Shown: piece after piece, positions 1 through 64,000 of the stretch
Position numbering within the stretch: the first letter of the stretch is position 1
Layout: the number at the start of each line of letters is the position of its first letter
Source: Spinellus fusiger
Lineage: Eukaryota > Mucoromycota > Mucoromycetes > Mucorales > Phycomycetaceae
Length of the DNA stretch: 64,000 nucleotides
NCBI GenBank assembly: GCA_025094145.1
Contig: JALLLS010000063.1
Coordinates: 124,001-188,000, forward strand
Direction of reading: 5' to 3'
Translations under genes and position numbers: made by a program
The notes under the pieces: model-generated
Told to the model about the DNA's origin: nothing
The model's database searches: none
The model's input: the letters and a program-made list of their open reading frames with translations, nothing else

Positions 1-154
1 ATCATGGTGCATAGATATTGATATTATAAACAAAAATAGATGAGATAGTATCCCTGATTAGATTCAATGTTCATAGAAAATAATATTAGTTATACAACTC
101 GAAGTATTTTTTATTTTTGGGTGTGAGGTACTAATCGCACATTGGGTCTAATAT

Positions 155-1500
155 AATTACACAAAATTAGAAAGTATACGACCCCCTAATTTATACATTT
201 TTAAACATTATTCTTCTTCTCACCACAGAATCACATTCCAATAATCAATCTCAAATGTCAAACTCAGAATCCTCAACTAAAAACTCGAGTTTATAATAAG
301 CTTGAAGAAAGAGAGTGCTGGGGTGTTTATTGGCTAAAAAAGAAAAAGAAAATTACTCTATGGGTAGCATTTCAAAGGTCGTTGGCATTAGCAAATCTAC
401 TGCCCAGGATATTATTAGTAGAATCAAGACTATTGGTACACATATACCAAATTCTAGTTCTGGTGCACACAAAAAAACTTAACGAGAGAGATCTCAGACG
501 ACTTGAGGCCATTCTAAGAGGCAACCTATTTGCCTTCTATAACTATATAAATTTGGAACTTAAGGCACATGAGATAATCATCTGTAGAGCAATACTCATC
601 AAATACATACACCAGATTGGGCATGATTCTTATTTTAAAGCATACAAGCCAAGGTTATCTGAGGAAAATAAGAAGAAAAGACTTCGTTGGGCCAAGGAAC
701 GGGTCAATTGGACCCCTGATGACTGGAGACGCATTGTATGATCTGATGAGTCACGGTTTGAAGTAGAGATTTACCTTGGGAGGAGCCAGAATGATTCGAA
801 AGATCGGAAAGAAGTACAATGCTACTCATAGTGTAACTACAACCAAAATGAGGTGAAAGACAGTATAATGATCTGGAGCTATTTCTGGGCTGCTAGATTT
901 GGGCCTTTGGTCTTTATTGATGGCACTGTAAATCAGGATGTATATGTTGATATTTTGGCAGAGAACTTTCTGCCATGATTCATTGAATTGAATGAGAAGG
1001 AGGATAAGAACTTAATATTCCAAGAAGATGGGGCTAGCTGACATACAAGTGGCTATACAACATGGTGGAAAAACACACATGCAATCAGGTGCTTTGATTA
1101 CTGGCCTACCCAAAGTCCTGATCTCAACCCCATTGAACATCTCTGAAGCTGTCTTGATAAGCTTATCGATAACAAGAGAGTAATTATTAATAATATTGAT
1201 GAGCTCAAGATAGCTTTAGAAGAAGCTTGGGGAAATATCCACGTTGATCTTGCCGAACATTTAGTTGACTCAATGGAGGATCGCTACCAGGCAGTTGTTG
1301 ATGCCAAAGGTGGCCCAAAAAAATATTAAATAATTTATATTTATATATTACTATAGACAATATGTTAAACTAACTCTGTGTTGAATTTGAAGTCATTGGT
1401 ATGTGTTTTGAGGTCTCAGCCTTTTTATCCGTAAAGCATATTCTTTCTCAGGATTTCAAAAAATGAAAATCGGACAAGTAAAATCATTAATCATTTCCTC
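155..1500 (+). mobile_element. Decayed Tc1/mariner element, family 1, copy 1
   Basis: The left end carries the inverted-repeat sequence ACACAAAATTAGAAAGTATA (161-176 region). The same sequence ends the second copy of this family at 60330-61667. Body and 3' untranslated part align base for base over long stretches with that copy. The right terminal repeat is eroded: after the shared AAAATGAAAATCG the sequence no longer matches the left end. The element therefore looks immobile. Ends are approximate to a few bases. Confidence 0.8.
360..1329 (+). pseudogene. Tc1-type transposase pseudogene
   Basis: Reading through three frames gives a Tc1-like DDE transposase. An N-terminal helix-turn-helix part (GSISKVVGIS) is followed by the first catalytic Asp context SDESRFEVE, the second in FQEDGAS, and the acidic C-terminal motif SPDLNPIEHL. 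The ORF is broken by a frameshift near 480 and by stops, for example at 739-741, 829, 976 and 1144. It ends at a TAA after PKKY, as in the copy at 61 kb. It cannot make a full enzyme, though a non-autonomous role for the ends is conceivable. Confidence 0.85.
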
Positions 1501-2743
1501 TGATAGAAAAAAGCTTTATTATTTGTTTAGTGGTATTGAATAAGGCATACATAGTGTAAGAAAAGCTAGTAGTTTTTATTTATTTTAAAATAAATAAATA
1601 AAAAGATAAAAATCTGGACAATTATTTGTCAGAAAAACTAAAACTTGAAACCCTTTTTATAACTCACTGTATTTTGGATATTTTCCTCTATAAGAAACTA
1701 TCAACAGGTGTATAAATAGTATCATTATGTAAAAGTCTACTGCAAAAAAATGTTAAGTACTGATATTTGTTGTATGCTTAACCTATCTTACTCTATTGAT
1801 TAAGGTTTATTTTAGAGAGTATTTTAGTAATTGTTAAAAACAAGACTATAGTATTCATATTGAGAAAGACTTGGTGCAATATCTATCAGCCTAAGAATTC
1901 TTTTGTTGGGATCATAGTAATACATTTCTCCATAATTTTATTAGAAACTGTATAGAAATAGCATAATCTTATTGTTAAAAACCTATTAAAGAAGATACAC
2001 ACAAACAAGATGCTCTGGTAGGCATATGAATGCTTTCATTGGATGTTTAAGTTATAGTATAGGCTTACAATATGAGCTCATAAAGAATAGTAATAGTCAG
2101 TATGTGGTAATGAAATTAGATTTAGTATTTTGATTTTCTCCTTCTCACACACCTAAACTGTAGTCTATAGAGTATTAACTGTAGAAGAAAAGTAGAAGAA
2201 GCCGCCATTTAGAGATTGGCATGATATTGGTGTAAAAGAATACATCTTAGATGAAGGATACACCTATTTTCAGAAGAGAATAAACAAGATACTGAGTATT
2301 TGAGAATAAAGCTATCTCTTAATATATGCCATTTTCTTCATTTATTGAATGATAAAAGCCTATATCTAATAAATTTATAAAGTTAGGGTCATAGCAAGGC
2401 GTATTAAACAAATGGAAGAGTTCACCGTAATATGAAATACTCGAGCTATCTGATGATGACTTGAGAAATAATGGGGCCACTTGTAGTGTATTGCTCTTAA
2501 AGGACAAGAGAGGATTTTGATTATAAAAGGCTGATTCTTGCACTTGGTTACATCATACACATACCATCTCTCTCTTCTAACCCATGTTCTTATACTTGAC
2601 AATTCTTAATATCCACCATCTAACTCAAGACAATAAATATTTTATCTTTGTTTAGACTACTTGACACAGTAAATGTGTACATTGTTTTTATTGACACAAA
2701 AAGATGCACATTATATCTTTTTCAACTCAACCAGAAGCAATGT
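1501..2743. other. Intergenic, AT-rich; one exon-like ORF
   Basis: No recognisable gene. On the minus strand, 2319-2543 is open for about 74 codons, with a Ser-rich, protein-like composition, and is preceded by a possible splice acceptor (AACCAAG). It has no ATG and resembles nothing I know. It could be a stray exon or the 3' untranslated region of the neighbouring P0 gene. Confidence 0.4.
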
Positions 2744-3670
2744 TTAATCGAAAAGACCGAAACCCATGCCATCCTCATCAGACTCTTCCTCCTCCTCAGC
2801 AGCAGCAGCAGGAGCAGACTCGGTAGCGGCAACAGCAACGGGGGCGGCAACAGCGAAAGCCTGGGGGTTAGCAATGTACTCCTTGATCTGCTCGGAACCT
2901 TCGAAGGTGTACTCAGTGGCAACGGAGACAGCCAGCAAGTTCTTGTAACCGTTGATGATGCTGTGGGGCACGGAGGCAAGAGTGGGGTAGCCAACAGCCA
3001 AAGACACAGAGGCAATCTGGCGGATAGCACCCAACAAGTTGGAGATAAGCTCAGACTCATCCACATCGAGAACGCTGGAAGAGAAGACGGAACCTTGGTC
3101 GAACACTTGGCTCACAGTCATACCGTAGGTGAAGGGAGAGATGTTCAACATGTTCAAAAGAGCAGCTTCGGAAGGACCGACCTTCTCACCGGCAGCAACC
3201 AAGTTGACATCGGCGACGATTTCAATGGTACCACGGGCAATCTTGGTGGGAATACCGAGAGCCTGGAAGAAAGAGGTCTTTCCGGGTTCCATACCAGTGT
3301 TACCACCAGGAACGATGACATCAACGGGAGCAACAGCGTTGGCACGAGCGGGGGCGGCAACACGGTTAGAGATGATCTTCTCACGAATAGTCTTGAGGTC
3401 ATCGTTGGTGAAAACGAAACCAATGTTACCCTTGATGTAAGGAAGGAGACGTTCGAACTCGGGGCGCTCGGCCATGAGGGTCTTCAAACCACGACGGACC
3501 ATGGTGTTCTTACCCATAAGGATGACAGCCTCACCACGGAGAGCGTGACGGATCTGGTGCATCTGGTTGGAGCTGACATTGTCAACGTTGACCAAGAAGA
3601 TGGACTGGTAGGTGTCCAAGTAGGTCTTGAGTTTTTCAAAGTACAATTCCTTGGCTGCTCGCTTCGACAT
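2744..3670 (-). CDS. RPP0: 60S acidic ribosomal protein P0 (uL10)
   Basis: P0 is the base of the ribosomal stalk. It binds 25S rRNA and anchors the P1/P2 dimers that recruit elongation factors. The single-exon ORF gives 308 residues, close to the usual 310-320. The N-terminus ([15 protein letters not shown]) and the RNA-binding uL10 region with [10 protein letters not shown] (about residues 53-62) are clear. The tail has the Ala-rich hinge, then an acidic run, then the diagnostic stalk C-terminus [12 protein letters not shown] shared with P1 and P2. Codon use is strongly biased and GC-rich compared with its surroundings, as expected for a highly expressed gene. This also explains the long antisense ORF opposite it. 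The start is the only ATG that gives the family N-terminus. Confidence 0.97.
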
Positions 3671-3752
3671 GATTAGATTTCTGTTCGAGGACTTTTAAAG
3701 AGCCTGTAAAAGAGAGATGTTATTTTATTTGTTCTATAATCTCATGTCTAAG

Positions 3753-3842
3753 GAGAGTTGGATGGATGGGTGGGTGGTTGGGTGGACAGATGTGTGTGTG
3801 TGTGTTGATGGATGGATGGATGGATGGATAGATGGATGGATA
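3753..3842 (+). repeat. GGAT/GTGT microsatellite
   Basis: Imperfect tetranucleotide GGAT units interrupted by a (TG)n run. It lies about 80 bp upstream of the RPP0 start, so within its likely promoter. Confidence 0.8.
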
Positions 3843-4569
3843 ATTACCGTAAGGTTACAGATAGAGGGAAACCTAACAGATGGCTTACCTCTCAGCTCTA
3901 TAAAAAAGAGAATATTTGTGACGGTGTTTATTCATGTATTGGCTATTTACACCTAAAGTTGGTGCTTGCGGAATATTCTCCGACACTACGTAGATTACAG
4001 GACCTTATAAGAAATCTCTCTGCAGGTTTACAAGATAGAACTCCATTGCTGAATGAAGGTTTGTTTGTTTGTTTATATTAAAGATATTTATATTATCTTA
4101 ATTTTATGATAATAAAAAAAGAATAAATAACTCTTTGTTTTATTGTTGCCATTTGTAATAAAACTGATAGAAGATAATAATCTACGGATAAATTTGATGA
4201 GTGGATTTATTTAATATGTTTTTACGATATAACAATCAATGCGTTTTCTATTTTCATTCTTATTATAATAGCGGTTGATGGATAAGTAACTTTGGATTAT
4301 TTTTATATGTATAATATTTTATTGTTTAACAATAACAAGTTGATCGGCAATCTGCTCTTATTATGAATATTGGTGATGATAACCCTATTGTTTAGAACTA
4401 AAGTGATCCTCAACAAGTAACCGGAAGCTCTCAAATGTAGATATCCTTTTTTAGATTCATACTTTTCTTGATGTTGTAATAACTTTATGAATTTATTAGA
4501 TAAAGACATAGAACTCTCAATAGATACATGGAATAGTGTTTATAAGATATAAAAAAAGTTTTGTTTGTA
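3843..4569. other. Intergenic, no gene seen
   Basis: AT-rich DNA between the RPP0 upstream region and the next transposon. Short ORFs here look like chance. Confidence 0.5.
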
Positions 4570-5690
4570 GGCCGCTTAGTAAGTAATACCAGTTTTTGGT
4601 ATCTATCATTGCCTGTCATCTCTGCTCCATGCTGGCAATGAGGGCGTCTAATGCCTTTGATATTCTACCCCATTCAAGCATCAGGGCCGCTTCCAAATTT
4701 TTCTTGGTGGAATATACCCTCCTGTCCTTCCTTATAACCTTCTTGAGGTGGGCCCATAGATGCTCAATTGGATTGAGATCGGGTCTTTGTGAGGTCCAAT
4801 AAGAAAGAGTTTTCACACTCTTGACTGCCTTCCATTCTCTAGTTTCCTTGCTCGTGTGGGGTCTAACATTGTCCTCCTGTAGGCGGTAATTAACTCTAGG
4901 TTTCATGAGAGAGAGAATTACTTGAGTTCATGGTAGTAGACTTCTCCCAAGACATTGATGTACTTGGAGGAGTGTATCCTACCCTCCACTACGATCCATC
5001 TCCCAACACCCTCCTCACTGAAACAGCCCCATACCATCACTCCACCACTTCTAAACTTCCTCATTTCTAGGACATTCTTAGGCTCAAAGGCCGTACCAGG
5101 CTGCCTGATGACTTTTGCGCCCCTGTCATAGCTCATCAGTTCCACTCTGGACTCATCGGACCAGACGACCCCTTGCTACTGCTCATGGGTCCAGCCAACG
5201 TGCTCATGGGCCCACTGGAGCCTTGCCTCTATATGTTTCTTGGTGAGAAGAGGATTCACCACTAGACTGAAAGATTAAAAGCCCATCTCATCAATGTACC
5301 TCTTCAGAGTCTTGTCTGATACCTTGATGGCCATGCTTAACCTAATGGCCTTCTTGGTCTGATAAGAATCACTGACTACTTTTCTTCTCTTCTCAACCAC
5401 CGGAGGGCCCTGTTGTTCAACTTTCTTTGTTGGCCACTCTTGGGAGAAGGTACTATCAAGCCTGTCTTCTTGAAGTGTCTCACAATATCTCCTACAGTGG
5501 TGGGAGGAACATTAAACATACGAGATGCCTCGGCCAGAGTGTTGTTCATGTTCAGCACCTCATGGAGAATGGGCTGAACAAGTCTCGAGGCTTGTCTATT
5601 TCTCATACATCTCGGGGATCTTGGTGAAGATGTTCACGGTGTTGGATGAGTCAGACATTATAAGAAAAAGAATTGTTATTAAAGAAAGAA
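4570..5690 (-). mobile_element. Tc1-like element, family 2 (decayed)
   Basis: Contains a transposase relic on the minus strand. A related fragment of the same 3' end (shared motif CAGTTTTTGGTATC) occurs at 24105-24245. Terminal repeats could not be fixed, so boundaries are approximate. It is unrelated at nucleotide level to the other Tc1 families in the window. Confidence 0.7.
4616..5658 (-). pseudogene. Tc1-type DDE transposase pseudogene
   Basis: Conceptual translation runs from an ATG at 5658 to the stop at 4616. It shows the N-terminal HTH part (SRMFNVPPTTVGDIVRHFKK), the first Asp in WSDESRVEL, GGVMVWGCFSEEG, the second Asp in LQEDNVRPHTS and the final acidic residue in RPDLNPIEHLWAHLK. 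Several stops and at least one frameshift interrupt it (near 4906-4918, 5145-5180, 5270, 5376 and 5600). Domain order and spacing fit a Tc1/mariner enzyme, but the gene is dead. Confidence 0.88.
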
Positions 5691-5734
5691 AGAATAGTGT
5701 TTATTATTTTTGGTATAAAGATAGCCTGGAATTT

Positions 5735-6456
5735 GAAACCATCGATTACATTTGTCGGGTCACTTTAGTTATAGAACTTTATGATTATAATCCTATTGTT
5801 CCAACAATATAGTTTAGTGGTGATGGTGTGATGTTTTAGAGTTGCTATTAGGCTAATGGATTTGGCTCATTAGTTCTTATTAGTAGCACTATAAACCAAG
5901 ACGAATACATCATTGTTTTGGTGAGCTCCATCCTTGGTACATTAACTTGCACCATAAAGAAGAACAGTGAGTTTCTGTTACAAAAGGGTGATAGATGTCA
6001 TACTAGGGCCTATGCTAGATGGTAGAAAAGAGATACATCAAATTAGAGTTCTTTGAGTACTGGCCCACACAAAGTCCTGACCTGAACTCAATTGGCCATG
6101 TCTGATGGGCTTTGGAAAGACGAATTAAATAAAGAATGGTATCTATTACCAATGTAGAAGGTTTGAATACTCTACTTGCAGAGGAGTGGGAGAGAGTTAA
6201 TATTGAACTTGCACAACAACAAATTCAAAGTATGACTGACAGATGTCAGATAATCGTTGATCCTAAAGGAGGCTATACAAAGTATTAATTCTTATTATTA
6301 TTTTATTTTCTATAATTAAAGATGTTACGCTTTAGTATGCTTAAGTTTGAAGCTTATAGATCAAACATAAAGTGTCTTATTTAATGTCGAACATATCCTA
6401 AATATTTCGTCCTGATATTTATTTTCAGAAATATTCAATTCAGTTGAGTGTGGCTG
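5735..6456 (+). mobile_element. Tc1-like element, family 3, 5'-truncated copy
   Basis: The 3' half is nearly identical to 43630-44290. It includes the relic catalytic region (SPDLNSI) and the right terminal repeat ending GTGTGGCTG before TA. The 5' half is absent. The sequence begins abruptly after the neighbouring family 2 element, so this is a truncated, dead copy. Confidence 0.85.
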
Positions 6457-7360
6457 TATTCACACCTTGAACAAGTAGGTTCATCCTAATTATATACCCA
6501 ATAGCATTATTTAAGTGAACTATCTTCAAAATAGATAGATAAGTTGTTGTAAATATGGCTACTTGTACAAAAGTCATCTTAACTGTCTAAATAATAATAG
6601 ATACCAAACAGAAAGTAGAGACATTGTGATAAGACCAATAAATGGCAGCTTATTGTAAAGAATAAGATGAATTAGTCATACAATCCTATGAGCTAAGTAC
6701 TTCTTTCCTACAGGACAGCTAGGTTAGACTATGAATAAATGCTCAGTCAATGACCAAGATATCATGATAAGCACAATAAAACACTACTGCTTCAGATTGA
6801 TGTACAGAAAAATAAATCATTTGCATTTATTTGGATAGCCTTTTTATTAGTATAGAGTATAGGCTAATATTGAGCAAGGCCGCTTGAGGTTCATGACATA
6901 ACCAAGACACACTGAGAAGAGATATACTAAGTGGTGTATAGTATAGACATTTTAAAGATAGTATAAGAGCACAACAGCCTGTGTTAGAATGTGTGCCTTT
7001 TGGTGGTGATTAAAGCCAAGTTCTTCTATTTGTAGTAATCATTAGAGTAGAGTAGAAGTATAGAAGAGTGACAAAGAAGTTGAATAGAAAAGATCAGAGT
7101 GAATCGTACGTTAACTAACCAAATACCTTTGGATTCACTAAGTCATTGAAGACACCACCATATTAACGTATGATAAATAGTAGCTAACACTTTAATATTA
7201 ATATTATTATTATTATTTTTAAAAAAAAAAACTATTTATTTCCTCTTTATTATTGTATTTCGATCTATTTTCTTTGAACTAGAAATGCTACACAGTCAAC
7301 AAAATACAATATGCTTATAGAATCAACCTAGATTTCTTACATTTATTTGCTTTTTTATAG
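6457..7360. other. Intergenic, no gene seen
   Basis: AT-rich stretch with many stops in all frames and a TTA/TAT-rich run at 7190-7230. It may hold eroded upstream parts of the Fanzor relic that follows, but I cannot recognise any. Confidence 0.4.
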
Positions 7361-7804
7361 AAGACTGATGAAGAACCTATAGAAAGTCCTTCATCTACGA
7401 ATCCTACCAGAGTAATGGCAATAAAGGGGAAAGACATGCAGAGAATATTGAAAAAAGAAGAATTCAAACTCTATCTTATCAATGAATTCAAAACATTGAG
7501 CCTGTGTCCTGGGTGCAAGTTCTCACCTTTGGAAATAGTTAAACATGTCAAGAACCCCAGGCCCTATCAACGAACAAAAATCCTTCAAGTTAAATGTCAT
7601 GGTCTTCTCAGATCATTTCTTCTTAATTTTATATTAAAAAAGAAACTCATTTTTCTCCCTCCAAATAGGTGTTCAAACCAAAATTGTATGAAAGACAAGA
7701 CATTGAAGCTTTGGAATCGTGATATTGCTGCTACATTAAACTTTATATATAGTCTAATGTCTCCAAGGGAAAATGGCACCCTCCCAGAGAACTTTTGTAG
7801 ATAG
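7361..7804 (+). pseudogene. Fanzor/TnpB-like nuclease, C-terminal relic
   Basis: Fanzors are eukaryotic relatives of TnpB, RNA-guided nucleases carried by transposons. Only the C-terminal part is visible: a lead-in (RVMAIKGKDMQRIL), the first half of a zinc-binding element (LCPGCKF), the CHGLLR segment, then CSNQNC and the last RuvC motif WNRDIAATLNF. A 57-nt stretch between CHGLLR and CSNQNC looks like an intron now read as coding. Removing 7600-7656 joins CHGLLR directly to CSNQNC in frame, but the donor is AT instead of GT. No upstream RuvC-I/II sequence is found, so the gene is a fragment. A splice acceptor (TTTTTTATAG) precedes 7361. Family assignment rests on motif pattern only. Confidence 0.7.
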
Positions 7805-10100
7805 AACAAAAGAAAGCACGACACAAATGATACAATTCGAACCAAGAAAAGGTCCAAGCCTATTGGTTTATCCTTCTCCTCCCCAGGGATCACTGAAGCC
7901 TCAGTTAACTAACTGATGGAAACCCGTGATACAGATAGACTACCTAAAATAATAATGAAGTGTATCTTATTGAATTTTTTCATGCAATAGACATTAATGT
8001 CTAGTAAACAGGTACTGAGTTTTCTCCTTGTGTAGTTCCAGTGGTTGTATAAATACATACATTTTATTATTCCTAACAGTAATTGTTATATTATTTTACA
8101 ATGATGCGTTTGTAACGCATGCATATATGTCTAACTAAACTCATGGCTATTCTATTCTCAACTTTCTTGATTTATAAATACTCTGTTCTTCTACACTCTG
8201 TGCTTAACATTTTCCTCACATTCACTGATGAATACATCAGCAAGAAGAACTATTGGTAATAGCATGGCACTCGACTTTCCTTTTCTCTCCCTCCTATTTG
8301 TATTCTCAAACATCTATTTTCTTATGAATACTATTTTGTAATAGCATTGGGCTTGGCATTAAAATGATCTCAGTTCACTAGGAATTTGTTTTATATATTA
8401 ATCACTCATTTTAATTTTTGTATGAAAGATTTATTTGCATATCAACATGAAAGAATATAAAAAGCTAGAAATAGACACTTGACGCAGGTTTATTCCAATT
8501 ACTTTTTGTGTCACTGTACTATCATTAAAGTTGATTACTTTCACTAATTGCTTCATGCTTTTATGGCTAGATTAGAGCAATATTGTGTTTTTATTTGTAT
8601 GAAGAACTGGTTTTATTTTTAAATCTACAAAGAATAGGTTATATTCATAAGAATAGCTACATATTTACACTATACTATTTTAACGACTATAATTCCGATG
8701 CAACAAAAATAACTTTCAATTTTACATTAATTTATACTTCTATATTGTTTACAGAGACATATTAAGGCTAGGATTATATCTATTTGTCTTTTATCTGTAG
8801 CAATGAAGCCTGGCTTGATTCAATCAATTCTCTTTTATATATTGCTTGAATTGTTAGTCTTATATTTGTTTACTATGTCCATCACAAATGGTAGATGCTT
8901 TATGTCATGCATGTTTAAAAACGTATCAATAAATATCCTTTCTTTATAGGATACCTATAAGAATTAGTTTGTCTTTGCGTCTATTTCTATATATTTCATT
9001 TATATTGTGAGGATGAATAAGGTAGAGGCTTCAATTACATTCTCCATTATTTGATATGCTATTTAAATAGCCACTAAAATATTTTAGCTTTTTCAAAATG
9101 CAAGTGGTTTCTTTTTTTAATCTTAGATTTCAACTCTTTTATACTCTTTTTGTTGTTGTTGACATCATTAGCAGCTCAATTAATATGGAAATAAATCCAA
9201 CTTCTCTTTCTAACACTTCATTTTCCTATGTCTGTCATTGGTGTATTCAATTATTTAAATACAAGAGAAATCCAAAACGCAATAGGCTAAGTTATAGGGG
9301 TTTAGTCAGTACTATACATGTCAAGGCATACATCTACAATGATTTTATTCTTAAAGATTCTGACTAGACACTTGATGGGAGGAAAGCAGAAATATTATTG
9401 AAAGTCCAACATCTATGGATGATTCTATAAAGCACTGTTTTCATTAAAAATAGTAGACGGCTTTATCGACCCTATCTTTCTTCCTTTTTCCCGCCATTCC
9501 TTTGTTGATTGGACTCTTATTCTTTTCTTTCTTGACCTTATTTCTGTCTCATTTTCTGTAAATATTTGATCGTGTTTTACAGCGGCGATCTGCCAAAGCA
9601 TAGTAACATAAGTATGACAAAGCCCGGATGTCTTTCTTTTCTTTTTTAAAAAAAAAGAAATATAAGAGAGAGTATAGAGTAATAAGTCATGCTGCTCTTG
9701 ATCTCTCTCTCATTCATTAGATTAAAAGAAAAGATTATCCAAGATGACCCACTGGAACTTCTTCTGTTTTGCTTCAAATCCTGTACTTTGGAACTAAATG
9801 AGTTGTACCACATGTTACGGGCTTTAATCAATGGAAAAGAAACAAAAGAACATAGAGATGAGTGATAAACACCTAATACGAGTGCGAACATGCTTTTATC
9901 CTGGCTCTACTTGCCCAATGTCTGACTCTATTTCTGACTCTATACTCAGCAAAGGTCATCGTTTAACGTATTATGTTTCTATTTTACTTTCTAATTTCTG
10001 GGTGTATTTTTAAAGAAAGGGAGAAAATGAGAAAGATGAGTGTTCTTTACTCTCTTTTGCTTTTCTCTCTTTTCTCCCTTTCTTCTTCTCTTATCTGAAA
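7805..10100. other. Long intergenic region, no gene seen
   Basis: About 2.3 kb of AT-rich DNA with only short, low-complexity ORFs (for example 8583-8765 and 9098-9367) that look like chance. The last 150 bp are pyrimidine-rich on plus and probably form the promoter/leader of the secreted-protein gene at 10101. Confidence 0.5.
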
Positions 10101-10728
10101 ATGGCTACCATGTCAAAGATGCTTTTAGTGTGTGTGTTGCTGGTGGCTCTTTTCCAAACAGTGTCAGCAAGTATCTACTCGCAGCTACAATTTATGAAGA
10201 TTCAATCTCCCAAGAGTGGTCAAGACTTTCGTGCTGGAGAGAAACTCATTGTCAAGTATGTGATGCAGCCTCTTGTCTTTGGTAAGAAATGAGCGTAGCA
10301 CTAGATGTGATTGCCTTGTGGATAGCACTAGTATTTATACCTGCTCACCCTCCCCCTTTTTCTTCTTCTTTTTTTCTTTTTAGAGAGCACATCCATGGGC
10401 AAAGCTCTTAGCCTTGATATCAATTTCCACTCAAGAACGGGTAACACTAAGCAGCAACATCTTGCCATTATTCATAAATCCTGGTAAGTGATGATGATGA
10501 TGGTATTACAAACAGAATCTCATCAATGAATCTAATGAATCAACCGATACATCAATCAAAAGCCCTGTTGCTGCTAAAGCTGACAAATATGTGACCTATA
10601 CTAAGTCATGGACAATTCCTTCAAATGTTAAGCCTGGATCCTATGCTGTTGACTTTGTTGAGCAAGTTCAGCTCCGTCGTAGCCAAATCACATCAACAGA
10701 GACAGTTAAAGTCAACATTGTTGATTAA
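10101..10728 (+). CDS. Small secreted protein, 148 aa, three exons
   Basis: Exons 10101-10281, 10384-10483 and 10563-10728 join in frame. Residues 1-23 form a classic signal peptide (hydrophobic core LLVCVLLVALF, Ala-Ser at the likely cleavage site). The mature part is beta-rich: IQSPKSGQDFRAGEKLIVKY, a middle block with RTGNTKQQHL, and an end with SWTIPSNVKPGSYAVDFVEQ. This layout recalls small Ig-like cell-surface proteins of the Kre9/Ser-Thr-rich GPI family, but no GPI tail is present, so I call it only secreted. Splicing of intron 2 is not certain: using the acceptor at 10562 gives KSCPVAAKAD, whereas a frame just upstream is also open for 25 codons. Function unknown; probably extracellular or cell-wall associated. 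Confidence 0.75.
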
Positions 10729-11418
10729 GCACACTCTTCTAATAGGCAAAAGAAAAGAGATGTGTAGGCAGTCTACAGCACAGGCTGGTGTATAGATGCT
10801 TAGTTTTCATCCTTTTTCTTCTTTCTGATTCAATTTCTATAATAAATCACATTATCCTCTTTGTTTTTAGTCTATCGACTCTTTGACTAGATGGCAATGG
10901 GTTTAGGCAGTAGGATAAGATTAAGAATGCTTTTGGATGAGAGTACTTTTTGTCTGAAAACACTCATTTCAAAGTCATTAAGAGTGTAAAGTGTATTCTA
11001 TACCTTATACTGGGCATTGAATAATACATTCTACACTCATCTCGTTGTAAAATGACTTGGTTTTCCATTCTCTGTAGAATATAAAGAGGGGTGTAGATGA
11101 TAACACGTTTTCTATTGACCTTCACTCAGTCAATAGGATTCTTATAGATCCTGAAATCATCTCCAACAGCTTATAGACTACTCATAGACTCTGTAGTAGA
11201 CCCCATTGAAGCAGAAAATAGATGGGCTAGCAATAAGCTGACTATTTATACGTTGAAATTCACAAGTGAGCGTAGAGTTGAGATTATGATTAAGCTTGAC
11301 TGACCGCCTAAGATTCCGTTCTATTGACTGCTATTTTGTCTTTTCCTACTTTTTTATCTTATTATTTGTCCACGCTTTCTCTCCTCTCTCTCCTTTTCTG
11401 ATCCATCTCTCTGTTTCT
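10729..11418. other. Intergenic between secreted protein and ribokinase
   Basis: Contains the 3' untranslated region of the upstream gene (AATAAA at 10841) and a pyrimidine-rich leader just before the ribokinase ATG. No other feature recognised. Confidence 0.5.
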
Positions 11419-13075
11419 ATGGTTGGCAAGATTCTAAACTACGGTTCCATCAATATTGATGAGTTCTTCACTGTTTCTCATATCTGCAAATCAGGAGAAA
11501 CTCTCTCTTCTAACAATTATTTAGTACGTGCAGGTGGCAAAGGTAAGACAGTCAATAAATAGCCTATCCTGACCAATATGACGCCAGGTGCCAACCAATC
11601 CGTTGCTTTGGCCAAGGTAAAAGGGAGTGTTCCTTAACCTTTTGTGAACACAAGAGGACTACATCAACTCAATTCTATGCTACACTACAGGCAGGCAGTC
11701 AGGTGTATCATGCTGGAAAGATTGGAGCCGATGCTGAATGGGTAAGTCACGCATAATAAATAATAATAAGTAATAGATAGTAAATAATAGAGGGAATATA
11801 TATAAATTTAGATATAAAGATGTATAAAAGACAATATAACTAATTAATAATGGATTCTGTTTTCTGTCACAATTAAGATTCGAAATGCCATGAGTGGACA
11901 GGGTGTGGATATGTCTTTTACTCGCTTAGCAACAGATCAGGTAATACAATAGTAACTAGTGTGTTTCTATGGAGATAGAGTGAAGAAAGAAAAAGCGTCT
12001 ACTGCACAATCAGAGAGAGAGAGAATACCTTATTTTCTCTCTCTCTTTTCTTTCTTTCTTAACTTGTATGGATTTATATTTATGAGATGACTTTAGAACA
12101 ACGGCCGGGCTTTTATTCAAGTCAGTCAAGAGACTGGGGACAATAGCATTGTTCTCTTCCCAGGTACCAATGGTACCTACACTGTGGAGGATGCTGCTCA
12201 GGTGCTCTCTTCCTTTGGACCTGGTGATTGGATTGTACAGCAGAATGAGATCAGTCAAGGGGGTGATATTATGAGACTTGCTGCTTCCAAAGGTAGTCAT
12301 TTTCAACAGTAGGAAAAAGAGTGAAATGCTCCTCTTCTTCTTGTGTCTACACCACTATCTAAAAAAGGTATAACGACTCATGGTATGGTGTGAGTAGGGC
12401 TTTCGATTCTTTTCAACCCAGCACCATTGACCCGTGGTATTCTGGAGACATTTCCCTTTGACAAAGTCACTGTTCTGGTTGTAAATGAACACGAGGCTGA
12501 CAGTCTCTACAGAGAATTGGGTGAAGAGCTGCCTGTGTTGGAGGGAGTTGACATTGCTAAAGCACTATTCCACCATTTTGAGACAATGCAGGTTCTTATT
12601 ATGACACTTGGAAGTAAAGGTGTAGTGGCTCTCTTCAGAGAAGCATCAGTGATACGCACAATTGTGGTGCCAGGCAAGATAGTATCTGTCAAGGATACAA
12701 CAGGCGCAGGCGATACATTTGTGGTAAGCAAAAGAGGCTTAGGATAAAGTAGTGTGGATGGGTGCAGTATAGTTTAGGGTGCATTATGCATTTTATGTAT
12801 ACAGTGTGCTATGTACTATGTATTATGTACTATGTATTATGTATTATTGTGTGTACTCTATGTACTCATGGCATTCGGATTCATTGATTCCTATTCTGTT
12901 GGTTTAGGGTTACTTCTTGGCGGCTTTTGTACGCTATGAGGGAAAGACATTTGTGGAGAGAATAGAAAGTGCATTGGAGGAAGGTAACCTTGCTGCGTCT
13001 ATATCTGTCCAGCGTGAGGGTTCAATGACTTCAGTACCAACCCTTGCTGAGGTCCAGCAGCTACAGAATCTTTAG
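11419..13075 (+). CDS. RBK1: Ribokinase (PfkB family), seven exons
   Basis: Phosphorylates D-ribose to ribose 5-phosphate in the cytosol using ATP, feeding the pentose phosphate pathway. Exons 11419-11542, 11588-11616, 11691-11741, 11878-11940, 12097-12292, 12398-12723 and 12908-13075 join in frame to 318 residues, the normal ribokinase length. The N-terminus NYGSINIDEFF gives the substrate Asp. The first PfkB signature GGKGANQSVALAK (about residues 39-51) is split by intron 1. NPAP and VVNEHEAD are typical mid-domain motifs. The second signature DTTGAGDTF (254-262) holds the catalytic Asp and the anion hole. Every junction is a canonical GT-AG site and phases agree. The first intron is only 45 nt. 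Confidence 0.95.
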
Positions 13076-13601
13076 AATAATAAAGACATGTATCTGAGTG
13101 AATAGAAAAAAAAAGCTATTGTGTTCTACATCAAAATCAATTAACTCGGCTATTTTTATACGCCAATAATAAAAGGTAAATAAACCATTTTTGTTGGACC
13201 TGATTTTCTGTTACTTTGCTTCTCCTTTACTCTGCACTCTTTTCTCTCCTTTTCTCTCCTTTACCCTGCACTCTTTTCTTCTTTCTTATCTCTAGCTATT
13301 CCTTGTTATTCTCTCATAAATAACATCGACACTACAGTCACAAGTGTGGATTGCTTTTCCTTGCTTAATCTCTCTTAATCTCTCCTAATCTCCTTTAATC
13401 TCTCTTAATTTTGTTAATTTATTTCTTTTTACACTGCTTTACCGCCCAACTCAAATTCTTCTCCTTCGCTTCTTCTCCCTCAACCCCTCTTCCCACCGCC
13501 CCCCTTCTCTGCAAAGAAAACACACCGTCTTTCAATAGAGAAGCCCTCTCCTTCAATATTAGAATTATCTCTCTCCGCTCAACCATTGAATTTATTCTAC
13601 T
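13076..13601. other. Intergenic, pyrimidine-rich leader
   Basis: Contains 3' sequence of the ribokinase gene (AATAATAAAG at 13077) and a long CT-rich tract (13200-13570) that probably forms the promoter and 5' untranslated region of the next gene. Confidence 0.5.
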
Positions 13602-14090
13602 ATGCTCTTTCACCAAGATTTTAATGGAGGACTGCCTAGAGTAGACCATTGGATAAGAGTTGCTCTTCTGGGACTGGCCTTGACACTGGGGCAGACACAT
13701 ACTGCGCTGGCGCAGATATCCACCCCAACCCTCAGCGAGCCTCCACTGTCTAGCTCTAGTATTGATGTGGGTGGATTTGATGCTGGAGATAGAAATCAAC
13801 GCCAGGACCATGAAAGCTGGCTCAAACAGAACGACCACTATATTTTCATTATTGTTATCGGCTTATTCATATTGGTTGTATTTCTCTGGTATATTGTTCG
13901 AAGTATCAAGGGTATGCGGACTCGACTTCAAAGCGAAAACAACAACCACGCTCTGATGATGCAGCAAGTATCCGGACGATCGGACCACCACCGGGTCATT
14001 CCCGAATCTGTGCCTATTCCTATGGATGGATACAAGATGAATGGACAGCCTGTAGTTCATGCAGCACCACCCCATACGCATCGCTATTGA
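13602..14090 (+). CDS. Predicted type I membrane protein, 162 aa
   Basis: Intronless ORF with no relative I can name. A hydrophobic segment at about residues 20-37 (VALLGLALTLG, then an Ala-Leu-Ala site) looks like a signal peptide. A short Ser/Pro-rich extracellular part follows. A strong transmembrane helix lies at about 81-102 (FIIVIGLFILVVFLWYIV) with a basic flank (RSIKGMRTR) on the presumed cytosolic side. The tail is His/Pro-rich. Topology suggests a small single-pass surface or secretory-pathway protein. A second ATG in frame does not occur before the hydrophobic core, which supports the chosen start. Confidence 0.7.
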   Translation: MLFHQDFNGGLPRVDHWIRVALLGLALTLGQTHTALAQISTPTLSEPPLSSSSIDVGGFDAGDRNQRQDHESWLKQNDHYIFIIVIGLFILVVFLWYIVRSIKGMRTRLQSENNNHALMMQQVSGRSDHHRVIPESVPIPMDGYKMNGQPVVHAAPPHTHRY

Positions 14091-15704
14091 GAGGGTTTAT
14101 TTATTTTGTTAAAGAAGAGGGAATAAAGGAACAGCAGTGCATTCCGTCCAACAGAGAGAATGAGAGTAGGTAGTAGCGATAGTCCAGTGTTATTGTATAG
14201 GAGAGGAGAGAATCCTCACTGCAGAAATAAACACTGTCCTATTGTACTCTATAAAAGATAAAGTTAACTGACAAGACTTATGGCCTCAGTGGCTTCTATG
14301 CCATGGCGTGATAGCGTCGATCTCTTTGTGTTGCCTAATAGAATAAAGTATTACGCGGAGAAGGCGGACTCATTTACCATCAATAACATGTATAAACTCA
14401 CCTTATCTAAATATATGAAGTCTCCAGAAAATAACAGCTATAGGCTTTCTTTCATAATAGCCACTTTCTTTCATTGTCATTGGGCAGAAGGTGGCGACTA
14501 GAAGGGATTGGACTAGAATAAGAAATAGCAGGGATACTTGTCATTGGCAGTGAACACACTAATGGTAATATAATAGAACTATAAAAGCAACTATGCCATT
14601 TTATTGGCTGATTTTCTGTTGAAGAAGACTGTACACCTCACAGTGAAAAGTACTCCAGGCTCACCATTCTTTAGTCATCACCACGTGATATGGCCTCACG
14701 GAATATTGGCTGTCTTAAGCTTATATCCCTTGTGCAAAAAATAAAATAATCAACACCCATGACAAAGGCACTACCATTGTTTGTTCAATTTAATTAACAG
14801 TAAATAGGCATTGGAATAGAAAACAGTCTATAGTGATTATAAAAAGACATTTCTTCTGCAAACACAAAATACTCTCAACACAATATGTTACAACAATCAT
14901 AAAGGCATTAGCAAGGATCTCAATAAACAGTATGCTTGGATGAGATTGTATTAATTGGTATTAAATTATTGAAATAGGCACTGTTTTATATTTTATATAT
15001 TGTACTCTATTGTACTCTATTGTACTCTATTGTACTCTATTGTACTCTAAATATAAATAAATAAATAAAAATAAGAAGTTAGCGATGAGCAAATCGTAAA
15101 AAAAAAAAACATCCACAAGTGGGATTTAAATTCTCTTGGATTTGTGATATAGCTTCGGCTATAGTATGGATAGTCGACGTTTTGCCATGCATGCACGGTG
15201 TTGGAGGTTCAGGAGATAAAAGTAGCTCTAGCTAACAACACAATGAAACAGTGTATAAAAACCACATTATTTGAACATTCAATAAAATATCAACCTTTTT
15301 GTTAACGTTAAGTATCGTTGGAACTATTGAGAGAAGCAAGGATTGCTTAAAGAATAGTTGCCTAGTTACCCGTTGTGTTCAAATCGTGTGTTGTGTCCCC
15401 GCTCCCGTACCCCTTGGATTCCCTTTTGCCAGACTTTGTGTCAAAACTCTATTTCGTCGTTCCTGCTAGAGATCGAAATACTTCTAATTCATCTCTCTAG
15501 TAGTCCTGTTGATAACCATAGTGCCCTTTATTACAGATTCCCAGAACTCACATATACCAAGGAAGGAAAGGTAAATCTACTGCTAATATTATTTAAAAAA
15601 TAAAACACTTTAGTTTACAGTCTATCTATCTTTATTGTTATTGTTACTATGTTTAATCCATAATAAAATGCCAACACCTTAACACACTGTTTATATCAAA
15701 TGTA
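14091..15704. other. Intergenic, repeats only
   Basis: No convincing coding region. The ORFs at 14280-14501 and 15358-15603 have no recognisable features. The region holds the decamer repeat at 15001 and a tRNA-like or SINE-like segment near 15107-15235. Confidence 0.45.
15001..15049 (+). repeat. Tandem repeat, TGTACTCTAT x5
   Basis: Five copies of a 10-bp unit, four perfect and the last changed at its end, followed by an AAAT-type run. Confidence 0.95.
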
Positions 15705-17394
15705 CAGTATTTTTACTTAGTTTTCGGACCTTTTCAAAAAAAATTCAGATGTTCTCTTCTTTTTTGGACGATTTCCATTTTAATTTCAGACGTTTACAAA
15801 AGGAAATTCAGACAATTCCAATTTTTTATTGGACGAGTTTCTTTTATCTTCAGACTTTTTCCTTACTTAATTTAGACAAACTCTTATTTCAGAGAAGCAG
15901 TAAATTTCATCAACCTATTTCATTATCTCCTTGAACTTCACATTTATATTTTTTTTTTTAAAAAAACTGAACTAAATAAAAAGATGGGCTATATTAAATA
16001 CCAACCATTAGAAGATGCATAATTGACAGAAGATACTGATGAAGAGATGGAATTGGAGACTACAGCAACTGAGTACGGCAATATTGAGATGATTATAGAT
16101 TTCGACGTGATGTTGCAAAATCAAACAACACAAATGGCAGAAGCTATGGATAATATTGTTGAGGACATGGGAGCTGTATCATTATATCAGTCAAACAGAT
16201 ATAAGAAATATACCCAAGATCAGATAGAACGGTTTATCCGTGTAAAGCAAGAAGAGGGCATGTCAGTCCCAAAAGCCGCTATGCTGTGCGGTATTCCTCG
16301 AAGCACTGCATATGAATTAATAAATGAATTCAATGTTAGTAACGGCACTGTTCTGCCTGGAAACAATCCAAGAAAAACGAACAACAAACCAAAGAAACTG
16401 TTCCCTCAACACTCGGCATTTCTAGTCGAACTCTTTGATAAAAATCCGTCGATCGTCCTTGAAGAAGCAAGATTAAAGTTGTGTGAGGCGTTTCCTGGGC
16501 TGGAAGTCTCTGTCAGTGGGCTTTATAAGCATATCGTTGAAAAATGTGCTTTATCGTTAAAGCAAGCAACGAAATATACAGCTAAACGAGATGCACCTAG
16601 GACTATCAAACTTCGTTTTGCTATCATTGCTCAATGGAAAGCAGCTGGCGTTGATTATCAAAATAATTGTGTATTCGTCGATGAAGCCGGATTCCACACT
16701 CAAATGATTAGAGGTCGTGCATGGTCAAAGAAATGTGATCCAGCAATTGTGAAAGTTCATACACAAAAGGGCGTTAATATAAGCATTGTTGGCTGTATTG
16801 CTTCATTTGATGTTATAAACTTTTCAAAAGTTGAGCCTTTGAAAAAAACAGACGCAGAAAAAATTGAAAAGGAATTTCCCCAGCAACACACAAGCAAGAA
16901 AAGAAAAGCCGCTACCCAAGATATATCAAAGTTGAAACAACTTCCAAAAGGCACTACAGCTTACCACATTGTAAAATTTATAGAATCTGTAATGGATGTT
17001 TTGGATAAGCATAACAAAAAGGGCGTATTTATAGTTTTAGATAACTGTAGAATTCATCATTCTCGCTACGTTATCGATGCCATTAACAATAGAGGTTACA
17101 GACCTCTTTTTATGCCACCTTACTCACCTTTTTTGAACCCCATCGAAGAATGCTGGTCAAAAATCAAAAAGCTTATCAGAAGAAATCCTCTAGATAAATC
17201 AGACACACTTACTCCACGAATTACAGAATCTTTTAACCAGATTACTTTAGAAGATTGTAAAGGATGGGTAAGACATGCTGAAACCTATTGGGATAGATGT
17301 CTTTCTAATGAGATTAAATTAAAATAGTCTGAATTTCCTTTCGTAAACGTCTGAATTTTTTTTGAAAAGGTCCGAAAACCAAGTAAAAATACTG
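15705..17394 (+). mobile_element. IS630/Tc1-type transposon, near-intact, 1690 bp
   Basis: Both ends start with CAGTATTTTTACTT and continue as an inverted repeat of about 46 bp with two mismatches. TA lies immediately outside each end (15703-15704 and 17395-17396), the target duplication of this superfamily. Subterminal copies of CAGACGTTTAC are found inside both ends and may be transposase binding sites. It carries one long transposase ORF. It is the best-preserved transposon in the window. Confidence 0.93.
16047..17327 (+). CDS. DDE transposase, IS630/Tc1 superfamily
   Basis: Cut-and-paste transposase acting on the ends at 15705 and 17394. From the ATG at 16047 the product is about 426 aa. 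A helix-turn-helix region (RFIRVKQEEGMSVPKAAMLC) is followed by a second winged HTH (SVSGLYKHIVEK). The catalytic triad is visible: Asp in FVDEAGFHT, Asp in IVLDNCRIHHS, Glu in FLNPIEECWSKIK, with 34 residues between the last two (DD34E type). A basic KKRK stretch may be a nuclear signal. The reading frame is open upstream to TTG 16023. Just before it, an in-frame TAA at 16020-16022 follows a short ATG-started segment from 15984 (12 codons). The original start may therefore have been at 15984, lost by a single nonsense change; the downstream ATG would still give all domains. Confidence 0.9.
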   Translation: MELETTATEYGNIEMIIDFDVMLQNQTTQMAEAMDNIVEDMGAVSLYQSNRYKKYTQDQIERFIRVKQEEGMSVPKAAMLCGIPRSTAYELINEFNVSNGTVLPGNNPRKTNNKPKKLFPQHSAFLVELFDKNPSIVLEEARLKLCEAFPGLEVSVSGLYKHIVEKCALSLKQATKYTAKRDAPRTIKLRFAIIAQWKAAGVDYQNNCVFVDEAGFHTQMIRGRAWSKKCDPAIVKVHTQKGVNISIVGCIASFDVINFSKVEPLKKTDAEKIEKEFPQQHTSKKRKAATQDISKLKQLPKGTTAYHIVKFIESVMDVLDKHNKKGVFIVLDNCRIHHSRYVIDAINNRGYRPLFMPPYSPFLNPIEECWSKIKKLIRRNPLDKSDTLTPRITESFNQITLEDCKGWVRHAETYWDRCLSNEIKLK

Positions 17395-17443
17395 TAGAAA
17401 GTATGCGCTTAGTTGGTTAAAACCCAGCCTACCTGGTAGGCTA

Positions 17444-18692
17444 CACACCCAAAGATTTTTTTGACCTTTAAGCGGTGATACCTCCTTCCTTTTACGTCTA
17501 AAAATATCTTGCATTTTATGGCTCTGTGTTTAAAATCAAAGGTTTGTAAGTATCTAAATAATTGTTTCTTTTTGTGGATACCTCAATATCAAATTGTATT
17601 ATCAATAAAATATATTGTTTATGAATAAAATTGTTTATGAATAAAATTGTTTATTGTAATACTATAGCTAATACTATATTATGTACTATAGCTACGGCCT
17701 AAGTGCATTCTCTCATAGCAATAGAATATACACCCTAAAAGTCTTATGCTTTATTATAGGTAGATAGATAAATATGCCTTGGAGTAGACCCTAGACAGCA
17801 TTGACCTTCTAGAAGACCATCTGAGACTAACTTGAAAGGAGTCTTTACTTGCCTAATAACAATACATTGAGTGCCTTGTGGAATACAATGAACTTAAACC
17901 CAGATGAAGACACTGCTTACCTTTTTATCACTAGAATAGTCCTTGATAGTGTCTATCACCTCCTTCTATTTTTTGTTTGTTAATAATAGTACATTACCTT
18001 TTTCAGTTATGCTTATCTTGACAAGTACTTGAGCGTTAAGTTGTATGGACAGTGTACGAGATAGCAAAAAGAGGGGGTATATCAAAACAAATAATATTTC
18101 ATATATTATTCTGGTGATCTATTACACTTTAACCTCAACTCATAAAATCTACAAGTCAAAATTCACAAGTCAAACAATTCACACTTTATTTGGCTTGAGC
18201 CTAAAGCCCAGTATTAGAAATAATACTTTGTAATCATTAAGCACCATTGTTAATACCAGTTACAATAAGATAACTGAGGTGATTATAGATAGTGAGTCAA
18301 TAAATGAATACACTGTTCTCAATGTAAGTTTGGTTCTATTTTATGGACAATGACCACTAGAGTTAACTCTGTGTGTGTCTTATAAACATCTTTCTTAAGC
18401 AGTGTCATACTGCAAATACTATGGGCTTATAGTTAACACATTATGTTAAACAATAAATGCAGTGACTGAGTTGTAATATTAAGTGGATTCTTGTTCTATT
18501 TCTTGTCTTTACAGCCAATTCTATACTTTCTAATTGCAAAGTTAATAATGATTGCTTAAACAGGCAAGTAGAGTTTAAAATAGTTCATTTAGACAGCGAA
18601 AAAGCATCTTTAAACACATTAGCCAATCATAAGAATATTGCGATTTTATTCTCAGGATATTTACTTGTATATCCCAAAAATCTCCTCGTGTG
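17444..18692 (+). mobile_element. Non-autonomous TIR element X, copy 1 (palindrome left arm)
   Basis: Starts CACACCC and ends ...AATCTCCTCGTGTG, bounded by TA on both sides (17442-17443 and 18693-18694). The same layout recurs inverted at 20385-21603 and as a solo copy at 24251-25508, where the inverted repeat CACACCAGGAGATTTTT is clearest. About 1.25 kb with no convincing ORF; the 62-aa ORF at 18045-18233 is not conserved in the third copy. Likely a large MITE-like element mobilised by a TA-targeting transposase. Confidence 0.8.
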
Positions 18693-18876
18693 TAGAAGTT
18701 CACACTTTATTCTCTTACTCTTACTTCCCTCTCATCAGCAAAACAATGGTTGTCATAACAAGAGAGCAGGCAATCTGCATGTTTTATTGCGAAGAGTATA
18801 ATGAAACCAATGTTGAGAATTTGACCAAGGAAGTTGATGCTATAAAGAATGTCGACATTTGCTATTCTGACGATCC
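17561..18876. repeat. Left arm of 1316-bp inverted repeat
   Basis: Pairs with 20201-21516: position x pairs with 39077 minus x. Several long blocks compared by eye match exactly, and ORF coordinates in both arms obey the same rule with no indel. The arm comprises most of element X and the first 183 bp beyond it, including the start of the resolvase-like gene. The spacer is 1324 bp. Confidence 0.93.
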
Positions 18877-20058
18877 GTCAGCTCCAGTTCTACTTTGCAC
18901 GCGGACTATCTTTCAAAACCCTTTCAAAATACATAAGTACCAGAAAAGAGATTTATTAGAAGTGGACGTTGAAAATACAAATGAAGCACTTAAAATTCGT
19001 AAATATTAGCAAGTTACGTTTGGTGTGCTAATATAGAGCTATTTCTTAGACAATGCCATAGAACTAGTTCAATTCCTGAACATAGTATACATACCCTTTG
19101 ACCCCAACAATAATGAAGTCTATGAAAACAAATGTCTTACATTGAATGATATTCTTGCTGTTGTTTTGAAATACTCTGACTTGTTTGAAGACAAATCTGC
19201 TATCGGGTTTGGAAAGTGGTGTTCCAACAAAAAAGTCAATTTCATGAAAAGCGCCATAAAAAGGAGAGTCAGAATATTAAGTAAAACGGGTCCGTTCCTT
19301 ATTTGCAGTGAAAGAAGAATTCTTCAGTAAGTCATATCTGTTATTACTTTTTTTATCTCTATTTCTGATTTTATTCACGCAAAATATTAGACAATATTAT
19401 CAAAGACATTACTGAATACCGTGAAGAATATCAAGAACATATCCAAAAACTAAAAAAAGAAAACCATAATGTCATAGGATATGCAAGAAAGTCAAAAGAA
19501 GTTGATGACAAAAACAGAACACGGCTAATTCAACTCATATGTGACAGACTGAGAGAAAGATCTTTGGTCGATAAATTGTTTGTTTCAGTTTGCTCAAATG
19601 CAAACCATCCTATCTCTGAGAGGGATGTAAAAGTAGACAAAAGAATTATTGAAAAACTGGATGTAGATGGGAACACACAAGGTAAGAACACTAATGTCAA
19701 TTCAATTTTCTATTTCTCCATATCAATTATATGAGTCCCTCCTCTCCTTTTTTTTCTTAGAAATGTTGCAATATATTTCTACCAACAAAAAATATGTCTT
19801 GTAGTGTTGGATTATGCAGGTCTGACAACAGACCCAAATGATTTAAAAAAGTTTTTAAAGTAAGCTTTGAAAAATATGGTTAATTTAAAGAAAATACTAA
19901 AAACTCCTTTTAGGGCCAACAAGAACATTGAGAAGGTTATCGTTGACAATTTGCCTCAAAATAACAAAATTGAGATATTTGAAAAAGAAATATTAAACAA
20001 TCCCTCAAGACTAGAAGTATTTAGATGTAGAGCAAGTACGTGTCAACGCTCAAAATAA
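18746..20058 (+). pseudogene. Resolvase-like gene of mobile origin, five exons, frame-broken
   Basis: Exon blocks: 18746-18990 (VVITREQAICMFYCEEYNE), about 19041-19329, 19391-19680, 19762-19860 and 19916-20058, separated by short GT-AG introns. Exon 3 has IGYARKSKEVDDKNRTRLIQ, an arrangement like the Y-x-R-x-S catalytic start of small serine recombinases. Later come SNANHPISERDVKV and LDYAGLTTDPNDLKKF. The arginines normally following the LDRL-type motif are absent, so recombinase identity is inference. Two breaks are seen: exons 2 and 3 do not join in phase, and one A seems to be missing near 19795, giving a stop at 19803. The last exon ends TCQRSK. The gene lies entirely between two inverted X elements. 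Confidence 0.6.
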
Positions 20059-20085
20059 TTTATTAATTTTTATAAATAAACGCCA

Positions 20086-20331
20086 TCATAAAGTTTTAGT
20101 GTTACTTTCTATAATCACTTCTTTTTCTATTTCTGCAGGATACAGATGATATCTTAGTTTGGTCCTCATGGTTTGGAGGGAACATAAAGTGGGCATAAAT
20201 GGATCGTCAGAATAGCAAATGTCGACATTCTTTATAGCATCAACTTCCTTGGTCAAATTCTCAACATTGGTTTCATTATACTCTTCGCAATAAAACATGC
20301 AGATTGCCTGCTCTCTTGTTATGACAACCAT
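20086..20331 (-). pseudogene. Truncated second copy of the resolvase-like gene
   Basis: Starts with the same 43 codons as the plus-strand copy (ATG at 20331) because they lie in the identical palindrome arm. It then diverges at 20200. The diverged part still resembles the first copy weakly (DDPFMPTLCS against DDPSAPVLLC; both continue with a charged segment of similar length). It stops at 20086 with no further exons. This suggests a second family member in tail-to-tail orientation, not a simple duplication of the first. Confidence 0.55.
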
Positions 20332-21516
20332 TGTTTTGCTGATGAGAGGGAAGTAAGAGTAAGAGAATAAAGTGTGAACTTCTACACACGAGGAGATTTT
20401 TGGGATATACAAGTAAATATCCTGAGAATAAAATCGCAATATTCTTATGATTGGCTAATGTGTTTAAAGATGCTTTTTCGCTGTCTAAATGAACTATTTT
20501 AAACTCTACTTGCCTGTTTAAGCAATCATTATTAACTTTGCAATTAGAAAGTATAGAATTGGCTGTAAAGACAAGAAATAGAACAAGAATCCACTTAATA
20601 TTACAACTCAGTCACTGCATTTATTGTTTAACATAATGTGTTAACTATAAGCCCATAGTATTTGCAGTATGACACTGCTTAAGAAAGATGTTTATAAGAC
20701 ACACACAGAGTTAACTCTAGTGGTCATTGTCCATAAAATAGAACCAAACTTACATTGAGAACAGTGTATTCATTTATTGACTCACTATCTATAATCACCT
20801 CAGTTATCTTATTGTAACTGGTATTAACAATGGTGCTTAATGATTACAAAGTATTATTTCTAATACTGGGCTTTAGGCTCAAGCCAAATAAAGTGTGAAT
20901 TGTTTGACTTGTGAATTTTGACTTGTAGATTTTATGAGTTGAGGTTAAAGTGTAATAGATCACCAGAATAATATATGAAATATTATTTGTTTTGATATAC
21001 CCCCTCTTTTTGCTATCTCGTACACTGTCCATACAACTTAACGCTCAAGTACTTGTCAAGATAAGCATAACTGAAAAAGGTAATGTACTATTATTAACAA
21101 ACAAAAAATAGAAGGAGGTGATAGACACTATCAAGGACTATTCTAGTGATAAAAAGGTAAGCAGTGTCTTCATCTGGGTTTAAGTTCATTGTATTCCACA
21201 AGGCACTCAATGTATTGTTATTAGGCAAGTAAAGACTCCTTTCAAGTTAGTCTCAGATGGTCTTCTAGAAGGTCAATGCTGTCTAGGGTCTACTCCAAGG
21301 CATATTTATCTATCTACCTATAATAAAGCATAAGACTTTTAGGGTGTATATTCTATTGCTATGAGAGAATGCACTTAGGCCGTAGCTATAGTACATAATA
21401 TAGTATTAGCTATAGTATTACAATAAACAATTTTATTCATAAACAATTTTATTCATAAACAATATATTTTATTGATAATACAATTTGATATTGAGGTATC
21501 CACAAAAAGAAACAAT
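20201..21516. repeat. Right arm of 1316-bp inverted repeat
   Basis: Reverse complement of 17561-18876, with sharp limits at both ends. Outside the outer limit the element X sequence continues but is diverged from the left arm. Confidence 0.93.
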
Positions 21517-21603
21517 AAATTAGATCTCCATAAAAGAGAATTGATTTGTATGGATGTAACAGGGAGATGTCATCGCTTAAAGGCCGGAAAATCTTTAGGT
21601 GTG
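20385..21603 (-). mobile_element. Non-autonomous TIR element X, copy 2 (palindrome right arm)
   Basis: Inverted copy of 17444-18692. Its outer end (ATCTTTAGGTGTG then TA at 21604-21605) is about 30 bp shorter than the left copy and diverged. It lies 26 bp from the thioesterase stop codon, so the insertion is right at the 3' end of that gene. Confidence 0.8.
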
Positions 21604-21629
21604 TATACTATGCTTCTTTCTATTACACT

Positions 21630-22940
21630 CTATATTTTGGAATCGCTCTTTGGCCCTTTGTTACCCTTCTGCAATACTAACGATTGTTGCCTAAAGAAAG
21701 GTGTAAGCACAAAGACAAAACAGGCTTGTTTGATAGTCATCTTACCTTGTCACAGCTACCAAATCTCCTTCTCTATCCCAAATATTACCAGTAGTAACAC
21801 CTCTACCATTGACAGTAGTATGGGTCACAAAACTACTAATGACCTCTTTGCCCTTGGGTATACGCTTAAAGAATACCTCCAGCTGCATTGTTAAGAAGAA
21901 CATGGGCTGCTCTGTCTCATTTGCACCCAAAAAAAATATGGGAGGTATAAACACATCACACCAATAAGGTATGCTTTTGAGATCCAATGGACGATCATCA
22001 ACGAATCTCAGTAGCTGATGAAGCTCGGGTTGGCCTGGAATAAGACCAGAGATGGGTTCACGAACCATTGAATGAAGACGGGTGGTGGTCGTACCGTCTG
22101 GATGAGTGATTTGTTGACGAGGAAAATAGCTAGTATCAATGCATGCATGGATTAAACTATCCATACTGACATAAGGATGGGGCTGCATGCTGTTCAAGTC
22201 AGGCATCTGGGGCTCTTTGTACAAGGATGTACGGCCTGATTCCTCCCTTAGATTTCCCATTGTAATCATACACTGAGTCTTGATGCCGTATTTTGAAGGC
22301 TCAAATTCATGTGGAGTTGTGGGTGGCACTGTGACAGTCTTGTGAAAAAATTGTTAGTTTCTTATGCTGAATAAGAGCTATACTTTCTGAATAACTCACT
22401 TCTGTTTGCCAAGTAGTTGCACGTGAAAAACAATATCCTTTGTTGGAGACTTTGATATCTTCTATTTCTACAATAATATGTCCAAACAATGATTTATCGA
22501 AAAAGAAACAGCTGAGTGCTATAGGGTCTTTCTGGTATCTTGTTGAATAATGCTGTAGCATGCTATCCATAGCAATAGCTGTAATATAACCTATCATTAC
22601 CATTATTATAATCTAATCAACAAAAGAGGCTTGTCTCGTAGAAGGCTTACCACCCTGAATAATTACAGTAACATATATTAGTAAGATATCATCACTGTGA
22701 AAATATAAATTATACATTTAAATATATGAATACTCACATGAGGAGATAGAGAAGTAGACCACTCCTATAGATATAATATTATCAACCCATGTCAATCAAT
22801 AAAAGATGAAAGAGAATAATTGCCTTGTTTACGTGTCCTCCATAAATCACAGTATTTTTAGATGTTCTTCCAATGTAGTTAGTCTTAACTGCCTTATCAA
22901 AGGTGTAGTCAAGTTTAGTTTCGTGTTCTTTTGAAGACAT
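21630..22940 (-). CDS. Acyl-CoA thioesterase, double hotdog, probably peroxisomal
   Basis: Hydrolyses acyl-CoA to fatty acid and CoA. Exons (minus): 22833-22940, 22738-22764, 22651-22654, 22400-22590, 21746-22338 and 21630-21690, joining in frame to 327 aa, typical for the TesB/ACOT8-type family. The first hotdog half has SPHGGYITAIAMDSMLQHY, QKDPIALSC and a strand region GHIIVEIEDIKVSNKGYCFS. The second half ends NIWDREGDLVAVTRQ, the usual closing strand. The C-terminus is Ser-Lys-Ile, a variant peroxisomal targeting signal type 1. The Gly-Gly of PHGGY depends on a 4-nt microexon (GGTG at 22651-22654); without it no frame connects the neighbouring exons. Family is confident, location is inference. 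Confidence 0.88.
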
Positions 22941-24104
22941 AACAAATATGCTTTTCTAAAGAAAGTGTAAAGAATAATAAAAGGTCAACGGATTTATATT
23001 AAAAGGTACATAGGTGATACGAGATTTTTTAGATACACCCCTATAAAGAAAAATTGAGTTTCATTTTAGTAACATTTACTCTATTTTAAGTAATAAAATA
23101 CCATTTTTTTTGTAGAATACCTCGTTATCAAATTGTGTAACTTTTTTTTTTTTTGGATATGAGCCTATAATAAATAAACAAACACAATATAAGAATAACA
23201 TATTTGTTATAATTGGGATTAGAATGTCGTAAAGACTTTTCCCATAATTGGAAGAATCACTCTTTTGGGAATTAGGATTGATTTATTACCAAACTAAGGA
23301 GACTCTATCGAATATCAAAGGATGTCGATAGTTCATAGCATTTCGATAGTTAACCCCTGAATCTATACCATTAGAAAAGTATAAAAGACGTAACAATTCC
23401 ATTCAATAAACAACAGAGTTTAACTACACGTTCTAATGTTCCGTATACCTTTGGCCTAAAAACCCAAAGACGACAAGAACTCAATAACTACTAAACCGGG
23501 GAAATATTATTGAATATCAAGAGATGATAATGTTATGACACTTGATAGCATACACTTGAGCCTGATGTCTTTATCTTATTTATTTTTTAAAAAAAAAACT
23601 CCTTAGCAGTTAGCCATTCGTAAAAAACAGTTAAGTCTTTTTATCGGATGCATTCTTTCATTGGACACTATAATGCTGCTTCGAAATCTGGATCCCAGAA
23701 ATAGATATCAACACTGTAAAACACACGATTTTGATAAGCATTGGCTTTAGTTATGGGCCCAAAAAGATAGCAGTCATGGCCCGCAGTGGGCCAAGTGGTT
23801 ATTAGTAATAATAATAATAATTGAAAAGTATAAATGTCAACTGATACGCATTAAAGTTCAGCTATATGCCCTACTGTTCCGTATACCTTTAGCCTAAACC
23901 TTAGACAACATCATGAATAATATTAATTATTATAATAGTGACCATTGAGAACAATCCAGGCCTTTAAAACACATTTCTTTTTATTTTATTTATTTATTTT
24001 TTATATTTTATCTTGACATTGCTATAGCTATAAGTTTCTTAAAGACATACTACTTTCAATAAATAAAGAAAAGAGTGATAATACTACAAAACAACGGTCT
24101 ATAC
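22941..24104. other. Intergenic with a possible LTR-like repeat pair
   Basis: No gene. Two stretches, about 23370-23465 and 23824-23900, each carry AAAAGTATAAA and then GTTCCGTATACCTTTRGCC 50-65 bp later, in the same orientation. A TATA-like motif followed by this conserved block could be diverged solo LTRs, but I see no ends. A poly-T run lies at 23140-23155. Confidence 0.4.
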
Positions 24105-24245
24105 CAAAGTCATTTAATAAACATTATCAGTTTTTGGTATCAATAATAGCCCGGTATCCTTGCCTCATGCTGACAATGAGAATGTTTATTGCTATAAAAG
24201 AAAGAACTACCCTACCCAGCACCCAATGAACTCTAAGTTATTGTT
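24105..24245 (-). mobile_element. Tc1 family 2, 3'-end fragment
   Basis: Matches 4585-4655 in the terminal sequence and the last codons of the transposase relic (CAGTTTTTGGTATC, then a match to CCATGCTGGCAATGAG with changes). The fragment is cut off by element X copy 3. Confidence 0.6.
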
Positions 24246-24250
24246 TGGTA

Positions 24251-25508
24251 CACACCAGGAGATTTTTTGGATATATAAGTAAATATTCTGAGAATAAAAT
24301 TGCAATATTCTTATGATTGGCTAATGTGTTTTAAAATGCTTTTTCGCTGTCTAAATGAACTATTTTAAACTCTACTTGCCTGTTTAAGCAATGGCTACTG
24401 ACTTTGTAATTAAAAAGTATAGAATTGGCTGTAAAGACAAGAAATAGAACAAGAATCACCCCAAAATTACAACTCAGTCACTGATATTCTTCTCTTAGCA
24501 TAATTTGTTATCCATAAGCCCACAGTATTTGCAGTATAACACTGCTTAAGAAAATATTTATTATAGGACACACGGAATTAACTCTAGTGGTCATTGTCCA
24601 TAAAATAGAACCAAACTTACTTATATTAAGAACAGTGTATTCATTTATTGACTAAATATCTATAATCACCTCAGTTATCTTATTGTAACTGGTATTAACA
24701 GTGGTGCTTAATGATAACAAGGTATTGTTTCTAATACTGGACTTTAGGCCCAAGACAAATAGAGTGTGAATTGTTTGACTTGTAAATTTGACTTGTGAGT
24801 TTGACTTGTGAATTTTGACTTGTGAATTTTATGTGGAGGCTAGTGAATGCATCACTAAAATAATAGATGAAATATTATTTGTTTTGATATTCCCCTCCTT
24901 TTGATATTTCACATACTGCACATACAACTTAACACCCAAGTACTTGTCAAGATGAGCATAACTGAGCAAGGTATTGTGCCATTATTAACAAAGAGAAACA
25001 ATAGGTGATAGACACTACTAAAGGCTATTCTAGTGATAAAAAGGTAAGCAGTGTCTTCATCTGGGCTTGAGCTCAATGTATTCCACAAGGCACTCATTGT
25101 ATTGTTATTAGGCAAGTAAAGACTCCTTTCAAGTCATTCTTAGGTGGTCTTCTATACTATCTAGGGTCTCTAGGGTATACTCCTGAGCATAGTTATCTAT
25201 CTCCCAAGAATAAATTACAAGGCTTTTAGGTTGTGGATTCTATTGCTATGAAGGAATACGCCTAGAGCAACAGTAGCTATAGTAATAGTATGTTATTAGC
25301 TACAGTATTACAATAAACAATTTCATTCATAAACAATATATTCTATTGATAATATAATTTAATATTGAGGTATCCACAAAAGAAAATAATAATTTAGATA
25401 CTTGCAAACCTTTGATTTTAAACACAGATCCATAAAAGGGCAAAATATTTTTAGACGTAAAAGGAAGGAGATACCACCGCTTAAAGGCCAGAAAAATCTC
25501 CTGGTGTG
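24251..25508 (-). mobile_element. Non-autonomous TIR element X, copy 3 (solo)
   Basis: 1258 bp with inverted ends CACACCAGGAGATTTTT and its reverse complement, TA on both sides (24249-24250 and 25509-25510). It is collinear with the palindrome arms but diverged by substitutions and small indels, so it is an older or independent insertion. Its outer 110 bp match the left palindrome arm better than the right. No coding capacity. Confidence 0.85.
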
Positions 25509-25510
25509 TA

Positions 25511-26640
25511 TAATATCCATTATTTATAACACCACTGAACAAACCACCAAGCCTTTTGGAAACAGAAAGAAAAATATCGACGACTTTAATCTTAGACTCA
25601 TTGTTCACGAGGCCACCCAACATGGCACCAGACAAATGAATATTGAAGCCATGTTTGGCATCAGTAATTCTGCTGTCAGCCTTATCGTGAAGAGATATAG
25701 GGAAACTGGCTGCTTCAAAGCAGGGAAGAGCTCTGGGCACAAGCCTATTCTGATGGAGAAGGACAAGAGAGAGTTTGTATACAAGATGGAAAGGAGTTCA
25801 TTTCAGACAATAGATCAACTTTGCAAATAGATGACCACCAAAGTGTGCATGAGCAATTTTAGAGAAATGATAAAGAGGATTGGCCTTTCTTCTTTCAGGG
25901 TTGTTAAGAAACCTTCTCTCAGCATTAAACACAAGAAGTTGAGGCTTACTTAGACTAGGACTTACCTTCGTTGGACAGATGAAGACTGGATGACAGCCAT
26001 CTAGTTCGATGAGTCCAAGTACCAGCTAATGAGCAACAACTACTGCAACAGGGTGGTGTACAGAAAGAAGTAGGGGCTGATCCCAAAGAATGTAAAGCCA
26101 ACGACAAAGTTTGGTGGTGGTGGGGTAATGGTGTGGGGTTCTCTTTTCTGGTGGTGTCGGCAGACTTGCTGTGGTGGAGGGATCCATCAACAGTGCCAAA
26201 TACACTAGCATTTTAGAAACGGCCTATTGCCCTGAACTGACTCGTCTTTCGGCACTGAATCTAGTGGTAGGCTATGTTCTTCAAGAGGACAATGCTATAT
26301 GGCATATTAGTAAGGAGACTAGAAAATGGAAGGATGAGAGAGGCATAGTCATGATGGAGGGGTGGTCCTCTTAAAGCCCTGACCTGAACACAATTGAGCA
26401 TCTTTGGGAAGAGTTGGACAGAGCATTTCGGAAGAGGATGACCCCAGCAAGCACTCTCCAGGATTTGAGGGCTCTCCTGGTCCAGGAATGGGATAAAATC
26501 CCCAAGGAGACTACCAACAACCTCATTAACAGCATGAGGCGGAGATGCAATGCTGTAATAGAAGCTAAGGGTAGAAACACAAAATATTAAGGGTTTCCAC
26601 CCAATAAATTTGTATATATTATTTTGTTGATCTTCTATAC
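25511..26640 (+). mobile_element. Tc1-like element, family 4 (decayed)
   Basis: Transposase relic with flanking AT-rich sequence. Terminal repeats were not identified, so the limits are approximate. It directly abuts element X copy 3. Confidence 0.65.
25540..26590 (+). pseudogene. Tc1-type transposase pseudogene, family 4
   Basis: Conceptual translation shows HTH-like FNLRLIVHEATQHGTRQMNI, then SLIVKRYRETGCFKAGKSSG, a WTDEDWM and FDESK (first Asp) region, GGGGVMVWGSLFW, the second Asp in LQEDNAIWHISKET and the final acidic residue in SPDLNTIEHLWEEL. It ends GRNTKY-stop. At least six stops and a frameshift near 26140-26170 inactivate it. It is more similar in layout to the family 2 enzyme than to families 1 and 3. 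Confidence 0.85.
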
Positions 26641-28748
26641 ACTTCATTCAGTTTTCGAGTCTCTGCTATCTGTTTAATGTGTCTTTTATTACAAGTAATA
26701 AGTATTTTCCCATACAAGAATCATATCGAAAGATAAAAAGAGTTATATATTTTCTACCGGATACTGTATTAGACGAGTACCAATATATATTAATAAAAAC
26801 AATCTTTTTCAAGACTTCAATAAAACCCAGGACTAAAAATAGTATAGCATAGCATTACAGAACAAAATAGTTATGCATGATGGAATCATACTTATCCATT
26901 CAAGTCAGCAATCTTTTCAAACTCATGTTGAGAGAATGGGAAGCAAAGTTTCTTTTTTTTTAAAAAAAATAAAATAAAATAAAATAAAAATAAAAAGTGA
27001 CTCGGATGAGTGCGTCAATAGTTTTTGTTTTAGATTTCTTTAGGAATTTTTATTTACAAAACTTGATACAAACAATCCATATACGCAGTTGAGCCTAGTT
27101 ATAACTCATAAGACAAAAGACAAAAGAGAGTCTTTTAACAGATCTGTAGTATTTTTTGATGCTCTCTTACTGATCTAATATAATTTGACGTCGATATCAC
27201 ATCACATCACACTGTTTTATCGATGAAACAGTAAAGTATGAACAGTGTGATTTTAGACAGTTGTGAATGGAATGAAACATGTTACATCGAAGTTCAGAAT
27301 AAAGCTATTTGTAGTAAATTTAATCTTTTGTTTCTTGTTCATAACACAGTCTAAATAATATGGCTCAACTGTACATACAATAGAACCATCTAGTGCTTAT
27401 TATTTTGTAACTGGGATTCCAATAACATCATTTTACATCTTAGAACAACTGTGGTAACTTTAGCAATAGGGTCTATGTGTCAGACTATGTTTGTTTTCAC
27501 AAAGAGAGAGAAAAGGCATAGTGTTATTTATGGAAGTTGTTTCTTTATCTAAACCTATCTACTACAAAATGCTAAAGGAAGCATAATAAGGATTCTAAAG
27601 GCATAATCTAGATTATTATTCATACTACAAAAGAATAATAAAAAGAAAAGCAAAGGTATCTTTTTGCTTTCATAAGTTCCTACACCAGCTCATCGGTAAA
27701 CCACTAAGGAACCTATTCTCTCTCTCTCTTTCATTTTTTTTTAAAATTAAAATATAAATATTCAATGATTATATCTTATAGAAAGAGAATCAATAGAATA
27801 TGAGTGAAATTGACAGGGCGTTTCATTTTCTAATTTTCATTTATAGAATATAATGTAAATCATCATTCATTGAATTTTACTTTTTCCTAATTTCTTCTTT
27901 TGACACCCTCCCCCTTTTTCTTCTTCTTTCCTTTTCCTTTTTATTATTATTACTATTATTATTATTGTTGTTGTTGTTGTTATTATCCTTCATATCCTAT
28001 CTACTGACCGAACAAATGATAGACAGAGAATATGTGTTTATTTCTATTGTTACAAATGACAATAAAGGACAGTCAATGACAATGAGTTGCAATGCTTTAT
28101 GAAGCTGACAGTGCAGTAGAAATGAATACCAGAAAGTTACACATAGAATTGGAATCATTGCCATCCTACCAGAAGAAAAAAAAGACTTATTGTTGTGTAC
28201 TAATTTCAGTTTTCAAAGCAAATAAGAAATAGTATCTTCAGGCTTATTTCTCATTAGAGAGGATAATAAGTAGCACACGCATTCTATTAAGAGAATAGCG
28301 ATAAGCACCTTAGTATTTTTGTTACATATCATTTCAGACTGTAGTGACTAATAGTACACTCTCATGACAGTGTAACTAGGTACCTTTTATTGCGTTTAAG
28401 ACTAGTTGGATTATGAGTGAGTGTGCTACATTACTATATCATTGGCGATCAAAAAGGGCAAGAGTTTATCTCCACTGACAAGAGTATCTATTACGTAATG
28501 ACAGTACAAACTATAGAGCCACAGACTAAAGTACAGCAATTATAGTGGAGGAATCAATAGTAGAAAGAAATGGTCAGTAAAGTACATAGCATACAGAGTG
28601 ATGTTTATTAGGATTGACTTGATGAATAAGTAGCTGGCATAGTTTTTTCTTTTTTCTTTTTCCCTTTTGTTTTTTCTTTGTACACGCAGTCTAAATTTCA
28701 CGGGCTCTTTCTTTTTTTCTTTTTCTTTTTCTTTTCTTTTTTACTATA
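26641..28748. other. Long intergenic region, no gene seen
   Basis: About 2.1 kb between a transposon relic and the GATA factor 3' end. AT-rich, with poly-T/A runs at 26950-26990, 27730-27750 and 27940-27985 and a CT-rich run at 28650-28740 next to the gene end. No ORF of note on either strand. Confidence 0.5.
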
Positions 28749-30505
28749 TTAGGAGAAATAGACTGTTGCAATGCCTTGGTTCATACATTGTTGATACACA
28801 TAGCTCTGTGATAAAAGAGTAGCTGAGTTAACAAGCCTATCTGAAGTGTATTGGCTGGGTAGGTGGGGCAATGTTGCGGGCGGTGTAGGTGGAGAGGGAG
28901 GAACAAATACTCCAGGATCACAGCGCTGTCGTTTCTTGATGATATTGGTTTTCATTGACAGTGGACGTTTTTCATTATGTAATTTGAGGCTGGAGAGAAG
29001 AAAACAAACACAACCATAGATGGGTCCAGTAAGTTATTATTATCTTAGCTCTACATAAGCAACAGCAGCAACAGAAAACAAGAATAGTAACTCACTAAAG
29101 ACCACATGCATTGCAAAGAGGCCTGCCTTCTACATCACGCCGCCAGAGGGGAGTAGTGCTGGTGCGGCAATTTGTACATTGGGTTTGAACCAGGCGTTCG
29201 TTCATAGTCACAGAACTTAGTCTACTGGTGACAGGTTTAAGGTGTCTTGGCCTTGGTGTCTTGTGTAGCTTTAAACTTATGACAGATACAGAATAAGCTC
29301 TAATGAAGGTACGTCTGAGTAACAAGCACTTACTAGAGCCCACATGCATTACAGAGTAAATCATCTTCGGAAGACCGTCTCCATAGAGGAGTTGAGGTAG
29401 TAGCACAGTTGCTGCAGATGGGTATTTTGCCTTCAGAAGGTGTGCTGTTAATAAAAGGTCTTTGCATCATTGCACTGTGGAGTGGAGTGCTAAAGGACTC
29501 GGTAAGCAGAGACATATCAAGAGAAAGGGAGGTTTCTGAAGGAATCGAGGGAGCCACTGTGGAAAGTGCGTCCATGTCAGAATAAGACATAAAAAAGGGT
29601 TTTGCAGAATAATTAAAGTGCTGAGTTGTTGAGGAGGGTTCAAGGCAAAAGGCCGGTTGTGTGGCAGGCAAATGTTGGCTCATCCCAATAATGTCCTGTT
29701 GATTGAAAAGTTGTGAGATGTTGGTTGGGATCACTGGGTGTTGCTCTAAAGCATCTTTCTGCATGAAATCAAATAGTGCAGGTGTGTCATCAAAGGCATC
29801 CAGAAGATCCTGGAGTTGTACGAGTGTTTCATCTGAAAGATCGAACTTCTGTGGAGGGTTAGATTGGCTCAAGGTAGTGTCATTCTCTTGTGTTTGCAGA
29901 GGAAGATCATTAAGGAACTCGGATGCATTTGGCAGTGGTCTTGACCGAGTGGGTGCGGAGGTGGATGATTCCATGGTCTTTTTGCTCTGCTTTAGAGGGT
30001 TCACAAATGCAGTGGGCAATTGTTCAAGTATTTTTGCCTGTTGTTGTTGTTGTTGCAGGCACAATGTGCGTCTGTATTCAAGCTGTTTCTGTTGATAATT
30101 AATTTCATGTTCCTCTTTATCTTCATCTTTCTCCATTGTCTGTATCTCTGTAGCCTCTGTAGAGTCCATATCACTACTGATGGAAGAGTCAGGCTGAAGG
30201 ATGGAACTGTCTCTGGTAGTGTCGGCTACTCTATCTATTTTCATGGCTGATATTGACTGATATTTCTGTAGCAAGCTCTCTTCCAGTACATTTTGAGCGA
30301 TTGAATAAGGTTCATCTTTTCTCGTATTTAATGACCCATGAGCAAACCATAGACGCCAAGACAGATTCTCTAGACGAATGCCATTCTCTAGTGAATTCTT
30401 AACTTTAGTACAGACACGCCAAGCAGCAGACACATCATCTTCTGAATTCAGATAAGGGAACTTGGAGCAAGGGTTGCTCTTGATCTTTAATACAATAGGT
30501 GCCAT
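28749..30505 (-). CDS. GATA transcription factor with two zinc fingers
   Basis: Nuclear DNA-binding regulator recognising GATA sites. Exons (minus) 29334-30505, 29096-29275 and 28749-28989 give 530 aa. The N-terminus has a DUF1752-like block ([10 protein letters not shown], about residues 48-57) seen in nitrogen-regulatory GATA factors of the AreA/Gat1 type. The middle is Gln/Ser/acid-rich and may be an activation region. Finger 1 is CSNC-x17-CNAC (about 364-388), followed by [13 protein letters not shown]. Finger 2 is CTNC-x17-CNAC (about 424-448), followed by the basic tail [20 protein letters not shown] typical of fungal factors. The C-terminus is Pro-rich. Both fingers are split by an intron at the same Tyr codon and phase. 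A role in nitrogen control is inference from the N-terminal block; two fingers are more usual in siderophore repressors. Confidence 0.93.
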
Positions 30506-31651
30506 TAGAAGAGGTGAAATGTAGTTGAGTTTAATTGAAAGGATAAGAATAATAGTAAAAGCAGGATATATAGATATATAGATATATATATAAATATAAA
30601 CAGTTGTTCTTGCTTCTTTATGTCTATTCTAAGCAAGCTAGAATAAGTCAATATTTCCTGTTCAAATTCCAAACTACTACAGAAAATAAAATAAAATAAA
30701 ATAAAATAAAATAAAATAAAATAAAATAAACAAAAAGAACCTCTTGTATGCCTTTTTGTCTTTAAATGTTTTTTGTCTTTACCTTTCTCGGAATAAAGTG
30801 CTGACTTGAGGAAAAGAAAGTAAGTTTTTCCCTGATTTACAGTGTTTTAACCTAAAATGAGACGATTTAGAAAATAAATAAGACACTTTAATAAAGGTGC
30901 TGGACATAAACATGCTATTATTACTACTAGTGTTGATACTATGGATGAATTACAGTGTGAGATACTGCATCTGTTATAAAACACACTGGGACAGAATGAA
31001 CGATAACTCCATAGTGTATTCTTAGCCATGGACACTCCACTAGCAGCTCAATTACAATGCTCTCTACATTAATAAATGAATTAAATTGTCTTGTTTATTG
31101 TAATTGTCTCATTTGGGGCTAAACCACTGTATAAAAAGAAAAGATGGACCATGACTGAGGATAGAATGCACAAGATAGACAGCGATGGATCATTTCAATA
31201 ATCCAGCACCACTCCACTCGATAGTTTATAGTTTGTATGCAATATGGTGTGTATAATATGGTGTGTATATCCTATAGACATCTGGCTCTGTTTTATGAGC
31301 TAATAGAAGAACCTGTTAGATAAGAGCAAAGGCCTCCTAAACACGCACATGTCTTTCTATTTTTCTATTTTAAGTTTCTATGGAGAGTAAGCAAGTGATA
31401 AGTAGCAAGTGATAGTTAACAGGTGATAATTAATAAAAAGAGCACCTATCACTACCAAGAATAGTTCCAGTATTAGTATATCCGTCATAAGTACACCCTA
31501 AATCACATTCTATCTTTTTGCCAACTATAAATAAATAAATAAATAATAAATAAATAATAAATACACGCCCTTCAACATTAGGCCCTTCTCCGGGTAATAT
31601 ATATATATATACACACACACACACAAGAGTGATAGACAGTTAAACACGGGT
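30506..31651. other. Intergenic with MITE and simple repeats
   Basis: Separates the GATA factor start from the 3' end of FYV10. Contains an AAAAT pentamer run (30683-30729), one MITE (30840-31129) and AAAT and AC/AT dinucleotide runs (31526-31624). Confidence 0.6.
30840..31129. mobile_element. MITE M, copy 1 (290 bp)
   Basis: Flanked by TA on both sides. The right end GGGGCTAAACCACTG is the inverse of the left CAGTGTTTTAACC, allowing mismatches. About 90 percent or more like the copy at 56380-56648 by eye, with a roughly 20-bp insertion near the left end. No ORF. Confidence 0.9.
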
Positions 31652-33412
31652 TTAAGAAACAAATACTTTTTTAAGATCTTTCATTTGATACACAAGGCCA
31701 GTTCTTGGACAGGTGATGGAGCCGTGATTCTTCTGGCCCATGTCTTGTAGTGCCTACCCATAGGTGAGTGAGTGAGTGAGTGAGTGAGTCGATGTCTTTC
31801 TTTTGGTATAGGCAAACGATAAAATACCTCTAGACTATAGACACGTCCATTGGGCAATAACATGGGTGGATTGTCTTCATTCATGATTTTGCCGCTCATT
31901 CGACACACAATGGTGGAGTTGAGATGGTGACTCAAAGGGAGTTTTTCTGCAAGCTGGCCGAGTGTTTCTGTGTCGCACACAGGGCAATTTACATTTCTGT
32001 TTTCGTGTTGGTAGCATTGGGGAGATTTCAGAGCCGACAGCCCGACTTGGAGAGTGATAAAGAGAAGAGGATGGGTTGTCAGAGAGTACAATGCAAAGTT
32101 CTCTCTTTTGAATTGAATCACAAGCTGATCCCAGCGGCTGATGTCATACATATCCTATACATTAGAGTGTGAGTGTAGGTGGTAGGGAGTGATGAGAGGC
32201 CAGATGATGGTGGGTGGATGTCTACTGTACTTTGCTCCTCACTGGCAAAGCCCACTCTCCACTGCCAAATACTACTGCCAAACTCAAGCTACCTTGTAGG
32301 GCTGGCACTGAGTAGTAGGTCGAAAAGGCAACAGCCCCATAGCCTGCATGACTCTCTTATTCTCTGTCGCCCTCCATGGCACAAGATACTTTCTGGCATA
32401 TAATAATGCCTCCATGCCCTGTGATGCCCTTGCCAATTCAATGAACTCTTGCATTCTTAGGTTAAACTCAAGTGTGCTCTAAAAAGACACTACCAGCGAT
32501 AAGTAGCCACCATGCACAGACTACAGGAGTCTTCTTTCTTTTTGCTCTTTTCTCTTCTCCACACACCACAGAACAGACCTCATCTATAGGATCCCACATG
32601 TTACCTTTATCTTCTTCAGCCCAGACTTATTCTCCACACACCACAAAAGACACTCTTTACAACTGCGCTGCTTAAGTGACCTTTCTATCTTTTCAGAATG
32701 GGAAAATAGTTCAGTATCCACCATAGCCTAAGAAAGCACAAGTCAGTTACATCTCCCATCCTATATCTTCCATTTTATATCTCCTATCTTATATCTCCTA
32801 TCCTATATCTTCTATCCTATATATCCCATCTCATATCTCCCATATCTTGCTGCTTACCTCTATGCCATTGTCACTGGCCATCCTCTTTGCTGTCTCTGTG
32901 AGCCCTGATCTTAGTAGATAATCAACAAGAACGCGGTTCAATCTTGTATTGGACCATGTCTGGAATTCGGGTGCCTTGGCAGAGTGGATACCAGAGAGCA
33001 TAGTTAGGTTGTCAAGACGCAACTGAATGCGTCGAATGAACTCTTCTTCTTCTTTACGGATGGTTTGTAGCTAATAACACGGTTAAGGCGTCGAGTGGGG
33101 TTGTTCTTGCTACCTTGTCTGTTAATTCACTGACTTGGGCTATTAGGTCCTCCAATACCAGCTGTGCTAGTTCTGGTAGGAGTTTACCATCCGATGCATT
33201 CTCAATACAGCCATCAATTACACCTGTCAGTGCTTGGAGTTCTTTTTCAATGTAGCGATAGGCGTTTCGAAAGGATTTACGCAGTTGTTCGTAAGGTACC
33301 TATACAGAAGTTTGTCTGCTGCTTCTTCTTCTGCTTCTTTTTCTGATATTACCTTTAAAAAGGGCAGCTCAAGTTCAATAATCTGTTCAGGGTTGGTCTG
33401 ATTCATAGTCAT
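31652..33412 (-). CDS. FYV10: GID/CTLH E3 ubiquitin ligase subunit Fyv10/MAEA
   Basis: RING-like catalytic subunit of the GID complex, which ubiquitinates gluconeogenic enzymes in yeast. Seven exons (minus): 33353-33412, 33114-33299, 32858-33070, 32605-32727, 32293-32478, 31828-32154 and 31652-31753. All phases are 0 and the total is 398 aa, matching MAEA (396). The N-terminus has IIELELPFLKVPYEQLRKSF. A LisH motif (NRVLVDYLLRSGLTETAKRM) lies at about 125-147, CTLH with SCKECLLWCVENKSGLKKIK at about 175-195, then CRA. The degenerate RING begins CPVC near 313, with MSGKIMNEDNPPMLLPNGRVY, and closes with ITCPRTGLVYQMKDLKKVF. The last intron carries a (GTGA)n repeat, 31764-31789. All junctions are GT-AG. 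Confidence 0.95.
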
Positions 33413-34160
33413 CAAGAAGGAAGAATAGACAAAGTGTAAGAGGGGTTGAACTCACGCATTGATCAAGGGAAAGGGAGAAAGTCACAGTCACATTCTTCTC
33501 CCACTGAGTAAAGCAGGACGCTATAGCCTACTATCTTATAGTCTACTATCTTACACCATCTTGTGGTCGCATGGAGTGACTCTCCAAAGAACACTCTAAA
33601 GGGAGAAATGTATCCGCTCTTTATTCCTGTCTACTGAGTCTGTCCAAAGTCCTATTCCGCCTAAACAGTGAAAAAACACACACTTTATTAGCAGTAATCG
33701 TATGTGTGGTCTTTAGAGTGTAGTGAAATGTACTTCTTGGCAGTGGAGTGTCTATCTGCACAGTGGCTGCGGGTGGAGGATTTGCTTTGTTCTTTCTGTC
33801 TTTATTGACTAAGCATGTACATACATACACACACACTCTCTCTCTCTCTTTCTGATATGTGACCGCTGCTAAAGACAGAATAAAATAAAGTCCCTGGCAG
33901 TTCCTTACCACTTTGGTAGACTCCAACTTCACTCTTTAGTGACATCATGCGTCCTGTCATAAAACCTTCCAAGGTAGTGCAGCCATAATAAACACCATGT
34001 AACTTGGAATAGCCACTGTTAAACCCCAAAGAAGCGAGAAAAGTAGAATTGACGCAGCTAGAAAGACGCTACCGTTCATCATTTCGAACGCTAAGGTAGT
34101 CTCGAGCCACTTGCACACACACACACACACACACAATCTTACTCTTCTGCTATTGATATC
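33413..34160. other. Region upstream of FYV10 and the CHY gene
   Basis: Divergent promoter region of two oppositely oriented genes. Holds CT and (CA)n repeats (33836-33850, 34113-34134). On minus, 33957-34081 encodes a hydrophobic stretch (VFLAASILLFSLLWGLTVAI) that could be an exon of a small membrane protein, but no complete model can be built. The first exon of the CHY gene should also lie here. Confidence 0.4.
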
Positions 34161-36684
34161 AGAGAGACAGAGCAAGAAACAGTGGTACGCTTTCTAGTGC
34201 CTCCAAGTGACCCTGACTTTCCCTTTGACCTTGAAGCACTCCAACTCCAGCTAACGATTCCTGCACACTATCCAACAACCCAGTGTGCTCTTATGGTGAT
34301 GAATACAGATATTCCTAGGGGCATTGCATTGTAAGATGGACACACCGTAAGACTCTATGAAGAGTAAATAGCTCACACCTGTTAACTAGTCATTTGGAGC
34401 GTGGTTATGAAATATATGCGAACCAGCGCAAGAACAGTCTTGTTAGGCAAATGGATTGGTTGGATAAGAACATGGAGGCACTTTTACAACAACCACCTGT
34501 ACCTACTATGAAGTTTGTTGCTCATGGCACATCGTATAGTGAGGAAATTGTTGGAGGTGTGGCTGCGATAGATAAAGAGCTAGCCAGTCTTACACTCATT
34601 TCTGCACCTGCATTTGTGCCTACGTCTGCGTCTGTGCCTGTGCCTGTAGATGTGCCTGTACCAGCACCCACACCAGCACCCATACATAGTATCTCTTATA
34701 CAGCATCCCAGAGAGAAGAAGCAGGGAAAATGAGACAGCAGCAGATGAACCAACTCAATGCACGCTTCCGTAATTCTACTCAAAGGTGGTTATATTTTAT
34801 AGAGAAAGAAGGAATCTAATGTATGTCTATTAGAGAGAACAAAGATGGCACTATTGTTGAATTGTCCATGCCATTAACAGATTTCACTGTATCGAGTCAA
34901 TTGGGTGATCAGTTAAAGATAAAGTATTCTGTTCCCAAACTGTATCCTCTTGTTCCCTGTAGTATTGATGTGATCACCAATAACATTGCCAAGGTGTAAG
35001 TCTGTTTCTAGAGTGTTACCATCTAACCAATGGTGAATGTTATAGTGCAATCAACGTGGCATTTGATATTCATGTTAAGAGTACAGATCAGTCTTTGTTT
35101 AGCCATCTCAATTGGCTTCATCATCATTTACCATCTATTCTCTCCGAGCCCATCCCCACAGCAGCACCCACATCCCTTTCTCCTTCTCTTTTGATTTCTC
35201 CTCCCATAGCCCCCACAGCAGCAGCAGCAGCAGCAGCAACAACAACAACAATAACAACAACAGCAACAGCAACAGCAAATATCTTGACAGACACCCTTCC
35301 CTCAGACAGGGAGAGTCGAGTGATCTATGTGTCACGCCCACAGCATTTATTTCAACAAGAAACATCCACCCAACAAGAAACATCCGCCAACACTCTACCA
35401 GAAGAATCTCCCCAACCACCACCACCTGTCCCATTGCCCAGCTCCAATTCTACAGTCAAAAAGGGCATTGCTATTCGACTCATAAACCCACAGTTGAAGA
35501 ACGTATCCCTCTTTCACTGCATCTCTCTTCGCTTGATAGTGAAATGTGCACGGTGCAGTGATACCACAGAAATAGAAAATATCCTACCAGAGAATGAATC
35601 CCCACACCAACAGAAGAAAGAACGCTGGACGACCTGCTCTACCTGCTCATCTATTCTTGGCGTCAAGTTCATTGGAGGTAGGTCCATGCTCTGATCCCAA
35701 ATAGACTCATCTTCTTCCTTTAGACCTCATGCATGAGAATGCCACTATAGCAGGATACTTGCAATTGGCAGGATGTACACCCTTTGACATTCTCCATTCC
35801 TCTTTTCTTGGTACTTGTTGTAAATGCATGGAAGATATCCAGTCACCAGTACGCATGGCCCCCAACCACCAGCCCATCTCTCTTTTCTGCTTCCATTGCC
35901 ATACTAAAATGACCATCTGTCTTGGAGACTACAAGTTTGTTGCTATAGGTGAGGGTGGTGAAAGGCTAAAGGCAGACCAACAGCAGGTCATGAAGCTCAA
36001 ATCCAAGAAGAAAACAAAGGAGGACCTGCTTACAGTAGGTCAACCCCTTCCTCACCAGGGGACCTGCCAACATTACAAAAAGTCAAAGCGCTGGTTCCGT
36101 TTTTCGTGCTGTCATAGGCTTTACATGTGTGATCACTGTCATGATGCCCAACAGGACCACCCGTATGAGTTGGCAAAGCGTCACGTCTGTGGTTTATGTT
36201 CACGGGAGCAGCCCATAGGTCCAATGTGCCCGTGTGGCCATGTCTTTGAACGTGATCATCAAAGAAGCGCGTTTTGGGAGGGTGGACAAGGTATCCGCGA
36301 CAAGACAGCCATGAGTCGCAAGGTAAATGCACAAGACAAGGTTTGACAACCACTAAAATACTTTTTTCTCCCTTGTATATATTTATATATTTATATATTT
36401 ATATATTTATATGTATATGTATGTATCTACATATGCACATATCAACATTTGTATATCCGTGTGTCTATGTATCTTAACATATATACCCATGTACACACCT
36501 CTGTCTAATAACCATGTCTATACTTTTATCTATACTTTTATCTATACTTTTATCTAATGATCCAACTCTCTACCTAACTATCTGCTCTCAGGATGCACAT
36601 AAACACAAGGGCAAGGCAAAGACTCATTCCAAGAAGCAAGAGCGTGTCGGAGTAGCCGGTAAAGAAAAGCATATCCAGGAATAA
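34161..36684 (+). CDS. CHY zinc-finger protein, first exon not resolved
   Basis: Exons 34161-34330, 34390-34785, 34834-34995, 35046-35677, 35724-36322 and 36592-36684 join in frame; a 5' exon with the ATG is missing from the model. The beginning (VVRFLVPPSDPDFPFDLEAL, AHYPTTQCAL, DIPRGIAFHLERGYE) resembles the RWD-like N-terminus of long fungal CHY proteins. Low-complexity Pro/Val and Ala/Thr linkers follow, then paired CxxC motifs (CARC, CSTC, CCKC, CFHC). The CHY domain has GTCQHYKKSKRWFRFSCC, YMCDHCHDAQQDHPYELAKR, HVCGLCSREQPIGPMC and CPCGHVF, with the full set of Cys/His zinc ligands. The C-terminus is Lys-rich. Function is not established in this family; zinc binding is certain, RNA or ubiquitin links are speculation. 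Intron 5 (269 nt) is AT-repeat-rich. Confidence 0.85.
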
Positions 36685-36934
36685 AAAACAATAAAAGGTC
36701 TGTGTGCCAAAAAGTATCCCTTGTTATTAATCCTAAAAAATAAAAGGGGGGAGGGAGGGAGGGAGAAGAAGGGGAAGAGGAACGATAGAAGAGGAAAAGA
36801 AGAAAAAACCAGAATGCTTTTTTCAAGTAAATAAACTAAAGTAGTATGCCTTTTTTTGCTTATTCTTTTTTAGACTTTTGAATTGTTTTCATGTAGATCT
36901 CCAATGACTAGATAGGAAAGCATGGAAATATAAG

Positions 36935-36937
36935 TAT

Positions 36938-36976
<39 letters not shown>

Positions 36977-36979
36977 TTT
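36935..36979 (+). repeat. (TTTA)n microsatellite
   Basis: About 11 uninterrupted TTTA units. Confidence 0.95.
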
Positions 36980-37664
36980 GCCTATAAATATATCTCTAAA
37001 TAGATAGATAGAAAGAAAGACATACATACATATGCATACTCTATCCTGAAAAAGAAGAAAGAAAACCCGCCTCTACTTCCATCTTTCAATCCACTGACAC
37101 TGCCATAAATATATATAGATGGATGTAGAAATACATAAACACATGAAAAGAATAGGCAAGGAAGACAGATGCATTGGCTTGTAAACATTTAAATGTAAAA
37201 ACACATAGCTATGGATCCGTAGGGATATTGACCTATAGTTTCCTATCCACACACACACATTTATATACATTTATAAATACATAAATACATAAGTATATAC
37301 GTATATACTATTCTACACACATACATTCATACATACATACATACATCTATAAATATATACTATTCTACACTTATATCTACACACATTAATAATGATGAAA
37401 TCACACAATTACAAAAGTAAAATAAGAGGGGCTCCATGTTCTTGAGACTTATGGCATGATTGCATGCACATAATTTTTTATCATTCATGCATTTAAACAT
37501 ATATAATACACTTAGAGTGGAATGCATAATGCTAATATTTTTAATACCGAGCATTGGACACAGAGGCTGCTAAAATAATTCCCTCTCCAGTCCAACTCAA
37601 ATTGCATTTTACTTTCATACTAAAGATCAATTGAATACGTCAATGAACTAATACATAGAGATAT

Positions 37665-37720
37665 ACACCTATACACCTATACACCTATACACCTATACAC
37701 CTATACACCTATACACCTAT
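37665..37720 (+). repeat. (ACACCTAT)7 tandem repeat
   Basis: Seven head-to-tail copies of an 8-bp unit. Confidence 0.95.
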
Positions 37721-38046
37721 ATACATACACTTATACATCTACACACAAATACCCTTGTCATCCAATCCATCGACCAATTTATAGATAGACACACGGATAA
37801 ATAGACCCTTTAATAAATCAATTGATCGTTTGTTAAATCTACTGCTTCTTCCAGGGCACACAAGAAATAAGCGGGCTTCTTTTAATGCAATAAGGCCTTT
37901 TTTTTTTTTTTCAATTCAAATTTCAACATTCCCCGCACACTTGCACTCTTTATTTCTGCCACCCCCGCCTTCCCTCTTCCTTCTTCCTTCTTCCTTCTCT
38001 CTCATTTTTCCCTAATTTCCCTCTTTCCCTAGCTGTCCCCCCTCCC

Positions 38047-39431
38047 ATGACAAGCGACCCTGCCATTCATAGTCCACAGTCTCAGGGCACCAACAATTCA
38101 GCAGACACTCGCATACACCCTCTCTCGCCTTCCCTTTCCCATCCTGGCAATGAACAGAGCTCGCCTCTATTACAGCATATCTCTGACGACGTAACAACCA
38201 TCTTTGTGGTGGGATTTCCGGAAGATATGCAAGAAAGAGAATTCCAGAACATGTTTACCTTTTCTCGGGGATTTGAGGCAGCATCCTTAAAGTGGTACTG
38301 CAAAGAAGGCGAAGAAGAAGGTCCCAGTGCCAGTCTACTGAGTGTGGCGGGAAAAAAGCAAATGGTATGCATCTATAGATATCGCTATAAAAAAAACAAT
38401 GTCACTAGAGAATAGCAGCTACAGAGAATCCCATGCTGATGGCTGATCACTATGAATAGATTGGCTTTGCTAGGTTCCATACTCGGTTTGAGGCACTGGA
38501 AGCAGTCGAAGTCCTGACTGGTAAAAGAGTAGACATCGAGAAAGGACAAACACTAAAGGCAGAGATGGCAAAAAAGAACCTGCATGTAAATCGAGTGTCT
38601 GTCAGTGCCAACAACACCCTCCTGGCAGACAATCCATGGAAAAAAGACTATGACATCTTCTTGCCCTTGCCAAGTGATCTCTTGTCGCCTTCTGCTGATT
38701 ACAAAAATGATCCTTTCTTAGCAGACTTGGGTACAAGACCATCGACACCCGTGTTCAGTGACACATTCTTTGGGTTGCGTTCACAATCATTTGATGTACG
38801 TAGTCCAAGTGCATTTGGGATGCCTGCTCGAGCCTTTAGCCTTTATCCACCCGCACGCAAATCATTGCCGTGTATAGAAGACGAAACATTCAACTATCTT
38901 TCCAAATCAACACCTCTTTTGCAGGACCATAACAATCTAAACCATGGAGTATCCTACTTTGGAGACAATGATTATCTTTCTACCCGGCTTGGTTCCTTTT
39001 CTCTTGCTAGCTCTGGAGACTATGGCAATCACAGACCTCCTCTAAACACCTTAGTTGTAACAGGCAATCCAGCCGATCAAAACCCGCCCTGCAATACGTT
39101 GTACGTCGGCAATTTACCACCCAGCACGAGCGAAGAAGAACTCCGTCAGCTCTTCAATCAATGCTCCGGGTACAAGCGAATGTGTTTCCGTAACAAACCC
39201 CAGGGCCCAATGTGCTTTGTAGAGTTTGAAGATGTGGTGTATGCAACTCAGGCATTGTCAGAACTCCAGGGAAAATCACTTTCTAATTCTGTCAAGGGCG
39301 GCATTCGACTCTCATTTAGCAAAAACCCACTCTTTACCAAACCAAACAAGGACAGTCTGCCTTTCTACCACAAGCAGCTCAGGATGCCTGTCTTGGATCG
39401 TAAAGAACTCTTCTTTGATCCTCAGCTTTAA
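38047..39431 (+). CDS. WHI3: Whi3/Scw1-like RNA-binding protein with two RRMs
   Basis: Cytoplasmic mRNA-binding regulator; yeast Whi3 restrains G1 cyclin mRNA and S. pombe Scw1 affects cell wall and septation. Exons 38047-38364 and 38460-39431 give 429 aa. RRM1 (about 48-150) has [20 protein letters not shown] and, after the intron, [21 protein letters not shown]. The middle is Ser/Pro/Phe-rich, likely disordered. RRM2 (about 316-396) has [38 protein letters not shown] and [10 protein letters not shown], the typical Whi3-family second RRM with its LSFSKNPL end. The intron falls within RRM1 before RNP1. No polyQ region, unlike yeast Whi3. The name is by family; orthology is inferred. Confidence 0.9.
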
Positions 39432-42400
39432 TTTCTCACTCTGTAGTCATTGTAACATCAAGTCCTGGACGGCTTGTTTATTCGCATTCTCTCTTTTTCT
39501 GTTTTCATGTTTTCTTTCTTTTTTCTTTTTTCCTTCTCTATTCTTGCTTGTGAAGATCATCTTTCTTTTTGCACTCTTTCATAATATCTAGACAATGATA
39601 GTAGTGTGTTTCTGTGTGGAAGAAGAAAAAGGAAAAGAACTTTTTCCTACCACTACTACCACTAACCTACACATTTCTTTATTTTTATTCGTATTCGTAT
39701 TATTATTACTATTACTATTATTATTATTATTCCTTGTCCTTAAAGCATACAGTTTCCTTCAATGAATAAAAATTAGTAACCTTATGTTGCACATAAACAC
39801 CCTTTACACATCAGATCTTTGCTTTTTGTGTGTTCTAAACATACATCCATGGCATGTACACATTCAATGGTAGGCACAAATACAATGTATCAACTCTCAA
39901 ATTGATCTTGATCGAATAGAAAGATGGTGCTACTGCCTCACTTATCCCTTGTAGAAAAAATCTATCTACACTAGTACTAACTGTAAAAAGGCATGGAATA
40001 TTGGAACATGGTAACACTTGTCATTGAAGGATTGATTCTTATTTTTTTCCAACTACTAAAATAAACGTGTGCCACTCACTAAAGAGAAAAGGCAATGCAT
40101 TCTCCTTTTTTTTCTTTTTCTTTTTCTTTTTTTTTGCTTTCCATCTTTTAGTCACTTGCATTTTCCTTTGTGTTGAGTTTCAAGCTACTCTACTCTAGTC
40201 AGTAAAAGATAAAGATAAAACCAGAATAACCTTTGCTTTTCTAGAGAGAGAAAAGAGAGAGTACTTTACAATCTTTATTTTTTAATTTTTTAATTTTTTT
40301 TAATTTTCTTGGAATGTCTAAAGTGAAGGGATGGATAGTGGCTCTTTATTATTATTATATATAAATATAAATTAAGAGTTGATGTCATATTCTACACTAT
40401 TATAATCTATACTAACATTAGAGCAGTTGCATAAGGATTGAAATGCCATCTTTATTCTTGCTGTAGTTTCTTTCTTTTTTGGGGTATTTTTCTTGATGCT
40501 ATAGAACAGTTGAATTGAGTATACAATCTATGCCATGTCGTTCCATTTACATTTATCATGGATTCAGGATGGAATAGATAACAGTGTCAATCAATGAATA
40601 GAGATAGTATGTGTATAAGATGGGCATTGTTTGTTTGTTTGTTTGTGATTTTGGCCCGATCAAATATTGCCAGAAACAAAACTCTATCTGTAAAAGATAG
40701 AAATCTGGATAAAGTAAAAGGGTTGTATTCTATTTCTCATAAGGTATGAGTTATAAGCCTATGCTTCCATAATAAAAGTGTTTTTCTTCTACCTCACTAT
40801 TATAATCTATTATGATGAAAAAATTGGAATAGTCTCTTGGAGGGATGGAAAGTCCAAACGGTAGCTAGAGTCCAAACAATAGAATAGAACGCTCTATGGA
40901 TAAAAGTGAAAAACACACTTATTCAAACTCTAATGTAGATGCATTGCTGCTGAATTATTTGTATTACTTTACAGGGGGAAGAAAGGGTATTCATTTATAT
41001 TCATTTATATTCATTTTCTTTTAAATAATATACCTTGTTCTATATAGATAGCCATTTCAGAATGGAAACATTAATATCAAAGAATGTCTTGAAATAAAAG
41101 CATCACTAGTGAGCACTGCTTTCTTTTTGTTGGATACCAATTCAATTTCGGCATTTCATCGTTTATTGATCATTGACTTGTGTTAGTGTTATACACAAAC
41201 AGTTTCATTGTTATTCATGACCAAGTATTATAAATATAACAACTGATTCTTTTAATAATAATAAAAAAGAATCTCTAATAGGATGAGGGAGAATAAGGAA
41301 ACTTTAAAATAGACAAAAGTAGTTTATGCCTTGGAGATAAACAAAAGAGGCTAGACACTACAGTGTGCTCTTATTACTATTGTTTTGATATTGAACATTG
41401 GATATAGGATACTTGTGGCAATACTATAAGTAGGTAGATCGATGTGTTGAATATTTTCTTGGATTGATAACAAGAAATAAAACGTGTTTAAACACTATCA
41501 TCAACCCAATCTTTAATAGCCATTCATAGAACATTCTTATGAGCTGTAATTCCTCTGAAACAAAGGGAAAATGGACTAGAATCAAGTACAACATATAAAC
41601 AGTAGAATAAACACTGTTAAAGTATAAATTGATTCATCTCAGGTGGCACTTATACAAAGGATTAAGATAATAGAGCAGTGATATATATATAAGAGGAATC
41701 AAGGACCTTAACTCTACAAAAAGAACTATTTTTATTTTGAATCTGTACAGATATTACTTATCCTATAGAGTACTTAAGAATACTACTGCTACTACTGCTA
41801 CTAATAGTATTGAACAAGTAGACAAAAGTCTAAAGGAATTCAAAACTCAAATGTTGATAAATGTACAACTAAAAATAATAACTATAAATACGCATCATTT
41901 CATAGTTCAATGTTTTTACTAAAAAGCAAAAAGTAGTCAGATTACTTATTTTGTGCTATTTTTGTCACGCTCGTCTTCTACTGAAGTTGATAAAGAATGC
42001 CATAGACTCATAACTATTTGATACTTAATAACTGGTCTCGACTGTGGTCTTGCTATAGAATACATGTAATGTAATTAGTACAAGTGTCGGATATTCCCCA
42101 TCTATAGATCCACTCGGATGTCACCTTGTTAGTATCTCCATAGTTGTCTGTGTCAAAGTATGCATTCTTTTTTCTCATTATCAAACTAGGCTGTTTATGA
42201 TCAAACAGTTTATACTCAAGCATAAACTCAGTTTTATTGCCTCTGGCCTGCATAGGAATCGATCCAATACACTCAAGGTAATAATGAACATTCTAATATT
42301 GATGTGATAAGTCCATAATGAACCTGTTATTAAGTCAATAATTCTAAATAAAAAGAATAAGTGAATGAATGAAATAATTGGAAGGACGTGTGCTTTAATT

Positions 42401-42942
42401 ATGAACCTATCTCTGGCTATACTTACGACTGTTTAGCTAATTTTGTGTCCAGGCATTAAGGATTGGCAATGATATTCATAGAAACCCTTTCCTATCTCTA
42501 TGCTATTCTATTCAGCTCTACTATAGAGAAGTGGACTTTCAGTTGATGTCGTGAGGTGTACCTTTTTGTTTTAAACAAAAATTGTATTAAGAGAACCATT
42601 AACTTAGATATCTATCATTTGGAGGAGGAGGAAAAAAGAATACCATCTCATCCAAAGCTCAAAGGCATATGCTATCATGAGTTTATACATTTAGACATAG
42701 GCAGGAAGAGACAGTGAAGTTGATCTTTAACCTACTGCACACCTTACTATGTATATTTTATTTATAATAGACCTTTGATATAAATAAGGGTTTTCTAGAC
42801 TATTTATTGAATAAATTCCATTTATCACTGTCTTTTTCTTCATTCATAGAGAAAAAGAACAGCAAATGAAAAATTGTCAACTCCTGGAATACTCTGTTGG
42901 GCATATTTTATTTGTAACGACATTATTTTATGACTGGAAATA
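39432..42942. other. Long gene-poor region
   Basis: About 3.5 kb, AT-rich, with homopolymer and ATT-type runs (39695-39731, 40100-40135, 40260-40310). The only coding-like piece is on minus at 42080-42265 (MQARGNKTEFMLEYKLFDHK, then charged sequence and EWIYRWG). It has amino-acid-like composition but no start, partner exons or known relative, and may be a dead exon. Confidence 0.45.
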
Positions 42943-44290
42943 TAGTCACACCCAATTGAATTTAATACTTGCCTAAATTTTAATAAAATAATACTTTCTT
43001 TTTTGCATAAAATTCTTACTCTTTATAAATAGTGTTAAACCAACACAACCTGTCAAATAGATAGTCAGAAACTCACAATCGTGGAGAATAGAACAAGAGA
43101 AAAGATAGAAGATGATGGGGGCATTTATTACCTGTTGAAAGCTGGATTAAAATTGACTGTGATTGCGAGTGTAATTGAGATGAATAAGCCCGCAGTTCAA
43201 AATAGTGTCAGAAACATCAAAGAACGTGGGTCACCATTGTGTTTAAAGAGTCATGGAAAACTTAAAAAAAGTGAATGAGAAGGACTTCAGACACGTAGAA
43301 AAGGTCGTTAGAAAGGGTTCATTTGCCTCCATAGAATCAGCTGAAATTGGAAATGTTGAGGATTCAGGTGGATGTATGTAGAAACACCATTATCAGTTAC
43401 TGCAATCAGTTAGGGTTTGGATCTTTTTATGTAGATCACAAGCCAGCCTTGACTGAAAAATACACAAAGAGAAACAGCTTTGTTGGGCTAAGGAACATGC
43501 CAGTTGGACAAGTGATCAGTGGAGAGGTATCATTTAGTCTGATGAGTCAACATACATTATGAAAGGGAAGAATAGAGATGCCTGTGTCATTAAAATAGTT
43601 AGAGAGCATTATGATCCTAGTCATGTTGTTCCAACAACAAAGTTTGGTAGTTATAGTGTTATGCTTTGGAGCTGTGTTTGGGCAGGTGGATTTGGTACAT
43701 TAGTCTTTGTTGATAGTACTGTAAATCAAGACAAATATATCAATATTTTGGCTGGTGAGTTTCTTGTTTGGTTCATATAATTGCATCAGAAGAAGGATAA
43801 GGAGTTTCTATTACAAGAAGAGGGTGATAGATGTCATACTAGGGCCTATGCCAGATAGTGGAAAAGAGACGCATCAGATTAGGGGCTTTGAGCACTGGCC
43901 CGCACAAAGTCCTGACCTGAACTCAATTGACCATGTCTGGTGGGCTTTGGAAAGACGAATTAAATAAAGAATGGTATCTATTACCAATGTAGAAGGTTTG
44001 AATACTCTACTTGCAGAGGAGTGGGAGAGAGTTAATATTGAACTTGCACAACAACAAATTCAAAGTATGACTGACAGATATCAGATAATCGTTGATCCTA
44101 AAGGAGGCTATACAAAGTATTAATTCTTATTATTATTTTATTTTCTATAATTAAAGATGTTACGCTTTAGTATGCTTAAGTTTGAAGCTTATAGATCAAA
44201 CATAAAGTGTCTTATTTAATGTTGAACATATCCTAAATATTTCGTCCTGATATTTATTTTCACAAGTATTCAATTCAATTGGGTGTGCTG
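42943..44290 (+). mobile_element. Tc1-like element, family 3, full-length decayed copy
   Basis: Left end TAGTCACACCCAATTGAATT and right end with the inverse of CAGCACACCCAATTGAATTG, both flanked by TA (42941-42942 and 44291-44292). 1348 bp. The right 660 bp are almost identical to 5800-6456. Confidence 0.9.
43081..44122 (+). pseudogene. Tc1-type transposase pseudogene, family 3
   Basis: Shows an HTH-like start (YYLLKAGLKLTVIASVIEMN), a middle with GSYSVMLWSCVWAGGFGTLV and a DSTVNQDKYINILAGEF segment. The second Asp region (LLQEEGDRCHTRAY) and HWPAQSPDLNSIDHVWWALE follow, the last acidic residue being Asp in place of Glu (mariner-like). At least four frame changes and stops (about 43276, 43560, 43780 and 43965) break it. 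It ends with GGYTKY-stop. Confidence 0.87.
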
Positions 44291-45128
44291 TAGTATTATA
44301 CATTTTCTCAAAGTATGAAAACGTATGTTACTTAGTTATACTGTTTCTTGTTTTGGTTTTGGCTTTATATTAAAAGAAATAAACTACTATTTTCTTTCTT
44401 TTGTGTAGTGTCTGTTATGCAGTGCCTGTTGTGTCAAAGGACTGATGCTATAGATTCCTCGTGAGTACACTTGTTAATGGTTGATGTATATCTACCAATT
44501 TTATTCTGTAAACAATTTTGTAACACTAATTTATGGATCCATGGAGTAAGCAATAAAAGGAAAGGAAAGAGGATACCCTTTTTTTTAGTTACAATTAAAG
44601 TTGTTGGTCACTAGCACACTCCTGATCGGTCACTGATAAGCTTGCTACTTTCTAAGAAAGAAACATGAGCTTGGATTGCTATGTTAACCGTATTCATCTT
44701 AGAATAGATACGTTTTCTGTAAAATGGTCGTAAGGGTTCATAATATTATACAATGAGTGATCGCCTTTCTTTCTTCCTTTTCGAATAAATATCATTCGTC
44801 TTATTATCCTTGTCTTCTTCATCTTAGTATTCATAGCTAGTCTATACTGTTTCTATTATGACTGTTCCTATAAACAATTACTCTTTATAGAGAACCTGCA
44901 ATATAATTAATAGACATATCTCATGGTATTGCCAGGATCCATTTCATAAGAATAAACACTATTCTACCACGCTTATTCTACTTTACCAGGGCCATCTCAT
45001 ACATTAATCTATACTGTATCTATGTAAGGTGGTCTATCTATAAATCAACACAACACATCGAGTCCATCCTCTAAGGAATTTTCTCTTCCAACTTTTGATG
45101 CAGGGCCAAAATAATAAGTCAGGATACA

Positions 45129-45207
45129 TGTGCTGTGCTGTGCTGTGCTGTGCTGTGCTGTGCTGTGCTGTGATGTGATGTGATGTGCTGTGATGTGATG
45201 TGCTGTA
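45129..45207 (+). repeat. TGTGC/TGTGA pentamer repeat
   Basis: About 16 units of a 5-bp repeat, nine or so TGTGC followed by alternating TGTGA and TGTGC. Confidence 0.95.
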
Positions 45208-45838
45208 CTTTAATAATAATAAAAAGACTGTCCATTGCCTTTCTACCCAATCTTGCTTTCATATGTTTCATAATGGATGGGTTAGTGCTGGATGAATGGC
45301 AAAGACATGGGACATTGGTCATAATAGAATAAATAAAGCCTCTTCAGACAGGGTATTAAACATGGCCATGAAAAATTCAATGAACAACACACCTTTGGCT
45401 ATCCTACAACACATTCTATAAATACAAGAAGGTTGAAAATAAAGCACTTAAAATCCGGGGGTAATCCTTGGAGTATTGACTTAAATAAACCTTACTTTAT
45501 CTCAAATGTACCAATAGTATAGTCCCTTTTATGTTTTAGAAAGAGACTATGCAATAGAAGCAAGTCATACTTACATGGAAGAAATAGTCAACCCACTTCC
45601 ACCTAGTAGAATACGATACCTGCCATCTCTTTTACCATTTGATATCATTTGTTCTTGGCAGTGACCAACACTCCCTATTCTCTATTATATCACTTTACAC
45701 CTAGACTTTACAGGATGTATTCAGCATAATAACACTATAGATCAAAGGCCTAGAACCTATTTCTACACCATTCTCTTCCTTCTATCATCAAAGAATGAAG
45801 ATGAAAAGAAAAAGAGAAAAAAAGAACTCGCTCTTTCC

Positions 45839-45972
45839 AAACATCCACAAGAGCCTAGCAAGTATTGTTGGGAATGAAGGCTAAACCCCCATGACTGAGA
45901 TTTAAACATGGAATAGACCCTCCACACCCAATAATTGGCCGATACAATTGAGCTGTGAGAAACCTTTATGTA
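45839..45972 (-). other. Decayed tRNA-like or SINE-like segment
   Basis: On minus, CAGCTCAATTG resembles a pol III A box and TGTTTAAATCTC, about 45 bp on, resembles a B box. The 3' part ends CTTGTGGATGTTT, which also ends a segment on minus at 15107-15235 after TTTAAATCCCA. It does not fold into a clean cloverleaf by eye, so it is not a functional tRNA. Confidence 0.3.
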
Positions 45973-46212
45973 TTTTCCAGGACGATATACTCCATTACAA
46001 ATTTATTTAATTCTATTTGTATAAAATTGGAGTTGGAAAAGTAGAAAAGTAGAAGAGTAATGAAAAATGAAAAATGAAATAAAAACCACTGGTATTCTTT
46101 TCTACCTCTATCTCACTTATCTACCAAGCACCACTGTGGCCTTGTTTACTGCATAGACTATTGCTTGTTACAAAAGATAGACCAAAAAACATCGATTTCC
46201 TTCATCTTTATA

Positions 46213-47626
46213 ATGTCTCAACCTATTGTTCTTATTACTGGATGTACTGAGGGTGGTATTGGTAAACAACTCTTTTCTTGTGGGATTTTCATTAAGAATG
46301 CCACGGATGAATATTGATCTGCTACTGCTTAGGCTATGATCTTTGCAAAAAATTCGTAAAAGAAGGATGCAATGTGTTTGCAGGAGTGCGTAACGTTAAG
46401 AGCTCGGGAGATCTGCATCGTAAGTACACTCAACAAGAATGCTCTGTTCTTCTTTCTTTTCCTGTGCTTAACATGTATCAGAATATGGATGTACAATTGT
46501 TGAGATTGACGTCACTGATAAGAGTAGCATTAAGGATGCTGTAAAGGTAAGTAAAGAACACATTCAGGTCACACACAGTTGATCATTACTTACATGTGCT
46601 ATAATAGAAAATCATAGACCACGCTGGTCATATTGGTAAGTCATTGGCTATGGCTTCATCTGCAATAGTGTATAAAATACTAATATCAGTGCCTGTTCTT
46701 TAGATGTGTTGGTGAACAATGCTGGGTGTCCGTAAGTTCAATAGTATATCTTGGAGAACATCCTATTGTATTTGATTTTGGCATTGACAAAAGAGACATT
46801 AGTGCTGTTGGGGCACTGCTAGACATTGAGGATGAATCAATCGAAAGATGCATTGATACAAATGTTTTGGGGCTACTGTCTATGTGTCGTGCTGTTGGAT
46901 TTCACATGGCAAGACGCAACAAAGGAACTATTGTGAACATTGGTTCTATTGTTGGCTATGCAGGCACGCCTTGGGCTGGTAAATAATAGAGAACTCTGGA
47001 GTGAACCAGTTGGCTCATGTATTGCTCTTTATTTGTACAGGCATCTACTCCATGTCCAAAGCAGCTGTCCATAGTCTAACGGATGTATTGAGACTAGAAC
47101 TCAAACCCTTTGGCATTAATGTAGTATTAGTTGCACCTGGTAAGTCACATCTACACTCCACACCTATTGTTTGGATTCAAAGTAATAGCCAATGCTTATA
47201 TGATGTTCTCTCCTCAACAGGCTCAGTGTCTTCTAATATTGGCACTACAGGAACATCCAACATCCGTATACCCAATGGTAAGAGAATAATACTCTTGATG
47301 ACAGACACAGAGTCACCCACACCTTGCACTAGACTCTCTCTATAAGTCCTGTACAGAACACATCTACGCTAGAGCCAATGCCTCCCAAGGTATGTCCTCT
47401 TCTACTAGTACAAGACACACACACTCACTAAATGGATGTGTGATAAGTGTCCTGTATATCCTCAAGTCAATTTGCAGACTATGTTGTTCCTCGTGTTCTT
47501 TGTGAATCTCCCTCTAGATACATCAACTATGGAACCAATTCCTTCATACTGCTCTGTCTTTACTATGTACCTGCCTTTGTCAAGGACTTTTTATACACAA
47601 GAAGATTTGGCTTGAACAATCTATAA
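46213..47626 (+). CDS. AYR1: Short-chain dehydrogenase, AYR1-like, ten exons
   Basis: NADPH-dependent oxidoreductase. Yeast Ayr1 reduces 1-acyl-dihydroxyacetone phosphate on lipid droplets and ER. Exons 46213-46261, 46333-46419, 46482-46546, 46608-46635, 46704-46731, 46803-46978, 47041-47139, 47221-47277, 47333-47389 and 47448-47626 give 274 aa. The Rossmann motif TGCTEGGIG (9-17), EIDVTD, LVNNAG, catalytic Ser in NIGSIVGYAG and YSMSK (Tyr-x3-Lys) are all present, followed by VLVAPGSV. A C-terminal hydrophobic stretch (FILLCLYYVPAFV) could be a membrane anchor, as in Ayr1. Two exons are only 28 nt. The last acceptor (47447) was chosen because it alone keeps the frame. The substrate is inferred from family. 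Confidence 0.87.
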
Positions 47627-48117
47627 TTCCTCCATTATTAGCATAAACTCATACACCACCATAGTACAATGCTTCTTATTGTTCTTATGCCCTATCCCAC
47701 CCTACTCTTATCATCCTCATACGATCTATTCAAGTGAATAAAAGATCAAAGCATAGCACGCTATTCAATTGTAAATGAGCCAACAGATACAATGAGAAAG
47801 GATCTTACTACAGGCTAAGGACAGATGGACTCTTGGATTTTAAATTTCCTCTAATGTCTCTTCTTCTTTATGAATTGCCTCTATCTACTAGCAGTGCTCC
47901 TCTGCCCTTTTTTTCTTTTCCTTTTCTAATCACAGCACTGGAGTTCAAGTACAGTGACTGAGTGTCCTCAAGAAACATCTCCTGCTCCCCCTTTGATTTC
48001 AAAGACCGAAGGCACTGGAGTCTAGGTGACGACAGGTGTGACTTGGCATCGAATACACAAAGAGTATGAACAAAAGACGAGCTTAGTTGGACGCTGCTCT
48101 TTTTGCTAATAACAAAA
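47627..48117. other. Intergenic between AYR1-like gene and SF3A1
   Basis: AT-rich 3' region and promoter; nothing else recognised. Confidence 0.5.
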
Positions 48118-50407
48118 ATGGTGACATCCACGTCCACACTACCTTCCTCAGGACCTGTTCAGGGAACAAACAGCGCAGAAGATGGAAGCAGACCTGTTGT
48201 AGGCATTATCTACCCACCACCCGACATAAGAAGTATAGCAAAAAAAAAAAAACAAACAAACCACCAACAGCACAGAATGAAACTCATGTCTTTTTATTAT
48301 TATTATTATTATGATATATTATATATTATGATATATTATGATGATGATTGTATCTTGTGTGTTTTTTTTCCTTAAGAATTTGTCGACAAGGCAGCTATTT
48401 TCTTGGCCAACAAGGGTCCTGAACTTATCGACCGCATTCGTGATAAAGAAATGCACGATTCTCGTTTCAGTTTCTTCAATCCAACCGACCCTTACCATGC
48501 TTACTATCAATTCAAGATGAAAGAAGCCAGAGAAGGCAAAAGTAATGAAAAAGGTGGAAAAAAAAGAGTGTGTGAGTGAATAACACGTCTTTCTTTTTTC
48601 TTTTCTTGTCACCATATAGCTTCTCAAGTAGAAAGTATGAGAGAAGAAGAAATGGAATTAGAACCTGAAATTCGACCTGCACCCAAGGAACCAGAGCTAT
48701 TTGAGTTCTCCGCCCCTATGCCTGCCATGTCAGCACAGGACTTGTAGGTGATCTAGTGACAAAAAAAAGAAAAGCGTTGATTCATTCAGTGGTGTATCTT
48801 AGAGACATCATGAAGTTAACAGCACAGTTTGCAGCACGCAATGGCCGTCAATTCATCAGTCAACTTGCACAGCGTGAATCTCGAAACTACCAATTCGATT
48901 TCCTACGACCTTCTCACAGTCTGTTCTCGTACTTTACTGAACTTGTCAAACAGTATACAAAAGTGCTTATTCCTCCAAGAGACCTGAAAGACAAGTTGAA
49001 AGACAACACCAACAACAAATACAGAATCCTCGATAGAGTCAAAGAACGTGTTGAGTGGGTGGCATGGATGGAGGCAGAGAAGAGAAAGAAAGAGGATGAG
49101 GAAGAAAGAGAAAGAGGTATGTAAGAAAGGAGAGTGAGGAGATGCGAATAATAAGGATTCTGATGTCTCTCCTTAGTTGCCTATGCTAGTATCGACTGGC
49201 ATGACTTTGTCATTGTGGAGACGGTTGAGTTTACAGACGTGGATGAGCAGGCAGACCTACCTCCTCCCATGAGTCTGTCTGAACTTGAGAATATGTCCTT
49301 GGCACAAAAGAGATTAGCCGCCATGCCAGAACCTATTCAAGAAGAGAAGACTGGAGATATGGAGATGGACGTACGTAGCTGCTATACAAAATACACAATA
49401 CAACACCTACACTTCCAAGTTAGAGGGTATCGCTGACATGTTGCTCTATAGATTGATGATGTTGATATGGAAGAAGATGAGGAAGAAGAGGCACCTCCTC
49501 AGAGAACCTACATTCAAAATGTCAGAGTGCCTGTCTCCAACACTGGTATCAAAATTCGTACCGATTACAAGCCAAAAATGCTTGGATCAGGATCCTCCAG
49601 AAGCCGTGGTCCTGTGCAAGTATGCCCTCGTTGTGGAGATGCTATTCCTGTATCTGAGATGGATGAGCACGTCCGTATTGAGTTGTTGGATCCTAAATGG
49701 AAGGAGCAAAAATTGGCTATGGAGGCCAAAACCAAAGACAGTAACTTGTTACAAGAAGGCACAGATGTAGCCAAGATTCTGAAGAACTTCTCTGGCTACC
49801 GTTCTGATATTTTCGGTGCAGAAGAAACTGAGATCGGAAAGAAGATTGCAGCAGAAGAAGAAGAAGCAAAAAAAAAGCAAAAGGTGGTTTGGGATGGACA
49901 TTCTGCAAGCATCAATTTAGCAACACAAAGAGCATCACAGCATATGACAATTGATGATCAGATTGCTGCTATTCATAGAAGCAAGGGATTCACGCCGTAA
50001 GATGATGGTGTTGGTTAAGTACTGGGGTACTCTACTAAAGAAAACATCTTTCTTTCTTTCTTTCTTTTAGGGATGCCTATGGTGCTCAGTCTTCAAAGGG
50101 AGAACAGGCACCACCCGCCTCATATGCTAATCAGAGCGATCAGCAACAATACCAGTATGAGGAACAAACATACAATGCAACATGGACCTCTGCACCAGAG
50201 GGCGCATCGAATACAGCCCTATTCGCTAACCAACTGCCTGGGATGTACACTATTCCTGGTGCAATGCAACCACCACCACCACAGCTACCACCCAATGGAT
50301 CTCAGCAATACGCCACAGAAGCACCCATCTCTGGTGTTACACGTAAAACAGAGAATGAAGGGGATGGACGAGTAGATAATAAGCGATCACGAAAAGAAAC
50401 AGAGTAA
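48118..50407 (+). CDS. SF3A1: Splicing factor 3A subunit 1 (SF3A1/Prp21)
   Basis: Component of the U2 snRNP SF3a complex, needed for prespliceosome assembly in the nucleus. Exons 48118-48232, 48377-48541, 48620-48743, 48803-49116, 49177-49370, 49452-49996 and 50071-50407 give 597 aa. VVGIIYPPPDIRKFVDKAA opens the first SURP/SWAP module (NPTDPYHAYYQFKM). The second has IMKLTAQFAARNGRQFISQL and YQFDFLRPSHSLFSYF. After YASIDWHDFVVVETVEF and an acidic region come CPRCGDAIPVSEMDEHVRIE, IFGAEETEIGKKI and VVWDGHSASI, all conserved landmarks. The C-terminal ubiquitin-like domain of animal SF3A1 is absent; the end is Gln/Pro-rich and finishes with a basic NKRSRKE motif. All junctions are GT-AG with matching phases. 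Start chosen at the first ATG upstream of the SURP block. Confidence 0.96.
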
Positions 50408-50825
50408 CAGTAAGAACAAACTGAAGTGTGGGCATTATTTTTAAAAGTATATGATGTTCTTCATGTATCTTATTTTTTTATACAAATAAAATATATATAT
50501 ATATAAAAAAGGACATTTATTAAATACAAAGGAATTCTTCATTGGATGAATACACTGGATTACAGTCATGGAGATAGTATTGAGAGTGAGTAAAGAAATT
50601 GGTATATACTTCAGTGTATGTATTATTATTATTATTTTATATAATAATCCAATGTATTTTCAGCTCTACATAGGGTATGTATAGGTGTGTATGTATAGGT
50701 GTGTATGTATGTATATGTGTGTATATACATAGGTGTGTATATACATAGGTGTGTTGGCTGTACTGAATATGAAGAGAAGAGAGAAAGAAAAAGAGTAAAT
50801 AAATAATGCAGCAATACAGCAATGT
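50408..50825. other. Intergenic between convergent genes
   Basis: 3' regions of SF3A1 (plus) and the RhoGEF (minus). Contains AT dinucleotide and TATGTGTG-type repeats (50680-50755). Confidence 0.7.
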
Positions 50826-53800
50826 TTACAGCTCAGCAAGAGATGAAGACAGGGATTTTGAATGTGACATCTTCAGCTGAAATATAGATTGGTAAGTGCC
50901 TTTGGACGCACTGGATTTCACTCCAAAAATAAATGGCACTTCTCCAGTGGATCCATTGTTTAAACATCGAACAGCATCACCCTGAATGATTTGCTCAATA
51001 TTACCCTAATATCTATGTATGAGTCATAGTCTCTCGAGGCACTGTCTATTTCCTATGAACTCACCGTGATGAGACTGCGAACTTCAATAAAGGAGGGCTC
51101 AAAAGCTATGACATAAGGATAGAAAAATGCAAAAGAACTAGGAGATCCTTCCCATGTAATAAGAAAGTTTGGATATAGCCGATTGCCCTTTTTATCCACA
51201 TAAAAGGCATATTCTGTAGTCATAACGCTATACATTTAGGTATTCTTTTTCATGTCTATTGACCTTACCATTATAGCATACAAGATACTCTTTAAGTGGT
51301 GTGCAAAAGACTGAGATGTACTTGATACTGGTACGTAGATTCAATCTAGACTCGTCATTCTTATGTAGAGTAATAAAATCTAGATTCTTATCATTTGGGT
51401 TAAGCAGAACTATCCACGCACCATGACACTACAGAGTGAGTACTGTGGAAATAGACTTATTCTTATTCTACTTACATTCCACCTTGTCAGAACGCATATC
51501 AATAATCACAAGTCCACGTGGAGAAGTAATAAGTAGATTATGGGCCGTCAATTCAAGAGCCCACGCTTCACTTGGCACATACACCTTCTTGAATCTTTTA
51601 AACTGTGCGTGTCCGGTATTTCGCTTTGACTTGACTATCTTTTCTAATAGACTGTATCTTCTATTTTCTTTCAGTGGCGCGGGTTCCAGTAGAATAATTG
51701 TTGAATAGAACTGTGATACTTGGGGCACGCATATTAATTTTCTCTCAAGACATACACCAACATGAAAAAATGGGACGTGTGCCTGCACTTTTCGTCCTGT
51801 ATCTTTGATCCTCAGTGTGTCGTTGAGTACTGCAATAGAATACTCCCATAATACTCCATCCGACAAGACCAAAAGTAGATCATAGTCTTCGAGCACTTCA
51901 ATTTGAGCAACATGATCCAGTCTTAACACTCTATGAGGTGGACTTGTCTGCATTAGATGTCCTATATATACACCATTCTCTGTTGCAAGTCCGTAGAGTT
52001 GATTATTCTCTATGAACAAAAACAAAATGGTAGAGAAATATAAGCAAAAGTGACCTAATCATCATTAATAAAACATGGCTCTGCACTTACGAAAAGTGAC
52101 AATGTGGTTCACCTTGACATTGATAGGAAATACTCTTTCTGGTAAAACAGAAACAGTATCAAACACCGGCTGTCGCAGACACTTGGTTGTTTGTTGAGTC
52201 CTGATATGATCCATCCATAGTTTTCGGGTCGCCAAGGAAGGCGCATAAAAGGTGACACTTTCTGATGTCTTGCGGCCGAGTTGTCTGAAAATAAGTGGGT
52301 ATCCTGACTTCATCTCAGTAGCTGAATAATCTCCTGCTAGTATCATACTCTCAATAGCTCCAGAAGGAGAATAAGACTCTCTTTTTGGAATATAAGATAG
52401 CAGGTTTGCTGATCCCTGCTTGACAAGAGGCGTCATCAGAGTGGAGACATGTAGTAATTCCAGAGGAATTGGCTACAGGTGTTATATTTGTGGTTAAGGT
52501 AGTGTAGGATGGACATGCAAACATGGCGACAGTCTTTGTTTACCTTTCTACAGATAATATAATGCTCACAATTGTTGAGCATCTTTACTTTGGCAAACAT
52601 CAAGTAATGATCAAAAAGGATGATTTGATACTCCTTTGAGTTCAAGTGAGTTAGTTTACGAAGAGTGCCTTGCTTTATAATAGAACGTCCTTCTTCGAGA
52701 AGTTTAAGATCCTATGCAACATACCTTTCATTAATAAAATAAAATAAAAAGCTATTTATCTAAGCTGAAGAATACTCACTACTTTAAATGCATTATTCTT
52801 GAATGTAAAGTGGTAATGTATTCGTTCAATATCAAATTTGTTCTTGGAGTTTCCTGTTTCTGTATTTACTCGGGCCAGAAACTGTCGAATTGTACTCATT
52901 GCTTCTGGTATCTGCGTCTGGTCTGGATGGTGAGGTGGTGTATGCTTTAAAATCTCATTCAAAAGTAAAGTATAACGCCCAAGTCGTGTTGTTGGTTTGG
53001 TGAGATATCCATTCAACTCTAATTTTTTAGACAGAGGATTGCGTTCTGTTTTCTGTCCGTGCATATATTTATATATTTATAAAAATATAAAAATATATAT
53101 GTGTGTGTGTGTACATGTTCTTAATGAGTCTATCTGTGTATGTCTCTACAACCATTTCTACTTGTCTGAAAACATTGTCTTCTAATCTGGTAAAAAAAAG
53201 GAAAGGGAATACTTTTCCTACCTCAGCAAATAGTTTGAGCTTAGGGTTGATGTAGCGTTCTTGCTCAAACACAAATTTAGCCTCATACTGTCGAGCTCCA
53301 TAGTAAATAAAAGGCTCAAACTCTGTGGCGAACTTTAGCATAATGTCTCCAATATGTGAGACAATAGGATGTTCTCTCTGTCGTGCCTGCAACTCTTTGA
53401 AAAGTCGTGAACTTATGCTGTGGATAACGAGTAGGTTCGAGAATACTTTGTCAATAAAATGATGGCGTCTTGATGGTGGGATAATATCTTCCTTGGTGAG
53501 AGGCTTTATCCACATCTTTCAATAAATAATCTCTGTCAATACAATAGCAATGCCTTAATAAACACTAAACACTATTACCTCATTCATATAGTCAAGATCA
53601 TTGCCAAAATTCTCTTCTGTATAAACCAGTTCATAAATAGTCTCTTGTCGTTTTTTCTCGCTGTTGGAGATAGAGTTGAGTATTTCTGGTGATACATTAC
53701 TAACCCATAATTGTTGGGATTGGATCTGGGGAGAGATGGGTGCTGCTACAATAGCTGGGTGTAAGTTGATGGAACGCCGATAGTCTCTCTGTGTAATCCC

Positions 53801-55062
53801 ATTGATGATTGCTTAGTCTCATTACTCCAAACCCAATAAATCAAGTCTTACCTGTAATTTGTTCTTGGGACATGAATAGCTATAGCAAGAGATGTCGTTC
53901 TTATTGATGTCTCAAGTAGGTACAAAACAGCGAGTAAGTTGAGGTAAAAGCCCTGTTGGGAGCCTTGTATAAAAGTTGTTGGGGCTACAAGTGTAGTTAT
54001 TCACAGATCCATCCTCATCTTGAGATAGCTCACTAAATATACTGCTAGCTGTAGTCATGGTGCCTGGTGATGTGAGTGTACTACAGTTCTGGTTGATTAA
54101 ATGCTCTTCACTAGTATAGTGTAGCACTGGATCATTAAAGTGGTAAATTTCGATGGGTGAATCAACAAAGCCCTTCTCATAACTAACATCATGGAAGAAT
54201 CTTTGTGCACATAGAGATCTTCCAATATGAAGGGCTATCAACCGATTCTCTTCATGAATAATAAGCATCAGTTTATCCTAAGGGGGGTTCAATTTAGCTC
54301 AATCTTAGGATAGAACACAAACAAGTCAACAAATGCCAAGCCCACGACTTACCACTGCCTTTTCTCCGTCAAATACGTTTTTGTATTCAATGTTATCTTT
54401 AATATAGAGGTCATTCAGTAATATTTTCTCGCGGAATTCTTGAGCAATAAAAGATAGAAAGGAAGGTGGAAGTGTTTCGGCAAGATTGAATGCATCTACT
54501 GTATATAACCTATCGATATTCTCAGTTTCATTGGGTTCACAAGGGGAATTCATCTCAAACACTGGGTCTTGTGATTGATGAAAGGTATGCTCAGATGCTG
54601 TTGGTGTCTTTCCATTGTCTCTCTGCTGCACTATGTTAATAATAATATCAATAACTAAGAAAGAACACCAATGGAATCTATAATGCAAGTACCTCTTGGA
54701 GCAAAGTCCAGTGTATTGAATGTATGCATTGTCTGTGTCGTCTTCTTTTGTGGGTAACTCAGCGCAGTATAGGTCTTATTCTTCCAAGTGCTTCTTATAT
54801 TGGACAGATTGTGCTTCTCGTCTGTTACCGATAAATCAAGAATATTGCATTCATTGACAGGAACCTCAGTTTTGTCTGTGGCATAAACATGTTCCTGTGC
54901 TGTCTTTCCAAGAGTATAGCGTACTGAAGGACAGCCTGACTGGATAGAATGTTTTTTATGTTCAGAGCCTCTATTGATTTTATTCTGTAGAATGGACTTG
55001 AAGAAGCTCTTTTCTAGGCCAGGGTCGTGGTAGGTGGATGTTTGTACTTGTGAATAACTCAT
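50826..55062 (-). CDS. Rho1-type GEF (DEP-DH-PH-CNH) with in-frame TGA
   Basis: Activates Rho1 in cell-wall integrity and polarity signalling at the plasma membrane (Rom2/Rgf1 family). Twelve exons (minus): 54693-55062, 54353-54630, 53852-54277, 53579-53788, 53222-53515, 52780-53052, 52544-52711, 52091-52472, 51483-52009, 51269-51428, 51065-51213 and 50826-51005, 1139 codons in phase. DEP at about 168-265 (LPPSFLSFIAQEFREKILLN, RSLCAQRFFHDV). DH at about 395-590 (ELVYTEENFGNDLDYM, LELNGYLTKPTTRLGRY). PH at about 600-765 (LFDHYLMFAK, LWMDHIR). CNH at about 800-1110 (YGLATENGVYIG, YAFYVDKKGNRLYPN). Codon 338 (53912-53914) is TGA inside exon 3, where relatives have Cys in a T/S-rich CYSPTC-type motif; both sides stay in frame and conserved. 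The gene is intact otherwise, so it may be a point nonsense allele, a sequence error or recoding. Confidence 0.92.
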
Positions 55063-57090
55063 TAAAAACAGAGTATTCAGAAATAGAAAGGATGAATCTA
55101 TATATGAACAGCAAGAATAAACAAGACTCAATGAAGGTGTATATGTAGTTGATTTTCTTGGTAGTCTTCTTGAAAGAACAGAGTACGCCAGGGAGAGGTG
55201 CTATAGACACGCCAGAAGAGAAAGAAAAGAAAGAAGTAAAAAAGGATCGGGGTTAGTGTGTAGAATCGAAACTTTTTATTTTATGAGTAATAAGTGCCTA
55301 GCGTGCATTGAGCATGTTGGCCACCCGATGGGGACGTAAGGTAGAGATAATAATGAAAACACTCTATTCGTCCATAAACCCGGGATATTCTGTAATAAAG
55401 AAGATATTGTATCTCTCTTCAACGGTGTGGTTGCATAGGGATGGGTTTTTAAAGGCATATGTGACAGCAAAACACACACATATGACAGTAGAGTGGGGTG
55501 TAAAGAGAAATGCTCTTTTGTAATCACTATATAAACTCAACCAAAAGATAAGCATTGAATAAAGAAAGAATGTGAAAACAGATACAGGAACAGATATCAG
55601 CAGTCTCAGGTACGATCAAATGAATAAACAGTGAAAGATAACAATTTGATAGAAATGGCATGGACATTCTACTGAACTATTAGTACTTTAGCACTTTTGG
55701 ATATATTCAACTATCGCTTTATTGGCAAATGACTCCACCACCAAATTCCAAGTCAATAGAAAGTGGATGACTTGCAAGAGAAGAGACATATTAAACTAAA
55801 GACTTCTTCAGTCCTTTGTTAGTGTAGTGGGTGTGCTTGGTGCATTTATTACATTTATTGCACCTGGTGCAGCTGAGTCTTATTATTTGCTTTAATAACA
55901 GAGTAAGGGGTAAATAGCTTAATTTACAGGTGTTTCTCTGATATTTGTCAGCATGTCTTTACTTTACTTGGCATAAACTATGAAACCTTTATATAAATGA
56001 ATATCCATATATATATATATATATATCCATATATTCTTGGTGGTGAAAACCCTTCCTTGAGCATAATTCTGGACCACACCAAGTTCTGCTCTATAAAAGA
56101 TGAGTCAAGTGCTCTTTATGCTTATTAGGAGGTCATTGAAATAGTCTTTATCACGGGGACCTTTTCTACTTTTAACAGGCTTAGAAAGCGCATTTTTCCT
56201 ACTTGAGGCCCAACTATAGTTTTTTCTTTTTTTTTATATTATATTTATATATATATTAGATAACACCTAAGCTGATTCCCTTTGAGATGTTTTCTCAATA
56301 AACGTATGCCTTCTTTTCTTTTTTTCTTCCGAAGTCTGTTCTACATAAAAAAAAATTGGTCTTAATAAATACTTGGATACAGTGGTTTAGCCTAAAATAA
56401 GACACTTTAATAAAGGTGCTGGACATAAATATGCTATTATTACTACTAGTGTTGATACTATGGATGAATTACAGTGTGAGATACTGCATCTGTTATAAAA
56501 CACACTGGGACAGAATGAACGATAATTCCATAGTGTATTCTTAGCCATGGACACTCCACTAGCAGCTCAATTACAATGTTCTCTACATTAATAAATGAAT
56601 TACATTGTCTTTTTTATTGTAATCGTCTCATTTAGGGCTAAACCACTGTACAAGATCCCACCAAATGTTGAATGACATCAATATGTAATTAAAAATGGTA
56701 TTTATGTCGGAAAACAGTATTCAGAAAGAGCGGAGGTTGAAATGAAATACCTAAGTCTGTTGCAGGGTAACTATCCAAGGTAAATAAGACTAGAAATAAG
56801 ACGATATATCTGCCGTTGTTGCATAGAAACTAAGCTAGGGTGTATTAGAAAGATTCATGATGTATCTAATAAGACGATTCTAGGAGAAAAATCCGCTTTT
56901 ATGTTTTTTTTATATTATCTTGACGTTCATTGGATGAAACACAAGCAAAATAGAAATAGAATGAATAGCAGTTCATGACAGAGTGCAGAATAAGCCATTA
57001 TTTAGCACAGATAACCATCATAGACGAGATCCAACTAATATATACTGTAGCTGATGAGTAAGGGGAAAAGTATTTGGAAGATAGAAGAAC
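55063..57090. other. Intergenic with MITE
   Basis: Upstream region of the RhoGEF, then 1.5 kb of AT-rich DNA. Holds an (AT)n run near 56010, a possible small hairpin at 55838-55863 and one MITE (56380-56648). No gene recognised. Confidence 0.5.
56380..56648. mobile_element. MITE M, copy 2 (269 bp)
   Basis: Ends CAGTGGTTTAGCC and its inverse GGCTAAACCACTG, terminal inverted repeat about 24 bp with one or two mismatches, TA on both sides (56378-56379 and 56649-56650). Same orientation as copy 1 and highly similar to it. Ends starting CAGTG and TA duplication point to a Tc1/mariner-type enzyme for mobilisation. Confidence 0.93.
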
Positions 57091-57429
57091 AGTAAAATGG
57101 AATTTATTGAACAAGCCTATAAACAGACAGGTAAGAATACTAAGAACATTTCAATCTGTGCTTCAATTCTAGTTAATAAACCTGTATCCATGGCTGTTAT
57201 TATTTTTCATTACAACTCCTCCTTCATAATGGCTGCCATTTTCTCTAGTGTTGTTGTATTTTCCAATACCTTTAATATATATCTAATAGGAAACAGAAGA
57301 GATATACATCTGGATGTTGTACAGGAATCCACTACGAACAACAGGCACAATGCTGACAGTGTTCCAATGCTCAGCACTGTCTGTGTGACTGTGTGTAGAG
57401 CAATGAGAAACTAGATCAGCAGAGACCTC

Positions 57430-58130
57430 ACCGAGGAATATTATAAAGAGACTCAAAATCTATTGAGAACAATTTCATCAAGACCATAGCAACGCTTGTT
57501 TCCGTGCGTACTTTTGACAGATTTCTGGACAACCTGTGCTACTATTAAAATCCCGGCAGTAAAAATTTCCTCAATAAGAGATGTGCAATAATGGTACAAG
57601 TAGGCCTGTAAGTACTTAGTATCAACAAAGAAATGGTAGGACTATACAATATAGCTGAATGACTCTTCTATGCTTCTCATAAATAAAAATTCTGTGGGAG
57701 GGTATCATGAATTATAAGAAAGGAGATTTTCTACAATATTTGTTGAAAGTGTCAAAGTAGAATGACGGCAGTTTGATGGTCGTAGGGTTACTTCAGTGAG
57801 GAATAAATTGAAAGGCTTTATGGAGTGAAATATTAACACCGAAGACCACACTGATATATTTAAGATGACATATTGTTCTGAGCCTAACTGTTTCTCGCAC
57901 TTGAGTCCTAGAGTTGGACACCTTCTGTGAAAATACAATACCAGGAGGAAGAGAGAATGTTGAAACTATGCTTAACTGGCTTCCCTACAGTTCTGATCTT
58001 CATTCAATTGAGTATATGTAAAGTCACTAATTACTAAGCAACTTGCTAATAAGACACTTCATGCTTTAAATAATAATGTAATTATTTCTTGATGGTATTA
58101 GGTATTTAGCTAAAGAATCTGTGGAACTAT
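57430..58130 (+). pseudogene. Strongly decayed Tc1-like transposase relic
   Basis: GSLMVVGLLQ near 57770 and NWLPYSSDLHSIEYM near 57970-58020 line up with the GSVMVWGCF and WPAQSPDLNPIEHLW motifs of Tc1 enzymes, in the right order and spacing. Everything else is degraded, and neither end was found. Confidence 0.5.
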
Positions 58131-59003
58131 ACCAGTAGTAAGCTAAAGTATGTAAGAAAAGAAAGGGTTAGAAAAAGGGAATTTATATAGCTATCAGAAA
58201 TCTAAACAAATAATTAGTAGGATAGGAGATACAACTAATACATTTACACTCCACAAATATACAAATGTTTAAACACTTAACACTTAACACTACCTCTATA
58301 TCCTAACTGCTATGTGAATCTTTCAAAATATATATAATTATGATCAAGAAGATACATTTTAAATCATCAAGATAGTGATGCTTTGGCATATAAAGATAAA
58401 TAGTATTTTATTAATATATATGAAAATAATAAATATAAGAGCTGTAGAGATAACTGATGATACTGTTGATAATGTGCATTTAATCTCTCGATTGTTTTTC
58501 TTTTTTTATATTGCTTTATAATAGTAAAACACGTTAAGGATTAAAATATCTACAACTATATATTCATTGATGGAAAAGACATTGTGACAGATACCTACAT
58601 ATTATTTTCCATATTAATTTTATTGAATGTATCATTATTATAACATTTAAATTTAAAGATTAATAAGGTACATCCATGAAATAATGGAATACCTAAAGCA
58701 TCTGTAGGTGAAGTAAGAAATCATAAGGATCACATATTTCTATTCATAATCATCGGGATATGAATGAATAAGAATATTAATCGGAGAATATATTATTGAA
58801 TATACACCTATAGAACATTAGATATATTTAATCACAGAAATGCTGTTCTTGAACCTTGCATCCTACAGCCATAGAAAACAAACTGATATTACCTATTTAC
58901 TACATATCAACTACATTTCATAAATATATATAGTCAATATCATTATTGATAATAAGCCTATAAAAATATACATGTGATTTATTTATTCTAAAATGATTAT
59001 ATT
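58131..59003. other. Intergenic, no gene seen
   Basis: Very AT-rich, no ORF of note. Confidence 0.6.
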
Positions 59004-59825
59004 CTACTTTCTAACCAAGACTACATCTCTGCTACAAGTTCGCATGTTATGCCCCATCTGATGGCACAACCCGCATCTTCTTCCTATACGCTCACTTTCA
59101 ACACGCCTAATTTCAACATGCTCACTTTCAACACGCACAAAAACCGAGGGGTCTTTATCGTCAGAGTTGCCACCTCGGTTTCTTGACCTCACGGGCCGTT
59201 CAGGTCCTCTTCTTCTTATAGGGTCCTGAACCATAGGTGTAGCACTGAGTGAATCCCACTCTTTTCTCATCATTGCCGTAAGGGCATCATCTTGCATATT
59301 TTCAGACCAATTGGGAAAGTTTTCCCTAAACACCTCTATTGCCTCATCAAGAGTTGGCCTTGTTCTCGGTGGCATCACCAGCTCTGGACGGTTCTTTACA
59401 TCACATTGAGGAAGACAACGCGAAGGATTCTCATGCGCACACGGCAGTCTTATGGCGCCTGATAATGTCTTTGTGCTTACTGGCGAAGGTTCATGATTGT
59501 GGCTGCCCTCGCTCACCTCAAGGTGCCAGAGACCTACCCTTCTACGTCCCTTTAACAGGAAAGGGCACCCAATCAGCTTGCTTGTAGTCTTTCTTTTGCG
59601 GTTCTCATCGTTCAAACCGAGTCTATTATCGTAACGACCCCCACGGTTACACTTTAAATCAATGTAATTGATTATTCCAGCAGTGTTTTTTTTTGTGCGC
59701 CTGATGCTCAAAACATAGCCATGTTGGTGGGCAAAAGTCATGGCATAATTTACTAGTGCTTCTTTGTCGGTAAACTCTGATGTCGTAAGTAAATTCACAC
59801 TGGTGGTGCTGTTAATGTTGCTCAT
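59004..59825 (-). CDS. FAR1-type zinc-finger protein with C-terminal zinc knuckle
   Basis: Intronless, 273 aa. Residues about 15-115 match the FAR1/WRKY-GCM1 DNA-binding fold found at the N-terminus of MULE-type transposases: FTDKEALVNYAMTFAHQHGY, IDLKCNRGG, SKLIGCPFLLKGRRRVGLWH and the ligand pair SHNHEPSP. The middle is Pro/Arg-rich with a helical segment (LDEAIEVFRENFPNWSENMQ). The end is a zinc knuckle, CGLCHQMGHNMRTC, often the C-terminal module of the same transposases. The catalytic MULE domain between them is missing, so this could be a domesticated DNA-binding protein or an internally deleted transposon gene. Codon use is more GC-rich than the flanks and the ORF is undamaged, which favours a conserved function. 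Confidence 0.78.
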   Translation of the reverse strand: MSNINSTTSVNLLTTSEFTDKEALVNYAMTFAHQHGYVLSIRRTKKNTAGIINYIDLKCNRGGRYDNRLGLNDENRKRKTTSKLIGCPFLLKGRRRVGLWHLEVSEGSHNHEPSPVSTKTLSGAIRLPCAHENPSRCLPQCDVKNRPELVMPPRTRPTLDEAIEVFRENFPNWSENMQDDALTAMMRKEWDSLSATPMVQDPIRRRGPERPVRSRNRGGNSDDKDPSVFVRVESEHVEIRRVESERIGRRCGLCHQMGHNMRTCSRDVVLVRK

Positions 59826-60329
59826 TGGTGTTTATTCAGAATAAAAGAATGGTTGGTTTTATATGATTGAAGGATGCTTTAATGTTATTTCTGTGACTGT
59901 ACGATATAAGGTGTAGGAATAGTGGAGTGACTGTTTATTAGTTATCTAAGTCCACAAGGTGTAGGTGCAGTGACTCTGGGTTTAGATATCTGTATATGAT
60001 CGGTGTGTATGGATGTAATGATAGCGTCTCCGAATATAAATCTTATTAATTTAAATTCAGAGGCATAGGAATAACATTTTTAAGTCCTCAATTGCATTGG
60101 TAAAGATTGTTCTCTTATGTAGCAGTTGTTTCAAGACTTCACCTCACTTATAAAAATAGTCTGTAGGCTTGAGATGAATTAAAGACAATCAAGGGTAATA
60201 TATTCACTATGGTTGATTATTTTTTCTTCTATTTCCAAGACATACTATAGTTGTGTCCATACTACTTTCCCTTTCAAGAGTATAGTCTACTAATAAACTT
60301 AGTGTAGAAATAAGGTATAAGTGATAGTA
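59826..60329. other. Upstream region of the FAR1-type gene
   Basis: AT-rich, no other feature recognised. Confidence 0.5.
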
Positions 60330-61667
60330 CATCACACAAAATTAGAAAGTATACGATTTTCATTTTTTGAAATCCTGATAAAAAACATGCTTCACGGATA
60401 AAAATGTTACGACTTCAAAACACATACCAATGACTTCAAATTCAACACAGAGTTAGTTTAACATATTGTCTATAGTAATATATAAATATAAATTATTTAA
60501 TATTTTGTTGGGCCACCTTTGGCATCAACAACTGCCTGGTAGCGATCCTCCATTGAGTCAACTAAATGTTCGGCAAGATCAACGTGGATATTTCCCCAAA
60601 CTTCTTCTAAAGCTATCTTGAGTTCATCAATATTATTAATACCGGCTCTCTTGTCATTGATAAGCTTATCAAGACAGCTCCAGAGATGTTCAATGGGGTT
60701 GAGATCAGGACTTTGGGTAGGCCATTAATCAAAGCGTCTGATCGCATGTGTGTTTTTCCACTATGCTGTATAGCCATCTGTATGTCAGCCAGCCCCATCT
60801 TCTTGGAATATAAAGTCCTTATCTTCTTTCTCATCCAATTCAATGAACCATGGCAGAAATTTCCCTGCCAAAATGTTGACATATACGTCCTGATTTACAG
60901 TGCCATCAATAAAGACCAAAGGCCCGAATCTACCAGCCCAGAATTAGCTCCAGATCATTATACTGCCTTTCCCCTCATTTTGGTTGTAGTTACACTATGA
61001 GCAGCCTTATACTTCTCTCCGATCTTTCGAATCATTCTGGCTCCTCCCAAGGTAAACCTCTACTTCAAACCGTGACTCATCAGACCATACAATGCGTCTC
61101 CAGTCATCAGGGGTCCAATTGACCCGTTCCTTGGCCCAACGAAGTCTTTTCTTCTTATTTTCCTCAGACAACCTTGGCTTGTATGCTTTAAAATAAGAAT
61201 CATGCCCAATCTGGTGTATGTATTTGATGAGTATTGCTCTACAGATGATTATCTCATGTGCCTTAAGTTCCAAATTTATATAGTTATAAAAGGTAAATAG
61301 GTTGCCTCTTAGAATGGCCTCAAGTCGTCTGAGGTCTCTCTTGTTAAGTTTTTTTGGTGCACCAGAACTAGGTTTTGGTAGAGATTTACCAGTAGTCATG
61401 ATTCTATTAATGATCTTTTGGACAGTAATCTTGCTAATGCCAACGACCTTTGAAATGCTACCCATGGAGTAATTTTCTTTTTTTTAGCCAATAAACACCC
61501 CAGTACTCTCTTTCTTCAAGCTTATTATAAACTCTTGAGTTTCTAGTTGAGAATTCTGCCTTTAACATTTGAGATTGATGAATGGAATATGATTCTGTGG
61601 TAAAAAGAAGAATCATATTTAAAATTGTATAAATTATAGTCGTATATTTACTAATTTTGTATGACTG
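60330..61667 (-). mobile_element. Tc1/mariner element, family 1, copy 2
   Basis: 1338 bp. Left end CATCACACAAAATTAGAAAG and the right-end inverse CAGTCATACAAAATTAGTAA, flanked by TA (60328-60329 and 61668-61669). Same family as 155-1500, in opposite orientation. Better preserved ends than copy 1. Confidence 0.9.
60505..61465 (-). pseudogene. Tc1-type transposase pseudogene, family 1
   Basis: Open from the ATG at 61465 (GSISKVVGISKITVQKIINR) through RDLRRLEAILRGNLFTFYNY and WSDESRFEVEVYLGRSQNDS to a frameshift or stop near 61007. Later parts in another frame (60613-60882) carry the second catalytic region, and the final SPDLNPIEHLW context follows near 60690. More intact than copy 1, but still broken at least twice. 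Confidence 0.87.
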
Positions 61668-63689
61668 TATACTCTCTCTCTCTCTCTCTTTCATAAATAT
61701 ATTTAGCATAGCTGCTATCTCTCCAAACTACTACTTGAAGACAAGCCCTGAACCATCACATTACCACTGCTATACTTATGGACAGACTCTATGTCTTAGT
61801 ACTACACCCTCTTTTTTTCTTTTTTTCTTGTAGAGCATACAGTTATAGTTGTTAGTAATAAACTGGTGTTTAAACTCCATGTCAGACATTAAGGTACTGT
61901 TAAAAAAAACCCAAAGGCAAAAGGAGTGGTTTAGGAATGTAATAGATATATTTCCCAATTTGCTTCTGCTATCAATTGAGCAGGCTTATATACTTTTTTC
62001 TAGGCTACATTGATTACGTTTTATGATAAAAAGTCTTATGGGATTCAAGGGTGTATGTTCTTCATCGCCTTTTTCCAACAGTACTATTGGTTGAACAGCA
62101 CCTTAATGCTTATATTTATCAATAAAGATAGGTTCAAACATATTCTTTATAGGAATAATTTAACTTTATTCATTAACCGGTAGAAGAGTGTGGGTCTGTA
62201 AAATAAATTATTCATACTTGTGGGAGCTCTCCTCACTGTTTGAAATGAATTGCGACTCCATCCACAAATTAAGTTCACCTTGTCTATATTGGTACTCATG
62301 GACCCTCTCTGCAGATATCTTATAAGTCCAAGAGAACCATCATGACAGCTATCTTTGCTTGTTGAATGCCGTTGGCATTGATCTCATGTACAATAGTAGT
62401 GTGTTTGTCTTCATCAACAGGTAGTCTTCTTTCTACAAGCCTTTGGTGAACTCCAGTACCAAGTACATTTTCAGTAGTGGTAATTTTCTCAGTGGCTGAA
62501 ATGAACATTAATTAACGAGATGAATAGATAGTCCTATTGGAAGAAGAGACAGGAAAATAGAATCGATCTTTTGACTTTGACACCAAATCATATGAATCTA
62601 TTACTCATTGTCCCAGGCATAGGTATAGTAGCAGAGATGTTTATTTTGACTTGGCATTAATATTCTTTGGAATAAAAAAATAGGTCCCAACAAAAGATGG
62701 TCAACGCTATAGGTCTGTAGGATGTCTTACTAATGTTTCTGTGACTGTAGGGTGTGAAGCATAAGAATGGTAAAATGACCTTGTTTAAGTATACTTATAG
62801 GACTTTGTAAAGATCGAGGTGGGGTGTCGAGATAAAGATATACACTATGTTGAAAGAGTAAAGTGTTTATTTTGTTTACTTTAGCAAAAAAAAAGATGAG
62901 AACAATAAAGATTTATTATTGAATTCCTCCAAAAATATATATAAATTAATATATACATAGTGCTTAAAAAGATAAAAGATTAAACTAAAGTCAATAGAAG
63001 GTGATAGCAATGGATTTGAGAGATGTGGAAGTGGAGATCAGTAACTATAACAATTAATAACTTGTAATCTTCATGATATACCATTAATATTAAGTGTAAG
63101 TCTCGCTTAAACCTAGCAAAGATTAGAGCAATCAGGTTGTGGTTTGATGAGAGACAATTCCTCATCACCACGCTTGCCAGAAGAACAGGCAAAAAGAACA
63201 GATGACTGATATCTTTATATAAATAAAATAAAAACCCCCCATGGCAAGAGTTACTTCTCTTATACACTAACTGGGCTATTCTAATTAAGCCTTCTTGTAT
63301 TTGGAACAGATAGTGGCCTTTAATAATCAAAAACACTGATAAATCTTTTTTCCATCTATACCAAGGCACACAATGAACTCTCCATGAAAAAGCGAATACT
63401 TTGATGATTAAAGACAAAGGTTGTATATAAGAATACAAAAGAAGTACAGAACAGTGAAAGAAGAAAGAGAATGAAAAAAATGAAATCAAGGGCAAAACAA
63501 TGTATTAGTAAGAGTTCTTCAAAAAGCATTTTCGAGATTTCAGATGAACTGCTGAAGGGTTACAATTGTCTACAGAGAGTGGTGCATCATCCCAAATTCA
63601 ATTTACAATCATCTCTTTTTTATAGTAAAATACTGTTACTGTCCAGCTACTTCTAACTACCATAATGGAATAGACTATTCTACTTTATT
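61668..63689. other. Intergenic, no certain gene
   Basis: AT-rich, with a CT run (61670-61690). On minus, 62320-62495 is open and protein-like (TEKITTTENVLGTGVHQRLV, then charged residues) after a possible acceptor TTCATTTCAG, but I know no relative. A 171-codon ORF on minus at 62980-63495 is hydrophobic and low in coding character; I regard it as chance. Confidence 0.4.
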
Positions 63690-63989
63690 TCATAAATCTT
63701 GGTTATAAAAATATTTTCTCATGACATCGTCCTGGTTAATGAACTTCTCTGCTACTAAAATTGATTTAACATTTTTTTCTTTTGGTACAGTGGAATAAGG
63801 CTGAGATTCTTGATGCAGTGGCAGATGTAACATCTCTCTTAGTGCAGCATTTTCAGTTATGAGCTGTGCTATCAATGCTTCTTGTTCATCATTGACACTG
63901 TCGTCTTGGAGTGTTCTTAAAATGGAAGCTAGCTTATGAAGTCGTGTCTGTAGTGTTATGTTTTCTTTATAAAGAGCTGCCGTTGTGCT
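63690..63989 (-). CDS. FGFR1OP2/SIKE-like coiled-coil protein, last exon (partial)
   Basis: Terminal exon of a gene that continues beyond the window edge. After a splice acceptor (CATAG before 63989) the frame reads 99 residues to a TAA at 63690. The beginning is a coiled coil with LYKENITLQTRLHKLASILR, then EQEALIAQLITENAALREML. The last part recalls the ENKGLREIL motif near the C-terminus of FGFR1OP2/SIKE, a STRIPAK-associated family. The tail is basic and without motifs. Family assignment is from one motif and the coiled-coil layout only. Confidence 0.5.
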   Translation of the reverse strand, partial: STTAALYKENITLQTRLHKLASILRTLQDDSVNDEQEALIAQLITENAALREMLHLPLHQESQPYSTVPKEKNVKSILVAEKFINQDDVMRKYFYNQDL

Positions 63990-64000
63990 CTATGGTGTGG

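What the first reader, a model, noticed from the sequence alone, without database searches (positions are those of the whole stretch)
17444..21603. Giant palindrome with a homogenised core: gene conversion between inverted transposon copies
Two arms of 1316 bp (17561-18876 and 20201-21516) appear identical and obey an exact mirror rule with no indel. Yet both copies of element X extend outward past the identical block and are clearly diverged there. On the inner side, the two resolvase-like gene copies also continue with weak but detectable similarity. A simple recent inverted duplication would not leave related-but-diverged sequence just outside sharp identity limits; gene conversion between older inverted copies would. 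Transcription across it could yield long hairpin RNA, a potential RNAi trigger in fungi that have Dicer.
Basis: partly seen in the sequence, partly recalled or inferred. Interest (0 to 1): 0.8.

Follow-up and report, generated by a model that had tools for sequence, protein, structure and literature searches.

The report
Mobile fungal palindrome with identical arms
A jumping-gene-like unit in a mould has two long mirror-image arms that stay letter-for-letter identical within a copy while different copies drift apart, which suggests that the arms keep copying each other.

Summary
Observation confirmed: 17561-18876 and 20201-21516 are an exact 1316-bp inverted repeat. The outer flanks are related but diverged; the inner relationship is supported by one of three protein tests and not by DNA. 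The source is Spinellus fusiger (Mucorales). The window copy is a truncated member of a larger unit. At two other loci each arm holds a Tc1/IS630-like transposon (M), a 1253-bp TA-flanked repeat (X) and the start of a serine-recombinase-like gene, and the palindrome ends exactly at M's outer end beside TA. The loci share the inner junction, so the palindrome predates their separation. Yet arms show 0 mismatches of 1316, 3191 and 3024 aligned sites within loci and 1.3-2.7% between loci. That is concerted evolution, best explained by arm-to-arm gene conversion. A 16-kb contig carries one locus with the element reversed between identical flanks, as crossover between arms would give (assembly effect not excluded). 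Two other gene pairs of the family have this layout, with identity ending near the same codon. New variant of a known kind.

The parts
15703..17396 (+). Element M: Tc1/IS630-like transposon, TA-CAGTATTTTTACTT...AAGTAAAAATACTG-TA; outer part of the left side. Absent on the right in this copy, present on both sides at C176 and C143
   Evidence: terminal repeats and TA on both sides; palindrome limits at C176 and C143 coincide with its outer end
16023..17327 (+). M transposase reading frame, 434 codons without a stop (listed start TTG), DDE_3 domain, D-34-E spacing
   Evidence: Pfam DDE_3 E 4.1e-22; spacing; Tc1-like homologues
17442..18694 (+). Repeat X, left copy: TA-CACACC...GTGTG-TA, 1253 bp, no long reading frame of its own; many copies in the genome
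   Evidence: consistent ends in many copies; ORF list
17561..18876 (+). Arm A of the exact inverted repeat
18746..20058 (+). Gene A: serine-recombinase-like gene with introns (exons about 18746-18998, 19050-19307, 19391-19681, 19761-19859, 19915-20058, model inferred); frame disrupted near 19800. Its first 131 nt lie in arm A
   Evidence: 84% identical to a 358-aa Rhizopus stolonifer protein; exon reading; alignment; fold of that relative
20086..20331 (-). Gene B: inverted N-terminal-only second copy; codons 1-43 identical to gene A and codon 44 cut by the junction, then a diverged in-frame tail
20201..21516 (-). Arm B of the exact inverted repeat
20383..21605 (-). Repeat X, right copy: identical to left X up to 21516; the outer ~80 bp (21526-21605) are a different, diverged X end

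Best explanation
This is the right-truncated copy of a composite Tc1/IS630-like transposon whose terminal inverted repeats have grown to about 3.2 kb. (1) Inferred: a serine-recombinase-like gene lay opposite an inverted, N-terminal-only copy of itself. (2) Inferred: X and M (order unknown) landed upstream of the gene at TA sites and were copied to the mirror position of the other arm. (3) Shown by anatomy: M is the outermost sequence on both sides at two loci, and the unit occurs at three loci with unrelated flanks, its five intact edges being M's outer end next to TA. Transposition as one unit is inferred from this. (4) Shown: the arms are identical within each locus while loci have diverged. 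The mechanism, gene conversion between arms with occasional crossover that inverts the element, is inferred from this and from the reversed isomer of the C143 locus. (5) Inferred: in the window copy, recombination between the right-arm X and a resident X, or a conversion tract ending in that X, accounts for the missing right M and the diverged X end.
For: Arms: 0 mismatches of 1316 (window), 0 of 3191 (C176), 0 of 3024 (C143, one small indel); between these loci 1.3-2.7%. Independent evolution since the shared junction would give about 17-35 differences for the window arms and 56-57 for C176 and C143 (from the between-locus counts; the Poisson values use 35, 57 and 56). C143's left arm also lacks 196 bp at its inner end (window 18695-18890), so the arms are two real sequences. 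FastTree groups the arms by locus, with support 1.000 on the two splits that carry a value (C85 left out). C176 limits are exactly TA|CAGTATTTTTACTT on both sides; the same for C143 and the window's left edge. The five outer flanks are unrelated (in one of ten comparisons, C176_L with C143_R, one of 100 shuffles did as well). C85 has the same flanks as C143 (563/563 and 1514/1514 identical) but the element reversed between them. Three other inverted X neighbour pairs are 100%, 100% and 98.4% alike, while 23 of 41 X copies have a best relative of only 86-93%. Two further inverted gene pairs have near-identical 5' ends: C132 387 bp at 100%, C121 176 bp at 98.9%.
Against: Not every inverted neighbour is homogenised: X pieces at C127 (L040) are 79-86% alike, and window X 17442 against 24249 is 83.8%. 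M frames in the complete composites are interrupted, so present mobility is not shown. C85 differs from C143 by small gaps concentrated in its left arm and loop (15 and 15 events, against 2 in the right arm) and its own arms differ by 7 mismatches and 12 indel events; it may be a poorly polished contig, so the inversion could be an assembly effect. TA is too short to prove unit transposition. The X-only pairs could be recent local transpositions.
Confidence: 0.72

Rival explanations
1. Recent inverted duplication (fold-back template switch) formed the palindrome, and the arms are identical only because they are young.
For: A fold-back duplication gives perfect arms and a sharp inner limit; arms show no mismatch at all three loci.
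Against: The inner junction is the same at C158 and C176, and at C143 as seen from its right arm (its left arm has lost that end), so one event made it. The loci have since diverged by 1.3-2.7% plus indels, yet the arms show 0 mismatches. The junction keeps the reading frame at a homologous codon of a gene copy whose tail resembles the family in one of three tests.
Confidence: 0.1
2. In the window, the sharp outer limit comes from a crossover or deletion between the right-arm X and a downstream resident X in the same orientation, not from a conversion tract edge.
For: C176 and C143 keep M on both sides, and the genome search with M lists no M piece on C158 right of the element. The outer X end matches the general X family at 76-93% (35 other matches). 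Another X in the same orientation lies at 24249-25510.
Against: A conversion tract ending in X predicts the same sequence; nothing here separates the two.
Confidence: 0.5
3. Assembly artefact: arms are collapsed or mirrored by the assembler.
For: Perfect identity over kilobases; the C85 contig duplicates the C143 locus in reverse with many small gaps.
Against: Arms are separated by unique loops; C143's left arm lacks 196 bp that its right arm has; the structure is assembled at three loci with different flanks; the C132 and C121 gene pairs have different tails beyond the identical part.
Confidence: 0.07
4. Local transposition, not conversion, made the identical X pairs elsewhere (C132, C120, C135).
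For: At C132 and C120 the identical parts end at the X ends and the flanks differ; Tc1-type elements are known to hop locally (recalled).
Against: Among the 41 copies compared, the only near-identical distant pairs are C99/C146 and C174/C76, which may be assembly or segmental duplicates; the three pairs are all inverted.
Confidence: 0.4

Closest known systems
Palindromes of the human Y chromosome kept alike by gene conversion (P6: PMC3723533, abstract and section list seen)
   Same: Inverted arms over 99.9% alike through conversion, with rare inversion
   Different: Here the palindrome is a small transposon-bounded unit repeated at several loci, in a fungus
Foldback-type transposons such as Galileo and Tetris (PMC2775673, PMC3573991, PMC4079207: starts of abstracts in the listing; of PMC2775673 also one reference-list passage)
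   Same: DNA transposons with long terminal inverted repeats; recombination involving them
   Different: Galileo is placed in the P-element group; here the ends are Tc1/IS630-like and the arms hold a second repeat and the start of a gene
Composite transposons (definition in passages of PMC9977792)
   Same: Two transposon copies at the ends of a unit carrying other DNA
   Different: Eukaryotic Tc1-like ends; arms extend beyond the transposon copies and stay identical
IS inversions by recombination between terminal repeats in Wolbachia (PMC3004938, abstract)
   Same: Element inverted through its own terminal repeats
   Different: Bacterial IS; here kilobase arms
Serine recombinases, including IS607-like TnpA and small resolvases
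   Same: C-terminal half of the cargo protein has their catalytic-domain fold and a GY(A)RKS motif
   Different: Long N-terminal half of its own; no convincing Pfam match; activity unknown

Membership tests
Tc1/mariner-IS630 (element M) | TA target duplication and inverted terminal repeats | tested here: met
   TA at both ends of window M, of both composites and of five solo copies; a repeat in C143's flank holds an uninterrupted sequence much like the C127 insertion site (read by eye)
Tc1/mariner-IS630 (element M) | DDE transposase with D-34-E spacing | tested here: met
   PF13358 E 4.1e-22; 34 residues between second D and E
Composite transposon | Two terminal element copies with the DNA between them move as one unit | tested here: inconclusive
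   Same unit at three loci with unrelated flanks and edges at M ends; movement not observed and no empty site of the unit tested
Foldback-type element | Very long terminal inverted repeats | tested here: met
   3191-bp arms at C176
Foldback-type element | Internal tandem repeats in the arms | not tested
   No tandem-repeat finder was run; one search happened to list one 16-bp-period repeat at 21423-21463
Conversion-homogenised palindrome | Arms more alike within a locus than between loci that share the junction | tested here: met
   0 mismatches within, 1.3-2.7% between, for C158, C176, C143; tree
Conversion-homogenised palindrome | Inversion isomers | tested here: inconclusive
   C85 against C143, but C85 may be a low-quality contig
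Serine recombinase (cargo gene) | Catalytic-domain fold | tested here: met
Serine recombinase (cargo gene) | Nucleophilic serine and neighbouring arginine | tested here: met
   R211 and S213 invariant in 13 of 13 rows (12 database proteins and my own reading) and in 90% or more of 24; equivalence to the resolvase serine is recalled
Serine recombinase (cargo gene) | Recombination activity | not testable with these tools
   Needs an assay; gene A in the window has a disrupted frame

The most novel reading that the evidence does not exclude
The serine-recombinase-like gene family lies in invertible segments that it flips itself. Its body sits between inverted repeats that contain its own start (to codon 44-49). 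Three separate gene pairs share this layout with inner limits at nt 131, 141 and 147 from the ATG, and one locus is assembled in both orientations. Flipping would connect the gene to one or the other outer promoter region (at C121 these differ beyond -29). This would be a DNA-inversion switch in a fungus, later captured by a Tc1-type transposon. The plainer view is that conversion stops where paralogues stop resembling each other: residues 1-49 average 48.3% identity in the family, residues 50-86 only 24.7%.
Probability: 0.07. Interest if true: 0.85.

Novelty: new variant of a known kind. Interest (0 to 1): 0.5.

Why it matters
It is a compact natural test of gene conversion: the same palindrome at three loci of one genome, with no arm mismatches within loci and 1.3-2.7% between loci. 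Rates, tract ends and crossover could be measured directly in a fungus (Mucorales grow as haploids; recalled). It also suggests how a Tc1-type element may acquire very long terminal repeats, by copying nested insertions from one arm to the other. The recurrent inverted layout of a recombinase-like gene family is a specific, testable oddity.

Tried and rejected
An early reading took the stop at 20196-20198 as the end of gene A. Homologues show that it ends ...QRSK at 20058, so this was dropped. DNA-level inner homology: negative. Profile-HMM and anchored tests of gene B's tail: not significant. Rfam at gathering threshold and tRNA scans of the window: no hits. Pfam on the cargo gene: 0 families for the spliced 267 aa, and over 24 relatives no family shown matched more than 2 members (25 of 32 families shown). 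PDB sequence search: no serine recombinase among 3 weak hits. Searching both outer flanks of the window copy gave, besides the locus itself, only repeat-family matches (the latter capped at 40). The C132 X-pair loop holds a decayed Tc1-like transposase frame (my reading of the translation, no database search). Papers: 'Spinellus fusiger' + 'genome', 0 papers. Searches for fungal, Tc1, composite or long-repeat palindromes showed no description of this element, but only listings were seen: 2 of 2, 20 of 120, 12 of 38, 10 of 28 and 10 of 50 papers. Searches were also seen as listings; passages of PMC3627910 were not used. Only open-licence PMC is held.

Full report
WHAT IS THERE. The mirror block is exact: 17561-18876 against 20201-21516, 1316 of 1316 bases. 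The window is contig C158:124001-188000 of a 38-Mb, 197-contig genome. A protein encoded at 38565-39428 is 100% identical to part of a Spinellus fusiger protein on a 209,572-base contig, the length of C158, so the source is Spinellus fusiger, Mucorales.

ANATOMY. From the left: M (15703-17396), a Tc1/IS630-like transposon with terminal repeats CAGTATTTTTACTT, TA on both sides, a DDE_3 transposase frame and D-34-E spacing. Then X (17442-18694), a 1253-bp repeat bounded by TA-CACACC...GTGTG-TA whose copies recur across the genome (45 matches listed with the arm as query, a lower bound). Then gene A from ATG 18746 to 20058, with introns and a disrupted frame. Its best relative is a 358-aa Rhizopus stolonifer protein at 84% identity; 22 of the 25 homologues found carry an organism name, all genera that I place in Mucorales from memory. 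Then an inverted N-terminal-only copy B (ATG at 20331, minus strand), then X again in reverse. The outermost ~80 bp of the right X (21526-21605) are another X end: they match the general X family at 76-93%.

THE LARGER UNIT. The same structure lies at C176 and C143, and there both sides extend through M. At C176 the arms are 3191 bp with no difference and end exactly at TA|CAGTATTTTTACTT; C143 ends the same way. The five available outer flanks are unrelated to one another; in one of ten comparisons (C176_L with C143_R) one of 100 shuffles did as well as the observed score. The unit therefore looks like M-X-gene-loop-X-M dispersed as a composite transposon. Movement itself was not observed, M frames in the complete composites are interrupted (longest stop-free stretch 281 codons at C176, 315 at C143), and TA is too short to prove a unit insertion.

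CONCERTED EVOLUTION. The inner limit is the same at C158 and C176, and at C143 as seen from its right arm; C143's left arm lacks 196 bp there (window 18695-18890). So the palindrome predates the separation of the loci. Within loci the arms show 0 of 1316 (window), 0 of 3191 (C176) and 0 of 3024 (C143, with one small indel) mismatches. Between these loci the arms differ by 1.3-2.7% plus 4-11 indel events. Independent evolution would predict about 17-35 differences for the window's arms and 56-57 for the others. FastTree groups arms by locus, with support 1.000 on the two splits that carry a value (C85 left out). C85 arms differ from each other by 7 mismatches and 12 indel events; I treat C85 as an alternative contig of the C143 locus and left it out of these counts.

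INVERSION. C85 and C143 have identical flanks (563/563 and 1514/1514), but the element between them is reversed: the whole C143 element against the reverse complement of the C85 element shows 2 mismatches and 39 gap bases in 9.2 kb. That is the product expected from crossover between the arms. The gaps, mostly in C85's left arm and loop, suggest a poorly polished contig, so an assembly effect is not excluded.

RECURRENCE. Gene-family matches showed inverted 5' ends at C121 (733 kb and a second copy at 745 kb, 12,109 bp apart) and C132. At C132 the inverted repeat is 387 bp, 100% identical, from -246 to +141 of the ATG; at C121 (733-kb copy) it is 176 bp, 98.9%, from -29 to +147. In the window it runs to +131. 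Beyond the limit the two tails are diverged. The C121 tails score 7.0 and 6.9 bits against the family profile (best of 300 shuffles of the window's B tail 5.5); the C132 tails were compared by eye only. Five further N-terminal matches (C64, C1, C68, C57, C129) have no listed inverted partner. The shared limit is explained, at least in part, by conservation: mean family identity 48.3% for residues 1-49 and 24.7% for 50-86.

REPEAT X AS CONTROL. Of 41 X copies compared, 23 have a best relative at 86-93% and 18 above 97%. The 18 are the composite copies (8, C85's two included), three inverted neighbour pairs (C132, C120, C135; 6) and two distant pairs (C99/C146, C174/C76; 4). Among neighbouring X pairs in the stretches scanned, inverted pairs at C120, C132, C135, C143, C176 and the window arms are 98.4-100% alike; inverted pieces at C127 (79-86%) and window 17442/24249 (83.8%) are not; the one direct pair is 83.3%. 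So homogenisation is frequent but not universal.

READING. Gene conversion between the arms of a mobile palindrome, with occasional inversion, fits best. The window copy is a truncated member, and its outer limit is as well explained by X-X recombination as by a conversion edge.

Noticed in passing
window:18746-20058 and 16023-17327: The cargo protein is 84% identical to a Rhizopus stolonifer protein (and 75% to a Rhizopus arrhizus one over half its length), while the other named relatives are 31-53% and Spinellus is in another family. A 251-aa Rhizopus arrhizus relative of the M transposase is 82% identical over 58% of the query. Horizontal transfer between Mucorales is possible.
   Followed up: no
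L007/L003 (C143:227383-229043): A 1.65-kb element with ends TA-CACTATTTTCACTT...AAGTGAAAATAGTG-TA sits inside the gene at C143 and C85; a decayed element with a similar end lies in the C132 X-pair loop.
   Followed up: partly
G000:C121:733037-735200 and 745146-747309: The inverted gene pair at C121 is itself present twice, the four N-terminal matches offset by 12,109 bp (coordinates).
   Followed up: no
L009 (C99) and L010 (C146): X there is flanked on both sides by inverted copies of window 17401-17438, so it sits inside another small palindrome; the window keeps only the left half before its X.
   Followed up: partly
window:15136-15540 and L054:494-1000: High-copy repeats lie beside the element: about 400 bp left of the window copy (81-94% in other listed copies) and about 500 bp right of C143 (86-91%); both lists stop at 40 matches.
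   Followed up: no
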